Assembly (NCBI GenBank): GCA_022821905.1
Contig: JAJECS010000003.1
Location: 62,001-126,000 of the forward strand
Direction of reading: 5' to 3'
Length of the DNA: 64,000 nucleotides
From: Chloroflexota bacterium
GTDB lineage: Bacteria > Chloroflexota > UBA11872
Positions 1 through 64,000 of this stretch are shown here, piece by piece. Under the pieces are notes generated by a model. The model searched no databases, was not told the DNA's origin, and saw only the letters and a list, made by a program, of their open reading frames with translations. The position numbers were made by a program, and so were the translations under genes. Every line of letters begins with the position of its first letter. Within the stretch, counting starts at the first letter, position 1.

Positions 1-2
1 CG

Positions 3-782
3 CCGCACCGTCACGCCCTCTGCGCCTTCGAGTACATCTATTTCACGCGGCCCGACTCGTCCCTCAGGGGCGAGTTGGTCCATTCCGTCCGTCGCGAGAT
101 GGGGCGCCGCCTGGCCCTGCAGAATCCCGTGGACGCGGACCTCGTAGTGGGCGTGCCGGACTCCGCCATCGCCGCCGCGACCGGCTATGCCGAGGCGAGC
201 GGCCTGCCCTATGCCGACGGATTCCTGCGCAATCGCTATATCGGTCGCACGTTCATCGAGCCGTCTACCGAGCTGCGCAAGCTGTGGGTGCGGCTGAAGT
301 ACAACGCGCTGCCGAGCGTCACGCGCGGCAAGCGCGTGGTCATGGTCGACGACAGCATCGTGCGCGGCACGTCGCAGCACCAGCTGGTGGATCTGCTGCG
401 TGACCGAGGCGGCGCGAGCGAGGTTCACGTGCGCATCACCGCCCCGCCGATCCGCTGGCCCTGCTTCCTCGGCATCGACATCCCCGATCCCGACGAGCTG
501 ATCGCACACGAGCGCCCGGTGGCCGACGTGTGCGGGGCCATCGGCGCCGACAGCCTTGACTACCTCAGCATCCCGAACCTGGTGGCCGCCACCCGCCAGG
601 CCCACGGCGAGCTGTGCCTGGGTTGCTTTACGCGCGACTACCCCATCGACGTGCAGCTGGCGTTCGACAAGTTCGAGCTCGAGCGGCCAACCGAGCTGCA
701 GACCGCGCCGGTGTTCCCCCGCCAGGCCGCGATGTTTCCGCTGGAGGAGACCGAGTCCGAGTCCACCGAGAACGGTGCATGA
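3..782 (+). CDS. purF: Amidophosphoribosyltransferase, C-terminal part (5' truncated by window edge)
   Basis: Open in frame from position 3 (PHRHALCAFEYIYFTRPDSSLRG...); PRPP-binding motif VVMVDDSIVRGTS; followed directly by purM/purN/purH. Confidence 0.95.
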   Translation, partial: PHRHALCAFEYIYFTRPDSSLRGELVHSVRREMGRRLALQNPVDADLVVGVPDSAIAAATGYAEASGLPYADGFLRNRYIGRTFIEPSTELRKLWVRLKYNALPSVTRGKRVVMVDDSIVRGTSQHQLVDLLRDRGGASEVHVRITAPPIRWPCFLGIDIPDPDELIAHERPVADVCGAIGADSLDYLSIPNLVAATRQAHGELCLGCFTRDYPIDVQLAFDKFELERPTELQTAPVFPRQAAMFPLEETESESTENGA

Positions 783-1798
783 GCACCGCGCCGCGGTCGG
801 TCTATGCGGACGCCGGCGTCGACCTCGACCACAACGACGCGCTGAAAGCCGCGCTGCGACAGGCTGTCGCCAGCACGTCGGACGATGCGTCGCTGCCCGG
901 ATTCGGCGCCTTTGCCGGCGGCCTGCGCTTGCCTTCGGGCATGCGAGACCCGGTGCTGCTGGCGAGCACGGACTCGCTGGGCACGAAGCTGCTGCTCGCG
1001 CTGGCGTGGGATCGTCCCGAGCTCGCCGGCGGCGACATCGTGCGGCATTGCATGAACGACCTGGCCGTGCAGAACGTGCGTCCGCTGGCGTTTCTGGACT
1101 ACGTGGCAGCAGCGCATCTCGAGCGCGACGTGGTCACGCGATTGGTGCGCGGCATCGCCGACGCTTGCCGCGCCGAGGGCGTGACGCTCATCGGCGGCGA
1201 GTCGGCGCAGTTGCCCGACACCTATCGACCCGGCGCTTACGACCTCGCCGGTACGGTGGTCGGCGTCGCCGACCAGGCCGACCTGGCGGATTCCGCCAAC
1301 ATCCGCGAGGGAGACGTCTGCATTGGGCTGCCGGCGGCGGGTCCGCATACCAATGGCTACAGCCTGGTCCGGCGCGCCCTGGAGCGAGGGAACCCAACGG
1401 CGCCGCTCGGCGAGACCACCGTGATCGACGCCGCGCTCACACCCCACGAGTCCTACGTGGAGCCGCTGCTCCGAGCTTTTCGGGTTCCGGGCGTGCATGC
1501 GGCGGCCCACATCACCGGCGGCGGGCTCATTGACAACCTGCCGCGTGTACTTCCAGAGGGCCTTGCGGCGCGGCTGTCGCCCGCGGCGTGGGCGATTCCG
1601 CCGCTGTACCCATGGATCGAGGAGACCGCCGCGGTCACCCGCGAGGAGATGTATCGGGTCTTCAACATGGGCGTCGGCGTCGTCATCGTGTGCCGGCCCG
1701 ATGCCGGCGCAACCCTGCTGGCCAAGCTACCCGGCGCGTTCGTGGCCGGATCGGTAGCGCCGCGCGACGGCGCGGCGGTGGAGCTTATCGACGCGTGA
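779..1798 (+). CDS. purM: Phosphoribosylformylglycinamidine cyclo-ligase
   Basis: MSTAPRSVYADAGVDLDHNDAL..., STDSLGTKLLLAL, GESAQLPDTY, HITGGGLIDNLPRVLP; ATG overlaps purF stop. Confidence 0.95.
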   Translation: MSTAPRSVYADAGVDLDHNDALKAALRQAVASTSDDASLPGFGAFAGGLRLPSGMRDPVLLASTDSLGTKLLLALAWDRPELAGGDIVRHCMNDLAVQNVRPLAFLDYVAAAHLERDVVTRLVRGIADACRAEGVTLIGGESAQLPDTYRPGAYDLAGTVVGVADQADLADSANIREGDVCIGLPAAGPHTNGYSLVRRALERGNPTAPLGETTVIDAALTPHESYVEPLLRAFRVPGVHAAAHITGGGLIDNLPRVLPEGLAARLSPAAWAIPPLYPWIEETAAVTREEMYRVFNMGVGVVIVCRPDAGATLLAKLPGAFVAGSVAPRDGAAVELIDA

Positions 1799-1817
1799 GC
1801 GCGCCGGAGGCCGCTTG

Positions 1818-2441
1818 ATGCGGCTCGGCATCATGGCCTCGGGCCGCGGGTCCAACGCGCGCGCGATCCTCGCGGCCGTTCGGGATGGCCGGCTGCGCGC
1901 GGACGTGCCGGTGCTGGTGTGCAACCGCGCGGATGCCGGGGTTCTGGACGTGGCGCGGGAGTTCGACGTGCCCGCTCACGTCGTCGTCCGCAGCGACTTC
2001 CCGACGCGCACCGCACAACAGCGTCAAATGCTGGAGGTCCTGCAAGACGCGCGGGTCGACACCGTCGCGCTCGCCGGGTTCAGCGCGATTTTTCGTCCGT
2101 TTTTCCTGGAAGCGTTCTCCAACCGGATCTTGAACATCCACCCGTCGCTGCTCCCGGCGTTCGGCGGGACGATGGCGCCCAAGCCGCAAGCCGACGCCCT
2201 GGCCGCGGGAGTCAAGCTCGCGGGCTGCACCGTGCACCTGGTGACGGAAGACCTGGACAGCGGGCCGATCGTGGCGCAGGCGGCCGTCTGCGTGCATCCT
2301 GACGACACGGTGGACACGCTTGCGGCGCGCATCCTGGAGCAAGAGCACCGCATCTTTCCCGAAGCGCTGCAATGGTTTGCCGATGGACGCGTGAGCGTGG
2401 TTGACGGCATTGCGCGCGTGGCTCCGGCGGTGACCGCATGA
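1818..2441 (+). CDS. purN: Phosphoribosylglycinamide formyltransferase
   Basis: MRLGIMASGRGSNARAIL; NIHPSLLPAF; GCTVHLVTEDLDSGPI. Confidence 0.95.
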   Translation: MRLGIMASGRGSNARAILAAVRDGRLRADVPVLVCNRADAGVLDVAREFDVPAHVVVRSDFPTRTAQQRQMLEVLQDARVDTVALAGFSAIFRPFFLEAFSNRILNIHPSLLPAFGGTMAPKPQADALAAGVKLAGCTVHLVTEDLDSGPIVAQAAVCVHPDDTVDTLAARILEQEHRIFPEALQWFADGRVSVVDGIARVAPAVTA

Positions 2442-3988
2442 GCGCGCCCCGGGCCTTGCTGGCGGTTGCCGACAAACGCGGCATCGAGCGCCTGGGCGCG
2501 GGTCTGCACGCCCTTGGCTGGGAGATCGTGGCCTCGTCCGGCACCGCCCAAGCGCTGCGGGATGCGGGCGTGCCGGTGCTGTCGATCGACGAGGTGACCG
2601 GCTGGCCGGAGATGTTCGACGGACGGGTGAAGACGCTGCACCCGGCAATTCACGCCGGCCTGCTGGCGAGACGGAACCTCGAAAGCGACCGGGAGCAGCT
2701 GGCCGAGCATGGCCTGGCGCCCATCGATCTCGTGGCCGTGAACCTCTACCCCTTCGCGGCGACGCTCGCGCGGTCGGACGACCACGAGGAGCTCGTCGAG
2801 AACATCGACATCGGCGGGCCGGCCATGATTCGCGCCGCCGCCAAGAACCACGACAGCGTGTGGACCGTCACCGACCCGGACGACTACGACCGCGTCCTGG
2901 CCGCCATCGAGGCCGGCGCGGACGGAACTGATCTGCGACGCGAGCTGGCGGCCAAGGCCTTCGCGCTCACGGCCTTCTACGACGCGCACGTGGCCGGGTA
3001 CTTTCAGGCGGAGGCCGACGACGACTTCCCGCACCGACTCACCGTGCCGCTGCAGAAGGTCCAGGACCTCCGCTACGGCGAGAATCCCCATCAGCGCGGG
3101 GCGTTCTATGCGGCGGGCGATCCGGAGCTCGGCCACGGCGCGCTCGCGGGCATCGACCAACTGCACGGCATGGAGCTCTCCTACGTCAACATCCTCGACC
3201 TGCAGGCCGCCTGGGCCGCGGCGAACGACCATGACGAGCCGGCCGTCGCCATTGTCAAGCACACGAATCCCTGCGGCCTTGCGGTGCGGGACTCGTTGCG
3301 CGAGGCCTATGTGAGCGCCCACGCCGGCGATCCGCTTTCAGCCTTCGGCGGGATCGTGGGATTCAACCGCGAGGTCGACATCGAGACCGTCGCGGCGATG
3401 AAGAGCCACTTCTATCACGTGGTCGTGGCGCCCGGGTACGCCGACGACGCGCTGCGACGCCTGCGCCGGCGCAAGAACCTGCGGATCATTCGCTGGCCCG
3501 AGCCGACCGCCAGGCGCCCGCTGCGTTTCGAGTCCGCCCAGGTGTGGGGCCTCGACCGCGGCTACCTGGTCCAGGACCCCGACCGAAGCCCCGTAAAAGA
3601 CCTCGAAATGCGGTCGGTGTCAGCCGTGCCTGCAACGAACGCGGACATGGCGGAGCTGCGCTTCGGGATGCGCGTCATCCGCCACGTGAAGTCCAACGCC
3701 GTGGTGCTCGTCAAGGACGGGATGCTCGTCGGCGTGGGCGTCGGCCAGATGAATCGCGTGGACGCGGTGCGTCATGCCGTTACGCATGCCGGCGCCGAGG
3801 CCGCGGGCAGCTACCTCGTCTCCGATGCCTTCTTTCCCAAGACGGACGGCCCCGAGGAGGCGCTGGCCGCAGGCGTGCGGGCGATCGCGGCGCCCTCGGG
3901 ATCGATCGAGGACGACGCCGTGGTGGCAGCCGTCGACGCTCACGGCGGCGTGCTGGTGTTCGTGGGCGAACGACACTTCAAGCATTGA
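2438..3988 (+). CDS. purH: Bifunctional AICAR formyltransferase / IMP cyclohydrolase
   Basis: DGRVKTLHPAIHAGLLARR; RYGENPHQRGAFY; IVKHTNPCGLA; 4-nt overlap with purN. Confidence 0.95.
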   Translation: MSAPRALLAVADKRGIERLGAGLHALGWEIVASSGTAQALRDAGVPVLSIDEVTGWPEMFDGRVKTLHPAIHAGLLARRNLESDREQLAEHGLAPIDLVAVNLYPFAATLARSDDHEELVENIDIGGPAMIRAAAKNHDSVWTVTDPDDYDRVLAAIEAGADGTDLRRELAAKAFALTAFYDAHVAGYFQAEADDDFPHRLTVPLQKVQDLRYGENPHQRGAFYAAGDPELGHGALAGIDQLHGMELSYVNILDLQAAWAAANDHDEPAVAIVKHTNPCGLAVRDSLREAYVSAHAGDPLSAFGGIVGFNREVDIETVAAMKSHFYHVVVAPGYADDALRRLRRRKNLRIIRWPEPTARRPLRFESAQVWGLDRGYLVQDPDRSPVKDLEMRSVSAVPATNADMAELRFGMRVIRHVKSNAVVLVKDGMLVGVGVGQMNRVDAVRHAVTHAGAEAAGSYLVSDAFFPKTDGPEEALAAGVRAIAAPSGSIEDDAVVAAVDAHGGVLVFVGERHFKH

Positions 3989-5469
3989 GCGCCGCTGACT
4001 CGCGCCCGCCGCGCGTGCTGATGCTCGCCGCCGAGTGCACGCCCTACGCCTGGACCGGCGGCCTTGGCGACGTGGTCGGGTCGTTGCCAACCGCCCTGCG
4101 CAACCTGGGCGCCGACGTGCGAGTCGCGCTGCCACACTACGGGTCGATCGATCCCGCGGTGCATCCAATCACCACGAGCAACGCCGCATTGAAGGTTTCC
4201 ATGAACGGAGCCGTCGAGCAGGGCAAGGTCGGGCAGGTGGCGCAGAGCCAGTTCCCGCTGTACCTGATCGGCAGCGACGACTACTTCGCAAACCGATCCG
4301 ACCTCTACGGCTACCCCGACGACGGCCATCGGTTCGTGTTCTTTTCGCGCGGCGCGCTGGAGGCAGCGCGGGCACTGGAATGGCAGCCGGAAGTGGTCCA
4401 CTGCCACGACTGGCATTCCGGACTGGTTCCCAACTGGATTCACGCCGCGCGGTCAAGTGGGGCGCACGCCAACGGCCCCGCGACCGTGCTGACGATCCAC
4501 AACCTGGCGTACCAGGGGCACTTCGGCGAAGAGCTGCTGCACGCGGCAGGGCTTGCGGACGGCGAGTTTCCGGAACACGCGACGGATCCTGAGCTCACGC
4601 CGCGGGTGAACTTTCTCGCGCGCGGGATTCGCTTTGCCGACGCCGTCAATACCGTCAGCGCCACCTACGCTCGGGAGATCTTGACGCCGGCTTACGGGGA
4701 GCGACTGGACGCGCTGCTCCGTGAGCGCCAGGACGGCGTCACGGGCATCGTCAACGGCATCGACACGGTCACCTTCGACCCCGCCGCCGATCCGCATCTG
4801 GCGGCGAACTTCAGCCTGCGAGACATGACGCCTCGGGCTCGGAACAAGGCCGCGTTGCAGCGCGAGCTCGGACTGCCCGAGGATCCCGACACGCCCCTGC
4901 TCGGCATGGTGTCGCGACTGGCCGATCACAAGGGGCTGGATCTGCTGGCGCCGGTCGTGCCGCACCTAGTCGAGCGCGGGGCGCAGTTGGCCGTGCTGGG
5001 CACCGGCGATCCACGCCACCACGAGCTGCTCGCCAACGCGGCGCGGGAGCATCCGCGCCACATCGCGATTGCCCTGCGCTTCGACCCGCCGCTGGCGCAA
5101 CGGATCTACGGCGGGTCGGACATGTTCCTCATGCCGTCGCGCCACGAGCCGTGCGGCTTGGGCCAGCTCATCGCCATGCGCTATGGCAACGTGCCGGTCG
5201 TGCGCGCTACGGGCGGGCTCGCGGACACCGTGGCGGACTTCGACGCGCGAACCCAGGACGGCACCGGGTTCGTGTTTCATCGCTACGACCCCATCGACTT
5301 CTTCGGGGCCATCGCGCGTGGGCTGGAAACCTATCGCTACCCGGACGCTTGGCGGGCGCTCATGCGCCAGGGCATGTCGCGCGATTCCTCGTGGGACGCC
5401 GCCGCGCGCAACTATCTCGATCTGTACAGCCGCGCGCTCGACAGCCGGCGGCCCGCCCGAGACGCCTAG
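3985..5469 (+). CDS. glgA: Glycogen (starch) synthase, GT5
   Basis: AAECTPYAWTGGLGDVVGSLP; TIHNLAYQGHF; GIVNGIDTVTFDP; MPSRHEPCGLGQLIAMRYG. ORF track start at 3544 is over-extended; TTG at 3985 overlaps purH stop. Confidence 0.9.
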   Translation: MSAADSRPPRVLMLAAECTPYAWTGGLGDVVGSLPTALRNLGADVRVALPHYGSIDPAVHPITTSNAALKVSMNGAVEQGKVGQVAQSQFPLYLIGSDDYFANRSDLYGYPDDGHRFVFFSRGALEAARALEWQPEVVHCHDWHSGLVPNWIHAARSSGAHANGPATVLTIHNLAYQGHFGEELLHAAGLADGEFPEHATDPELTPRVNFLARGIRFADAVNTVSATYAREILTPAYGERLDALLRERQDGVTGIVNGIDTVTFDPAADPHLAANFSLRDMTPRARNKAALQRELGLPEDPDTPLLGMVSRLADHKGLDLLAPVVPHLVERGAQLAVLGTGDPRHHELLANAAREHPRHIAIALRFDPPLAQRIYGGSDMFLMPSRHEPCGLGQLIAMRYGNVPVVRATGGLADTVADFDARTQDGTGFVFHRYDPIDFFGAIARGLETYRYPDAWRALMRQGMSRDSSWDAAARNYLDLYSRALDSRRPARDA

Positions 5470-5766
5470 GCCAGCGCCAAACCGGGCTCACGTTCAAGTG
5501 GATGGGCGACAATCTCGCTGCGCGCCACCCGACCCTTCCCGGCAAACAATGAATCGCGAACATCTATCGATACGTTTCAGCCGCGACCTGCTGTATGCTC
5601 ACTAGCCCACAGCCCATCGCCCAGAACGAGCAGCCAACCGGCATGACCTCGGATCACTTTGGATACACGTCGTGCTCACCAACCAAATAGCCGTCAGTCT
5701 TCCGGGAGCCAATATGCCGCTCCTCAGACTGCGGCAGCACCCCAACCCTGACTCCCACCTGCCCAT

Positions 5767-6993
5767 ATGACCGCAATTCAAAGCCCGCCACTCCGCTCAC
5801 CTAAGCATGCCGAGTCGTCGATTCACCAACTATTGGACTCAGAAGTCTTGGCCACACCCTGCTTCATTTACCACGAAGGAACCATACACAGAATCTTAGA
5901 CCGCCTTACTGCCATTCAGGCGAAGGCTGACATAAACTTGCTTTACACCCTCAAGCCCTTCGCATTCCTCGACTTCCTTCAACTGATCTCCACCGAACTC
6001 TCAGGGTTCGCAGTTAGTTCGTTGTTCGAGGCTCGTCTGGCACACGAAGCAATTGGCAAAGACCATACACTACACTTCACTTCCCCTGGCATGCGGCCGA
6101 CTGAGATATCCGACCTCACAGAGTCCTGTGACTACATATCATTCAACTCCTTATCTCAATGGACTAGATTCTCATCCACATCAAGTCAGAACTCGAGCTG
6201 TGGATTAAGGATCAATCCTGAATTCAGTCTCGTCTCCGATTCCCGGTACGACCCATGTCAACGGCATTCGAAGCTCGGCGTTCCCATTGCTGACGCAGTT
6301 CGGGCGATCGAACAGTCCCCGGATGAATTCTCGGTGCTTAAGGGAATTCACTTTCATACAAATTGCGACTCCTCCGACTTTACCGGGATCCTTGAGACAG
6401 CACATATCATTGACTCTCACCTGAGCGAGACTATGTCATCTCTCGAATGGATTAACCTTGGTGGTGGCTATATTTTTGAGGACGGGCAAAGTTATTCAGG
6501 ACTGCTCGATGCCGCCGATCTGTTCACATCGAAGTATAATCTAGATGTCTTTATCGAACCGGGGGCCGCGCTGATCCGAGAGGCCGGATTCATCGTTTCG
6601 TCAGTTCTGGACGTCTTCGACAGCGGCGGGAAGACTATTGCTGTGCTAGATACGACGGTCAACCACATGCCAGAAGTCTTCGAATACAGATTTGAACCGG
6701 ACATAGCAAACCATGACAATGAAGCAATTCACAGCTATATTCTTGCTGGATCAAGCTGCTTGGCAGGAGACGTCTTTGGCGAGTACTCATTCAACAGACG
6801 GCTAGTACCTGGTGATCATGTCATATTTGAGAACATGGGTGCGTACACGCTTGCGAAGGCGCATATGTTCAACGGCATCGACCTGCCGTCAATCTACTCC
6901 CTGACGGCAAATGGTGAATTGGTTCTCAAGCGACAGTTCGGACAGTTGGCGTTTGCGGACCGCTGGAGGGGCAGGATCCATGCATTTGTATGA
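5767..6993 (+). CDS. Carboxynorspermidine decarboxylase-like PLP-dependent decarboxylase (alanine-racemase fold)
   Basis: LYTLKPFAFLDFL (PLP Lys region), LRINPEFS, HSKLGVPI, GIHFHTNCDSSDF, INLGGGY, IEPGAALIREAGF, SSCLAGDVFGEYSF, GDHVIFENMGAYTLAKAHMFNGIDLP, all NspC-like. Confidence 0.82.
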   Translation: MTAIQSPPLRSPKHAESSIHQLLDSEVLATPCFIYHEGTIHRILDRLTAIQAKADINLLYTLKPFAFLDFLQLISTELSGFAVSSLFEARLAHEAIGKDHTLHFTSPGMRPTEISDLTESCDYISFNSLSQWTRFSSTSSQNSSCGLRINPEFSLVSDSRYDPCQRHSKLGVPIADAVRAIEQSPDEFSVLKGIHFHTNCDSSDFTGILETAHIIDSHLSETMSSLEWINLGGGYIFEDGQSYSGLLDAADLFTSKYNLDVFIEPGAALIREAGFIVSSVLDVFDSGGKTIAVLDTTVNHMPEVFEYRFEPDIANHDNEAIHSYILAGSSCLAGDVFGEYSFNRRLVPGDHVIFENMGAYTLAKAHMFNGIDLPSIYSLTANGELVLKRQFGQLAFADRWRGRIHAFV

Positions 6994-8356
6994 GTCCGAA
7001 CTACAAATCCCTGCCGCTTCGGAGCATCGCGGTATGCTCGCGCACATTTCGAAGCTAGTTGGCTCGCATATGCAGAGCGAGCAAGCGATACCCATTCGCC
7101 TGGTGGTGACTGCCTCGGACGACAATTCGTATCACTGCGAGGTCGGTGCGATTTCGGGAGACCTGCCGGCAGGTAGCAAATCCCCAGATTCCATCTTTCG
7201 ATTCATTCGGCGTCGGCTTTCCTCGTCTAACCAGTTCAACGTCGTCCACCTAGTGCCCACAGGGATCGGTGCAGAGGTCGGTGGCCACGCTGGCGACGCC
7301 TCTCCCACTGCCACACTTCTCGCATCCGTCTGCGACACGCTCATCACGCACCCAAACGTTCTGAATGCCTCCGACATCATCGACATCCCGGACAACGCGC
7401 TCTATGTGGAAGGAAGCGTAATCTGCCGACTCCTGATGGGGACCGCTGGTCTACACGGGACTCGCGCAAATCGGATCCTCGTACTCATGGACTCTCACGA
7501 TGAACCCGTTTTCAACAACGCAGTTGTGAATTCAGTGAGCGGTGCACGGTCCACGTACGGACTGCGCGCAGAGGTGGTTGAACTGGATCCGCCGATGCAG
7601 ATGGCGTGGCGCGAGGCGTCCTCAGGCCGAGCCGCCGGTAAAGTTGATCAACTGGAACCGCTTTTCCAAGCCATCCAGCGAAACGCAGAAAAGTTCGATG
7701 CAGTCGCGATTACGTCAGTAATTGACGTACCCCAAAACTTCCATGACGACTATTTCCGGCTCGAGGGTGGGATGATCAACCCTTGGGGCGGAGTCGAAGC
7801 CCTCCTAACGCATGCAACATCAGTCCTTTACGACATTCCATCAGCGCATTCCCCAATGTTCGAATCCCTCGAGATTGCGAATTCCAACCCGGGCGTCGTA
7901 GACCCGCGAATGGCCGCTGAAGCCGTTTCCCTGACCTTCCTTCAGTCCATACTCAAGGGTCTCCAAAGGAGTCCGAGCATCGTGACCGATTTAGACCTCA
8001 TGCGCCGAGGCAGCGTCTTGACGATAGAGGATATCTCCTGTCTCGTCATCCCAGCTGGGTGCCTCGGCCTACCCACTTTGGCGGCCTTGGAGCAGGGGGT
8101 CCCGGTCATTGCCGTCCGGGAGAATCGCAACCTCATGCGCAATGATCTCGAAACCCTCCCCTGGCAAGACGGTCAATTCTTTACGGTCGAGAACTATTGG
8201 GAAGCTGCCGGACTCATCGCCGCATTGCAATCTGGCATAGCTCCCGAATCCGTGCGACGGCCGTTCCGGCGGACCATCGTATCTGCGAGTTCGACCCATA
8301 CTTTAGGGGACACCCCCGCATCCGTGCTTCCTGACCGAACCCTAACGAACCCCTAG
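6980..8356 (+). CDS. DUF3326-like protein of unknown function
   Basis: HLVPTGIGAEVGGHAGDASPTATLLASVCDTLITHPNVLNASDIIDIPDNALYVEGSVICRLLMGTAGL recalls the DUF3326 family from memory; start overlaps previous CDS by 14 nt. Confidence 0.7.
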   Translation: MHLYESELQIPAASEHRGMLAHISKLVGSHMQSEQAIPIRLVVTASDDNSYHCEVGAISGDLPAGSKSPDSIFRFIRRRLSSSNQFNVVHLVPTGIGAEVGGHAGDASPTATLLASVCDTLITHPNVLNASDIIDIPDNALYVEGSVICRLLMGTAGLHGTRANRILVLMDSHDEPVFNNAVVNSVSGARSTYGLRAEVVELDPPMQMAWREASSGRAAGKVDQLEPLFQAIQRNAEKFDAVAITSVIDVPQNFHDDYFRLEGGMINPWGGVEALLTHATSVLYDIPSAHSPMFESLEIANSNPGVVDPRMAAEAVSLTFLQSILKGLQRSPSIVTDLDLMRRGSVLTIEDISCLVIPAGCLGLPTLAALEQGVPVIAVRENRNLMRNDLETLPWQDGQFFTVENYWEAAGLIAALQSGIAPESVRRPFRRTIVSASSTHTLGDTPASVLPDRTLTNP

Positions 8357-8369
8357 TGGAGAGACAGCA

Positions 8370-9347
8370 TTGAAGAGCCCCACCAGCGGCACTTCTAGCG
8401 ACCGCCCGCCGTGGCAGCGACGCGAGAGATACGGGCTCTATGTACTAGCTCTCATTTTCATAATTCTTGGCATTGGCCTAGTCATTGCGGGCCTCTGGGT
8501 CGAATGCATAAGTTATAACTCGACTGACTGCTTGGATGATTGGTGGGCCAAATCGCTATCCGAAATCGGTATCGCGGCACTGATCGCAGGATTCCTCTTA
8601 GGCGGCTCTGAGTGGTATTTGAAGGAGACTCTATTCTCCGAAATTGAAACAAAGATCTCAAATACATTAGATTCTTTTCGAGTGTCAGCTTTTGACCTGC
8701 AACGCTTTGGTCAACTTCCGCCGCCTCTACAAGTTAGGCTTCGTGATCGAATCCTGGGCGCACCTGTCATACAGACTGATCTCGCTTACAAATACGAGCT
8801 TTCACCAGTTCAAATTGGTGACGATAAAGCCTATAAGGCAGTCGTTTCATCTCGCTCGACGTTTGCCAATCTTTCGGACACACAACAGCGATTCACCGTC
8901 AAAGAATCACTGCCAGCATCATCATTTGACACGAAGCAAAGCGACGAGGGATTCCAGGCGGTGACAAGTGAAATAGACGGCAAGGGGGAGTTTCCGTCCG
9001 AGCTTGTCCATCAGGCAATCATGAGTTGCAGTTCCAGCAAAGGCGCGGGAACTACGCTATTCGAGCGAGAGGCCACACTAGACCCTGGTTCCAAGCTGCA
9101 AATCGAGTTTAGGGGGGCTGCATACCTTCGGCCGGAGGAGTGGATTCCGCTTGAAGCATTTCTCCCTACTATCAATATGATCTGTGTAACGTCTGGCGCT
9201 GACCTCACATTCAACGGCCAACCAGGTGATGCTCTGAACGACATCTGGGAAGTTACCAAAGAGGATTCCGGAGAATATCGCTGGGAAATCAGAGGCGCCG
9301 TCTTGCCTGGGCAAGGCTTCGATATCTGGTTTGAAGAGGAAGAGTAA
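8370..9347 (+). CDS. Uncharacterised protein with two predicted N-terminal TM helices and a soluble C-terminal domain
   Basis: YGLYVLALIFIILGIGLVIAGLWV and LSEIGIAALIAGFLLGGSEW hydrophobic stretches, then ~250 aa soluble acidic domain; low-GC coding, 13 nt after preceding CDS. Confidence 0.75.
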   Translation: MKSPTSGTSSDRPPWQRRERYGLYVLALIFIILGIGLVIAGLWVECISYNSTDCLDDWWAKSLSEIGIAALIAGFLLGGSEWYLKETLFSEIETKISNTLDSFRVSAFDLQRFGQLPPPLQVRLRDRILGAPVIQTDLAYKYELSPVQIGDDKAYKAVVSSRSTFANLSDTQQRFTVKESLPASSFDTKQSDEGFQAVTSEIDGKGEFPSELVHQAIMSCSSSKGAGTTLFEREATLDPGSKLQIEFRGAAYLRPEEWIPLEAFLPTINMICVTSGADLTFNGQPGDALNDIWEVTKEDSGEYRWEIRGAVLPGQGFDIWFEEEE

Positions 9348-9487
9348 AATATAGATCAGGCAAAAATTGGCGGGATTCCCATCGCCAGGGGGATTTCTCT
9401 TGCGTCTTACGCTTAGGACTATGTCCTCAGTGCATTCGCTCCCAAGGAAAGCTGATACTCAAGTCAGTCCACCGGGTGTGGCTTCTA

Positions 9488-9503
9488 GGTGTGCATGCAC
9501 ACC
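9488..9503. promoter_or_regulatory. Perfect 16-bp palindrome GGTGTGCATGCACACC
   Basis: Read directly; lies in non-coding interval between the 2-TM gene and tsaD (convergent). Confidence 0.4.
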
Positions 9504-9707
9504 GCTCATCAGCGGCCTGCCCAACTGACTTTCGGACGACTGTATGGAGAGAGTCCTGTGAGCAACAAAATTCGCTTGCAGCCGCCGAGACCCGGACCAC
9601 GTACGTCTCCCTCGCACGTACTCGTGGGGCACGTCACTGGCTGAAGGTCAACTGACATAAGACTTGACTCGCGGCGATACGTGAGTATCACAGACCATAT
9701 AGGCTGC

Positions 9708-10769
9708 CTAAATCAGCGCCAATCCCGGTTCGGGTTCGAGCGGGCCGGTCGCAACTTCGCCGCGCGCCAGCCGCCAGGTTCCGGCGACCGCGATCATGCT
9801 GGCGTTGTCCACGCAGTGCTTGAGCGCCGGTACGTGGACGGGAACCGGCGAAGCGGCAGTCAACGCCGCACGCAGGCGCGCATTGGCCGCCACGCCGCCC
9901 GTGAGCGTGATCGCGGCGGCGCGCATTTGCCTGGCCGCCCGCACAGTCTTGGCCACAAGGACGTCGACCACGGACACCTCGAACGCGTGAGCCACGTCCG
10001 CCACGAACTCGGCATCATCGATGCCGGTCGCGCCGCTATCCGCCGCACCAATCCGCGCCGCCTCGACCGGTCCCAACTCGTCGTGGACCAACCGCCGCAC
10101 GGCAGTCTTGAGTCCGCTGAAGCTGAAGTCGCTGCTGCCCGGCAGCCAGGCGCGCGGCAGCTCGAAGGGGGACCCGTCGCGCCCCGCCGCGGCCCGCTGG
10201 ATGGCCGGGCCGCCCGGATAGGACAAGCCCAGCATTCGCGCCACCTTGTCGAACGCCTCGCCGGCGGCATCGTCGCGCGTGCGGCCAATAACCCGGTATT
10301 CGCCAGGCGCGGCGCCGTAGACAAGCTCGGTGTGACCGCCGGACACGATCAGGGCCATCAGCGGAAACTCCGGCGGTTCGCCATCGTTGAGCCACGGCGA
10401 CGCGAAGTGTCCTTCCAGGTGGTTCACAGGTACGAGCGGGCGATCCAAGGCATAGGCCAGGCCCTGCGCGAACCCCAGCCCCACCAGCAACGAGCCGGGG
10501 AGTCCGGGGCCCTGCGTGACGGCCAGCGCGTCTAGCTCCGCCGCGTCGATCGCCGCTTCCGACAAGCACGCGTGCCACACGGCGTCGATGGCCTCGACGT
10601 GGATGCGGGCGGCGGCTTCCGGCACGATGCCGCCCATCGCGGCGTGCGGCTCAATTTGGGTTTGGCTCTTGAGCGCCAACTCCTCGCATTCCGCCCGCAC
10701 CACCGCCACCGAGGTGTCGTCGCAGGATGTCTCGATGGCCGCGATCAGCGACCCGTCGGGAATCGTCAC
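9708..10769 (-). CDS. tsaD: tRNA N6-adenosine threonylcarbamoyltransferase
   Basis: IAAIETSCDDTSVAVV; VNHLEGHFASPW; VSGGHTELV; GGVAANARLR; GTG start overlaps rimI stop. Confidence 0.95.
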   Translation of the reverse strand: MTIPDGSLIAAIETSCDDTSVAVVRAECEELALKSQTQIEPHAAMGGIVPEAAARIHVEAIDAVWHACLSEAAIDAAELDALAVTQGPGLPGSLLVGLGFAQGLAYALDRPLVPVNHLEGHFASPWLNDGEPPEFPLMALIVSGGHTELVYGAAPGEYRVIGRTRDDAAGEAFDKVARMLGLSYPGGPAIQRAAAGRDGSPFELPRAWLPGSSDFSFSGLKTAVRRLVHDELGPVEAARIGAADSGATGIDDAEFVADVAHAFEVSVVDVLVAKTVRAARQMRAAAITLTGGVAANARLRAALTAASPVPVHVPALKHCVDNASMIAVAGTWRLARGEVATGPLEPEPGLALI

Positions 10770-11389
10770 AGGCGCGCCGCCCAACTGAGGCGCTCGGCGA
10801 GATCGCGCTCATTGCGCGTGAGGCGCGCATGGAAGTCCGGCCCGTGGATGGGTTCGCTCCACATGATCAGCGCGTCTTCCCGGTCGTCGCTGTAGTAGCG
10901 CGGTCGCACCCCATGGTCCACGAAGCCGTATTTGCGATAGAGATTCTGCGCCCCCCGGTTGCTCATGCGCACCTCGAGGGTGATGCGCGTGGCGCCGCGC
11001 AGCCGGCTGAGCTTGGCCATCTCGATGATCAGCGCCTCGGCGAACCCGCGCCGGCGATATTCGGGATCGACCGCGATGGTCGTGATGTGCGATTCGTCGA
11101 TCATGAGCCACATCCCACCGAACGCGACGATGTCGTTGCCCGGCGCCGGGGCGCGCGGCCATAGGTTGAACGGGAATCGTCGCGGCGGGGGTGGCGGCGG
11201 CGGCTCCACGCCGGGGCGGCGCGCCACGAAATACCACGCCCGCTGGTTGTTCATGATTTCCCGTCGGTACGAGTCGCGCGGCCAGGGCACAGAGAACGAC
11301 GCCCTTTCGATCCGGCGCACCTGCGGCAAGTCATCGAGCTGCATCGGCTCGATCACGATCTCCGGACCGTCGTCGCGACCGTCAGCCAT
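10766..11389 (-). CDS. rimI: Ribosomal-protein-alanine N-acetyltransferase (GNAT)
   Basis: ITTIAVDPEYRRRGFAEALI; LEVRMSNRGAQNLYRKYGF; in tsa operon. Confidence 0.88.
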   Translation of the reverse strand: MADGRDDGPEIVIEPMQLDDLPQVRRIERASFSVPWPRDSYRREIMNNQRAWYFVARRPGVEPPPPPPPRRFPFNLWPRAPAPGNDIVAFGGMWLMIDESHITTIAVDPEYRRRGFAEALIIEMAKLSRLRGATRITLEVRMSNRGAQNLYRKYGFVDHGVRPRYYSDDREDALIMWSEPIHGPDFHARLTRNERDLAERLSWAARL

Positions 11390-12014
11390 GGCCGGCCGTG
11401 GGGACGTAGATGGGTCGGGCCACGGTCACGCCAATCGTCGACGGATCGCGCTCGCCAGCCACGCGGCCGAGGGCATGTGCGACCTCAACCGGCCGGATGC
11501 GCCGCAGCCGCAATCCGGCAGCGACAATTCCTTCCGCCGTGTCGTCGTCGACATCGCCGGCCACGGTCACGCCCGAACCAAGCTGCACCGCAAGCTCGGG
11601 CGGGCCGATGGCGGGGCCTACGGGCGCGGCCCGCCCACTGGTCCAGCAGTAGAGGCGGCCACGGCCGGCGGGAATGACGATCGGTCCGGCGTGGCCGCCG
11701 GCCGCACCGGCCACTGCGGCGGCCGACCGCACGCCGACGAACGGCACGCCCAGCCCGGTCGCCAGGCCCTTTGCGAACGCCACGCCGGCGCGCAGCCGCG
11801 CATAGCGTCCCGGCCCCATCGCCGCGGCGACCGTGCGCAGGTGCTCGCGCCATGCCGGCACGGAGGGCCTTATGCCGGCGTGCACGGCGCGCAGCCCGTT
11901 GACGAGCGGCGTCTGCGCGGAATCGCCCTGCCACGCCGCCAGCACCTCGTCGCCGTGCAGCAGCGCCATGGCGGGTGCGGAGCCTGTGGTATCCATCGCA
12001 AGTACCATCGTCAT
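11382..12014 (-). CDS. tsaB: tRNA threonylcarbamoyladenosine biosynthesis protein TsaB
   Basis: MVLAMDTTGSAPAMALLHGDEVL; GPGRYARLRAGVAFAKGLATGLGVPFVGV; operon position. Confidence 0.88.
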   Translation of the reverse strand: MTMVLAMDTTGSAPAMALLHGDEVLAAWQGDSAQTPLVNGLRAVHAGIRPSVPAWREHLRTVAAAMGPGRYARLRAGVAFAKGLATGLGVPFVGVRSAAAVAGAAGGHAGPIVIPAGRGRLYCWTSGRAAPVGPAIGPPELAVQLGSGVTVAGDVDDDTAEGIVAAGLRLRRIRPVEVAHALGRVAGERDPSTIGVTVARPIYVPTAGHG

Positions 12015-12517
12015 CGCGCCGCCATCCGTGCGTCCACGGCCGCGAGGAGTTCCCGACTGCGAGGTCCGCCGGCTGAGAGCGTGATCGTCCGCCGGTTCGT
12101 CGACTCCGCCTGGATCGCCACGAGCAAGCAGTCCTCGGGCATGCGCTCACCAGCTCGTTCGGACCACTCGACCGCCGTGACCGCCGGTTCGTCGAGCAGG
12201 TCCTCCCAGTCGATCGAATCCAGGTCGAGCGCGCCCGCCAGGCGGTAGAGATCAACATGCTGCAGCCGCAACCGGCCCGACCCATAGACCGACACGAGCA
12301 CATAGGTCGGCGACGTCACACCCTCCGCGACGCCAAGCCCCTGGGCAATGCCCTGGGCGACCACGGTTTTGCCCGCGCCCAGCTCGCCCTGGAGCGCGAT
12401 GAGGTCTCCCGGCCGCGCGGACCGACCAATGGCGACGCCGACGGCTCGCGTAGCGTCCGGCCCGTCGGAGGCGATTTGGGTTTGGGCAACCGTAGGGAAC
12501 GTCAATGCACGCTCCAC
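12011..12517 (-). CDS. tsaE: tRNA threonylcarbamoyladenosine biosynthesis ATPase TsaE
   Basis: LQGELGAGKTVVAQGIAQGLGV; VTSPTYVLVSVY; HVDLYRL; VEWSERA. Confidence 0.92.
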   Translation of the reverse strand: MERALTFPTVAQTQIASDGPDATRAVGVAIGRSARPGDLIALQGELGAGKTVVAQGIAQGLGVAEGVTSPTYVLVSVYGSGRLRLQHVDLYRLAGALDLDSIDWEDLLDEPAVTAVEWSERAGERMPEDCLLVAIQAESTNRRTITLSAGGPRSRELLAAVDARMAAR

Positions 12518-12531
12518 GAGAGGCGGCGGCG

Positions 12532-13734
12532 ATGAGCCTGCACGTCGCCATGATCGCGCCGACGGGATTCTTCGCGGACTACGGGTGTCACGTGCGGATC
12601 CTGGAGGAAGCCCACGCGCTGCAAGCGTTGGGCCACGCCGTCACAATTTTTACCTATCCGACCGGCGCCACGCCGGACGGACTGCGCGTGGTGCGCCTGC
12701 CGGCGTTTCGCCGTCAATCGGGCGCGCACGTCGGCTCGCACCGGCGCAAGCTGCTGCTGGACCCGCTGCTGGCTGGTCTGGTCCTCGCTCGCGGTCTGCG
12801 CCAACCCATTGACGTGGTGCACGGCCATCTGCACGAAGGCGCCGCGATTGGCTGGCCGCTGGCGCGCGCTCGCCGGGTGCCGCTGATCCTGGACTACCAG
12901 GGAAGTCTGACCAGCGAGATGGTCGACCATCGGTTCCTCTCGCCGGACGGTCCCGGACTGCAGATCTTCGGCGTGGTCGAGCGTGTGATCGAGGCCGCGG
13001 CCGACTGCATCGTCACGAGCTCGGCGTTTGCCCGGGACCAGCTTGCCGCGCGCAAGTCGTGGTCGGCGGAGCGGATTCTCAGCGTTCCCGACGGCGTTGA
13101 CGTGGGGCGGTTTCGCCCGCGAGCGCCGGAAGATACCCCCGAGCTGGCCTCGCTGCGACTCCGGCTCGGCATTCCGCCGAACCGGCTGGTGGTCGGCTAT
13201 CTCGGCCTGCTCGCGGAATACCAGGGGACCGGCGACCTCATCCGCGCCGCGCGCCTGGTGGTGGACGCCGAGCCGGGGACGCACTTCCTGATCATGGGAT
13301 ACCCCAATGCCGCCGAATACGAGCACGCCGCCAGGCAGGCGGGCCTGGCCGAGCACGCGACGTTCACGGGCCGAATTCCTTATGCGCAAGCGCCGGCGTA
13401 TCTGCGGCTTTGCGACCTGGCGGTGGCGCCCAAGCGGTCGGAAACCGAGGGCAACGGCAAGGTGCTCAACTACATGGCCACCGGCCTGCCGACCGTGGCC
13501 TACGCGCGCGGAGTGGCCGCCGAATTTCTCGGTCCCGCCGCCCGGCTCGCCGAGCGAGGATCCGTGCCGGCGCTCGCCAGTGAGATTCTGCGCCTGGTGC
13601 GAGACGCCAGATCGCGCCGGACCTACGGGGAGAACCTACGGGCGCGCGCTGAGCAAGAGTTCTCCTGGCAGCGACAGGTCGGAAAGATTCTCGACGTGTA
13701 CGCGTCCGTCGGCGCAGAAGCGCGGCGCGACTGA
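12532..13734 (+). CDS. Glycosyltransferase family 4
   Basis: MSLHVAMIAPTGFFADYGCHVRILEEAHALQALGH...; VPDGVDVGRFRP; VGYLGLLAEYQGTGDLI; APKRSETEGNGKVLNYMATGLPTVAY. Confidence 0.88.
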   Translation: MSLHVAMIAPTGFFADYGCHVRILEEAHALQALGHAVTIFTYPTGATPDGLRVVRLPAFRRQSGAHVGSHRRKLLLDPLLAGLVLARGLRQPIDVVHGHLHEGAAIGWPLARARRVPLILDYQGSLTSEMVDHRFLSPDGPGLQIFGVVERVIEAAADCIVTSSAFARDQLAARKSWSAERILSVPDGVDVGRFRPRAPEDTPELASLRLRLGIPPNRLVVGYLGLLAEYQGTGDLIRAARLVVDAEPGTHFLIMGYPNAAEYEHAARQAGLAEHATFTGRIPYAQAPAYLRLCDLAVAPKRSETEGNGKVLNYMATGLPTVAYARGVAAEFLGPAARLAERGSVPALASEILRLVRDARSRRTYGENLRARAEQEFSWQRQVGKILDVYASVGAEARRD

Positions 13735-13789
13735 TTGCTACCGTAACTCTGACGCCCGCCACACGTCGGAGGGTCGCATAGAGCCTGGG

Positions 13790-15154
13790 TTGGCGATCGG
13801 ACTGGCGGCCGGTTGCGCCTTCGTCATTGCCGCGGGGGGCTCGGTCGCGCTCCGGCGTTTCTGGCCGCACTTTCGCTCGGCGGAGGTCAAGCGCGGGGCG
13901 CATCAGATCGCCGCGCCGCTCGGCGTGTCCGGCAAGCTGCCGCTGGTGGGCGGCGTTGCCGCCGTCGCCGCCGCCGTCATCGCCGCAGCTCTATTGTCCG
14001 CCGGTCCGGCCGCCTCCAGCGCCTGGTGGGTGCTGGTCGTCGCAGCCGGGTTCTTTCTCTTCGGGCTCGCCGACGACCTGCGCAAGACGCGCGTCGGGCG
14101 CGGCGTGCCCGAGGGCGCCTACCTGGTCATCGCTCTGATACTCAGCGTCGGCGCGACGGCGCTATTGGTGGGACCCGGCGCCCACGCATCCGGCTCGACA
14201 TCGCCCTACGCAATGGCGCATTGGCTCGGCCCGGGGGCACACGTACCGCTGAGCGCCTGGTATGTCGCGCTCATCCTTGGAACCACGTTGGCGACCAGCT
14301 TCAGCGACGGCATGGACGGTCTTACGCCGGGCACCGTGACCATCGCGACGGCAGGCGCCGCGCTGGTGGCCGGGCTCGCCGCCGGGGTCAGCCACGCCGG
14401 CTGGCCGCTCAGCGTGGCGGCCATTGCCGCCGGGCTCCTGGTGTGGAATCTGCCGTCGGAGTGGTCGCCGGCCAATCGCGGCGCCAAACGTCGCGCGAGC
14501 ATCTACATCGGCGACAGCGGAGCCCTGATGCTGGGAGCGGCCTCGGCGGCGGCGGCGATCGTGGCGGGCGTCGATCTGCTGTGGCCGGTGATCGCGGCGC
14601 CGCTGCTGCTGGAAGGCCTCTCGTCGCTGCTGCAAGCCAAGATCCTGGTGCCGCTGTACCGGCGCTGGCGCGATCCCCGGCTCCCGGACGGCTCGCCGGT
14701 TCCGCATCAGCAATTCCCTCTGCCGCTACTAGCGTCTCCGCTGCACTACCACTGGGAGATCGTCGGCCTGAATCGGCAAAAGATCGTGCTGGGCTTTTGG
14801 GCCGGCACCGCCGCCACTGCGGGCCTGTGCGTCATCGCAGCCACGATGCTCGATTCGGCGTGGGCAGCGCTGGCGATAGCCCTCGCCGCGGCGGTGGGCG
14901 CGGCGTTCTGGGGCGCGGCCACGTGGACCCGACCGGCATTCGTGACTGCGGACGGCGACTTCTTGCTGCTGTTTCACGGCCGGCCCATCCGGTTGCTCGG
15001 ATGGCTGCTGGCGCGGCAGCGACGCGTCGTCGGCGACTCGAATGCAGCCAAGGCAGCCGCAGACCGGGGCCTTCTTGACCGGCCCATGAATGCCCACGTG
15101 CTCGACGCGACTCTCGAAGAGTTGCTGGCCAATGTGAAACGGCCGGCGACGTGA
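13790..15154 (+). CDS. MraY/WecA-like phosphoglycosyl transferase (glycosyl transferase family 4 membrane)
   Basis: Polytopic; FLFGLADDLRKT, FSDGMDGLTPGT, YIGDSGALMLGA, PLHYHWE. Start uncertain (ORF track extends to 13307 across the GT gene). Confidence 0.82.
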   Translation: MAIGLAAGCAFVIAAGGSVALRRFWPHFRSAEVKRGAHQIAAPLGVSGKLPLVGGVAAVAAAVIAAALLSAGPAASSAWWVLVVAAGFFLFGLADDLRKTRVGRGVPEGAYLVIALILSVGATALLVGPGAHASGSTSPYAMAHWLGPGAHVPLSAWYVALILGTTLATSFSDGMDGLTPGTVTIATAGAALVAGLAAGVSHAGWPLSVAAIAAGLLVWNLPSEWSPANRGAKRRASIYIGDSGALMLGAASAAAAIVAGVDLLWPVIAAPLLLEGLSSLLQAKILVPLYRRWRDPRLPDGSPVPHQQFPLPLLASPLHYHWEIVGLNRQKIVLGFWAGTAATAGLCVIAATMLDSAWAALAIALAAAVGAAFWGAATWTRPAFVTADGDFLLLFHGRPIRLLGWLLARQRRVVGDSNAAKAAADRGLLDRPMNAHVLDATLEELLANVKRPAT

Positions 15155-16227
15155 GCACATCGGGCGCGAGCGGGGACCTGCGCGCCGGCGTGAGCGCCAT
15201 CCTGGCGGCGAGCGGAGACGTTGGCCCGTGGACGTGGCACGCCGTTGCCGCCGACGCGCGGCATGAAATCTGGCGACTTCACTCGGGTCCGGCGTCATTG
15301 ATCGTGAAGGTGTACCTGCCGGCTGCCGACCGCTACTACCACCACCGCTGGCGACGCGAGGAGCGGGCGCTGGACTTGCTCAGCCGCCAGGCGCCCGGAT
15401 TGGCCCCGGAGCCGTACGGCGCCATGCTCGCCACAGACGCCTTCGCCGCCGTGGTCATGGAGGACCTGGGAACTCATTCCCTGGCCGACCGGCTCGAATC
15501 CGCGAACGCCAGCGAGCGCGCCGGCCTGCTGGATTGCGCCGTCGACGCGTTGGCCGCGTTCCGCGAGGTCGCATCGCGCCACCAGGGCATGCTCCGGGCA
15601 CTGGCGTACCAGAGCGATCTGGACCGCATCACGCGCGACACGTTGCAGCGACGCCTGGCCATCGCCGCGGCCCGGCTCGGCGATCCATCGACCGCCCCGG
15701 AGCCGGATGCTGCACCCCGGGCGTTGGCGCCCGATCTTCCCTGGCGGGACCTCGAGGCGGGCATCGTCAAACCGCTCATCCGCGCGCCGCGGCGAGTGGT
15801 GCACAACGGGTTCTCGCCGCTCAACCTGATGCCGCGCCCCGGCGGACGGCTGGCCGTCATCGACTGGGAAACTCTGGCGGTGGCCGCCCCCGCACTGGAT
15901 GCGGCCGACCTGCTGACGTTTCCGAATTTCGGGCTCTCCGCGGACGCCATGGAGGACCGGGCGGCCCGGCTCGCCGGCGAGTCCGACTCCGCCGGATCAA
16001 TCCAGGTGTTTTGGGCCGCCGCCGCCGAGCGCGGCTTGACCTACGCCGCCACCGCCGCCGTGCGCGAGCGCCGCGGGCAGGCAGAGTCGCAATCCGGTCG
16101 GGCGGCGACATACGCCGCGCGTCGTCGGTGGTATCTCCGCGTGTTCGACGAGGCCGTCGAACGTCTCGACCTGGACGCCGGCGCGCGGCGTCGGATCCGC
16201 GACGCGGTGCCGGGGATCGACGGCTGA
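15151..16227 (+). CDS. Aminoglycoside-phosphotransferase/choline-kinase-fold protein
   Basis: VVHNGFSPLNLMPRPGGRLAVIDWETLAVAAPALDAADLLTF (catalytic HxxxxxxN/D and IDWE motifs); GTG start overlaps mraY-like stop. Confidence 0.75.
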   Translation: MSTSGASGDLRAGVSAILAASGDVGPWTWHAVAADARHEIWRLHSGPASLIVKVYLPAADRYYHHRWRREERALDLLSRQAPGLAPEPYGAMLATDAFAAVVMEDLGTHSLADRLESANASERAGLLDCAVDALAAFREVASRHQGMLRALAYQSDLDRITRDTLQRRLAIAAARLGDPSTAPEPDAAPRALAPDLPWRDLEAGIVKPLIRAPRRVVHNGFSPLNLMPRPGGRLAVIDWETLAVAAPALDAADLLTFPNFGLSADAMEDRAARLAGESDSAGSIQVFWAAAAERGLTYAATAAVRERRGQAESQSGRAATYAARRRWYLRVFDEAVERLDLDAGARRRIRDAVPGIDG

Positions 16228-17639
16228 TGTTCACGCTGGCCGACGTGGCCGTGGCTGCCGACCAGCCACCGCCTCCCGGCGCGGATGAACTCACCATGTC
16301 CGCCGCGCATTTCGACAGCCGCCGCATCCAACCGGGCATGTTGTTCGTGGCGCTTCCCGGAGCGCGCGTAGACGGCCACGACTTCATCGGCGACGCATTC
16401 GCCGGCGGCGCGGCGGCGGTGCTGTGCGCCCGGCCCGACTCGGATCAGCCCGTCGAGCGCCAGGTCGTTGCCGCGGAGCCGCAGGCCGCGTTCGAACGAC
16501 TGGCCGGCGCGCTGCGCTCGCGCTCGTCGGCGACGTTCGTCGGCGTCACGGGCAGCAACGGCAAGACAACTACCAAAGAAGCCTTAGCCGCCGCCCTGGG
16601 CGCCGCCGGCCCCACGCTTTCCACCGAACGCAGCGAGAACGCCGAGGTGGGCGTGCCGACCACCCTGTCGCGGTTGACGCCCGCGCACCGCTACGCGGTC
16701 GTCGAGATCGGCGCGCAGGTCGTGGGAGAGATCAACCACTACTGCAGCTATGCCAAGCCTCACCTCGGCGTCATCACGTCCATCGCCGGGGCACACCTGG
16801 GGCTGTTTGGCTCGATGGAGGCCATCGCCACGGCCAAGGGGGAGCTCTTCGAAGCCCTTCCAGAGAGTGGACCGGCCATCGTGAACGCCGACGATCCCTG
16901 GTCCGAGACGCTGCGCCGTCGCGCGCTCGGCCCGGTGGTGTCGTTCGGCCGGTCGGATGCGGCGGACGTGCGGGTGAGCGCCACGCTGCTTATCGATCCA
17001 CCGGGAACCCGCGTGCGCATCGAGTCCGGGAGCTTCAGCGACGCCATCGACGTGGCGGGCACGGCGGGCGCCATCGATCTCGCCTTCGGCGCGGCAGTCG
17101 CGACCGCTCAGGCGCTGGGCATAGACCCGGCCACGGCCTGTAACGGCCTGCGCGACTTTCGACCCGCGCCGCACCGCCTCCGGCTCCAGGCGCTGCCGGG
17201 CGGCGGCCTGCTGCTCGACGACACCTACAACGCAAACGCCGCCTCGATGAAGGTCGCCCTGGACACGCTTCACGCGGTGTCGGTCCCGGGCCGCCGCATC
17301 GCCGTGCTGGGCGACATGTTCGAGTTGGGCAGCTTTGCCCCGGCAGCCCATCGGCAGGTGGGACGGGATGCCGCCGGCGCCGATCGGTTGCTCTGTGTCG
17401 GCGCGCTGGCCGCCCAGATTGCCGCGGGCGCTCGCGCGGCGGGTCTGCAAGCGGTAGACCTGATTCCCGCGGATACCGACGACTCCGCATCGATCTCGAG
17501 TGCCGTGGACGCGGCGGCCGCATGGCTTCGCGAGGAGCTAGCAGCCGGCGACGCAGTGCTGCTCAAAGCCAGCAACGGCATGGGCTTCGCCCGCCTGGCG
17601 GCGGCGGTAACGGAAGCGCCGCAGCTCGACGCCGGCTAA
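16227..17639 (+). CDS. murF: MurF-like UDP-N-acetylmuramoyl-tripeptide--D-Ala-D-Ala ligase
   Basis: FDSRRIQPGMLFVALPG, GVTGSNGKTTTKEALA, LLDDTYNANAASMKVALDTL, VLGDMFELG. Confidence 0.85.
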   Translation: MFTLADVAVAADQPPPPGADELTMSAAHFDSRRIQPGMLFVALPGARVDGHDFIGDAFAGGAAAVLCARPDSDQPVERQVVAAEPQAAFERLAGALRSRSSATFVGVTGSNGKTTTKEALAAALGAAGPTLSTERSENAEVGVPTTLSRLTPAHRYAVVEIGAQVVGEINHYCSYAKPHLGVITSIAGAHLGLFGSMEAIATAKGELFEALPESGPAIVNADDPWSETLRRRALGPVVSFGRSDAADVRVSATLLIDPPGTRVRIESGSFSDAIDVAGTAGAIDLAFGAAVATAQALGIDPATACNGLRDFRPAPHRLRLQALPGGGLLLDDTYNANAASMKVALDTLHAVSVPGRRIAVLGDMFELGSFAPAAHRQVGRDAAGADRLLCVGALAAQIAAGARAAGLQAVDLIPADTDDSASISSAVDAAAAWLREELAAGDAVLLKASNGMGFARLAAAVTEAPQLDAG

Positions 17640-17640
17640 G

Positions 17641-18573
17641 TCAGCCCCCGGCGCGCCTGGCCTTGCGCGCTTCCTCGCGAGCCTGCTCGGCGCGGTAGTT
17701 GGTGATCCAGTTCATCGAATACTCATCACGACCACGGATCAGGTTGGCGGCCAACACCGCGTGCCTGATCTCCTTGTGGGTCATGTCCAGGATCGCCGCC
17801 GTCAGTCCGGCCTCCATGGCCGTCAGCAGGGTCGCCGCGTTGAGCGAGCGTCTGGCCGGCAACCCAAACGAGACATTGCTCAGCCCGATGGACATGTTCA
17901 GGTCGTCCTCCCGGTGCAGCGTGCGAATGGCGCCCAGCAGACCCGGCCCAAACACGTCGTTGGCCCCCACCGGCAGGCACACCGGATCAATGACGATCCG
18001 GTCGGCGGAAATGCCGTGCTCGGCGGCGGTCGCCACCAGCGCGCGCGCGTTTTCCACCCGTTCCTCGGACGTCTCCGGCATGGCGGCGCCGCCCTTGGTG
18101 CACATACCAATCATGCAGGCATCGTGCTCGGCAATCGCCGGCATCAATTCCTGCATGTAGTCCGCCTCGAACGGGACGGAATTCACCAGCGGCCGCCCCC
18201 GCGCGACGTCGAGCCCGGCCAGCAGCACGTCAATGGTGTACGAGTCGATCGATACGGGCACGTCAACCACGTCCTGCACCGCGCGCACGGCGTCGCGCAT
18301 CTTGCGCTTCTCGATCTCGTGGTGCGGATCGCCCGTGTTGACGTCGATCACCGTGGCGCCGGCCGCGACCTGCCGCGTGGCGTCACGCTGGACATAGGTC
18401 CAGTTGCCCTCGTCGTAGGCGCGTTGGAGTCGCGGCTTGTTGGTGGGGTTGAGGCGCTCGCCGATGGGCACGAAGGCCTCATCCGCGCTGATCACCACTT
18501 CTAGGCCATCACGGCCACGGAGCACCGTCCGCACGGAACCTCGACTTACGACGTAGGCGCGGCGCCCTGGCAT
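17641..18573 (-). CDS. Pterin-binding methyltetrahydrofolate methyltransferase-like protein
   Basis: FVPIGERLNPTNKPRLQRAY, GATVIDVNTGDP, PVSIDSYTIDVLLAGL, MSIGLSNVSFGLP, DPVCLPVG; similar to MtrH/AcsE-type pterin TIM barrels. Confidence 0.78.
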   Translation of the reverse strand: MPGRRAYVVSRGSVRTVLRGRDGLEVVISADEAFVPIGERLNPTNKPRLQRAYDEGNWTYVQRDATRQVAAGATVIDVNTGDPHHEIEKRKMRDAVRAVQDVVDVPVSIDSYTIDVLLAGLDVARGRPLVNSVPFEADYMQELMPAIAEHDACMIGMCTKGGAAMPETSEERVENARALVATAAEHGISADRIVIDPVCLPVGANDVFGPGLLGAIRTLHREDDLNMSIGLSNVSFGLPARRSLNAATLLTAMEAGLTAAILDMTHKEIRHAVLAANLIRGRDEYSMNWITNYRAEQAREEARKARRAGG

Positions 18574-18662
18574 GAGGCGCGCGCATAGGAGTGGTTGAGG
18601 ATACGAACGGCGCGGCGGCCTGGCAACGCGCCCACGACGCCACGAGCGGGCTCGTGCAGTTT

Positions 18663-18690
18663 CGTCATTCCCGCGGAGGCGGGAATCCAG
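18663..18690. repeat. REP-like dispersed repeat (CGTCATTCCCGCGGAGGCGGGAATCCAG)
   Basis: Same core as copies at 33611, 56184 and 56981; overlaps the folP 3' end. Confidence 0.85.
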
Positions 18691-19570
18691 CGTCCGGACG
18701 ATAGATCGCGTCGGCCATGGCCAGCGCCCGCCGGGTGGCCGGCACGTCGTGCACCCGCACCATATCCGCGCCATTGGCCACCGCGATGACGGCGGCCGCC
18801 AGCGAGCCTTCCAGCCGTTGATCGGCGGGCAATCCCAACACGAATCCAACGAACGACTTTCGCGACACGCCCACCATGAGCGGCGCCCCGAGCGACTTCA
18901 ATGCCGACATCTCGCGGAGCAGGACCAGGTTTTGCTCGGGCGACTTGCCGAAGCCAAAGCCGGGGTCAAAGAGCAGGCGGTCGCGAGGAATGCCGGCGCG
19001 CCGCGCTCGCTCGAGCAGCCGCTCGCCGTCGTGGCATACGTCACGCACCAGGTCGTCGTAGGCCACGGCTTCGACGTGTGGGCCGATCTCGGATCGCCGG
19101 ACGTTTCCACGGCGATTGTGGGTGACGACGAAGGCGGCCCCGGCCTCGGCGGTGGCATCGAGAATCTTGGGATCGTGCGTGCCGCCGGTCACGTCGTTCA
19201 CCATCACCGCGCCCAGCTTGAGCGCGGCGCGCGCGACGTCGGCCTTGCGCGTATCAATTGACAACGGCATGTCCGGCGCGCGCGTGCGGACGGCCTCCAG
19301 CGCCGGAGTGACGCGACGAATTTCCTCGTCCACCGAGATTCCCGCCGCGCCGGGCCTCGTGGATTCGCCACCCACGTCAATGACGTCCGGCGCCGCATCG
19401 AGCAGCGCGTCAATCCGTGCTCGCAGCGCCTCGGAGTCGTCAGCGACGCCGTCGCCGCTGAACGAGTCCGGCGTCACGTTGAGCACGCCCATCACGAACG
19501 TGCGCGTGCCCCAGGCCAGGACGCGCGAGCCGAGCCCAAGCGCGCCGCGGTCCACGGCCGGTTCATTCAC
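18665..19570 (-). CDS. folP: Dihydropteroate synthase
   Basis: FVMGVLNVTPDSFSGDG, DVGGESTRPGA, LSIDTRKADVA, VNDVTGG, LFDPGFGFGKSPEQNL, VGVSRKSFVG; GTG start overlaps cupin stop. Confidence 0.93.
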   Translation of the reverse strand: MNEPAVDRGALGLGSRVLAWGTRTFVMGVLNVTPDSFSGDGVADDSEALRARIDALLDAAPDVIDVGGESTRPGAAGISVDEEIRRVTPALEAVRTRAPDMPLSIDTRKADVARAALKLGAVMVNDVTGGTHDPKILDATAEAGAAFVVTHNRRGNVRRSEIGPHVEAVAYDDLVRDVCHDGERLLERARRAGIPRDRLLFDPGFGFGKSPEQNLVLLREMSALKSLGAPLMVGVSRKSFVGFVLGLPADQRLEGSLAAAVIAVANGADMVRVHDVPATRRALAMADAIYRPDAGFPPPRE

Positions 19571-19974
19571 GTCGGTCGCGCGACATCGCCTTTGGACATG
19601 TGACGCACGGTCTTCCCGGAATCGGCGAACGTCCGCATGACCTCCGGCTTGCCGTAGGTCCAGACGATGCGCATCGCCTCCGCGCCCTCGTTCCAGAACC
19701 GGTGGTGCGATCCCTCGGCGATCCAGATGTGGTCGAACGGCCGCAGTTTCAGCACCTCGCCGTCGACCGAGCACATTGCTTCGCCCTCAACGCAGGTGAT
19801 GCACTCCTCGGTGTCGTGAAAGTGCATGGGCAGGCCCGCGCCGGGCTCCATGATGGTCATGCCGGACGAGACGTTCTGTGAGCCGCGGTCGCCGTTCATC
19901 AGCGGAATGCTCCGGACTCCCGATCCGCGATCGAAAACCTGCGCGTCGCTCTCTCGTATCACGACCTTGGGCAT
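19567..19974 (-). CDS. Cupin-domain protein
   Basis: MEPGAGLPMHFHDTEECITCVEGEAMC...LRPFDHIWIAEGSHHRFWNEG. Confidence 0.82.
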   Translation of the reverse strand: MPKVVIRESDAQVFDRGSGVRSIPLMNGDRGSQNVSSGMTIMEPGAGLPMHFHDTEECITCVEGEAMCSVDGEVLKLRPFDHIWIAEGSHHRFWNEGAEAMRIVWTYGKPEVMRTFADSGKTVRHMSKGDVARPT

Positions 19975-20180
19975 CTATTTCTCCCCGCACTGCGCCGACC
20001 CATGCCGACGCACCGTCATAACGCTACCCCACCCGGACCATGTTCGGCGTTGTGGCGTGCTTCGCAGCCACCAATCGACGGCGACGTCGTCCGCGACCGC
20101 CCCGGTGACTCCGGCGTGGTAGCTTCAGCGGCGACGACAGTGGACGCGTTGAGCCCCACTCGCGCAAGGAAGGCCGCGAC

Positions 20181-21470
20181 ATGCCCAAGGTGGCCATGAT
20201 CGGCGCCGGCAGCACCGTCTTCGCCACGCGCCTGATCGGCGACATGCTGACCTATCCGGAGCTGGCCGACTCGACCATCACGCTCGTCGATGTGGACCAG
20301 GCGCGGCTGTCCACCACCCAGGCCCACGCCGAGCGGGCGGTCCAGCAGCTCGGCGCCGGCATGCGCATCGAAGCCCCGGCCACCAGGCGCGAGGCGCTCG
20401 AGGACGCGGACTACGTGATCGTGATGGTGATGATCGGCGGCGTGGCGCCGTTCGAGATCGACATCCAGGTTCCCGCCCGATTCGGCATTGACCAGACGGT
20501 CGGCGACACGCTGGGGCCTGGCGGAGTCTTCCGCGGCCTGCGGACCATTCCGTTCCTGCTGGAGCTTGCCGACGAGATGGAAGAGGTCTGCCCCGACGCG
20601 CTGATGCTCAACTACGCCAACCCGATGGCCATCAACTGCTGGGCCATGAATGCCGCCACCGACATCGAGACCATCGGCCTCTGCCACAGCGTGCAGGGCA
20701 CGGCCCGGCAACTCGCCGGGTACTGCAACATCCCCGCCGACGAGGTGACCTACTGGGTCGCGGGCATCAACCACATGGCGTGGTTCCTCCGGTTCGAGCA
20801 CCAGGACCAGGACGCCTACCCGCTCATCTGGCAGGCCAGCGAAGACCCGAAGATCGTGGCGCAAGACCCGATTCGCTTCGATATGTTCAAGCACTTCGAC
20901 TACTTCGTCACCGAGTCCAGCAACCACATGTCCGAGTACATCCCCTACTACCGCAAGAACACCGAACTGATCACGAAATACCTGCCCGAGAAGTGGGACT
21001 ACCCCAGCTTCTGGCCGATCGATCGCGAGGCGTCACAGGAGAAGGTCAGAAGTCTGCTGGCCTCGTCGGAGCCGCTGGACCTCTCCCGCAGCCATGAATA
21101 CGGCGTGCAGATCATTCACGCCATCGAGACCGACACGCCGCTCCGCGTGAACGCCAACGTGGAGAACACCGGCTTGATTACCAACTTGCCGGCGGGCGCC
21201 TGTGTCGAGGTCCCCTGCCTGGTGGACAAGACCGGCGTGCAGCCGTGCCACGTGGGCGACCTGCCGACGCAGCTTGCCGCGCTAAATCTCTCGAACATCA
21301 GCGTGCAGGAAATGTGCGTGACGGCGGCCCTGGCCGGCGACCGGCGCATGGCGATGCAAGCCGTGCTGCTGGATCCGCTGACGGCCGCCCTTCTCACCCC
21401 GGCGCAGATCGAGCGCATGGTCGAGGAGATGCTCGACGCGCAGACCGACTACCTCGACTACCTGCAGTAA
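20181..21470 (+). CDS. GH4 family glycosidase (alpha-galactosidase/galacturonidase-like)
   Basis: MPKVAMIGAGSTVFATRLIGDML; NYANPMAINCWAMN; GLCHSVQGT; VAGINHMAWFL. Confidence 0.87.
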   Translation: MPKVAMIGAGSTVFATRLIGDMLTYPELADSTITLVDVDQARLSTTQAHAERAVQQLGAGMRIEAPATRREALEDADYVIVMVMIGGVAPFEIDIQVPARFGIDQTVGDTLGPGGVFRGLRTIPFLLELADEMEEVCPDALMLNYANPMAINCWAMNAATDIETIGLCHSVQGTARQLAGYCNIPADEVTYWVAGINHMAWFLRFEHQDQDAYPLIWQASEDPKIVAQDPIRFDMFKHFDYFVTESSNHMSEYIPYYRKNTELITKYLPEKWDYPSFWPIDREASQEKVRSLLASSEPLDLSRSHEYGVQIIHAIETDTPLRVNANVENTGLITNLPAGACVEVPCLVDKTGVQPCHVGDLPTQLAALNLSNISVQEMCVTAALAGDRRMAMQAVLLDPLTAALLTPAQIERMVEEMLDAQTDYLDYLQ

Positions 21471-21520
21471 GTGCCAGGGCCGATCCCGCCGTCCTCCGTC
21501 CACCGAGTCAGGAAGCACCC

Positions 21521-22480
21521 ATGATCATCGACGCGCACACCCACATCTTCGACCGCTCGGTTGGGGGAGCCAGCGAGAACTTCCCGCTGTGGCCGGGCAA
21601 CCGCTGGGGCGCGAGCGCCCCTGACCTGATCGAGCAAATGGACCGGGCCGGCATCGACAAGGCCTTCATCATCAGCTACACGGCCGTCGACGTGATGGCC
21701 CACTACCGGCCGGAGGAGCGCGACCACAAGCTCGCCGTCTTCCAGCATTACCTCACCAAGGAGTACTTCGTGCGGATGTGGCGGCAGCATCCGGACCGGT
21801 TCGTCTGGATTGCGGACTCGATCGACCCGCGCGTGCCCGGCTATGTCGAGCGAGCGGCCGCCGACCTGGAACTTGGCGCCTCGGGTCTCAAGCTGCTGCC
21901 GCTCTTCGTTGACACCGAGATGGGCGATCCGCGCTGGCGGCCGATCTTCGAGCTGCTGCGCGATCGCGGCAAGCCCTGCATCATCGACATCTCGTGGTGG
22001 TATGCGCACTTCCCGTGGTTCGCGCCCAGCGTCCTCGGCAAGTACGACTCGTTCACGGAATACGTGAAGGGCTTCGGCGAGCTGGTGGCCGACTTTCCGG
22101 AGGTCGGAATTCAGCTGGCCCACTACGGCACGCCCGCACTGCGGGACCGCGACAATCCCGCGGCGCCGTTGCGCTATCACCTGCTCGACGAAGTCATCGA
22201 GTTCATGCTGGCGCACCCGAATCTTCACTGCGACTTGGGGGCGTATCAGCACGTGATCGGGGCCGACGAGCCATATCCGTACAAGAGCGCGCTGACAATC
22301 CTGGAAATCCTGGTGCAAGGAATCGGGACCGATCGCATTCACTGGGGCACGGATTGGCCCTACCTGGGCGTGCAGCCCTACGAGAACCTCATCCGCGCCA
22401 TCCGCGAGGCGCCCTTCCTCGACCAGGATGGGGCGGACAAGATCCTGGGGCTGAACGCGGCGCGATTCTTCGGGGTCTAG
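21521..22480 (+). CDS. Amidohydrolase-family TIM-barrel hydrolase
   Basis: MIIDAHTHIFDRS; LLPLFVDTEMGDPRWRPIFELLRDRGKPCIIDISWW; IHWGTDWPYLG. Confidence 0.8.
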   Translation: MIIDAHTHIFDRSVGGASENFPLWPGNRWGASAPDLIEQMDRAGIDKAFIISYTAVDVMAHYRPEERDHKLAVFQHYLTKEYFVRMWRQHPDRFVWIADSIDPRVPGYVERAAADLELGASGLKLLPLFVDTEMGDPRWRPIFELLRDRGKPCIIDISWWYAHFPWFAPSVLGKYDSFTEYVKGFGELVADFPEVGIQLAHYGTPALRDRDNPAAPLRYHLLDEVIEFMLAHPNLHCDLGAYQHVIGADEPYPYKSALTILEILVQGIGTDRIHWGTDWPYLGVQPYENLIRAIREAPFLDQDGADKILGLNAARFFGV

Positions 22481-22513
22481 GCTACCTCCGCCCTCAGTCT
22501 GGAAGGCGACCGA

Positions 22514-23545
22514 TCAGGGCAACGACGCCTCGATCACCCGGAGCATGTTGCCGCCCAGGATCTTCAGGGTTTCGTCCTCCGTATACCCGCGCTCGAGCAA
22601 CGCCGCCGTGACGTTCGGCAGCGTGCTGGTGTCCTCGAAGTCCTTGGCCCAGGTGAAGTCGTCCTCGGCGATCCGCTGATTGAAGCTCACGTTGCGGGTT
22701 CGCTGGGTGCCGTCCAGGAGATAGTCGGGACCGAGGCCAACGCTTTCGATCCCGCCCATGTCAACCAGGTAGTCGATGTGGGTCAGCACGTCGTCGATGG
22801 TGGCGTGACCACTGTCGAGCAGCACCCGCGAGCAGAAGTGGACGGCCGCCACGCCGCCGTTGTCGGCCAGGTCCCTGATCTGATCGTCCCAGAGCAGTTG
22901 CGTGCTCCTGGGATTGAGCTCGCGGGCGCCGGTGTGGGAGTTGATGACGGGTCGGTCGGTGATGGCCAGCACGTCGGCAATGGTGGCCGTCGATGAGTGC
23001 GACACGTCGAGCAGCATGCCCAGCCGATTCACCTCGGCAATCAGGTCACGGCCGAACTCCGTCAGGCCGGGCTCGTCGGTGTCCGACTGCGCCGTTCCCA
23101 CCTGGTTGCGCGTGGCCCAGTGCAGTTGCAGGTGCCGCATGCCCAGGCGGTGGAAGATCCGCAGCGCGGCCAGGCTGCCCTCCAGCAGCTTTGCGCCCTC
23201 CGCTCCGAGGATGAGCCCCAGGCGGCCGGTGCGCTTGGCCTCGCCGATGTCCGCGGCGCGGCGCACCACGAAGACCTCGTCGGGCATGGTCTCGATGGTG
23301 GCGAATATCTCGTCGTAGGCCTCCATGGCGTCGCGCATGAAGCCCTCGGTGCTGTAGAGCGAGCGCTCGAATTCCGCCCGGCTGTCCGAGAAGGCGCGCC
23401 CGGATACCGTCGCCTGCACGACCTTGGCGGTCACGCCGCCGGCAAGGTCTCGTCGCAAGTCCTCCGCCCGCACCATGTGGTCGTGGGCCAGCACGACCAG
23501 CGCGCGCTGGTGCAGGTCATGCCCGGCCAATGTCGCTGAATGCAA
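22514..23545 (-). CDS. Peptidase M19 (membrane/renal dipeptidase-like)
   Basis: VVLAHDHMVRAEDL, LILGAEGAKLLEG, GMLLDVSHSSTATIADVLAITDRPVINSHTGARELNPRSTQLLWDDQIRDLADNGG, VGLGPDYLLDG; start codon uncertain. Confidence 0.8.
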   Translation of the reverse strand: MHSATLAGHDLHQRALVVLAHDHMVRAEDLRRDLAGGVTAKVVQATVSGRAFSDSRAEFERSLYSTEGFMRDAMEAYDEIFATIETMPDEVFVVRRAADIGEAKRTGRLGLILGAEGAKLLEGSLAALRIFHRLGMRHLQLHWATRNQVGTAQSDTDEPGLTEFGRDLIAEVNRLGMLLDVSHSSTATIADVLAITDRPVINSHTGARELNPRSTQLLWDDQIRDLADNGGVAAVHFCSRVLLDSGHATIDDVLTHIDYLVDMGGIESVGLGPDYLLDGTQRTRNVSFNQRIAEDDFTWAKDFEDTSTLPNVTAALLERGYTEDETLKILGGNMLRVIEASLP

Positions 23546-23677
23546 TTGCCCTCGTCCTATCTGTTTGCCCCCATGCCCGCCGCCCAACGATACCCCCGAG
23601 GCGGTCGGATTCACGCCTCGCGGAGAGTCGAGTCGAATCGGCGCTACGTGGTAGCCTCGCGCCCACCAAAATTTCCG

Positions 23678-24904
23678 GTGCAGGCGGCGCCGTTGAAGAT
23701 TGCGCATCACATTCGGGCCATGCCCCCAGTGGGGTCTCGGCTGCTCGCCATGCAGGTGAGGGCCGCGCGTCGCCGCGGCGTCGACGTGCTGCCGTTGATG
23801 CCCTACGCCGAGCGGGCGCCGTCCCCTGAAGCGACCGAGGCGGTGGTTCGAGAGATTCGCGACAACCGGGAAGCCCCCTCACGTGGGCTTCCCGAGCTTC
23901 GTGAGGCCGTGGCGGATCGCATCGGCGACGAAATCGGCCAGCCCGTGGATCCTGAGTCCGAGGTGCTCGTCACCAGCGGCTCGATGCAGGCGCTGAATCT
24001 GGTGTTCCGCGCGACGATCAACCCGGGCGACGAGGTGATCATTCCGTCGCCCTGCTACTTCTTCGGCGGCTGCGTGGAGTTGGCCGGCGGGCGCCCGGTC
24101 CACCTGCCCATGGCGGAGTCCGAGGGCTATGCCTGGGACGTCGACCGGATCGCCGCCGCCATCACGTCACGCACGACGGCCATCGTCGTCAACACCCCGG
24201 TCAATCCCACGGGCGTGGTGCTGGACGAAGACACGCTGCGAGCCGTTGCCGACCTGGCCGAGCGGCACGACCTGCTCATCGTGTCGGACGAGTCTTACGA
24301 CACGATGATCTACGACGGGCGCCGCCACGTGAGTTGCGCCGGCGTTTCGAACGCCGCCGCGCGCACCGCCATCGTTCGCAGCTTCACCAAGAGCTTCGCC
24401 ATGCCCGCCTGGCGGGTGGGCTATATTGTCGGCCCCCCGAGCGTCATCGACGCGTGCACCAAGGCGCTGGAATGGGAACAGCTCCACGGCAACCATGTCG
24501 CCCAAGCCGGGGCTGCCGCCGCGATGCGCCACCCGGTCTACCCAGGGGACAGCATGGCCCGGGAATTCCAGCAGCTGCGCGACGTGATCTATCCATTCGT
24601 GGCGCCGGAACATCCGCTGTACGCCTTGAGGCCGGCCGGCGGACCGTTCGTGTTCATCAACGTCTCCGAGGTATTCGAATCTTCCACGCAGGCGTCGGCT
24701 GCCTTGCTGGAGGCCGGCATCCCGACCACCGCCGGGCACTTCTGCCGATCCGACCGGCACGTGCGCATGGCGTTCGGCGCGCCGCCGGCGGTCCTGCGCG
24801 AAGCCGGTCGGCGTCTGCGCGAGATCGCCGCCGACCACACCGCCATCCAATCACTTCAAGCCGAGCAAGCAGCGAATAGGGGGGCCGTACTCAGCACGAC
24901 GTAG
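23678..24904 (+). CDS. PLP-dependent aminotransferase class I/II
   Basis: VLVTSGSMQALNLVFRATINPGDEVIIPSPCYFF; VVNTPVNPTGVVLDEDTL; SFTKSFAMPAWRVGYIVGP; start inferred GTG 23678 or TTG 23693. Confidence 0.85.
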   Translation: MQAAPLKIAHHIRAMPPVGSRLLAMQVRAARRRGVDVLPLMPYAERAPSPEATEAVVREIRDNREAPSRGLPELREAVADRIGDEIGQPVDPESEVLVTSGSMQALNLVFRATINPGDEVIIPSPCYFFGGCVELAGGRPVHLPMAESEGYAWDVDRIAAAITSRTTAIVVNTPVNPTGVVLDEDTLRAVADLAERHDLLIVSDESYDTMIYDGRRHVSCAGVSNAAARTAIVRSFTKSFAMPAWRVGYIVGPPSVIDACTKALEWEQLHGNHVAQAGAAAAMRHPVYPGDSMAREFQQLRDVIYPFVAPEHPLYALRPAGGPFVFINVSEVFESSTQASAALLEAGIPTTAGHFCRSDRHVRMAFGAPPAVLREAGRRLREIAADHTAIQSLQAEQAANRGAVLSTT

Positions 24905-24977
24905 TCGAGGAAAGCACACAGTCACGACCAAATCCGCCAGGGCGTTCCTGGCAACGGATTGGTTTGAGACGGGGAGG

Positions 24978-26912
24978 ATGTTTGTGACAGGAAAACGAGC
25001 ACTATCGAAGGCTCTCAGCCGCCGGATGATTCTCCGGAGCGGAGCCGCCGCAGTCGCGGGCGGCGTCGGCGCTGCCGCGCTGGCGGCGTGTGGCGAGGCT
25101 GAGGTTGTCGAGAAAACGGTGACGGTGACCGTTACCGAGGTCAAGGAAGTCGTCAAGGAAGTTCCGGTCGAGACGGTCGTCACCAAGGAAGTCGTCAAGG
25201 AAGTTCCGGTCGAGACGGTCGTCACCAAGGAAGTCATCAAGGAAGTTCCGGTCGTCGAGGTCAAAGAGGTCGAAGTCGAGAAGGTCGTAACGCAGGAGAA
25301 GGTCGTCCAGGTCGAGGTCGAGAAGGTCGTCGAGCGCGAGAAGGTCGTCGAGGTCATGGTGGAGAATCCCAAGGCCGACAGCCTTGTGATCGCGACTCCC
25401 CAGACGCAGAAGGTCGACGACCTCGATGGGTCGCAGGTCTACGAGTTCCAGACCAAGATCGCCGCGTTCTGCTGCTCGGAGAGCTTGCTGCTCTACGACT
25501 ATCAGACGCAGACCCTGAAGCCGCGGCTGGCCGAGAGCTGGGAGGTCGCATCGGACGCGACATCGGTCACCTTCACGCTGCGTGAAGGCGCCACCTGGCA
25601 CAACGGCGACCCGTTCACCGCGGAAGACGTGGCGTTCAACTTCAACCGGATCTTCCGGGACGACGACCCGTACCACGCCGAAGGCACGTTCTACTACAAC
25701 GGGTTCGCGCAGCCGTTCTACGGCGACACCGAGGTGCTCGACGAGCGCACGGTGCGCGTGAACCTGACGCAGCCCGACGCGCTGGCAGCGGAGAAGTTTG
25801 GCGCGCTGGACAGCTCCTACATGGCCCATCCGCCCAGCGTGATGGAGCATGGCAACCGCGAGTACTCCACCGACCCGGACAAGTACGTCGGCACGGGGCC
25901 CTACATCCCCGTCGAAGTGCGACCGGCCGAGTTGGTGCGCATGGTGCGCAACGAGAACTGGTGGGGCCCCAAGCCCGACTTCAAGGAGCTGATCTTCCGG
26001 ATCTTCCCGCGCGGAGCGGCAGGTTCGGACGCGCGGGTGAACGCGCTGCTGGCAGGCGAGATCGACGTGGCGCTGTACACCCCGGCGACGCGGCGCAACG
26101 ACCTGTTCCGCACGCCCGGAATCGGCGCCAAGTGGTTCCCCAACTTCGTGCTGGGGTACTTCTACATCAACCACACGTTCCCGCTGTTCCAGGACAACCG
26201 GGTCCGGCAGGCCGTGGCGCGATCGTTCGACCGCGTTGCCTACCACGAGGCCACCTCGGGACCGACCGTGGTTCCGTGGGGTCGGTTCTGGTTCCCCGGC
26301 TCGCCGTATCTGAACGACGCGGCGGAGTTGGACTACGACCCGGCGCAAGTCGAGTCGCTGATGCAGGACGCCGGCTTTTCCAAGGGCGGCGACGGCGTGT
26401 GGGCCAATGGCGACATGCGGGCCGAGTTCAAGATCCAGTACCGGGGCGACCCGGGTTCACCGCCTGACCAGGAGACCTTCTGGATGCAGGGGTTGAACGA
26501 CCAGGGCTTCCAAGTCGAGCTCGAGGCCTGGGACCCGGCGATTGGCGCCGACTTCGACAACGGCCCCTACGCGCAGCAGAACCTGCACGTGGGCGGTTGG
26601 GGCGTCGGCGTGTTCCTCGGCGACCCGGCCTTCGCCTATCAGCGTTGGACGGCGGGCGATCTCTTCGCCCGCAGTTACATGGACAACGCTGAGATGAATC
26701 AGCTCTACCAGGACATCCTGGTCGAGGCTGATGCCACCAACCGGACGCAGAAGGTGCACCGGATGCAGGAGATCGCGGCCGATCAGGTCGCCTGGATTCC
26801 GAACACCGTGCGGACGCTCGGGGCAGCTTGGCGCGAGGAGAAAGTCACCAACGTGACCTCCGGCGCAACCCAGTACAGCTACCCATGGCTGTACAAGGTG
26901 GCGCCTGTTTAG
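24978..26912 (+). CDS. ABC transporter substrate-binding protein, family 5, with Lys/Glu/Val-rich repeat linker
   Basis: Tat/lipoprotein-like N-terminus RRMILRSGAAAVAGGVGAAALAACG, then (KEVVKEVPVETVVT)n, then LAESWEVASDATSVTFTLREGATWHNGDPFTAEDVAFNFNRI. Confidence 0.9.
   Translation: MFVTGKRALSKALSRRMILRSGAAAVAGGVGAAALAACGEAEVVEKTVTVTVTEVKEVVKEVPVETVVTKEVVKEVPVETVVTKEVIKEVPVVEVKEVEVEKVVTQEKVVQVEVEKVVEREKVVEVMVENPKADSLVIATPQTQKVDDLDGSQVYEFQTKIAAFCCSESLLLYDYQTQTLKPRLAESWEVASDATSVTFTLREGATWHNGDPFTAEDVAFNFNRIFRDDDPYHAEGTFYYNGFAQPFYGDTEVLDERTVRVNLTQPDALAAEKFGALDSSYMAHPPSVMEHGNREYSTDPDKYVGTGPYIPVEVRPAELVRMVRNENWWGPKPDFKELIFRIFPRGAAGSDARVNALLAGEIDVALYTPATRRNDLFRTPGIGAKWFPNFVLGYFYINHTFPLFQDNRVRQAVARSFDRVAYHEATSGPTVVPWGRFWFPGSPYLNDAAELDYDPAQVESLMQDAGFSKGGDGVWANGDMRAEFKIQYRGDPGSPPDQETFWMQGLNDQGFQVELEAWDPAIGADFDNGPYAQQNLHVGGWGVGVFLGDPAFAYQRWTAGDLFARSYMDNAEMNQLYQDILVEADATNRTQKVHRMQEIAADQVAWIPNTVRTLGAAWREEKVTNVTSGATQYSYPWLYKVAPV
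25143..25226 (+). repeat. Two perfect tandem copies of a 42-nt unit encoding KEVVKEVPVETVVT, followed by a degenerate partial third
   Basis: Counted directly: 25143-25184 and 25185-25226. Confidence 0.9.
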
Positions 26913-27009
26913 ACGTTGCCTGGCTGGCGGGGATTCGCACTCACGGTCCTAAGGGACCGGAGGCGCGGATCCCCGCCTCCCCGCCTCGCCACGGACCGAC
27001 CCGCCTACC

Positions 27010-27981
27010 ATGAGTCGATACATCGCCCGCCGACTTCTTTCGATAATCCCGCTGCTCATCGCAGTGAGCCTCGTCGTGTTCGCCATGAGCAAGGCCTTGC
27101 CGGGCGACCCTGTCGAAATCTTCCTGCAGCAAGCTGACATCGCTAATCCTGAACTAGTAAATGCCATGAAGGATAAGTATGGCCTCAATGACCCATTACC
27201 GGTGCAGTATTGGACCTGGCTAAGCCTGATGTTTCAAGGCGACATGGGTGAGTCAATTCGTCGGGGTGAAGCCGTTTCCGACTTGCTCTTCCGGGGGATG
27301 CGCAATACGTTCAGCGTCGCCACCGCCTCGGTCTTGCTCGTAATCGTGGTCGGGTGGACCATGGGCGTCCTGTCAGCGGTGGTTCACAACCGCTCCTGGC
27401 CCCAGGTCATTACCCGATTTCTGGCCCAGGTCCCCGTCCTGATGCTGAGCATCCCGGGCTTCGCGGTCGCCGTGTTCATGGTGCTCATCTTTGGCATTTC
27501 GCTTGGATGGCTGCCCACCAGCGGCGTCTCCAATCCACGGGCCGGAGCAGACGACCTGATCGACCTGGGCAAACACCTCATCCTGCCAACCATCGGACTG
27601 GCCCTTGCCTCGGTCGGTGGAAACTGGCGGCTGGCGCGAAACACCATGATCGAGGTTTTGCGCGAAGACTACATTCGCATGGCCCACGCCAAGGGCCTGC
27701 CACTCTGGCGGGTCTACTTTCTGCATGGGCTTCGCACCACCCTTGTCCCGCTCCTGACAAGCGCCGGGCTGCTCTTCGGCTCGCTGCTGACCGGATCATT
27801 CATCCTCGAATACATATTTGCTTGGCCCGGCATCGGCTTGCTGCTGGTTGAGTCCACCGTAAATCGCGATGTTCCGGTCGTCATGGGTGCGACAATCATG
27901 ATCGCTTCGATGTATATCTTCCTCAATCTTGCCGTCGATATTCTCTACGCCATCGTCGACCCGCGTGTACGCTATGCATAG
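27010..27981 (+). CDS. ABC transporter permease (DppB/OppB-like)
   Basis: MSRYIARRLLSIIPLLIAVSLVVFAMSKALPGDP; EVLREDYIRMAHAKGLPLWRVYFLHGLRTTLVPLLTSAG. Confidence 0.92.
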   Translation: MSRYIARRLLSIIPLLIAVSLVVFAMSKALPGDPVEIFLQQADIANPELVNAMKDKYGLNDPLPVQYWTWLSLMFQGDMGESIRRGEAVSDLLFRGMRNTFSVATASVLLVIVVGWTMGVLSAVVHNRSWPQVITRFLAQVPVLMLSIPGFAVAVFMVLIFGISLGWLPTSGVSNPRAGADDLIDLGKHLILPTIGLALASVGGNWRLARNTMIEVLREDYIRMAHAKGLPLWRVYFLHGLRTTLVPLLTSAGLLFGSLLTGSFILEYIFAWPGIGLLLVESTVNRDVPVVMGATIMIASMYIFLNLAVDILYAIVDPRVRYA

Positions 27982-28963
27982 CGCGCTATCGCTGGATCAT
28001 CCTGCTGGGCAACGCGTCAGGCGGACCGCCACATTCCTGCGCGAGCACCCGGTACTCAGTGCCTCGCTTGTTCCCATCATCCTGACGATCATCATCGCCC
28101 TCATCGCCCCGTTGCTGCCCGTCACAGATCCGAATCGAGCCAATCTTTCCGTGCGCTATCTCCCACCGCTCTCCGAGGCCTATATCCTGGGCAAAGATCG
28201 CCTGGGAAATGACGTCGTACACCCGGAATCGAATCCGGAGTTTTTCCCATCAAGCGTCGTTGAGCGCTATGAGCCTCCGATTCGCAAACATTACGTTCTC
28301 GGGGCCGATAGCCTCGGCCGAGACATCGTCTCGCGGCTCATATGGGGCAGCCGCGTCTCATTGATGATTGGCATTTTCGCCAATGTGGCGGTCGTCCTGA
28401 TCTCAGTCTTCTTTGGACTGCTGGCCGGCTATCTCGGCGGTCGCGTGGACGGCGTGATCATGCGTCTGGTCGATATTGGGCTTGCGTTTCCAGGCCTTCT
28501 GCTGGCGCTTCTTATCCTTACCGTGCTCGGGCCGTCGGTGATCAACATGGCTGTGGCGGTGATCCTATCTTCCGTGCCGCTCAATATTCGTTTCTTCCGC
28601 GGCCAGGTGCTCACCGTGAGAAACGCCAAATACGTCGAAGCCGCGCGCCTGCTGGGCTACAACAATCTGCGCATCATGTTCCGAGAAGTGCTGCCGAACG
28701 TCATGCCGCTCATCATCACCGTCACGGCCTTGAATGCCACGAGCTTCTTCATCTTCACCGCCGGTTTCAGCCTGATCGGCATGGGTCTCCAGCCGCCCGA
28801 CCCCGACTGGGGCACCATCATGTCGGACGGTCTGCGCGCGCTCTATGAGCAGCCCGCGGTGATCCTGGGTCCGACGATCCTGATTTCGGTGCTGGCGATT
28901 TGCTTCAACGTCCTCGGCGACGAGGTCCAGAAGATCCTGAGCCCGCGCGAGAGCCAGCTGTGA
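27974..28963 (+). CDS. ABC transporter permease (DppC/OppC-like)
   Basis: HYVLGADSLGRDIVSRLIWGSRVSLMIG; VRNAKYVEAARLLGYNNLRIMFREVLPNVM; start ATG overlaps dppB-like stop. Confidence 0.92.
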   Translation: MHSALSLDHPAGQRVRRTATFLREHPVLSASLVPIILTIIIALIAPLLPVTDPNRANLSVRYLPPLSEAYILGKDRLGNDVVHPESNPEFFPSSVVERYEPPIRKHYVLGADSLGRDIVSRLIWGSRVSLMIGIFANVAVVLISVFFGLLAGYLGGRVDGVIMRLVDIGLAFPGLLLALLILTVLGPSVINMAVAVILSSVPLNIRFFRGQVLTVRNAKYVEAARLLGYNNLRIMFREVLPNVMPLIITVTALNATSFFIFTAGFSLIGMGLQPPDPDWGTIMSDGLRALYEQPAVILGPTILISVLAICFNVLGDEVQKILSPRESQL

Positions 28964-28964
28964 C

Positions 28965-29954
28965 ATGAGCGTGACTGCCGCGACCGAGCCCGTGCTCGCC
29001 GTAAGGGACCTGCACACGCACTTCTTCACGAAGACGGCCACGGTGCGCGCGGTCAACGGCGTGAGCTTCAGCATCTATCCGGGAGAGATCGTCGGCCTCG
29101 TCGGCGAATCCGGCTGCGGCAAGTCGGTCACCGCGATGTCCATTCTGGGGCTGGTCGACGCTCCGGGCCGGGTGGTCAACGGCACCATCGCCTTCGATGG
29201 TCGCGACATGCGGAAGATGTCCGGGGGCCAGCTTCGCCGGATCCGCGGTCACGAGATCGCCATGATCTTCCAGAATCCCATCGGCGCGTTGAATCCGGTG
29301 TTTACTGTCGGCCGTCAACTCGTGGAGGCCATCCGCACCCACCAGCGTGTTAGCCGTCGCGAGGCGTACCGACAGGCCGTTGCTCTGCTCGACCGCGTCG
29401 GGATACCCGACCCCGAGCAGCGGCTGCCGCAATACCCGCATCAGTTCAGCGGCGGCATGGCGCAGCGCGTCGTCATCGCCATGGCCCTGGCCAACCGACC
29501 CAAGCTGCTCATAGCCGACGAGCCGACGACGGCGTTGGACGTCACCATCCAGGCCCAGATCATCGATCTGCTGGCCGAGCTGAACCAAGAGTTCGGCATG
29601 GCGGTGCTGCACATCACGCACAACATGGCGCTGGTGGCCGAAAGTTGCGCGCGAACCATCGTGATGTATGGCGGAAAGATTGCCGAGAGCGGCCAAACGG
29701 AAGTCGTTTTCGACGATCCGAAGCATCCCTACACGCAGGCGCTGCTTGGCTCGGTGCCGGACCTCGATCAACCCGAGCAGGTCATCGATCCGCTGGAAGG
29801 GTTCCCGCCCGACATCACGCGGGAGTGGCCGGGCTGCGAGTTCGAGCCACGTTGCAGCCAACGCTTCGAACACTGCTCGGTCGAAAATCCGCTGCTGCGC
29901 GAGGTATCAGCCGGACACGCCGTCCGTTGCCACCTGTATCCGGCGGCCTCATGA
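28965..29954 (+). CDS. ABC transporter ATP-binding protein (DppD/OppD-like)
   Basis: GLVGESGCGKSVTAMSILGL; FQNPIGALNPVFTVGRQ; FSGGMAQRVVIAMAL; LIADEPTTALDVTIQAQI. Confidence 0.94.
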   Translation: MSVTAATEPVLAVRDLHTHFFTKTATVRAVNGVSFSIYPGEIVGLVGESGCGKSVTAMSILGLVDAPGRVVNGTIAFDGRDMRKMSGGQLRRIRGHEIAMIFQNPIGALNPVFTVGRQLVEAIRTHQRVSRREAYRQAVALLDRVGIPDPEQRLPQYPHQFSGGMAQRVVIAMALANRPKLLIADEPTTALDVTIQAQIIDLLAELNQEFGMAVLHITHNMALVAESCARTIVMYGGKIAESGQTEVVFDDPKHPYTQALLGSVPDLDQPEQVIDPLEGFPPDITREWPGCEFEPRCSQRFEHCSVENPLLREVSAGHAVRCHLYPAAS

Positions 29955-30922
29955 ACGAAAACGCCGAGCCGCTGCTGCAGTGTGAAGAGCTAGTCAAGGC
30001 GTTCAGCCTGCCCCGCACCAGGCTCTTCGAGCGGCGGCGGTCACTCTTCGCCGTTGGCGGGGTCGATCTCACCGTCGGCGCCGAGGAAACGGTGGGCCTG
30101 GTCGGCGAATCGGGCTGCGGCAAGACCACGCTGGGTCGCCTGATTGTCGGCCTCGAGCAGCCGACCAGCGGCAGCATTTCATTCAACACGCGGAAGGAGC
30201 CGTCGTCGGGTGGGAACGAACACCTCGACCTGGCCCGAAATGCTCAGATGGTCTTTCAGGATCCATTGGGATCGCTCAATCCGCGGAAGCGCATTCGGAA
30301 TGCCATCAGCGAGCCGCTGAGAATCCATGAGATCGTTCCCGCCGACGAGATCGACGAGCGCGTCGACGACCTGCTCCAGGAAGTCGGGCTGCCGATCGAG
30401 TTTGGCGCGCGCTTCCCGATGCAGGTGAGCGGAGGGCAACAGCAGCGCGTGGCCATCGCGCGCGCCCTCTCGGTGGAGAGTGAGCTGCTGGTCGCCGACG
30501 AGCCGTTGTCGTCCCTGGACGTATCGGTGCAAGCGCAGATCCTGGACCTGCTGCGGCGCATCCGCGACCGGCGGCGCCTCAGCGTCATCTTCATTTCGCA
30601 CGATCTCGCCGTGGTTCAGCAGCTGTGCAACCGGGTGGCGGTGATGTATCTCGGCAAGATCGTCGAGGAAGGGCCGACGCGCACGCTGTTTCAACGCCCG
30701 CGTCATCCCTACACCACCGCGCTGCTCTCGGCGGTGCCCCGCGTCAAGACAGCCGCCGGCGAACGCATCCGCCTGTCCGGCGAACCGGCCAGCGCCGCCA
30801 ACATTCCGCCTGGATGTCCCTTCCACACGCGCTGCTGGAAGGCCGCCGACATCTGTCGCACCGAGGTCCCCAAGCTGGAGCCCCTGGACGGCGCCCAGGT
30901 GGCCTGCCACCTTCCCGAGTAA
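29951..30922 (+). CDS. ABC transporter ATP-binding protein (DppF/OppF-like)
   Basis: GLVGESGCGKTTLGRLIVGLEQPTSG; VSGGQQQRVAIARALSVESELLVADEPLSSLDVSVQAQILDLL. Confidence 0.94.
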   Translation: MNENAEPLLQCEELVKAFSLPRTRLFERRRSLFAVGGVDLTVGAEETVGLVGESGCGKTTLGRLIVGLEQPTSGSISFNTRKEPSSGGNEHLDLARNAQMVFQDPLGSLNPRKRIRNAISEPLRIHEIVPADEIDERVDDLLQEVGLPIEFGARFPMQVSGGQQQRVAIARALSVESELLVADEPLSSLDVSVQAQILDLLRRIRDRRRLSVIFISHDLAVVQQLCNRVAVMYLGKIVEEGPTRTLFQRPRHPYTTALLSAVPRVKTAAGERIRLSGEPASAANIPPGCPFHTRCWKAADICRTEVPKLEPLDGAQVACHLPE

Positions 30923-30927
30923 CGCGC

Positions 30928-31680
30928 ATGGGCTTGCTGCAAGACCGAGTCGCAATAGTCACCGGCGGCGGCGGGCTGCACGGGATCGGACGCGCCATTG
31001 CGCTGGCCTATGCGGAGCACGGTTGCCGTGTTGCGGTTGCCGGCGGCAGCGCCGTCGATCAGGTGGCGAAGGAAATCCAATCCGACGGCGGCGCAGCCAT
31101 CGCCATCCCCTGCGACGTATCCGCACCCAGCGACATCGAGCGCATGGTGCAGCGCACGGAGGCCGAGCTCGGACCCATCGACATCCTGTGCAACAACGCC
31201 GGCATTCTCCGCCGGGGCCACCTGCACGAAATCACGCTGGACGACTGGAATCGCACGCTCGCGGTCAACCTCACGGGGCTGTTTCTCTGCACCCAAACCG
31301 TGGCCGCCCGCATGACGGCCCGCGGCGCCGGCGGTCGCATCGTCAACATCTCGTCGCTGTGCGGTCACCAGGGATGCCCCGGCCAGGTGAGCTACGCCGC
31401 CTCCAAGGCCGGCGTGGAGGGCTTCACCAAGTCGATTGCCGAAGACCTGGGGAAACACGGCATCACCGCCAACTGCATCGCCCCCGGCCCGGTCTACACC
31501 AACATGACGGGCAAGGCGGCCCCAGCGGGCCAAGCGGCCGTGCGCTGGAACGGGGCGCCGATTCCCGACTTTGGACTGCCGCCCGACGTGGCCGGCGCGG
31601 CGGTGTTCCTGGCGAGCGATCTCGCCAGTTGGATCACCGCCGCCACGCTGATCGTCGACGGCGGGCGGCTGGTGCAGTGA
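30928..31680 (+). CDS. SDR-family oxidoreductase
   Basis: VAIVTGGGGLHGIGRAIALAYAEHG; CNNAGILRRG; YAASKAGVEGFTKSIAEDLGKHGITANCIAPG. Confidence 0.9.
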   Translation: MGLLQDRVAIVTGGGGLHGIGRAIALAYAEHGCRVAVAGGSAVDQVAKEIQSDGGAAIAIPCDVSAPSDIERMVQRTEAELGPIDILCNNAGILRRGHLHEITLDDWNRTLAVNLTGLFLCTQTVAARMTARGAGGRIVNISSLCGHQGCPGQVSYAASKAGVEGFTKSIAEDLGKHGITANCIAPGPVYTNMTGKAAPAGQAAVRWNGAPIPDFGLPPDVAGAAVFLASDLASWITAATLIVDGGRLVQ

Positions 31681-31731
31681 CACCGTCCGACTCTTCGAGG
31701 GCGATCACCCACTAGCGCAAAGAAGGTCGCC

Positions 31732-33024
31732 GTGGCAGCCGTCAAGCTCGTCGTCATCGGGGCCAGCCGAGTCTTCGCCCCCACCATCGTGGCCGACCTC
31801 TGGCACGCCCGCGACGACCTGGCCGGAAGCACCATCGCCCTCTGCGACGTCGATGCGGACACACTCGGCGTCACCACGCGCGTCGTCGAACGCATGGTCG
31901 CCGAGCGGGACATGCCCTACCGGATCGAGTCGTCGACCGACCGACGCGATCTGCTGGACGGCGCCGACTACGTCATCGTCGCCATCGCGCTGGACCACCG
32001 GCGCCTGTGGACCATCGACCTCGACATCGCCGAGAAGCACGGCATGGTCCTCACCACCGGTGACTCCGTCGGCCCGGGCGGGTGGTCGCGGGCCTTGCGC
32101 ACCGTTCCGGTCTTCCAAGCCATCGCGCAGGACATGGACGACCTGTGCCCCGACGCGTGGCTCTTCAACTACACCAACCCCATGTGCGCCATCTGCCGCA
32201 CTCTGGCCAAGACCACCGAACTCGAGGTCGTGGGGTTGTGCCACGGCATCGAGGGCACCACGAGGCGCCTGGCCGAGTTCCTCGACCTTCCGGAGCAGGA
32301 CCTGTCCGTGCGGGCCGCCGGCATCAACCACCTGCAGTGGATTCTCGATCTGCGCCGCAACGGCACGGACCTCTATCCGGCGCTGAAGGCTGCCGAGCGT
32401 CCTCCAGCAAGCGACCGCCTGGACGTGAGCTGGGACCTGATGGAGCTCTACGGCTTCTTCCCGTCACCCGGCGATCGACACGTGAGCGAGTTCTTCCCGT
32501 GGTATTGCCGTCCGGCGGACGACGGCAAGCTGCCGCGCGGGCTGTTCCGCTTCGACATGGACGAGTACTTCGACCGCGGGGCCGAGGTTCAGCGGCGATT
32601 CACGGAGATTGCCGAGGGATCGGACCCTCTGCCCGATTCGCTGTTCAAGCGCACGAGCGAGAAGGCCGTGAAGCTGATCGCGGCGCTCGCGGCCGGCCGC
32701 GCCGGCAGCTATCACGTCAACATCCCCAACGAGGAGTCCATCGGCAATCTCGCGCCCTGGGCCAATGTGGAGGTGCCGGCGCGGTTCGATGCCAGCGGCA
32801 TGACGCGCGAGCCGGTCGGGAATCTCCCCGAACCCGTGGCCGGGACGCTGCGTCCCTGGATCGATCAGCTGGAGCTGCTCACCGACGCCATCGTCCAGCG
32901 CGATCGCGAGCTCGCCCTGCTGGCCCTCCTCGCCGACCGCACCATCGTGGACGTGGACGCCGGCCTCGCCATGGGCCGCGAGCTGCTGGATGCGCACGCG
33001 GACTACCTGGGCGAGTATCACTAG
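31732..33024 (+). CDS. GH4 family glycosidase-like protein (second paralogue)
   Basis: VKLVVIGASRVFAPTIVADL; NYTNPMCAICRTL; GLCHGIEGTTRRL; AAGINHLQWIL. Confidence 0.83.
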   Translation: MAAVKLVVIGASRVFAPTIVADLWHARDDLAGSTIALCDVDADTLGVTTRVVERMVAERDMPYRIESSTDRRDLLDGADYVIVAIALDHRRLWTIDLDIAEKHGMVLTTGDSVGPGGWSRALRTVPVFQAIAQDMDDLCPDAWLFNYTNPMCAICRTLAKTTELEVVGLCHGIEGTTRRLAEFLDLPEQDLSVRAAGINHLQWILDLRRNGTDLYPALKAAERPPASDRLDVSWDLMELYGFFPSPGDRHVSEFFPWYCRPADDGKLPRGLFRFDMDEYFDRGAEVQRRFTEIAEGSDPLPDSLFKRTSEKAVKLIAALAAGRAGSYHVNIPNEESIGNLAPWANVEVPARFDASGMTREPVGNLPEPVAGTLRPWIDQLELLTDAIVQRDRELALLALLADRTIVDVDAGLAMGRELLDAHADYLGEYH

Positions 33025-33060
33025 GCGCGATCTGAAGATGTAACGACCCACAGCACACAG

Positions 33061-33118
33061 TGGTCCCAATCCGTTCGGAAGCCCCTTCGACAAGCTCAGG
33101 GCGAACGGATTGGGACCA
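33061..33118. repeat. Perfect 17-bp inverted repeat (TGGTCCCAATCCGTTCG / CGAACGGATTGGGACCA) with 24-nt loop
   Basis: Arms 33061-33077 and 33102-33118; spacer contains CTTCGACAAGCTCAGG, resembling dispersed bacterial repeats. Confidence 0.88.
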
Positions 33119-33176
33119 AGGCCGAGGAACCTTTCCAGACCCTTCCCAGCATTCCGCACGATAGGAAACACCCGCC

Positions 33177-33551
33177 ATGCCATTCGTCGACCCAGCCACC
33201 GCCAACAACCTGACGCACGACGCCATCGCCGCCATAAAGCAGCGCAACGGCTCCGGCACCTGGCGCGAGCGCGTCAGCGCCACCGCCGAGCATCGCAGCG
33301 TGCTGCTGCACTGGGCGCCCGGAACCGCCCAGGCCGCCCACTACCACCCCGACTGCGAGGAGGTCTTCGTCGTCCACGAGGGCTGCGCGGAGTTCACCTT
33401 CGACGGCGAGCAACCGGTCGTGGCCGAGCCGGGCGCCGTGCTCTATGCGCCCCGCGGCTCCCGCCACTCCCTACGCGTGTTCGGCGACCAGCCGCTGCTG
33501 ATGATGTGCTTCCTCGCGCCCAACCTCCCGGACGACGAGGTTCCGGCCTAG
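33177..33551 (+). CDS. Cupin-domain protein
   Basis: LLHWAPGTAQAAHYHPDCEEVFVVHEGCAEFTFDGEQPVVAEPGAVLYAPRGSRHSLRV. Confidence 0.82.
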   Translation: MPFVDPATANNLTHDAIAAIKQRNGSGTWRERVSATAEHRSVLLHWAPGTAQAAHYHPDCEEVFVVHEGCAEFTFDGEQPVVAEPGAVLYAPRGSRHSLRVFGDQPLLMMCFLAPNLPDDEVPA

Positions 33552-33610
33552 ACCCAGCTGTTCCCGTCGGCTAGAGGCTCCCGCGCCGGAAGTCCTTGCA
33601 CAATCAGTCC

Positions 33611-33636
33611 GTCATTCCCGCGAAGGCGGGAATCCA
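33611..33636. repeat. REP-like dispersed repeat (GTCATTCCCGCGAAGGCGGGAATCCA)
   Basis: Same core as other copies in window; palindromic. Confidence 0.85.
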
Positions 33637-33711
33637 TCGGCCATCCGACCTCAAGGCGCCAAAGATCCCCTGGCGATTCCATCGGCTGCCCGAGTTACGC
33701 AGTGACCAAGC

Positions 33712-34743
33712 CTAACGGGCGAGCTCTAGCCGCGGGTCGCGGTGGGCGTCCGGGCGTAGCTCGGACAGGCGGATCAGGCCCCGGTGCCAGGGGTATCCGT
33801 GCGGCACGCGCTCGGCGTTGATCGCCGGGCTGGTCCAGAAGTACTGGACCACGGCGTCTTCCGGCGCCGTATAGGTCTTGATGTGATTTCCCGCCAGGTC
33901 TTCGAGCACGCCCACCCGCTGGCCCTTGCGCACCTTCTGACCGATGCTCACTTCAGACTGCCAGTAGCCGCTCTCCAGCGATTCCATGCTCCAGCGCCGC
34001 GGACCGAGGATCGCTTGGGCCGGAACCGGCGCCGGCTCGCCATCGATCATGTCGAAGCGCTTCAGGGCGTTCGCCAGCGACTGGTACTGAAGCTCGATCT
34101 CCCCCGGATCCTGGACGCCGTTCTGTCCGATCTCCGTCCAGACGTTCGCGACCCCTTCACGCATCAGCGCAAAGGGCAAACCCTGGTCCAACTCGGAGAA
34201 CCTGTCCTGGATGTCGGCCTGGCGCGGGTCCAGGTAGGGCACCGGCATCGAACCGGCCAGCCGCCAGGTGTCCCGCCGCAGACGCTCGTTCGTCGTCGGG
34301 TCGGCAAAGGCCACCCACGGGTCGAGCGCCTGCACGTACTCGCCGGCGTGCATGTCGACGTGAAAGTCGAGGTCGCGCAGCAGATTGAAGATGCAGTCGA
34401 TCTGGAACTCGGAGTAGGTCCCCTCGGGTCGACCCGCCGGCTGGAAATGCAGCTCGCGTTCGTCAACCGGGGATAGCTGCGTCGACCGGGTGAAGAACGC
34501 CCGCGTGCTCATGATCGGGATGATGCGGACCTCGCCGCGCAGCGTCGCCGGATCGAGCTCCCGAAAGAGGCGGATGGCGCCGTGAATCCCGGCAAACTCG
34601 CCCGCGTGCATGCCCGAGGAGACGCCGAACTTCGGACCCGACCGCGCGCCGACGACCGTGCCGACGGGAATCTCCAATTCCTCGCCCGAATGGTGCACGT
34701 ACCGCTCGATCCGAGAAGTCTTGGACCCGCCGCGAGTGCTCAT
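33712..34743 (-). CDS. Succinylglutamate desuccinylase/aspartoacylase-family zinc hydrolase
   Basis: VSSGMHAGEFAGIHGAIRLFREL (HxGE), DLDFHVDMHAGEY, WTEIGQNG, C-terminal VSIGQKVRKGQRVGVLEDLAG. Confidence 0.82.
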   Translation of the reverse strand: MSTRGGSKTSRIERYVHHSGEELEIPVGTVVGARSGPKFGVSSGMHAGEFAGIHGAIRLFRELDPATLRGEVRIIPIMSTRAFFTRSTQLSPVDERELHFQPAGRPEGTYSEFQIDCIFNLLRDLDFHVDMHAGEYVQALDPWVAFADPTTNERLRRDTWRLAGSMPVPYLDPRQADIQDRFSELDQGLPFALMREGVANVWTEIGQNGVQDPGEIELQYQSLANALKRFDMIDGEPAPVPAQAILGPRRWSMESLESGYWQSEVSIGQKVRKGQRVGVLEDLAGNHIKTYTAPEDAVVQYFWTSPAINAERVPHGYPWHRGLIRLSELRPDAHRDPRLELAR

Positions 34744-36029
34744 GCCGCCTCCCAGCCGCACCAGTCGAGGACGAACGCAATCGCCGTCTTCGTCACCGGG
34801 GCCAAATCGTTCAAGTCGAAGAACTCATCCACCGAGTGCGCCCCGCCGCCGCCGCCCGGACCGAAGAGACATCCCGGCGTTGCGCGGTTGAGGCTGTGCT
34901 GGTGCAGGTCGCAGAAGCCGGTGATCGCCACCGGCCCGAGCGGACGCCCCGTGGCGACCTGATGCGCCTCGGCCAGATGGGTCACCACGGCGTTGTCGTC
35001 GCCCATGTCCAGCGGCTCCAGGGCCAGGCCCGGAAACGTCACCTGCGGCGGATGGTCTCGCAGCCATGCGTCCTGCGCGGCGGCCTCGGCCACCGTCGCC
35101 TCGATCTCGGCCCGCGCGTCGGCCACGCTCTCGGGCGGCATGAAGCCCAACGTCGCGTCCAGCACGCACCGGGCGGCAACCGTGCCAACCCACTCGCCGC
35201 CGGTGATTCCGTAGACGTTGAAGTGGATGGGATGCTCGGTGCCGGCCCAGCGTGCCGGCACGTTCAGATTCTTGCGCGACTCGAGCTCGCGCAGCGCCCG
35301 GATCACCACCCACGCCTTCTCGATCGCGTTTACGCCGTGGGTGGCCGAGATGTACGGCACCGGTTTGCCGTGGATGGTGACGCGGAAGGCCACGTGACCG
35401 GGGTGAGCCACGATCGCGCGACCCAGGCCGGTGCCGTCGAGCATCAGCACGCCGTCGGCCTCGTAGCCCGCCGCCACCAGCGCCAGAGACCCGTTGCCGG
35501 AGCACTCCTCGTCGATGGTGGTCTCGAGAATGAGGTCGCCCTTGAGGCGCAGGCCCGCGTCCTGCAACGCCTGCACCACGAACAGCATTTCGCAGCAGCC
35601 GGCCTTGTCGTCCTGGGCGCCGCGCGCATAGAGGCGGTTGCCGTCGATCTCGCCGCCCCAGGGGTCGCGGCTCCACAGCTCGACCGGCTCCGGCGAGGTG
35701 GTGTCGACGTGCGCGTTGAGGATCAGCGACCGCCCGCCGCCGGCGCCCGGCCAGCGTCCCGCCACGTTTGGCCGGTTCTCGTAGGACCAATCGGTGGGGC
35801 TCCAGGTTGGATAGCGAGCCAGCGCTTCCGGATCGCACTCGATCATTTCCACGTCGAGACCGAGCCCATTCATACGGCGCGCCATCCACTGCTGCGCCGC
35901 CAGTTCCTCGCCGCGCGCGCTCGGAATGCGGACAAACTCTTGCAGGCTGGCGACGTGCTCGACATGGCGCCGGTCGAAGGCCTCCCAGGCCGCCGCCCGC
36001 GCGGCGACGAGGTCAAGCGTCGCGGTCAT
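34740..36029 (-). CDS. M20 family peptidase/deacylase (ArgE/DapE-like)
   Basis: LILNAHVDTTSPEP, YARGAQDDKAGCCEMLFV, TIDEECSGNGSLALV, FGPGGGGGAHSVDEF. Confidence 0.87.
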   Translation of the reverse strand: MTATLDLVAARAAAWEAFDRRHVEHVASLQEFVRIPSARGEELAAQQWMARRMNGLGLDVEMIECDPEALARYPTWSPTDWSYENRPNVAGRWPGAGGGRSLILNAHVDTTSPEPVELWSRDPWGGEIDGNRLYARGAQDDKAGCCEMLFVVQALQDAGLRLKGDLILETTIDEECSGNGSLALVAAGYEADGVLMLDGTGLGRAIVAHPGHVAFRVTIHGKPVPYISATHGVNAIEKAWVVIRALRELESRKNLNVPARWAGTEHPIHFNVYGITGGEWVGTVAARCVLDATLGFMPPESVADARAEIEATVAEAAAQDAWLRDHPPQVTFPGLALEPLDMGDDNAVVTHLAEAHQVATGRPLGPVAITGFCDLHQHSLNRATPGCLFGPGGGGGAHSVDEFFDLNDLAPVTKTAIAFVLDWCGWEAA

Positions 36030-36999
36030 CTCGACCTGCTTCCGCCACCGTGACCGTCCGAGCGAACCATGGGTCGCCGTCGGGACGACCCTCGGCGTCG
36101 ACGGCCATGCTGCTGGTGACGGCCAAGACCACGCCGTCGAACGGTGCGGTCACCTCGTGCAGTGGCTCGCCGAAGTAGTCCCAGATCTGTCCCAACACTT
36201 CACCGGCCTCAACCGGCGCGCCCGGCGTGATCGCCGGCACCCACAGTCCGGCTGCGTCGGCGACGTGGCTCCATATTCTCGGTCCGACGACCGGCAGCGG
36301 CACCGCGCGTTCCGTCGCGATACCGTCGATCACATCCAGGGCATCCAGCACGCTCAGCGAGTCATCCAGAAGGACCTCAGCGTCACCGACGACATCGGAC
36401 ACGCCGCCGCCCCCCGAAATGATGAGCGCCGCCCGGCCTCGACCCGCGATGCGACCGGCTGCACCCAGTTCGAGTGCCATTGGGTCATCCTGGTCCAGGG
36501 CAACGCGCATGTCGGCTCCAGAGGCCACGGCCATGGCCAGGGACTCAAACTGCGAGGCCGCCGGAGGAACGGCAGCCCAATGCGCGTGCAGTTCGGTCAA
36601 CTCACCGCCGCGAACGTCGATGTGAACGTCGGCGTCCGCCAGCGCCTCGGCAACGGCTTGAGCGATGCGGTCGCTCGCCGACGGCTCGCCCGCGTTCCCG
36701 GCGGCCGTAAACGCCCCGGCCACCGCACGGCCATCCAGCGGGCAGAATCGGGCGGCGCGCTGATAGAACCCCGCCACGTCCACCACCGGAACCAAGCGCA
36801 CGCGGCCCTTGGTCAGCAGCCCGGGCAGACGCTTCGCCAGCATGCGGCAGGCCGAGATGCCCGGATACGCCGTGCCGCCCAGGCCGCCCACGATGTTGAC
36901 CACCGGCCCCGGCGTCGCCGCGGAGATTTCGATCAGCGGAATCTCAGCCGACGGATGCCCGGGCACGGCAATCGTCCGAAGCTCTAGCTCAGCCGTCAT
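36013..36999 (-). CDS. Second succinylglutamate desuccinylase/aspartoacylase-like protein
   Basis: IVGGLGGTAYPGISACRMLAKRLPGLLTKGRVRLVPVVDVAGFYQR, DADVHIDVRGGELTE, C-terminal PVEAGEVLGQIWDYFGEPLHEVTAPFDGVVL. Confidence 0.72.
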   Translation of the reverse strand: MTAELELRTIAVPGHPSAEIPLIEISAATPGPVVNIVGGLGGTAYPGISACRMLAKRLPGLLTKGRVRLVPVVDVAGFYQRAARFCPLDGRAVAGAFTAAGNAGEPSASDRIAQAVAEALADADVHIDVRGGELTELHAHWAAVPPAASQFESLAMAVASGADMRVALDQDDPMALELGAAGRIAGRGRAALIISGGGGVSDVVGDAEVLLDDSLSVLDALDVIDGIATERAVPLPVVGPRIWSHVADAAGLWVPAITPGAPVEAGEVLGQIWDYFGEPLHEVTAPFDGVVLAVTSSMAVDAEGRPDGDPWFARTVTVAEAGRDDRDA

Positions 37000-37236
37000 G
37001 AATCAGCCACCTGACGCTGATCCATGCGACCAGACGAACCTGAGCGATACGAATCTCACGCGTTGGCCGGTCGGCAATGCAGGAGCATAGAGATCCCACC
37101 GGGATTGCGGCGCCGGAGTTTAGCATTCTGACAATATGGGAGATTTTGATCTGCGGACCGGAGAACGTCTGAATCGCCAAACAAATCCGGACCCCTGACC
37201 ATCGCATCACACGAAGATAATTCAATCTTAAGCGGC

Positions 37237-37252
37237 ATATTCAATTGAATAT
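37237..37252. promoter_or_regulatory. Perfect 16-bp palindrome ATATTCAATTGAATAT in divergent intergenic region (candidate operator)
   Basis: Read directly; lies between divergent hydrolase operon (start 36999, -) and SDR (start 37320, +). Confidence 0.55.
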
Positions 37253-37319
37253 TTCTCTAGATGTTCGAGGTGGATCTGGCCACATGCTACCATTGCGTAA
37301 ACGCGTATCGGATCAATGC

Positions 37320-38090
37320 ATGGTCACCTCACGGCTCGCGGGCAAGGCTGCCATCGTCACCGGCGCGGCATCGGGCATCGGGCGCGCCAGCGCCATTCGC
37401 TTTGCCCGCGAAGGCGCAAGCGTGGTGATCGCCGATATCAACGAGACCGGGGGCGAAGAGTCCGCCGACCTGATACGGCGGGAAGGCGGCGAAGCGTCGT
37501 TCAAGCATTGCGACGTGTCCGACGCGACGAATGTGCAGGCGCTCGTCGAGGAGACCCTGGCCGCCCACGGCCGGATCGACATCCTGTTCGCCAACGCCGC
37601 CTACCTCGACGAGCTCTTCGCCGTCGCCGAAACGTCCGAGGAGGTCTGGAACCGCCACATTGGCGTCACCCTCACCGGCGTTTTTCTGTGCTGCAAGTAC
37701 GTCATTCCCCACATGATTCAAGCCGGCGGCGGATCGATCCTCGCGACCTCATCGGTGGGCGGCTCGGTCGCCTTCGATCGACAGGCCGCCTACTGCACCG
37801 CCAAGGCGGGCGTTGAGATGCTGATGAAGACGATTGCGCGCGACTATGGCCGCGCCGGCATCCGCGCCAACGCCCTCGCGCCCGGCGCGGTGTATACGCC
37901 GGTGATGGAGGACGTGAAGCGCCGGAACCCCGATGGGTGGGACCAGGTCCTGCGCGACATGAGCCTGCTGGAGCGCATCTGGGCCGAGCCGGAGGACATC
38001 GCCGCCGCCGCTGCATACCTCGTCAGTGACGAAGCCGCGTTCGTCACTGGCACCGTTCTCACGGTCGACGGTGGATGGACGGCCCATTAG
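37320..38090 (+). CDS. SDR-family oxidoreductase
   Basis: AAIVTGAASGIGRASAIRFAREGASVVIADIN; YCTAKAGVEMLMKTIARDYGRAGIRANALAPG; VTGTVLTVDGGW. Confidence 0.92.
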   Translation: MVTSRLAGKAAIVTGAASGIGRASAIRFAREGASVVIADINETGGEESADLIRREGGEASFKHCDVSDATNVQALVEETLAAHGRIDILFANAAYLDELFAVAETSEEVWNRHIGVTLTGVFLCCKYVIPHMIQAGGGSILATSSVGGSVAFDRQAAYCTAKAGVEMLMKTIARDYGRAGIRANALAPGAVYTPVMEDVKRRNPDGWDQVLRDMSLLERIWAEPEDIAAAAAYLVSDEAAFVTGTVLTVDGGWTAH

Positions 38091-38114
38091 CCCTGGATCC
38101 GTCGGGTCGACCCA

Positions 38115-39098
38115 CTACGCCCGCTCAAGAAAAACCTGAAGGATCCGTCCATCGGTGCGAATCATCACGCTGCCGGCGAGATCGGTGCGAAAGACCTCTG
38201 CGCCATGCGCACGGAGACGGCGCAGGGCGCCGTCCCGCGGGTGATCGAAGGCGTTGTCGCGACCGGCCGACACGACGGCGATCTGAGGGTCGACGGCATC
38301 CAGGAACTCCGCAGTCGACGAGCTGTTGGAGCCGTGGTGAGGGACCTTGAGCACGTCGGCGGGCTGAAGGACTCGGGACGCCACCAACTCCGCTTCGGCG
38401 GTCGCCTCGATGTCGCCGGTCAATAGCATCGCGGATGCCCGATATGCCAGATGCAGCACGACCGACCGATCATTGTCATCGTTCGGGGCCGGTTCCGGCG
38501 GGTTGAGCACAGACAGGTCCACCTGGGGGTGCCATGCCAGCGCGTCGCCGCGCCGGACCTGCCGAACTTCCACGCCGACATCGCGGGCGAGGGTCAGAAC
38601 ATCCCGCATCACGGGATGGCTCAGGTCGTCATCGGCGTGCACGACGGTCCCGACGGCGAACTCGCGCATGACCGTCGGTGCGCCGCCGATGTGGTCGCCG
38701 TCGGCGTGCGTCAGCACCAGGTAGTCGAGGCGATCCACGCCCAACCGTCGCAGTTGCGGCACGATTGCCGCGCCGGCGGTCCGCGCATCGGGCCCCGCGT
38801 CCACCAGCATGGCGGCGTCGTCCAACCGCAGCAGCAGGGCGTCGCCCTGGCCCACGTCCAGCGCGCGCAATTCCAGTTCGCCTGCTGCCAGCGGCGGAAG
38901 CGCGGTCGCGTCCGGACGCGCCCGGATGACGCTGGCGACCACGATCAGCAGCGCCGCCAGCAAGAGGAGCGCCGCCAGGCGAGGTCTCGCGGCCGGACCG
39001 ACGGGTGGCAATCCTGCCTGTCGCAGGCGCCCGCCAACGGATCCGGTCCATCGCCTCACCGCACGAACGAAGGCGGAGCACCGCGCGGTCAGTCGCAT
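38115..39098 (-). CDS. ComEC/Rec2-like metallo-beta-lactamase-fold hydrolase without the ComEC channel domain
   Basis: LRALDVGQGDALLLRLDDAAMLVDAG; LVLTHADGDHIGG; MLLTGDIEATAEAEL; VLKVPHHGSNSSS; one N-terminal TM. Confidence 0.85.
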   Translation of the reverse strand: MRLTARCSAFVRAVRRWTGSVGGRLRQAGLPPVGPAARPRLAALLLLAALLIVVASVIRARPDATALPPLAAGELELRALDVGQGDALLLRLDDAAMLVDAGPDARTAGAAIVPQLRRLGVDRLDYLVLTHADGDHIGGAPTVMREFAVGTVVHADDDLSHPVMRDVLTLARDVGVEVRQVRRGDALAWHPQVDLSVLNPPEPAPNDDNDRSVVLHLAYRASAMLLTGDIEATAEAELVASRVLQPADVLKVPHHGSNSSSTAEFLDAVDPQIAVVSAGRDNAFDHPRDGALRRLRAHGAEVFRTDLAGSVMIRTDGRILQVFLERA

Positions 39099-39219
39099 GG
39101 CGATGGTCCGCGCCGGTCGGATCCGCCCGCTACGCGGTCACTCGTCGCTCGACCGGAAGGCGCGGCGCGTTGTGAACAACCACGCCAATCTTGCCGTCGC
39201 CGAAGCCGTCCGATAACGG

Positions 39220-40512
39220 TCAGAGCGGACGCACGTGCCCATCGCCGCGCACGACCCACTTGTACGTGGTCAGCTCGCGCAAGCCCATCGGCCCCCGAGC
39301 GTGCAGCTTCTGGGTGCTGATGCCCACCTCGGCGCCGAGTCCAAACTCGCCGCCGTCCGTGAACTGGGTGGACGCGTTCACGTACACCGCGGCGGCATCG
39401 ACCTCGTCGAGGAAGCGCTCGGCATTGGCCAGCGATCGGGTCACGATGGCCTCCGAGTGGCCGGACCCGTGCGCCTGGATGTGGCCCAACGCCTCGTCAA
39501 TGCCGTCCACGACGACCACCGACATGCGCAGGTCGAGCCATTCCGTGTCGAGATCATCGGCCTCGATATTCACAACCCGTGCGAGGCCGTCTAGCAGCGG
39601 CAGCGCTTCGGCGTCGGCGTGCATCTCGACGCTCTTGTCCGCCAGCGCCTGTCCCACCGCGGGCAAGAACTCAGCCGCCATGCTCCGGTCGACGAGCAGA
39701 GTGTCCAGCGCGTTGCAGATCGACGGCCGCCGGGTCTTGGCGTTGACCACGATGCGCTCGGCCGCCGCCAGATCGGCGCTCGCGTCCACATAGGTGTGAC
39801 ACACGCCCCAGCCGGTTTCGATCACCGGCACCGAGGCCGTCTCGGTCACGAAGTCGATCAGCCCCTGGCCGCCCCGAGGCACCACGACATCCACGCCATG
39901 GCGCGCCTGCAACAGCTCGCGCACCAACTCCCGGTCGGGGTCGGTGATGGCCTGGATGGCATCCGCCGTCACTCCCGCCGTCGCGAGCGCCTGGCGCGCC
40001 AAATGGACCAGCGCGCCGGTGCTGTGCTGGGACTCGCTGCCGCCGCGCAGAATCACCGCGTTGCCGGCCTTGAGACCCAGGGCCGAGATGTCGATGGCCA
40101 CGTTGGGACGCGACTCGAAGACAGCCCCGATCACACCCAGCGGCACCCGGCGCCGGGCCACCTCCAGGCCGTTCGGCAGGCGGCGCGCGTCGACGGACTC
40201 TCCGACCGGGTCGGGGAGGCCGATGACCGTGCCCAGCGCGTCGGCGATCCCGTCGATCCGCGCCGGCGTGAGCGTCAGGCGGTCGATGAAGGCGTCGTCC
40301 CGACCGGCGGCCCGCGCCTGCGCCACGTCCCGGGCATTCGCCGCCAGCACGTCGGTCTGCTCGGCTCGGAGCGCGGCCGCCATCGCCTCGAGGGCCTGGT
40401 TCTTGGCGTCGGCGTCCAGCTTGGCAATCTCCCGCGCGGCGCGGCGCGCCGCCGCGACCAGATCGGGGACGCTCGGCCGAACGGCGGTCGGCGCGTCAAT
40501 TGCGGCGTTGAT
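39220..40512 (-). CDS. proA: Glutamate-5-semialdehyde dehydrogenase
   Basis: PLGVIGAVFESRPNVAIDISALGLKAGNAVILRGGSE; VVPRGGQGLIDFV; conserved N-terminal coding extends upstream of ATG 40383 to about 40512. Confidence 0.93.
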   Translation of the reverse strand: MNAAIDAPTAVRPSVPDLVAAARRAAREIAKLDADAKNQALEAMAAALRAEQTDVLAANARDVAQARAAGRDDAFIDRLTLTPARIDGIADALGTVIGLPDPVGESVDARRLPNGLEVARRRVPLGVIGAVFESRPNVAIDISALGLKAGNAVILRGGSESQHSTGALVHLARQALATAGVTADAIQAITDPDRELVRELLQARHGVDVVVPRGGQGLIDFVTETASVPVIETGWGVCHTYVDASADLAAAERIVVNAKTRRPSICNALDTLLVDRSMAAEFLPAVGQALADKSVEMHADAEALPLLDGLARVVNIEADDLDTEWLDLRMSVVVVDGIDEALGHIQAHGSGHSEAIVTRSLANAERFLDEVDAAAVYVNASTQFTDGGEFGLGAEVGISTQKLHARGPMGLRELTTYKWVVRGDGHVRPL

Positions 40513-40532
40513 GACGACCTCCTCGGTCGGGC

Positions 40533-41639
40533 CTAGGCACTGTCGAGCAATACCAGGTTGTTGCGATGCACGGCTTCCGCCCCATGCTCGTAATCGAGGA
40601 TCGACGCGATCAAGTGTGACGGCCGACCCAGGATCCGCACCAAGTCGTGCGAGGCATAGTTTACGAGTCCGCGGGCGAAGACTCGTTCGTCGGGTCCGGC
40701 CACCGCCACGACGTCACCGCGGATGAAATCTCCATCGACGGCGCAAATGCCGGCGGGCAGCAGACTCCTCCCGGCATCGGTGAGCGCCTGCTTGGCGCCC
40801 CCGTCGACGCGCAAGGTGCCTCGCTCGGTGGCCGCGGAGCTGAGCCAGCGAGCTCGGCTGGTGCGGGTCACTTGTCGCGGCGCGAATCGCGTGCCGAGAC
40901 GCTCGCCAGCGGCGATGCGCGGGAGGACATCGGGCAGATTGCCGCCGGCGACGACGACCTCGATACCGTCGAAGCTGGCGCTGCGCGCCGCCTCCACCTT
41001 CGACCGGACGCCCCCCGACCCGCCGGCGCCGGCCGCTCCCGCCGCGCTGGCCAACACCTCGTCCGTCATTACATGCCCGTCCCGAATCAACTCCGCGTCC
41101 GGGTGGCGACGAGGATCACCGGTATAGAGACCGTCGGTGCCCGTGAGCAGGATCAGCAAATCGGCATCGACCAGCTGCGCGATCAGGGCCGACAACGGGT
41201 CGTTGTCGCCAAACCGCAATTCCTCCGTCGCCACCACGTCGTTTTCGTTGGCGATCGGCAACACGCCCTGATCCAGCAAGCCGGTGAGGGCGTTGCGCGC
41301 GTTGAGAAACCCGTCGCGCGTGGTCAGGTCGGCGCGGGACATCAGCGTCTGCGCCACGGTGATGTCGTGGGCCGCGAACACGGTGCCGTAGCGGGCGATG
41401 AGCGGCGCCTGTCCCACGGCGGCCAGGACCTGGCGAGTGGTGAGCTGATTGCCGCGCAGGTGGAGCCTCGCGCGCCCTGCCGCCACGGCCCCGGAAGACA
41501 CGAGCACCACCTCCGCACCATCCCGAATGAGCGATGAAATCTGCGCCGCGATCTGCTCGATGTAGCCCTCGTTGAGGCCGGCGGGCGTCGTGAGCAGCTG
41601 CGTGCCGCATTTGACGACGATGCGCTTTCGATCAGGCAT
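40533..41639 (-). CDS. proB: Glutamate 5-kinase
   Basis: RIVVKCGTQLLTTPAG; VVLVSSGAVAAGRARL; PIANENDVVATEELRFGDNDPLSALIAQLVDADLLILLTGTDGLYTGDPR; C-terminal PUA-like domain. Confidence 0.95.
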   Translation of the reverse strand: MPDRKRIVVKCGTQLLTTPAGLNEGYIEQIAAQISSLIRDGAEVVLVSSGAVAAGRARLHLRGNQLTTRQVLAAVGQAPLIARYGTVFAAHDITVAQTLMSRADLTTRDGFLNARNALTGLLDQGVLPIANENDVVATEELRFGDNDPLSALIAQLVDADLLILLTGTDGLYTGDPRRHPDAELIRDGHVMTDEVLASAAGAAGAGGSGGVRSKVEAARSASFDGIEVVVAGGNLPDVLPRIAAGERLGTRFAPRQVTRTSRARWLSSAATERGTLRVDGGAKQALTDAGRSLLPAGICAVDGDFIRGDVVAVAGPDERVFARGLVNYASHDLVRILGRPSHLIASILDYEHGAEAVHRNNLVLLDSA

Positions 41640-41762
41640 GGTTTTCGGGGATCCAGATCCGCCCTGCCGCTCGGGTGCGTGATTGTAGGGACTCGCCGAT
41701 ATAATGGCGCTCCCCCGCGCCGCGCGCCCTGTAGCGTGCCCAGCCCGAAGGAACACACGGCC

Positions 41763-43826
41763 ATGGATCGGGATAACAGCGACGCGATCCGAAACGTCGT
41801 GTTCGTGGCGCACAGCGGCGCCGGCAAGACTTCGCTCACCGAGGCCATGGCCTATGTGACCGGCCAAACGTCACGCCTCGGGCGGGTGGAAGACGGCAAC
41901 ACCATGTCCGACTTCGACCCGGACGAGGTGGAACGGGGCATGTCGATCAATCTCTCGGTCGTGCCGTGCCCCTGGCGGGGCGCCACCGTCAACGCGATCG
42001 ACACGCCGGGATATCCGGACTTTATCGGCGACGTGGTCTCGGGACTGCGGGCGGCGGATGCGGCGATCGTGGTGATCGACGCCACCGCCGGCATCCAGGT
42101 CGGCACCGAAATCGTGTGGCGGCTCGTCGACCGACGCGACCGCCCGCGACTCGTGGTTGTGAATCGCATGGACCGCGAAAACGTGAGTTGGGAAAACGTC
42201 GTCCAGGAGCTGCGCGACAAGTTTGGCGCGGCCATCGCCCCCATCCAGATCCCACTGGGCGACGCGCCCGAGTTCGACGGCGTGGTCGATCTGCTGGACG
42301 GCACCGCCCACGCGTTCACCGACGGCGGCAGCGAGCCGATCCCCGTGCCCGATGAGTTGAGCGAGACGGTCGAGATCGCGCGGGAGCAACTCACCGACGC
42401 GGTGGCGGCAACGGACGACGACCTGTTGGAGAAGTATCTCGAAGGCGAAGAGCTCGAGCGCGCGGACCTGGAGCGGGCGCTGCGGGAAGGCGTGCGCACC
42501 GGCGAGGTCTATCCCGTCGTGTTCACCGCCGCCACCGCGACCCACGGCGTGCGCGAATTGCTCGACGCCATCACCGCCGTGTTGCCGGCGCCGCCGGACC
42601 TGCCCGTCGCCCCCGTCGCCAACGGCGCGACCATTGACTTCGCGAGCGACGGGCCGATCGTGGCCCAGGTCTTCAAGACGCTGGCCGACCCGTTCGTGGG
42701 CAAGGTGTCGCTGCTCCGCCTCTACACCGGGACGATCTCGGGAGATGTCGAGTTGCGCAATCAGACCAGCGGACGGAACGAGCGGCTCTCCGGATTCCAA
42801 TACCCGGTGGGCAAGGGCGGCGAGCAAGCGGGAGTCGTCGTGGCCGGCGACATCGCGTTTGTCACCAAGCTGGACAACGTCGCCACCGGCGACACGCTGG
42901 TATCGGACAGCTCGGCGCACCGGATGGGCGCGCTGGATATGCCCACGCCGCTGTTCGAGGCCGCCATCACGCCGGCGACCCAGGCCGACCTGGACAAGAT
43001 GGGCCAGGTGCTGGCGCGGATTGCCGAGGAGGACCCGTCGCTGCAGGTCCGGCGCGACGACCAGACCGGCGAGACCATTTTGGCCGGACTGGGCGAGTCG
43101 CACGTGCATATCAGCCTCGAGCGCATCCGGCGCAAGTTCGGCGTGAACCTGCTGTCGGACGTGCCGCGGGTGCCCTATCTCGAAACCATTCGCAAGACCG
43201 TGAACGCGCACGGGCGGCACAAGCGGCAGTCCGGCGGTCGCGGGCAGTTCGGCGATGTGCACATCGAGTTCTCCCCGCGGGAGCGAGGCGCGGGCTTCGA
43301 GTTCGAGGACCGCATCAAGGGCGGCGCGATTCCCAGGCAGTACCTGCCGGCCGTGGAGAAGGGCCTCGTCGAATGCTTCGCCAGTGGCTCGCTGGCGGGA
43401 TTTCCCGTGGTGGACATCAAGGCGGCGGCGTTCGACGGCCAGTATCACGACGTGGATTCATCCGACGAGTCCTTCCGCAACGCCGCCCGGCTGGCGGTGG
43501 AGGACGGCTACCCGCAAGCCAGCCCCGTGATCCTGGAACCGATCGTCAAGCTCGCCATCGAGATTCCCGACGTCAACACGGGTGACGTGATCGGCGACAT
43601 CAGCGCGCGCCGCGGGCACGTGCTGGGCATGAATCCCGCCGACTACGACGGCGCCTCGATCGTCGAGGTGGAGGCGCCCAAGGCAGAGGTGCAGCGTTAC
43701 GCCACCGACCTGCGGTCGATCACGCAGGGACGGGGGCAATTCACCAGCGAATTCGTCCGCTACCAGGAAGTGCCGCCGCACGTGCAGGATCGCCTCGTCG
43801 CCGAGGCGGCCGCCGCGGACGGCTAG
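41763..43826 (+). CDS. Elongation factor G-like GTPase (FusA2/EF-G2 type)
   Basis: VVFVAHSGAGKTSLTEAMAY; ERGMSINLSV; DTPGYPDFIGDV; NRMDREN; full-length domain IV/V (RKTVNAHGRHKRQSGGRGQFGDVHIEF). Confidence 0.88.
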   Translation: MDRDNSDAIRNVVFVAHSGAGKTSLTEAMAYVTGQTSRLGRVEDGNTMSDFDPDEVERGMSINLSVVPCPWRGATVNAIDTPGYPDFIGDVVSGLRAADAAIVVIDATAGIQVGTEIVWRLVDRRDRPRLVVVNRMDRENVSWENVVQELRDKFGAAIAPIQIPLGDAPEFDGVVDLLDGTAHAFTDGGSEPIPVPDELSETVEIAREQLTDAVAATDDDLLEKYLEGEELERADLERALREGVRTGEVYPVVFTAATATHGVRELLDAITAVLPAPPDLPVAPVANGATIDFASDGPIVAQVFKTLADPFVGKVSLLRLYTGTISGDVELRNQTSGRNERLSGFQYPVGKGGEQAGVVVAGDIAFVTKLDNVATGDTLVSDSSAHRMGALDMPTPLFEAAITPATQADLDKMGQVLARIAEEDPSLQVRRDDQTGETILAGLGESHVHISLERIRRKFGVNLLSDVPRVPYLETIRKTVNAHGRHKRQSGGRGQFGDVHIEFSPRERGAGFEFEDRIKGGAIPRQYLPAVEKGLVECFASGSLAGFPVVDIKAAAFDGQYHDVDSSDESFRNAARLAVEDGYPQASPVILEPIVKLAIEIPDVNTGDVIGDISARRGHVLGMNPADYDGASIVEVEAPKAEVQRYATDLRSITQGRGQFTSEFVRYQEVPPHVQDRLVAEAAAADG

Positions 43827-43834
43827 CGCGCCGG

Positions 43835-44893
43835 ATGGACGACACAGGCCGGGAGTTCCTGCAGCGGCTGATCGACGCGCCGAGCCCGTCCGGCTACGAG
43901 CAGGCCGCGCGCCGCGTCTGGCACGAGACGGTCGCCGACTACGCCGACGAGGTGCGCGGCGACGTGCACGGCAACGTGATTGCGACCCGAAACCCCGGCG
44001 GCAGCCCCAGGCTGATGTTCGCCGGGCACTGCGACGAGCTCGGCCTGCAAGTCAACTACATCTCGGATAAGGGATTTCTCTACTTCAACACCATCGGCGG
44101 GCACGATCCCAGCCTGATCTCGGGGCGGCGCGTGATCGTCCACGCGCAGGACGGTCCCGTCCGCGGGGTCACCGGGCAGAGGGCCGTGCACCTGACGCCT
44201 CGCGACGAGCGCGGCAAGGCGCAGAAGGTCGAAGACATCTGGATCGACATCGGCGTGAGCGACAAGGCAGAGGCCGAGTCGCTGGTTCGCGTGGGCGACG
44301 CGGTGACCTACGAGCTCGGCATGGAGCCGCTGCGCAACGGCCTGGGCGTCGCGCGGGCCTTCGACAACAAGATCGGCGCCTGGGTGGTGGCCGAGGCGCT
44401 GCGGCGCATCGACGCCGCCAAGTGTTCGGCAGAGGTGGTCTCGGTGGCCACGGTGCAGGAAGAGTTGGGCCTGCGCGGCGCCATCACGAGCACGTTTGGC
44501 ATCGATCCGCTGGTCGGCGTGGCGGTTGACGTGACCCACGCCACCGATCATCCCAACATCAACAAGGTCACCGCCGGCGACGTGAGCCTGGACGGCGGTC
44601 CCGTCGTCACCCGCGGCGCCAACGTGAACCCGGTGGTCGAGCGGCTGCTGATGGAGAGCGCCGAGGCGCTCGGGATGGACGTTCAGATAGAAGCCGAGCC
44701 CCGCGGCACCGGCACCGACGCCAACGCTATGCAACTCTCGCGGGCGGGAGTGGCCACCGGGCTGGTGAGCGTGCCGCTACGCTACATGCACACGCCGTCG
44801 GAGATCATCTCGCTGGACGTGGCCAACCAGGCCGCCGACCTGCTGGCCGATTTCGCCCAGCGGCTGACGCCGGAGATGGACTTCACGCCCTAG
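43835..44893 (+). CDS. M42 family metallopeptidase
   Basis: PSPSGYEQAARRVW; MFAGHCDELGLQVNYI; AFDNKIGAWVVAEAL; ATVQEELGLRGA; VAVDVTHATDHP; EPRGTGTDANAMQLSRAGVATGLVSVPLRYMHTPSEI. Confidence 0.92.
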   Translation: MDDTGREFLQRLIDAPSPSGYEQAARRVWHETVADYADEVRGDVHGNVIATRNPGGSPRLMFAGHCDELGLQVNYISDKGFLYFNTIGGHDPSLISGRRVIVHAQDGPVRGVTGQRAVHLTPRDERGKAQKVEDIWIDIGVSDKAEAESLVRVGDAVTYELGMEPLRNGLGVARAFDNKIGAWVVAEALRRIDAAKCSAEVVSVATVQEELGLRGAITSTFGIDPLVGVAVDVTHATDHPNINKVTAGDVSLDGGPVVTRGANVNPVVERLLMESAEALGMDVQIEAEPRGTGTDANAMQLSRAGVATGLVSVPLRYMHTPSEIISLDVANQAADLLADFAQRLTPEMDFTP

Positions 44894-44932
44894 GACGAGT
44901 CCCGCTCGATCCTGACTGTCGTATCTGGCGCC

Positions 44933-45343
44933 TCAGCTGCGGATCAACTCGGCGAGCGCCTCCGACGGGGTCAATGCGAGGATGGGTGACCGGTCAAAGT
45001 CACGGACGCTTCGGGTGACGATGTGCCGCGCGCCGCAGGCCCGCGCGGCAGCGACTTGCAGCGCATCCTCGAAATCGCGCATGGGCAGCTCAGCGGCGTA
45101 CCGCACGGCACGCGTGTCGGTCTCGGCCACCGCCACGAAGCGAGTCAGATCGAGGATGAAGTCGCGGGCGCCGGGGCCGCCGTGCGACGGCGCCACGAGG
45201 TAGTAGAAGTTCGACACGGTGTGCCAGGCGATGAAGGCCTTTTCCCGGCCCCGTTCCAGGCGATCGAGCAGTTCCCCCGAAGCGTCGACATTGGGCTGCC
45301 GGTCAAACGCCACGTCCAGCAGCACGTCGGTGTCGAGCAGCAT
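44933..45343 (-). CDS. PIN-domain toxin
   Basis: MLLDTDVLLDVAFDRQP; FIAWHTVSNFYYL; RDFEDALQVAAARACGARHIVTRSVRDF (acidic PIN residues). Confidence 0.85.
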   Translation of the reverse strand: MLLDTDVLLDVAFDRQPNVDASGELLDRLERGREKAFIAWHTVSNFYYLVAPSHGGPGARDFILDLTRFVAVAETDTRAVRYAAELPMRDFEDALQVAAARACGARHIVTRSVRDFDRSPILALTPSEALAELIRS

Positions 45344-45564
45344 TAGAGGTACTTGCGAGCGAGGGCCTCGTAGCGCAGATCATCGCCGACCGCCGGTTGC
45401 AGCCGACCCCGCCAGCGCGCAGCGAAGGACGGCGCGCCCTCGTCCACTACGTCGCGGAGCCCCTGCTCGACGAGCGACGACAGCGACACGCCGCGGGCAC
45501 GGGCATGGCGCTTGGCCTGGAGGATGACCTCGGCGTCAACCGTGAGCGTGAGTCGGTGCTTCAT
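45343..45564 (-). CDS. Antitoxin partner of PIN toxin (DUF6364-like/RHH-like)
   Basis: MKHRLTLTVDAEVILQAKRHARARGVSLSSLVEQGLRDVV; directly upstream of and abutting PIN gene. Confidence 0.72.
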   Translation of the reverse strand: MKHRLTLTVDAEVILQAKRHARARGVSLSSLVEQGLRDVVDEGAPSFAARWRGRLQPAVGDDLRYEALARKYL

Positions 45565-45762
45565 TGGAACGCGTCCAATGGACGTATACGTATTTCCATG
45601 TCAGTATACGTGCTACTCGCGGCAATTGCTCGAACTGCTGCATCGTGACCGGGCGTCACGCAGAGTGGGAATCCACGCCGCCCGCGCTCGCCCAAATCAC
45701 GCAGCCGGTCTATCCAGCAACTCGACGAATCTGAGGGGCTGTGAGAAAGCACAACGCCCTTC

Positions 45763-46109
45763 GATTCCTCACGACGTTCGGAATGCCGAAACGGGCTCGC
45801 GAGGGCGTCGGGCACCGCGTCGGCGCCCGGAGTGACTCGCACCCCGACTTTGCCGGATTGGTCACACCACGAGCGGTCGGGCTGGGGATATGCTCGGGCC
45901 ATGGCATTCGGATGGGTGAACGGCTTGACGCATCTGCGCGGTGGCCCAGGCCCGGCGCAACCTGAGCAGCTTGACCCGGGCGATCCCACGCTGCACGCAG
46001 CGCGGACCAACGACGATTCGGTCACTCCGAGCACAGCGAGGAGTCTCGGATCCACCACTCCGGCCGCGAGGATTAGCGCTCTAGATTCCTCACATTCGTT
46101 CGGAATGAC
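45763..46109. repeat. Cluster of degenerate dispersed repeats (GATTCCTCA..CGTTCGGAATG) at 45763-45785 and 46084-46109
   Basis: Two copies of GATTCCTCAC[..]CGTTCGGAATG; same family as 50970-50998 and 56259-56285 (inverted orientations). Confidence 0.65.
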
Positions 46110-47838
46110 CGGCAGGGCGCGACGCAACGTGCCAATGGCCCTGCTGGCGGTCGGAGTCGCGATCATGCTGGTGGCCGCGGCCTGCGGCGAGGATGAACCT
46201 CCGCCGGAACCGGCCACACCGACGCCGACCGTCGAGGCCACGGCGCCTTCGCCGACGCCGGAGCCGCCAGCGCCCACGGCCGTCGTGACAGCCGCGCCAA
46301 CCGCCACTCCCACTCCGACAACCGCGCCCACGGCGACGGCAACGCCGTCGCCCAGCCCGACACCGAGCCCCATCCCCACGGCCACGCCATCACCGACTCC
46401 CACGCCGGAATCCACAGCCGAAGCCGTCCACGCATCCGACTTCGACCGCGACCGGCTGCACGAGGCCATCGCAAACAATCCGCCGGAGTCTGTTCGCATG
46501 ACGGCCCAGGCGCGCCTGATGCCCATGGTCGAGGGCGAAATCGCGGTGACGCTCGAGCTCGTGCCCGCCGACGAGGCCATACGCATGCTGATGGTGCTTG
46601 GTGCGGACGATCAGAAACTGAGCCTCGAACTGATCGTGATCGGCAACACCCAATACCTGCGCGCCGTGGATCCGGACGGAACCGAGAGCCCCTGGCTGGC
46701 TTCGAACATCGCAGCCGGTGACCCGGCGCTGATCGACGCCTTTGGAGCCGGCGACCTGCTGGACGACATGATTCCCGACGACGAGCTGGCGCCGATCGTG
46801 GCGGTGGGCGTGGAGGACTGCGGCGACGGCCGGCAGTGCTTCGTCCTCACCAGCCCCGAGGACACGTCGGTGCAGCTGCTGGTGGATACCGAGACTTATC
46901 TGCCGGTCGTGTTTCGCGGAGCGGCTCTCGGCGAGGGGTTCGATACGGACGTCGAGATGCGATTGGAATGGAACGCCGAGATCTCGATCAGCGCACCGGC
47001 CGACGCGCGTCAGGTGTCCCCCGACGAGTTCGCGCTCTCGCTGGCCGGATTCTTCTTCGGCTCGGCGGGCATCGCGCAGGGACCGACCCTGCCGCCGGCC
47101 ACCGGCGGGCAACCGGGGGCCGACGCGGAACGCGTGATCACCAGCGAGCGCGCCGCCTTGTGGCTGGAGCTGGGCGCTTCGCCCTATGGCGAGGCGCTCG
47201 ACGACTTTGGCGATCTGTTCCACGGCGACCTCGGCATCGCGCAAGTGCGCTATGACCCCACGGTGGACATCTGGACCTGGGGCGCGGGAAATATTGAACT
47301 GGCGGAGGCCACGGCGCGCGAGCTGTTCGGCCCGGACGGCGCCTTTCCCTGCGGCTCGACGGACCCCGTCGTGGCCTGCGGCGCTGATGGCGTAGGGCCC
47401 GGGACGTACCTCCTGGTCTGGAGCGAAGTGGTCGACCCGGTGCCGCTCGACGACGCCGCCTACATTCGCACCTTCTGGGCCCTGTTCCAGGACGGCGATC
47501 CGGCGAACGACTGGGAGGCGTTGCCACAGTTCGCCAACGACGTGCTGGACGGCAGCGACACGCACTACCGCATCGAGGCGACGCCGGGCGGTTGGGAGTT
47601 GGGCCGCACCTTCGGACCGCAGTTGGAGCCCCTGCCGACCGATGGCGCGGCCATGATCCTGTCAAACGTCGTCGTCTTCTGGGTGCCGGTGTCGGAGCTT
47701 GGTGATCTCGACGCCCTGAGCCTCGGCGTGGCCAGCTTCAGCGGTCCCGTGGAAAACCCTTTCGGGGTCAACGGAGCCCTGGACCGGTCGCCCGAGCCGC
47801 AACAGCCGCTGACGCCGCTGGACGAGGTGGGGTTCTAG
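46105..47838 (+). CDS. Putative lipoprotein with Pro/Thr-rich stalk, function unknown
   Basis: MALLAVGVAIMLVAAACGEDEPP lipobox, then PT repeats, then LppX/LolA-like beta-rich region; ORF track start 45832 passes through repeat DNA so start at 46105 preferred. Confidence 0.75.
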   Translation: MTGRARRNVPMALLAVGVAIMLVAAACGEDEPPPEPATPTPTVEATAPSPTPEPPAPTAVVTAAPTATPTPTTAPTATATPSPSPTPSPIPTATPSPTPTPESTAEAVHASDFDRDRLHEAIANNPPESVRMTAQARLMPMVEGEIAVTLELVPADEAIRMLMVLGADDQKLSLELIVIGNTQYLRAVDPDGTESPWLASNIAAGDPALIDAFGAGDLLDDMIPDDELAPIVAVGVEDCGDGRQCFVLTSPEDTSVQLLVDTETYLPVVFRGAALGEGFDTDVEMRLEWNAEISISAPADARQVSPDEFALSLAGFFFGSAGIAQGPTLPPATGGQPGADAERVITSERAALWLELGASPYGEALDDFGDLFHGDLGIAQVRYDPTVDIWTWGAGNIELAEATARELFGPDGAFPCGSTDPVVACGADGVGPGTYLLVWSEVVDPVPLDDAAYIRTFWALFQDGDPANDWEALPQFANDVLDGSDTHYRIEATPGGWELGRTFGPQLEPLPTDGAAMILSNVVVFWVPVSELGDLDALSLGVASFSGPVENPFGVNGALDRSPEPQQPLTPLDEVGF

Positions 47839-47946
47839 GGAGTCGGAGTCTTGCGGGGTCGCCGCAGGTACATCACACGGTTGCTGTAGAGCAGGTCCCC
47901 TAAGGAGATTGGCGCCCTCGCCCTAGCCGAATCACCCTCACCCCAG

Positions 47947-47969
47947 CCCTCTCCCATCAAGGGAGAGGG
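47947..47969. terminator. Hairpin CCCTCTCCC-ATCAA-GGGAGAGGG between convergent genes (possible bidirectional terminator; also dispersed-repeat family)
   Basis: Perfect 9-bp stem, 5-nt loop; no U-tract. Confidence 0.45.
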
Positions 47970-48011
47970 AGCCGGACTCTCCCTCCCGGGCGCGTTGATC
48001 GCTGTCCGGCG

Positions 48012-49709
48012 TCAGCCCTCGTCGGCGCCGTAGAGCGTCGTGGCGGGATGGAACGACGACCAGCCGAGCCAGTAGGCCAGGTGGCCGGGTAGGCGCGCGA
48101 GCTCGGTGCCGTCGGGATGGACGAGCGCCTCTTCAGTGACCTGCCAGACTGTTCCTTGCTCGTCGACGACGGTTCGCGGTTCACTGCCCGGCGCAAACTC
48201 CCGCTCGCCGCGCTCGAACGCCCGCACCGCCGCGCCGGCGCTCCAGGACACTTCGCCCCGACGCCGGTCGACGCCCTCGATGGTCAGCTCCTCGCCGAGC
48301 GCGACGAGCACCACCGCCTGATCGTCGACGGTGTCGTTGAGCACCCGGGCCTCGACAACGTCCGCCACGGCATACGCCCGAGCGGCATCCCCGAGCACGA
48401 GCGCGAATACGCGGTCCTTGGGGGCGAGACCATCCGCGGTCGGAGCGGGGAACATCACGTCGGGGCTGGCGAAATAGCCGCCGTAGGCCGCGCCGGGCGA
48501 GTAGTCGCGCCGGTGGCCGGTATTGATGCTCAGCACGGCGGTGGTGGGATTGGCCGTGCGCCAGGCTTCCCAGGTGGTCGTGACGATGGGGATGACATCG
48601 AGCCGGCCCGGATCGGCCGCCAGCGGCCCGAGGACGGGCTCGCCGGTGAGCTGATTCCAGAGGGTAAACGTGCCGCGGTCGTACATCAGCTTGTTGCTGC
48701 GCATCAGGAAGCCCGACGTGCCGATGCTGAGCACGTCGCCGCGATAGCGCCGGCTGAACAGTACCCCCGCGCCGCAGAGGGTGCAGTAGGCCAACGCCAC
48801 GGGCTCGCCGCCCACGACGTCGTTGGCCATCTCGTGCCAGTCGAGGATCCGGAGTGGATAGGCGCGGTAGTCGCCGTTGATCGCGACGCCGAAGACCACG
48901 TCGTCGGGCTCGAGGTAGGCCGCGTTGTCCGCCGCGACCATCGGGGCCGACTCCAGCGGCGGAATGCCGTCCAGACGTACGCCGCCCCAGACGACCTCCT
49001 CGAAGCGGATGCTGCGGGGCGCACGTTCATCGAAGAACCGGGCAAACTGCGGGTCGACGCGGCTGTAGATGCGACCCTTCCAGGCGGCGAAGCCCGGCAC
49101 CGTGGTCAGGTCGGTCCGCGCGTACCACTCGGCCCACTCCGCCCACGCTTCGTGTTGCTCTCCCGTGAGTTGGAACAGACCCTGCCGGGCCTTGTCCCAC
49201 GTGTCGGGATGAAACGCCCCAAGCTGCGCCGCCCGCAGAACCTCGATGAGCACCGAGATGAGCCGCTCGTCGCCCGTGGTTCCCATGTACGCCACCAGCT
49301 CCACCTGCGCCTCGGGAAAGGTCGGGTCGAGCAGCAGGCCGTCCAGCAGCGATTGCGCCTGATCGTCCGAAAGCCTGCGGTCGGCCGGCACGGGAGTGCC
49401 GGCAAGGGCCGGGCGCGGCGTGGGCTCGGCGGTCGGTGTTGGCGTGGGTGCGGGGGTCGGCGTGGGCGCGGGCGTGGCGGTGGGACCGGGCGTTGGCGAT
49501 GGAGGCGCGGTGACGATCACCTTGGCGGCAGCGGGGGGCCTGGTCGTTGAGGCCGTCGACGAGGTCTCGTCGCAAGCCGCCAGCGCGGCCGCCGCGCCCG
49601 CGGTCGCCAGCAGCCCAAGCGCGCGGCGGCGCGACACCACCGGGCGTCGCCGGGCGGGCTGCTCGGGCGGCAGGCGTTCAGCCGGGGAGTGAGTCACCTG
49701 TGCCCCCAC
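48012..49709 (-). CDS. DUF3179-family lipoprotein
   Basis: RRRALGLLATAGAAAALAACDE; PT-rich stalk; DWHEMANDVVGGEPVALAYCTLCGAGVLFSRRYRGDVLSIGTSGFLMRSNKLMYDRGTFTLWNQLTGEPVLGPLA. Confidence 0.85.
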   Translation of the reverse strand: MGAQVTHSPAERLPPEQPARRRPVVSRRRALGLLATAGAAAALAACDETSSTASTTRPPAAAKVIVTAPPSPTPGPTATPAPTPTPAPTPTPTAEPTPRPALAGTPVPADRRLSDDQAQSLLDGLLLDPTFPEAQVELVAYMGTTGDERLISVLIEVLRAAQLGAFHPDTWDKARQGLFQLTGEQHEAWAEWAEWYARTDLTTVPGFAAWKGRIYSRVDPQFARFFDERAPRSIRFEEVVWGGVRLDGIPPLESAPMVAADNAAYLEPDDVVFGVAINGDYRAYPLRILDWHEMANDVVGGEPVALAYCTLCGAGVLFSRRYRGDVLSIGTSGFLMRSNKLMYDRGTFTLWNQLTGEPVLGPLAADPGRLDVIPIVTTTWEAWRTANPTTAVLSINTGHRRDYSPGAAYGGYFASPDVMFPAPTADGLAPKDRVFALVLGDAARAYAVADVVEARVLNDTVDDQAVVLVALGEELTIEGVDRRRGEVSWSAGAAVRAFERGEREFAPGSEPRTVVDEQGTVWQVTEEALVHPDGTELARLPGHLAYWLGWSSFHPATTLYGADEG

Positions 49710-50015
49710 CCTAACCCTGACCCATCAAACAAGCCGGGACCGGACGCCCGCAGCGGTTGAGAGGTGTTTCATCCCGATCACAATGTCCGGCTTCCCCTTG
49801 AGCGGCCATGCACGCCCTTGAGCTATCATCGCCGCTACTGTCAGCGGCCCCAAGGTCAGGCCGCCGTATTTCACATGCGCTATTGACATCCATTGCCAGG
49901 ACTCCGGTGGGGCCCGTCATCAAGCCATACGTATTCGGCCGCGATGCCGATTGGCCTATCGTGGCAAAGCCACCATTCGGGCGCGTGATGCCGACCATCT
50001 TGCCGAGCGGCTGAC

Positions 50016-50891
50016 GTGACTGTCGACGCCAAAGACCTTCCCGCGCCCGAGGATTTGCACTTTGGGCATTTCGCGGCGGTTCCCGAGTATCGCCAAGTCA
50101 ACCGTGAGCTCGTGCAAGAGCTGTTTCGGCACATGCCGAATCCCTTCGTGCACGTCGATCTGGCCACGGGCACGGGACTGGTGCCGCAGCTCTTGATCGA
50201 GGAAGCCGAGAAGCGGGGATTCCGGGGCACGATCATCGGCATCGACCGCAGCCCGAAGGCGCTGGAGATCGCCGAGGCCACCACGCCGCGTCCGTCCAAC
50301 ATCGACCTGCGCTTCGTGGAAGCCGACGCGCGGTACCTGGAGCGGCTAAAGGGGGATGAACTCCCCGCCGACGGCGCCGACAGCCTGAGCATTCACGACG
50401 CCATCCACGAGATCACCGACCAGGAGGGCCAGCGCCGGGTCTACAACGGCATGGCCGCCATCGCCCGCGAGGGCGCCCTCCTGTCGTCGAACAGCACCTT
50501 CACGACCGTCTCAATGGCGGTGGCGAACTCGTTGCGGGGCCACGGCGAGTGGAAGCTGCACTTCATGCGGCTCACCGGCGCCCGCCGCAACGACAAGGGC
50601 GGCTCGCTGCCCTATCGCCGGCCCGAGGACTACCGCAAGATGATCGAGGAGGCGGGGTTCAAGGTCGTGCACGAGCTGGAGCGGGCGATCCACCTCACGC
50701 GCGAAGCCCTCAAGGCCATCGCCCGCTATCCGGCGTTCGTGGAAGGCGTGGCGGGCGACCTGGTCTTCCCGCGCAATTTCAGCCTCGCGGAGCAGAGCCA
50801 CTACCTCAGCCTGGCGGTCGACAAGGTGCGCTACGACGGCCTGCCACGCATCTGGCACGAGATCATCGGCCGGAGGCACGCGACGCCCTAG
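50016..50891 (+). CDS. Class I SAM-dependent methyltransferase
   Basis: FVHVDLATGTGLVPQLLIEEAEKRGFRGTIIGIDRSPKALEIAEA; SLSIHDAIHEI. Confidence 0.75.
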   Translation: MTVDAKDLPAPEDLHFGHFAAVPEYRQVNRELVQELFRHMPNPFVHVDLATGTGLVPQLLIEEAEKRGFRGTIIGIDRSPKALEIAEATTPRPSNIDLRFVEADARYLERLKGDELPADGADSLSIHDAIHEITDQEGQRRVYNGMAAIAREGALLSSNSTFTTVSMAVANSLRGHGEWKLHFMRLTGARRNDKGGSLPYRRPEDYRKMIEEAGFKVVHELERAIHLTREALKAIARYPAFVEGVAGDLVFPRNFSLAEQSHYLSLAVDKVRYDGLPRIWHEIIGRRHATP

Positions 50892-50911
50892 GCTCGCTCG
50901 TTCGGCGGCAC

Positions 50912-50998
50912 CGGAATGACAGGCGTGTCATTCCCAACCAGAAATGTCATTCCGAACACCCCCTCCTGTCATTCCGAACGCAGTGAGGAATCTAAGGA
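50912..50998. repeat. Cluster of GTCATTCC-type repeat units
   Basis: GGAATGACAGGCGTGTCATTCCC..TGTCATTCCGAAC..TGTCATTCCGAACGCAGTGAGGAATCT. Confidence 0.75.
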
Positions 50999-51085
50999 CT
51001 GTGGCACCAGCTCCGCGCCCCTGAGTTTCCTCGCCGCGCTGGACACACCGGAACGACGCCTGGGGCGCTCCAACGACGCCGGCCC

Positions 51086-51312
51086 GGTTCCCTCTCCCAC
51101 GGCGAGAGGGATAGGGTGAGGGGCTCCGGCGCGTTTCGGCAATCCCGTCCCCTCATCCCACCCTTCTCCCCAGAGGAGAAGGAGCCGGACGACCCGCCGG
51201 GTCAGCGATGCCGTTGCCGAAACTCTCCAGTCGCCGCCCACGCGAGTTGGCAACGGCGGTCCGGTTCCCTCTCCCACGGGGAAAGGGCCAGGGTGAGGGG
51301 CTCCGGCGCGGC
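51086..51312. repeat. Direct repeats of GGTTCCCTCTCCCACGG..AGGG..AGGGTGAGGGGCTCCGGCGCG (51086-51133, 51261-51310) with an intervening hairpin
   Basis: Read directly; related to hairpin at 47947. Confidence 0.8.
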
Positions 51313-51324
51313 TACCATGCCTCC

Positions 51325-54300
51325 ATGCCGCCGCTGACGACCGCGGTCGAGAACTACTTCGCCGACCTGCGGCGCATCCGCGCCTCCGGCGGCGCCACCG
51401 CCGAAACCTCCCGCTACACCCCGCTGGAGAACCTCCTCAACGCGGTCGGCGGCAGCCTCAGACCCAAGGTGTTCTGCATCGGACAACTGGCGAATTTGGG
51501 CGCCGGGCATCCCGACTTCGGCCTCTACGCCGCCAAACAGGTGCAGCGCGGCCAGCCGCGCGAGGGGCAGCTACCCGAGCACGGCGTGGTCGAAGTCAAA
51601 CCCGTCGACGACGACGCCTGGCTCACCGCCGACGGCCAGCAAGTCAGCCGCTACTGGGGCCGATATCGATTGGTCCTGGTCACCAACTACCGCGACTTCG
51701 TGCTCGTCGGCGAGGACGCGGCGGGACTTCCGGCCAAGCTCGAAACCTTCCGCCTGGCTGACTACGCGGAGGACTTCGACCGAAAGCTGGAGACGCCGCG
51801 AGCCTTCGCCAACCAGGTCGGCGCGGGTCTGGGCGAATACCTGCTGCGCGTTCTCAAGCACCGCGCCGTGCTGGCCGAGCCCAGGGACCTTGCCTGGCTG
51901 CTGGCCTCCTATGCCCGCGACGGCCTGGCGCGGGTCGAGGCCGCCGGCGACGCGCCGTCCCTGGCGGCCGTGCGCGGGGCGCTGGAGGAAGCCCTCGGCG
52001 TCAAGTTCGAGGGGGATCGCGGCGCGGCATTCTTTCGCTCCACGCTCGTGCAAACGCTCTTCTACGGCGTCTTTTCCGCCTGGGTGCTGTGGGCGCGGCG
52101 GGCTTCGCCGCCGTCGGGCGCGTTCGACTGGCGCACGGCCGTCTGGCACCTGCGCGCGCCGGTGCTCCGGGCGCTGTTCCAGCAGCTTTCCGATCCTGGC
52201 CGCCTGCAACCGCTCGGCCTGGTCGAGGTGCTGGATTGGACCAACGCCGCGCTCGACCGCGTGGACCAGGGCGCCTTCTTCGCCAGGTTCAACGAGGGCG
52301 AGGCGGTGCCCTATTTCTACGAGCCGTTCCTGCAGGAGTTCGACCCCGCACTGCGCAAGCAGTTGGGCGTCTGGTACACGCCGTCCGAGGTGGTGCGCTA
52401 CATGGTGGCGCGGGTGGACCGGGCGCTGCGGGACGACCTGGGCATCGCCGACGGGCTGGCGGCGGAGAACGTCTACGTGCTCGACCCCTGCTGCGGCACT
52501 GGCGCCTACCTGGCGGAAGTCCTGCGCCGCATCGCCGCCAACCTCCAGGACCGCGGCCTGGGCGCGCTCACGGGCGCCCACGTCAAGCGGGCCGCGCTCG
52601 ACCGTGTGTTCGGCTTCGAGATCATGCCCGCGCCGTTCGTCGTGGCCCACCTGCAAGTCGGTCTGACCATGCAGGACCTCGACGCGCCGCTGGCCGAGGA
52701 CGGCGACGAGCGCGCCGGCGTCTTTCTCACCAACGCGCTCACCGGCTGGGAGCCCACGGTGCAGAAGCCGCTGCCGTTTCCCGAGTTGGAGGAAGAACGC
52801 GACCACGCCGAACGGGTCAAGCAGGACACGCCGATCCTCGTGATCCTGGGCAATCCGCCCTACAACGGGTTCGCCGGCATGGCGGTCGACGAGGAGCGCG
52901 AGCTGTCCACGTCCTACCGCACCACCCGGCGCGTGCGACGGCCGGAAGGCCAGGGCCTCAACGACCTCTACGTACGCTTCTTCCGCATGGCCGAGCGCCG
53001 CATCGCCGAAAAGACCGGCCAGGGCGTGGTCTGCTTCATCTCCAACTACTCGTGGCTCGACAGCCTGTCGTGTCCGGGAATGCGCGAACGCTATCTGGAA
53101 GCGTTCGATGTGATCCGCATCGACAACCTCAATGGCGACAAGTACCGCACCGGCAAGGTCGCGCCCGACGGCTCGCCCGATCCCAGCATCTTCTCCACGC
53201 CCGACGATCCGGTCGGCATCCAGGTCGGAACCGCCGTCGCCACGCTGGTGCGCAAGCCCGACCACGCGCCCGCGGCGAGCGTCGAATTCCGCAATCTCTG
53301 GGGTCAGGCCAAGCTCGCCGATCTGACGGACACGGCAGACGCCGACCCGAATGCGCTCTACGACGCCGTCGAACCGATCTTGCCGCTGGGACTGCCCTTT
53401 GCGCCGGTGGCCGTCAGCCCGGACTGGTTCGACTGGCCGGCTCTGCCCGAGTTGTTCCCAACCTCATACCCCGGCGTCAAGACCAGCCGCGACGCGTTCC
53501 TGGTCGATACAGACCTCGACCGGCTCAAGGCGCGCGTCGCCGATTACTTCGATCCGGAGTTGAGCCACGACGAAATCGCGCGGCGCTATCCGGGTGTGAT
53601 GCAGAGCACGCGGCGCTTCAACGCCCCTGCGGTCCGCGACGCGCTGCTCCGACGCGGCGGGCCGACGGAAAGCGGCTTCGTCCGGTACGCATACCGACCG
53701 TGCGACACCCGCTGGCTCTATTGGGAAGCGGACACCAAGCTGTTGGATGAGAAGCGTGCCGAATACATGCCGCACGTCTTCGAGGGGAATCTGTGGTTGG
53801 TCACCCAGCAGAAACCGCGCCGGGAGTGGTCGCCGCCGCAAGTCATCTCGCACGTCGGCTGCCTTGACCTGATGGATCGGGGCGCTACTTGCGTTCCTGC
53901 CTGGCTCCGGGAAGACACCCTGGGAACCGACCCATCCGACACACGCCGTCCCAACCTGTCGCCTGCCGCCCGCCGCTACCTGGAACGCCTGGGCCTGGGT
54001 GTCAAGGACCTCTTCCACCACGTCCTCGCCGTACTCCACGATCCGGCCTACCGCGAGGCCAACGCCGGCGCCCTGCGCATGGAATGGCCCCGCATCCCGC
54101 TGCCCGGCTGGTCCGAATTGTCCGTCAGTCCGGCCGCCCCCTCCGTCATTCCGGTGAAAACCGGAATCCAGGGTCCACAGCGTCCCCTGCCCGAGGACTG
54201 GATACCGGCGTCCGCCGGTATGACGGAGGGAAGGGCCTCCGCCGGAAACCAGCCTTCGAGCCAAACAGCCAGCGGCCAAGCCGACGGCGCCGCGCCCGAC

Positions 54301-54828
54301 ATTGCTGAACAGGCCGCCCAAACCCTGGCCGCCTCCGCCGCCCGCGGGCGCGACCTGGCCGCCCTGCTGGACTCCGACGCGCCCGTCCCCGGCGTCACCA
54401 CCGGCCAACTCCGCCCCGAGATCGCCGCCATTGCCGTACCCACCACCACCCACGGCGGCAACATGACCGGCGACGACTTCGCCCTCACCGCCGGCTGGGG
54501 CCACTTCGGCAACAATCAGGCCGTCATGCCCGGCCAGGGCCGCCCCGTCGAACGCGCCTACACCCCAGCCGAACGCGAGGCGCTTGGCGCTGCCGTCGAC
54601 ACCCTCGGCGACACCACCTACGACATCTATCTAAACGACCGCGCCTACTGGCGCAACGTCCCCGCCGCAGTCTGGCGCTACAAGCTCGGCGGCTACCAGG
54701 TCCTCAAGAAGTGGCTCTCCTACCGCGAGCAAACCATCCTCGACCGCCCTCTCCGCCCCGAGGAAGTCCAACACTTCACCGACACCGCACGGCGGATAGC
54801 GGCGATTTTGCTGGTGACTGAGAAGTGA
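51325..54828 (+). CDS. Single-polypeptide restriction-modification-like enzyme (Type IIG/ISP-like): PD-ExK-like N-terminus plus N6-adenine DNA methylase
   Basis: HPDFGLYAAK...GVVEVKPVDDDAW (candidate PD-ExK), VWYTPSEVVRYMV, VLDPCCGTGAYLAEVLRRI (motif I), ILGNPPYNGFAG (motif IV), C-terminal TRD-like region. Confidence 0.85.
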   Translation: MPPLTTAVENYFADLRRIRASGGATAETSRYTPLENLLNAVGGSLRPKVFCIGQLANLGAGHPDFGLYAAKQVQRGQPREGQLPEHGVVEVKPVDDDAWLTADGQQVSRYWGRYRLVLVTNYRDFVLVGEDAAGLPAKLETFRLADYAEDFDRKLETPRAFANQVGAGLGEYLLRVLKHRAVLAEPRDLAWLLASYARDGLARVEAAGDAPSLAAVRGALEEALGVKFEGDRGAAFFRSTLVQTLFYGVFSAWVLWARRASPPSGAFDWRTAVWHLRAPVLRALFQQLSDPGRLQPLGLVEVLDWTNAALDRVDQGAFFARFNEGEAVPYFYEPFLQEFDPALRKQLGVWYTPSEVVRYMVARVDRALRDDLGIADGLAAENVYVLDPCCGTGAYLAEVLRRIAANLQDRGLGALTGAHVKRAALDRVFGFEIMPAPFVVAHLQVGLTMQDLDAPLAEDGDERAGVFLTNALTGWEPTVQKPLPFPELEEERDHAERVKQDTPILVILGNPPYNGFAGMAVDEERELSTSYRTTRRVRRPEGQGLNDLYVRFFRMAERRIAEKTGQGVVCFISNYSWLDSLSCPGMRERYLEAFDVIRIDNLNGDKYRTGKVAPDGSPDPSIFSTPDDPVGIQVGTAVATLVRKPDHAPAASVEFRNLWGQAKLADLTDTADADPNALYDAVEPILPLGLPFAPVAVSPDWFDWPALPELFPTSYPGVKTSRDAFLVDTDLDRLKARVADYFDPELSHDEIARRYPGVMQSTRRFNAPAVRDALLRRGGPTESGFVRYAYRPCDTRWLYWEADTKLLDEKRAEYMPHVFEGNLWLVTQQKPRREWSPPQVISHVGCLDLMDRGATCVPAWLREDTLGTDPSDTRRPNLSPAARRYLERLGLGVKDLFHHVLAVLHDPAYREANAGALRMEWPRIPLPGWSELSVSPAAPSVIPVKTGIQGPQRPLPEDWIPASAGMTEGRASAGNQPSSQTASGQADGAAPDIAEQAAQTLAASAARGRDLAALLDSDAPVPGVTTGQLRPEIAAIAVPTTTHGGNMTGDDFALTAGWGHFGNNQAVMPGQGRPVERAYTPAEREALGAAVDTLGDTTYDIYLNDRAYWRNVPAAVWRYKLGGYQVLKKWLSYREQTILDRPLRPEEVQHFTDTARRIAAILLVTEK
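54142..54227. repeat. Pair of inverted REP-like elements inside a CDS
   Basis: Left TCCGTCATTCCGGTGAAAACCGGAATCCAG (54142-54171); right CTGGATACCGGCGTCCGCCGGTATGACGGA (54198-54227), near reverse complements. Confidence 0.88.
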
Positions 54829-56153
54829 GCAACATCGTTTGGCAAGGCCTCCGACGACACGCTCGCCGTATCGCCGGATGGGACGGAGCGCCCTGGATTG
54901 CTTCGATAGTCGTCGTATTGGCAGTCGGAAGCGTTCTTTCCTGGGTCTTTTGGGATTGGCTGCACGACGATCGGGAATCTGTTAGCTCGACCGTTCGCAA
55001 TCTGGGATTGGTGATTGGGGCCGTCATTGCGGCATTGCTCGCTGTCTGGCGAAGTCGCGTAGCCGAGCGCCAAGCTCACGCAGCCCGTCGCCAAGTCGAG
55101 ACGGCCGAGCGGGGTCTACTAAGTGAGCGCTTCCAGCGGGGCACCGAAATGCTCGGGAGCGACGTTCTCATGGTCCGATTGGGCGGCATCGACGCGTTGA
55201 AGCATCTAGCCGACGAGCATCCGCACCAGTACCACATTCAGATTATGCAGCTGCTATGTGCTTTTGTCCGTCACCCGACCGAGCATGAAGAAATTGAGGT
55301 CAGGAGGGATCTCCGCCAGGATATCCAATCTGCGCTGCATGCAATCAGTGACTGTCACAGAAATCAATCTGAAATTGAGTATAATAGAGATTATAGATTA
55401 GAGCTACAAAACTCAAACATATCCTACGGTCTTCTTGCAAATCTAGACCTGTCGCAGGCATATTTGATTGGGGCTGATCTATCGCACTCTTTCCTTACTA
55501 GAACCGACCTTTCTGGCGCGGATCTGAGCCATGCCAATCTGCGCTCGACAAACTTGGCAGATGCCACACTCATCGCCGCCAACATTTGGAGTGCTGATCT
55601 GACGGGCACTGATCTACGTGGAGCAAATCTATATCGAGCAAATCTGGTCGGGCTGAATCTGTCTCAATGCAACCTTAATAGCGCGACATTATGTCGCGCT
55701 TTACTCAGTAATGTGGATGTGTCATCAGCGGATATATCTGATTCAGATTGTTCTCGAATAAATGCTCAGTCGGCGATGTTCATCAATACAAATCTACGCA
55801 GGGCAAATCTGTCGTTTGCAGGACTCGATAGTGCGAACATGCGCGCCGTACGTCTCGATAGTTCAAATTTGTACTCAGCTGTGCTTTTCGGTGCGGATCT
55901 CTCAGGTGCTTCGTTGAGGCGAGCGAATGTTTGCAATGGGAATCTACGTGATGCAGACCTGTCGAATGCGGATCTCTCTGAGGCGCTATTCTCTGAGGCT
56001 GGTGAGCATCCAGCAACGGGCATTACGCAAACCCAGCTCGATGAAGCCCGAGCTGATCCGGCTAGCCCACCGCAACTCGACGGCGTGCTCGACGCCGACA
56101 CTGGAAAGCAACTGGTCTGGCGCGGCGAGCCGCCGAACGACACGCCCGCTTAG
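54825..56153 (+). CDS. Membrane-anchored pentapeptide-repeat protein
   Basis: N-terminal TMs (WIASIVVVLAVGSVLSWVFWDWL, NLGLVIGAVIAALLAVW) then many A(D/N)LxX repeats (LIGADLSHSFLTRTDLSGADLSHANLRSTNLADATL...); GTG start overlaps preceding stop. Confidence 0.88.
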   Translation: MSNIVWQGLRRHARRIAGWDGAPWIASIVVVLAVGSVLSWVFWDWLHDDRESVSSTVRNLGLVIGAVIAALLAVWRSRVAERQAHAARRQVETAERGLLSERFQRGTEMLGSDVLMVRLGGIDALKHLADEHPHQYHIQIMQLLCAFVRHPTEHEEIEVRRDLRQDIQSALHAISDCHRNQSEIEYNRDYRLELQNSNISYGLLANLDLSQAYLIGADLSHSFLTRTDLSGADLSHANLRSTNLADATLIAANIWSADLTGTDLRGANLYRANLVGLNLSQCNLNSATLCRALLSNVDVSSADISDSDCSRINAQSAMFINTNLRRANLSFAGLDSANMRAVRLDSSNLYSAVLFGADLSGASLRRANVCNGNLRDADLSNADLSEALFSEAGEHPATGITQTQLDEARADPASPPQLDGVLDADTGKQLVWRGEPPNDTPA

Positions 56154-56183
56154 GCTGGGGCCGTCGCCTCGAAGCACGGCACC

Positions 56184-56339
56184 GTCCCCTTCGTCATTCC
56201 CGCGGAGGCGGGAATCTAGGGGCGCATAATCCCGACACGGCCGCGATCGAACGTCTGCGATTCCTCGCCTTCGGCTCGGAATGACGGGTTGGGGGCACGG
56301 CATGACAGGTGGCGCCGCCGGAGTGACGGCGGCGTGGCG
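56184..56339. repeat. Composite repeat copy A (REP core + GATTCCTCGC..CGGAATGACGG)
   Basis: Aligns with 56981-57150 in direct orientation with few mismatches. Confidence 0.85.
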
Positions 56340-56504
56340 CAATGGTCTCCCCGGTATCGGGTACGGGGCAGGCCCTCTGCCGAACTGACGAACGCGGATT
56401 GCGGCGATCCTGCTTCTGGGAGAATAGCGGTGGCCGGACGCAATCGACGACAGAGGATTCCAACCCGGGCAACAATGCGAGCCTGCTAACCAGGAGGCCA
56501 AACC

Positions 56505-56726
56505 ATGCGTCGACAGATGACCGCGATTATCGAGCGCGAAGGGGATTCCTACGTTGCGCTCTGCCCCGAGCTGGATATAGCAAGCCAGGGTGCGAGCGTT
56601 TCCGAGGCTCGCGCCAATCTCAAGGAAGCCCTCGACCTCTTTTTCGAGGCGGCTTCTGCCGACGAAATTCAGCGTCGGCTTCATGACGAAGTCTATGTGA
56701 CGCACGTTGAGGTAGCGGTTGGCTAG
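56505..56726 (+). CDS. hicB: HicB-family antitoxin
   Basis: MTAIIEREGDSYVALCPELDIASQGASVSEARANLKEALDLFFE. Confidence 0.85.
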   Translation: MRRQMTAIIEREGDSYVALCPELDIASQGASVSEARANLKEALDLFFEAASADEIQRRLHDEVYVTHVEVAVG

Positions 56727-56937
56727 GCTTCGGGTGCTGTCGGGTCGGGAGGTCTGCGTGATCCTGGCACGGCATGGGTTCGGTGAAGTGCGACGCCGGG
56801 GCAGCCACATACTGATGCAAAGGGTCGAAGGCGGGGATACGACTACCGTTCCGGTGCCAGACCACCGGGAACTCCGGACCGGAACGTTGAGGTCGATCAT
56901 CCGACAATCGGGGCTGCCCAGGACGTTGTTCGAGTGA
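56719..56937 (+). CDS. hicA: HicA-family mRNA interferase toxin
   Basis: VLSGREVCVILARHGFGEVRRRGSHILMQRVEGGDTTTVPVPDHRELRTGTLRSIIRQSGL; TTG start overlaps hicB end. Confidence 0.85.
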   Translation: MARLRVLSGREVCVILARHGFGEVRRRGSHILMQRVEGGDTTTVPVPDHRELRTGTLRSIIRQSGLPRTLFE

Positions 56938-56980
56938 GCAAGTAGCCCTTGAGCCTCGGCGTGCAGCGGCGGCGAACGCC

Positions 56981-57150
56981 GTCCCCTTCGTCATTCCCGC
57001 GGAGGCGGGAATCCAGGGGCTCATAGTCCCCGAACGGCCGCGATCGAACATCTGAGATTCCTCGCTGCGCTCGGAATGACGGAGTGGGGCGCACGGAATG
57101 ACTGGTGGCGGCGCGTGTGGGGTCGTGGTTGCGCCGGAGGTGACGGCGGG
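56981..57150. repeat. Composite repeat copy B
   Basis: GTCCCCTTCGTCATTCCCGCGGAGGCGGGAATCCAGGGGCTCAT...GATTCCTCGCTGCGCTCGGAATGACGG; direct repeat of copy A. Confidence 0.85.
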
Positions 57151-57274
57151 GTGGACTCCCGCCTTCGCGGGAGTGACGGGTTTTGAGCGTGCTGCGGCTC
57201 AGGTCGCTGAGGCCCGGATTCCGTAGGATTGAGGCCGGCATGCGGATAGCTTGCCGGTCCTGAAACCGGTGGTC

Positions 57275-61525
<4,251 letters not shown>

Positions 61526-61645
61526 CAATCCCGCGGCAGCGCTGCACAATCCACCCACTGAGCCGATGCGTACTGTTTCAGGGAGACGGCGTGCGCACCA
61601 GCTCAGCGTCGGCCGCGCGCCGCTGGCATACAGCGGAGATCGAGC

Positions 61646-62797
61646 ATGACGGATCGAATGCGTTGGCTGAGTCTGGCGGGCGCCCTCGCCGCCATTGCGG
61701 CGATCATCGCCGTAATCCTCGTCGTGGTGCAGCCGCCGCAGACAGTCAGCGTGTCGCCCGCGCCGGACGAACCGACCACGCCCGACGCCGCGCCGACCAC
61801 TCCGCAGGTCGCGGCCCCCGCGCCGGTGACGGCGCCGCCCACGCCCCAGGCCGCGGCAACGCCCGAGCCGACCGGGCCGCTGGCGCCCGAGTTCGTGCGC
61901 GTCACCCAGTGGCTCAACGGCCCGGCATTGAGCCTGGCCGACCTGCGCGGCCGGGTGGTGCTGATCGATGTGTGGACCTTCGGCTGCTACAACTGCCGCA
62001 ACACCCTGCCCTACCTCCGCGACTGGCACGCCAAGTACGCTTCCGAGGGTCTGCAGATCGTTGGCGTGCACACGCCCGAGTTTGAATTCGAGCAGGTCGA
62101 GGCCAACGTTCGCGAGGCCATGGTCCGGCTGAACGTGACCTGGCCGGTGGCGATGGACAACGACTGGGGCACCTGGCGCGCCTACAACAACCGCTATTGG
62201 CCGCGCAAGTACCTGGTGGACCAGCAGGGCCGGATCCGGTACGACGTGATCGGTGAAGGGTCGTACGCGGAGATGGAGCACCGCATCCGCGAGCTCCTCA
62301 CCGCGGGCGGGGCCTCGCTCGACCACATCCCGCTGGGCGGCGTGGACGAGGGCGCCGCGCCGGCGCAGACGGCGCTGTTTACCGGTGACTCGTGGGACGA
62401 GGGTCGGTTCCTGGCCGTCGAGGGCAGGGGTGAAGCGACGCGTCTCGGGCTGCGCGGCGGCTGGACGGTGCAGTCCGACCGCGTGCAGCCGGACCCGGAC
62501 GGAGGTTCGACCGCTTGGGACGCGACGGTCGTCGTCACGTCGGGCATGGCGAACCTGTCCGCGGCGGCGACCTCGGAAACGCCGGCGCTCCTGAAGGTGA
62601 CCCTGGACGGAGTGCCCATTCCGGAACCGCTGCGCGGCGCTCACGTCTTTGCCGCGGAGGACGGCGCGACCTATGTGTCGATCGGCGAGTTCGGCACCTA
62701 CGGGCTGCTGCGCAACGGCGACGTCGCACCGCGTGAGCTGCGACTGCACACCGCCGACGCCGGCCTGACGCTTTACACCTTTGTCTTCGGGGCATAG
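61646..62797 (+). CDS. Membrane-anchored thioredoxin-like (TlpA/DipZ-type) protein
   Basis: N-terminal TM, PT-rich linker, VVLIDVWTFGCYNCRNTLPYLRDWHAKYASEGLQIVGVHTPEFEFE. Confidence 0.87.
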   Translation: MTDRMRWLSLAGALAAIAAIIAVILVVVQPPQTVSVSPAPDEPTTPDAAPTTPQVAAPAPVTAPPTPQAAATPEPTGPLAPEFVRVTQWLNGPALSLADLRGRVVLIDVWTFGCYNCRNTLPYLRDWHAKYASEGLQIVGVHTPEFEFEQVEANVREAMVRLNVTWPVAMDNDWGTWRAYNNRYWPRKYLVDQQGRIRYDVIGEGSYAEMEHRIRELLTAGGASLDHIPLGGVDEGAAPAQTALFTGDSWDEGRFLAVEGRGEATRLGLRGGWTVQSDRVQPDPDGGSTAWDATVVVTSGMANLSAAATSETPALLKVTLDGVPIPEPLRGAHVFAAEDGATYVSIGEFGTYGLLRNGDVAPRELRLHTADAGLTLYTFVFGA

Positions 62798-62808
62798 CTC
62801 CTCCCGCC

Positions 62809-63525
62809 GTGGACCAATCGGTCAACCTGGCGGTGGCATTCGGGGCGGGAGTGGCTTCGTTCATCGCGCCGTGCACGCTCGCGCTGGTGCCGGCCTACGT
62901 GCTCTATCTGGGCGGCCTCACCTTGAGCGACGGCGACGCGGCGGGCGCGCGCGCGACCCGCGGCGCGACGTTACGAAGCGTCCTGGCCTTCACCCTTGGC
63001 TTCACTTCGGTTTTCGTGATTCTCGGGGCTTCGCTCGGAGCGCTCTCGCAGACGCTCGCCGACCATTCGGTGTGGCTGAACCGGGTGGGCGGCACGCTGA
63101 TCATCCTGCTGGGGCTGATGGCCCTGGGGCTGCTGCGGGTTCCGCTGGCGCAGCGCGGCTTCGCGTTTCGCCCGCACGTATCCGGCCAGCTGCATGTGGT
63201 GGGCGCGTTCTTGATCGGCGGCACGTTCGCGGTCAGCTGGGTTCCCTGCGTGGGACCGATCCTCGGGGCGATCCTGGTGCTGGCGGCCACCACGGCATCC
63301 GTGGGCGAAGGCGCGCTGCTGCTGCTGGCCTACTCGCTGGGGATGATGCTGCCGTTCGCCGCCGCCGGCGCATTTTCCGGGTGGACGCGGGCGCTGCTGC
63401 AGCGCCACGGCCACGCGCTCAACTACGCCACCCACGCCGGGGGCATTCTGCTTATCGCGCTGGGAATCGTGGTTTTCACCAATCTCATGCCCGTTATCGC
63501 CAGATATATTCCAATTGGCGTATGA
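62809..63525 (+). CDS. ccdA: CcdA-like cytochrome c biogenesis / thiol-disulfide transmembrane protein
   Basis: VASFIAPCTLALVPAYVLYLGG; GGTFAVSWVPCVGPILGAILVLA; 6 TM pattern. Confidence 0.9.
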   Translation: MDQSVNLAVAFGAGVASFIAPCTLALVPAYVLYLGGLTLSDGDAAGARATRGATLRSVLAFTLGFTSVFVILGASLGALSQTLADHSVWLNRVGGTLIILLGLMALGLLRVPLAQRGFAFRPHVSGQLHVVGAFLIGGTFAVSWVPCVGPILGAILVLAATTASVGEGALLLLAYSLGMMLPFAAAGAFSGWTRALLQRHGHALNYATHAGGILLIALGIVVFTNLMPVIARYIPIGV

Positions 63526-63628
63526 CGAGCACGGCGAACGGAATAGAATGGAGCAGGGTCACGGGTTGCGCCGAGGCGCGACGGGCGCCACTGGCGCAGG
63601 GCCTGGACCCTAGGACGGAGCGAGGAAC

Positions 63629-64000
63629 ATGAACGACACGCCAGACAGCCAGGCGGCGGCGCGGCTTGCGGCCGCCGTGGGGCAGATTCTTCCCGTCGAT
63701 GGTGAGCGCTCGCTGACGGGAATTGCCGCCAAGCATGACCTCGACATCGCGCCCGCAGACGACGTGGAGACACTCGCCGGCCAATTGATCGTCGCGGCCG
63801 GGGAAGCTGACCGGCTCGATGACGTCGTGCAGGCCCTGGTCACCGAGAGCGTCTTATACCGGCGGGACGCGCGCGAGCCGGTCGACTCCGTCGAATACGG
63901 CGAGCTGTCCGCGGCGGCGCAGGCGCTTGGGGTTACCGTGCCGCCGTTGGCGGAGATCGACGGCGCAACCGCGGACGACGACGGCGCCGAGCGGCGCACC
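63629..64000 (+). CDS. Uncharacterised protein, truncated by window end
   Basis: ATG at 63629, open to the window end (MNDTPDSQAAARLAAAVGQILPVDGERSLTGIAAKHDL...); not in ORF track because no stop is reached. Confidence 0.6.
   Translation, partial: MNDTPDSQAAARLAAAVGQILPVDGERSLTGIAAKHDLDIAPADDVETLAGQLIVAAGEADRLDDVVQALVTESVLYRRDAREPVDSVEYGELSAAAQALGVTVPPLAEIDGATADDDGAERRT

What the first reader, a model, noticed from the sequence alone, without database searches (positions are those of the whole stretch)
51325..56153. Candidate defence pair: single-chain R-M-like enzyme translationally coupled to a membrane pentapeptide-repeat protein
The R-M-like protein has a plausible PD-ExK site (HPDFG...VVEVK) plus methylase motifs I and IV on one chain, with no separate helicase or specificity gene. 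Its stop overlaps by 4 nt the GTG of a protein with two TM helices and a long pentapeptide beta-helix of lower GC. Pentapeptide proteins can mimic DNA; a membrane-anchored one coupled to an R-M enzyme could act as a regulator/immunity factor or as an abortive-infection effector. I am not aware of this as a described arrangement.
Basis: partly seen in the sequence, partly recalled or inferred. Interest (0 to 1): 0.7.

Follow-up and report, generated by a model that had tools for sequence, protein, structure and literature searches.

The report
Restriction enzyme with swappable defence partner
A one-protein DNA-cutting defence enzyme in an uncultured Chloroflexota bacterium shares its last bases with the start of a membrane pentapeptide-repeat protein gene; relatives show that this spot behind the enzyme is a recurring slot where different anti-phage genes are swapped in and out, and the membrane pentapeptide protein is one repeatedly chosen occupant.

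Summary
51325-54828 encodes a 1167-aa single-chain Type IIG-like restriction-modification (R-M) enzyme with an ISP-type recognition domain and no helicase. Its stop overlaps by 4 nt the GTG of a 442-aa protein (two predicted TM helices, helical linker, long pentapeptide beta-helix).

The pairing recurs. In the 41 held genomes of the class, 13 of 18 genes of this TM-pentapeptide family lie downstream, same strand, of a homologue or remnant of this R-M gene (chance expectation about 0.004). Two more lie beside other R-M genes. The 4-nt overlap recurs in five lineages; dN/dS is about 0.1-0.25.

Partners are not co-inherited (Mantel r = -0.14). In a congener the pentapeptide gene is cleanly absent; in another it is replaced by one 38% identical, with the R-M gene and flanks conserved. 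Elsewhere the slot holds DSR2, Abi-alpha, TIR-like, Schlafen, PIN, HNH, Vsr/Dcm or a second R-M gene. A 15-bp direct repeat of the R-M 3' end brackets the inserted gene here.

Best reading: the R-M gene is the constant part of a modular defence cassette, and the TM-pentapeptide gene is an exchangeable, probably independent, membrane defence effector. The DNA-mimic/immunity role is disfavoured. Biochemical action is untested.

The parts
51325..54828 (+). Type IIG-like single-chain R-M enzyme (1167 aa): N-terminal PD-(D/E)xK-type region, gamma-class N6-adenine methylase, ISP-type target recognition domain, C-terminal tail
   Evidence: Pfam/PADLOC hits, motif conservation in 74 homologues, annotated 'type ISP restriction/modification enzyme' in plasmid relatives at 51-57% identity
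51511..51600 (+). Putative PD-(D/E)xK nuclease motif (D64...E90-x-K92), followed by Q106
   Evidence: Conserved in 71-72 of 72 aligned homologues; fold of residues 6-330 only weakly matched (best hit Type IIG BpuSI, E 0.32)
54120..54298 (+). In-frame insertion (res ~932-991) containing an inverted-repeat element (VIPVKTGIQ...WIPASAGMTE) inside the R-M gene
   Evidence: Present in 2 of 74 homologues (window and L072); the GTCATTCC/GGAATGAC motif recurs at 15 places in the window
54792..54806 (+). Left copy of 15-bp direct repeat GCGGATAGCGGCGAT (encodes part of ..RRIAAI.. at the R-M 3' end); last point of homology to the gene-free allele
   Evidence: Alignment to G003/L213; only two copies in the window, 0 expected
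54825..54828 (+). GTGA: R-M stop codon overlapping the start of the pentapeptide gene
   Evidence: Sequence; the same type of overlap in L187, L188, L194 and L122
54825..56153 (+). TM-pentapeptide protein (442 aa): two TM helices, helical linker domain (ERFQRGTEMLGS..VRLGGI..YHIQIMQLLCAFVR), about 40 pentapeptide repeats, conserved C-terminal cap (GITQTQLD..LVWRG)
   Evidence: Pfam Pentapeptide, alignments A1-A3, AlphaFold2 model pLDDT 81, Foldseek best hit HetL 3du1
56394..56427 (+). Displaced original 3' end of the R-M gene (GCGGATTGCGGCGATCCTGCTTCTGGGAGAATAG): right copy of the direct repeat plus old stop
   Evidence: Contiguous homology to the native R-M 3' end and downstream DNA of the congener G003

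Best explanation
A Type IIG-like R-M gene is the constant member of a modular defence locus. A swappable cargo gene is loaded at its 3' end and is expressed with it, often by translational coupling. Here and in about ten related lineages the cargo is a membrane-anchored pentapeptide-repeat protein. Shown by sequence: recurrence, coupling, purifying selection, reshuffling of partners, and interchange with known anti-phage effectors. Inferred: the protein sits in the cytoplasmic membrane (N-in/C-in) with its helical domain and beta-helix in the cytoplasm, and is a second-line defence effector, most likely an abortive-infection type acting at the membrane when infection gets past restriction. Cargo exchange probably uses recombination at the R-M 3' end, because truncated 3'-end copies flank the cargo.
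For: 13 of 18 family members in the class lie downstream of this R-M family (chance estimate). Overlap or short spacing at the junction in nine loci. dN/dS about 0.1-0.25. Mantel r = -0.14, p = 0.84. Same-locus alleles with a different pentapeptide gene (G005) or none (G003). The slot elsewhere holds DSR2 (PADLOC 2.4e-158), Abi_alpha, TIR-like, Schlafen AlbA_2, HNH, Vsr/Dcm or a second Type IIG enzyme. Two further family members lie beside an MmeI-type R-M gene and beside an N4/N6-methylase+Mrr gene. Truncated R-M 3'-end copies downstream of cargo on the same strand in six further loci; where full-length queries detect them, no other part of the R-M gene is repeated. Cross-phylum case L113, Acidobacteria-type MAG. 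C. jejuni cj0031 parallel (PMC8713573).
Against: No experiment. The pentapeptide family has no PADLOC hit. Its own action (membrane damage, sensing, scaffolding) is inferred only from anatomy and guilt by association. Several cargo genes lie on the opposite strand or up to 150 nt away, so coupling is common but not universal. Genes can accumulate in defence islands without working together.
Confidence: 0.62

Rival explanations
1. The pentapeptide protein is a DNA mimic or R-M regulator (immunity factor) that restrains the R-M enzyme at the membrane, as Qnr/MfpA proteins act on gyrase.
For: Translational coupling to the R-M gene; beta-helix fold shared with HetL, MfpA and Qnr.
Against: R-M genes of the same family are intact without it, including at the same locus in a congener; the gene persists next to R-M remnants (G033, G011); tract length varies from a few to about 40 repeats; beta-helix charge is -8 to +4, near zero in most; Type IIG enzymes carry their own protective methylase.
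Confidence: 0.12
2. No functional link: the 3' end of the R-M gene is merely a recombination hotspot in a defence island, and the pentapeptide gene is passive, possibly non-defence, cargo.
For: The slot accepts many unrelated genes; partner phylogenies are uncoupled; truncated 3'-end copies flank cargo.
Against: Many alternative cargos are defence-type genes; 13/18 family members choose this slot and two others sit near different R-M genes; the 4-nt overlap is re-formed in five lineages; purifying selection.
Confidence: 0.2
3. The pair works as one system: the pentapeptide protein tethers or localises the R-M enzyme to the membrane so that it meets incoming phage DNA.
For: Coupling, and a cytoplasmic-facing beta-helix suited to protein binding (inference from the model).
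Against: Partners are reshuffled with no sign of co-evolution (Mantel r = -0.14); the enzyme family occurs with many other cargos or none.
Confidence: 0.12

Closest known systems
TaqII/TaqIII family (Type IIC/IIL, PMC5587805) and Type IIG/IIL enzymes with solved structures (7lo5/7lvv)
   Same: Single chain of about 1100 aa with PD-(D/E)xK, helical, gamma N6-methylase and C-terminal recognition domains; recognition domain resembles Type ISP; T. aquaticus plasmid hits at 31% identity
   Different: Only about 31% identical; no coupled cargo slot was looked for or found in the text consulted for TaqII/TaqIII
Type ISP enzymes LlaGI/LlaBIII (5ffj, 4xqk)
   Same: Homologous methylase and C-terminal recognition domain (Pfam Type_ISP_C); PGAP calls relatives 'type ISP restriction/modification enzyme'
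   Different: No SF2 helicase/ATPase domain (1167 aa against 1406-1578 aa; no helicase family hit), so not Type ISP by definition
Defence genes embedded in R-M/BREX loci (Payne et al. 2024 preprint as cited in PMC11411939; TgvAB inside a Type I R-M operon)
   Same: A separate anti-phage gene carried inside or coupled to a defence locus
   Different: Host here is a single-gene Type IIG enzyme, cargo sits at its 3' end and often overlaps its stop; cargo family (TM-pentapeptide) is not in PADLOC
Campylobacter jejuni cj0031 Type IIG locus (PMC8713573, Table 2)
   Same: Type IIG gene followed in one strain by an AAA ATPase gene and in another by a pentapeptide-repeat gene
   Different: Relation to this R-M subfamily not tested; the text found does not discuss the downstream genes; TM helices in that pentapeptide protein not checked
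Qnr/MfpA/HetL pentapeptide proteins
   Same: Right-handed beta-helix
   Different: They lack the two TM helices and the conserved helical linker; NCBIfam scores are far below cut-offs

Membership tests
Type IIG (single-chain) R-M enzyme | Nuclease and N6-adenine methylase on one chain | tested here: met
   Methylase motifs 74/74, D...ExK motif conserved in 71-72/72; PADLOC Type IIG model 6e-83
Type IIG (single-chain) R-M enzyme | PD-(D/E)xK fold of the N-terminal region | tested here: inconclusive
   Motif conserved, but fold search best hit is BpuSI (Type IIG) at E 0.32 and no PDB sequence match
Type IIG (single-chain) R-M enzyme | Recognition domain on the same chain | tested here: met
   Pfam Type_ISP_C 1.9e-42 at residues 709-927
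Type IIG (single-chain) R-M enzyme | Site-specific cleavage and methylation | not testable with these tools
   Needs enzyme assay or methylome
Type ISP R-M enzyme | SF2 helicase-like ATPase domain between nuclease and methylase | tested here: not met
   No helicase family in gene 1
Qnr/MfpA DNA-mimic pentapeptide proteins | Membership by curated family score | tested here: not met
   All Qnr/MfpA NCBIfam scores are far below cut-off (e.g. 44 against 240 bits)
Qnr/MfpA DNA-mimic pentapeptide proteins | Acidic DNA-like surface of fixed length | tested here: not met
   Beta-helix net charge -8 to +4 across homologues, tract length highly variable
Defence gene coupled to or embedded in an R-M locus | Recurrent adjacency of a non-R-M gene to the R-M gene | tested here: met
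   13 of 18
Defence gene coupled to or embedded in an R-M locus | Anti-phage activity of the cargo | not testable with these tools
   No phage assay; other cargos in the slot match known systems

The most novel reading that the evidence does not exclude
The 3' end of this Type IIG gene is a dedicated cargo-loading site. Cassettes of about 1-4 kb, each with a defence gene, insert there and supply a new R-M C-terminus whose stop overlaps the cargo start, displacing the old 3' end (direct repeats of 15 bp to about 180 bp). This gives a chassis on which defence effectors are swapped between species and phyla. The TM-pentapeptide protein would be a new membrane anti-phage effector family.
Probability: 0.35. 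Interest if true: 0.8.

Novelty: new variant of a known kind. Interest (0 to 1): 0.6.

Why it matters
If right, this enzyme family is a natural bait for finding defence genes: its 3' slot already holds DSR2, Abi-alpha, TIR-like, Schlafen, PIN and HNH genes, so the uncharacterised occupants (TM-pentapeptide, L089/L116/L084/L097-type genes) become ranked candidates. It would give membrane-bound pentapeptide proteins, common and mostly without function, a testable role. It also offers a mechanism by which a restriction gene gains and exchanges a coupled effector, with naturally occurring empty and swapped alleles (G003, G005) for comparison.

Tried and rejected
Decayed tandem R-M copies as the source of the downstream 3'-end copies: rejected as the general case, because full-length queries find only the last 40-80 residues downstream of cargo; a true tandem exists only in L141. 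Type ISP membership: rejected for lack of a helicase. DNA-mimic role: disfavoured (charge, length, dispensability). Co-evolution of the partners: no correlation. Phage-borne origin: IMG/VR gave one weak hit. Plasmid-borne TM-pentapeptide relatives: only three weak hits. Fold search of the N-terminal R-M region: no significant match. An early list of cargo offsets used wrong R-M stops for some loci (e.g. L110, L134); it was redone with checked stops, and L110/L134 are not used as coupling cases. Pentapeptide proteins outside this TM family are frequent in these genomes; whether they too lie near R-M genes was not counted systematically.

Full report
Check of the observation. Gene 1 matches Pfam Type_ISP_C and N6_Mtase and the PADLOC Type IIG model. 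Gene 2 is a pentapeptide protein with no PADLOC match. In 74 homologues DPCCGTG and NPPY are invariant, and D64, E90, K92 and Q106 are conserved in 71-72 of 72.

What gene 1 is. [quoted passage not shown] The chain is 1167 aa and has no helicase family hit, so it is a Type IIG-like single-chain enzyme with an ISP-type recognition domain, like TaqII/TaqIII (PMC5587805). NCBI's pipeline names plasmid relatives (51-57% identical) 'type ISP restriction/modification enzyme'. An AlphaFold2 model of residues 6-330 has mixed strands and helices; its best PDB match is the Type IIG enzyme BpuSI at a non-significant E of 0.32, so the nuclease rests on the conserved motif.

What gene 2 is. Two TM helices, a conserved helical linker, a pentapeptide beta-helix and a conserved C-terminal cap. 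The linker defines a family (alignment A2) found in 14 of 41 genomes of the class and in only 2 of the other genomes among 400 of the phylum. Positive residues flank the TM pair on both outer sides, which suggests N-in/C-in (inference). dN/dS between homologues is about 0.1-0.25.

Recurrence. In the class, 13 of 18 A2-family genes lie within about 2 kb downstream, same strand, of the R-M family or its remnant: G000, G004, G005, G007, G011 (two in tandem), G012, G014, G018, G020, G025, G033, G037. With a generous 30 R-M copies the chance expectation is 0.004; relatedness makes the formal p-value meaningless, but the partners are not simply co-inherited. Across 12 pairs the distance matrices are uncorrelated (Mantel r = -0.14, p = 0.84): for example window and G005 R-M proteins are 84% identical while their pentapeptide proteins are 38% identical, and G005 and G018 pentapeptide proteins are 69% identical while their R-M proteins are 70%. 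One Acidobacteria-type MAG (L113, titled Bryobacterales) has the pair, and that is the only strong family member in its genome. The five exceptions include one downstream of a DUF559 gene and an MmeI-type R-M gene (L175), one tail-to-tail with an N4/N6-methylase+Mrr gene (L172) and one near a SIR2 gene (L173).

Coupling. The cargo start overlaps the R-M stop by 4 nt in the window, L187, L188, L194 and L122, by 1 nt in L195, and lies 17-23 nt downstream in L189, L190 and L196.

The slot is variable. At the same position other members of the R-M family carry DSR2 (L076 E 2.4e-158; L138), a TIR-like/Nuc_deoxyrib_tr family with 4-nt overlap (L093, L107, L109, L137), Abi_alpha (L143), Schlafen AlbA_2 (L086), HNH (L117), Vsr+Dcm+HATPase (L080/L178), a second Type IIG enzyme (L075/L179), PIN (L081; L104 by similarity to it) and DUF4238 (L129). 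Many further occupants have no known family. Pentapeptide genes, and other cargo genes examined, generally have lower GC3 than the R-M genes (0.50-0.65 against 0.73-0.87 for pentapeptide).

A base-level allele series. G005 is colinear with the window from 48016 to 64000 at about 85-90% except between 54806 and 57152, where it has a different pentapeptide gene (which itself carries an in-frame TAG). G003 has the R-M gene but no pentapeptide gene: its homology runs to window 54806 and resumes at 56394. The junction is a 15-bp direct repeat, GCGGAT(A/T)GCGGCGAT, found only at these two places in the window (0 expected) and three times in the genome. The sequence from 56394 is the old R-M 3' end, including its stop; the present last codons (LLVTEK) are not shared with G003. 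Truncated copies of the R-M 3' end also follow the cargo, same strand, in L195 (two), L089, L116, L117, L120 and L122, and never lie upstream at E < 1e-3; full-length queries, where they detect these copies, find only the last 40-80 residues. Solo 3'-end fragments exist elsewhere in class genomes. This fits cargo loading by recombination at the R-M 3' end; whether it is homologous or site-specific is open, as repeat length varies.

Mechanism. The R-M enzyme should work alone: it is intact without the pentapeptide gene in many relatives. The pentapeptide gene is intact beside R-M remnants (G033, G011) and decayed beside intact R-M genes (G007:C70, G005), so neither needs the other. With known abortive-type effectors in the same slot, the likeliest role is an independent second-line effector at the membrane, expressed with the R-M gene. 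The effector step itself is inference.

Relation to known systems. Embedded defence genes in R-M loci are known (Payne et al. 2024, cited in PMC11411939; TgvAB). A table in PMC8713573 shows the C. jejuni cj0031-type Type IIG gene followed by an AAA ATPase gene in one strain and a pentapeptide-repeat gene in another; the passages found discuss the R-M gene but not its neighbours. The literature searches here found no report of a membrane pentapeptide protein as an anti-phage effector or of 3'-end cargo loading, but only the open-licence library was searched.

Noticed in passing
window 54120-54298: An inverted-repeat element of the kind dispersed through the window (GTCATTCC/GGAATGAC ends, 15 places) is inserted in frame in the R-M gene, adding about 60 residues at a point where other homologues carry shorter insertions; shared only with L072.
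   Followed up: partly
L089, L116, L117, L120, L122, L195 downstream of cargo; G000:C24:241457, G002:C3, G002:C12, G010:C89, G029:C9: Truncated copies of the R-M 3' end flank cargo or stand alone with no R-M body nearby, as if scars of cargo exchange.
   Followed up: partly
window 56505-56937: A HicA toxin gene (Pfam 2.8e-17) preceded by a short HicB-like ORF lies just downstream of the pentapeptide cassette; the region is shared with G003 and missing in G005.
   Followed up: partly
L195 7476-11010: Two successive R-M 3'-end copies bracket a second pair of ORFs (520 and 448 aa), suggesting stacked cargo blocks behind one R-M gene.
   Followed up: no
L093, L107, L109, L137: A conserved ~330-aa TIR-like/Nuc_deoxyrib_tr family (CPIWGTPATE...SPRAGGRYFI), start overlapping the R-M stop by 4 nt; a second recurrent cargo candidate (truncated in L137).
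   Followed up: partly
window 5767-9347: Low-GC block (50-58%): PLP-dependent decarboxylase-like gene, DUF3326 gene overlapping it, and a TM protein; probably a horizontally acquired cluster.
   Followed up: no
L089:9357-10094, L084:9916-11013, L116:5055-5585, L097:9412-10602/L119:6840-7958: Uncharacterised genes in or near the same downstream slot without Pfam matches where scanned (L119 was not); candidate new defence genes by position.
   Followed up: no
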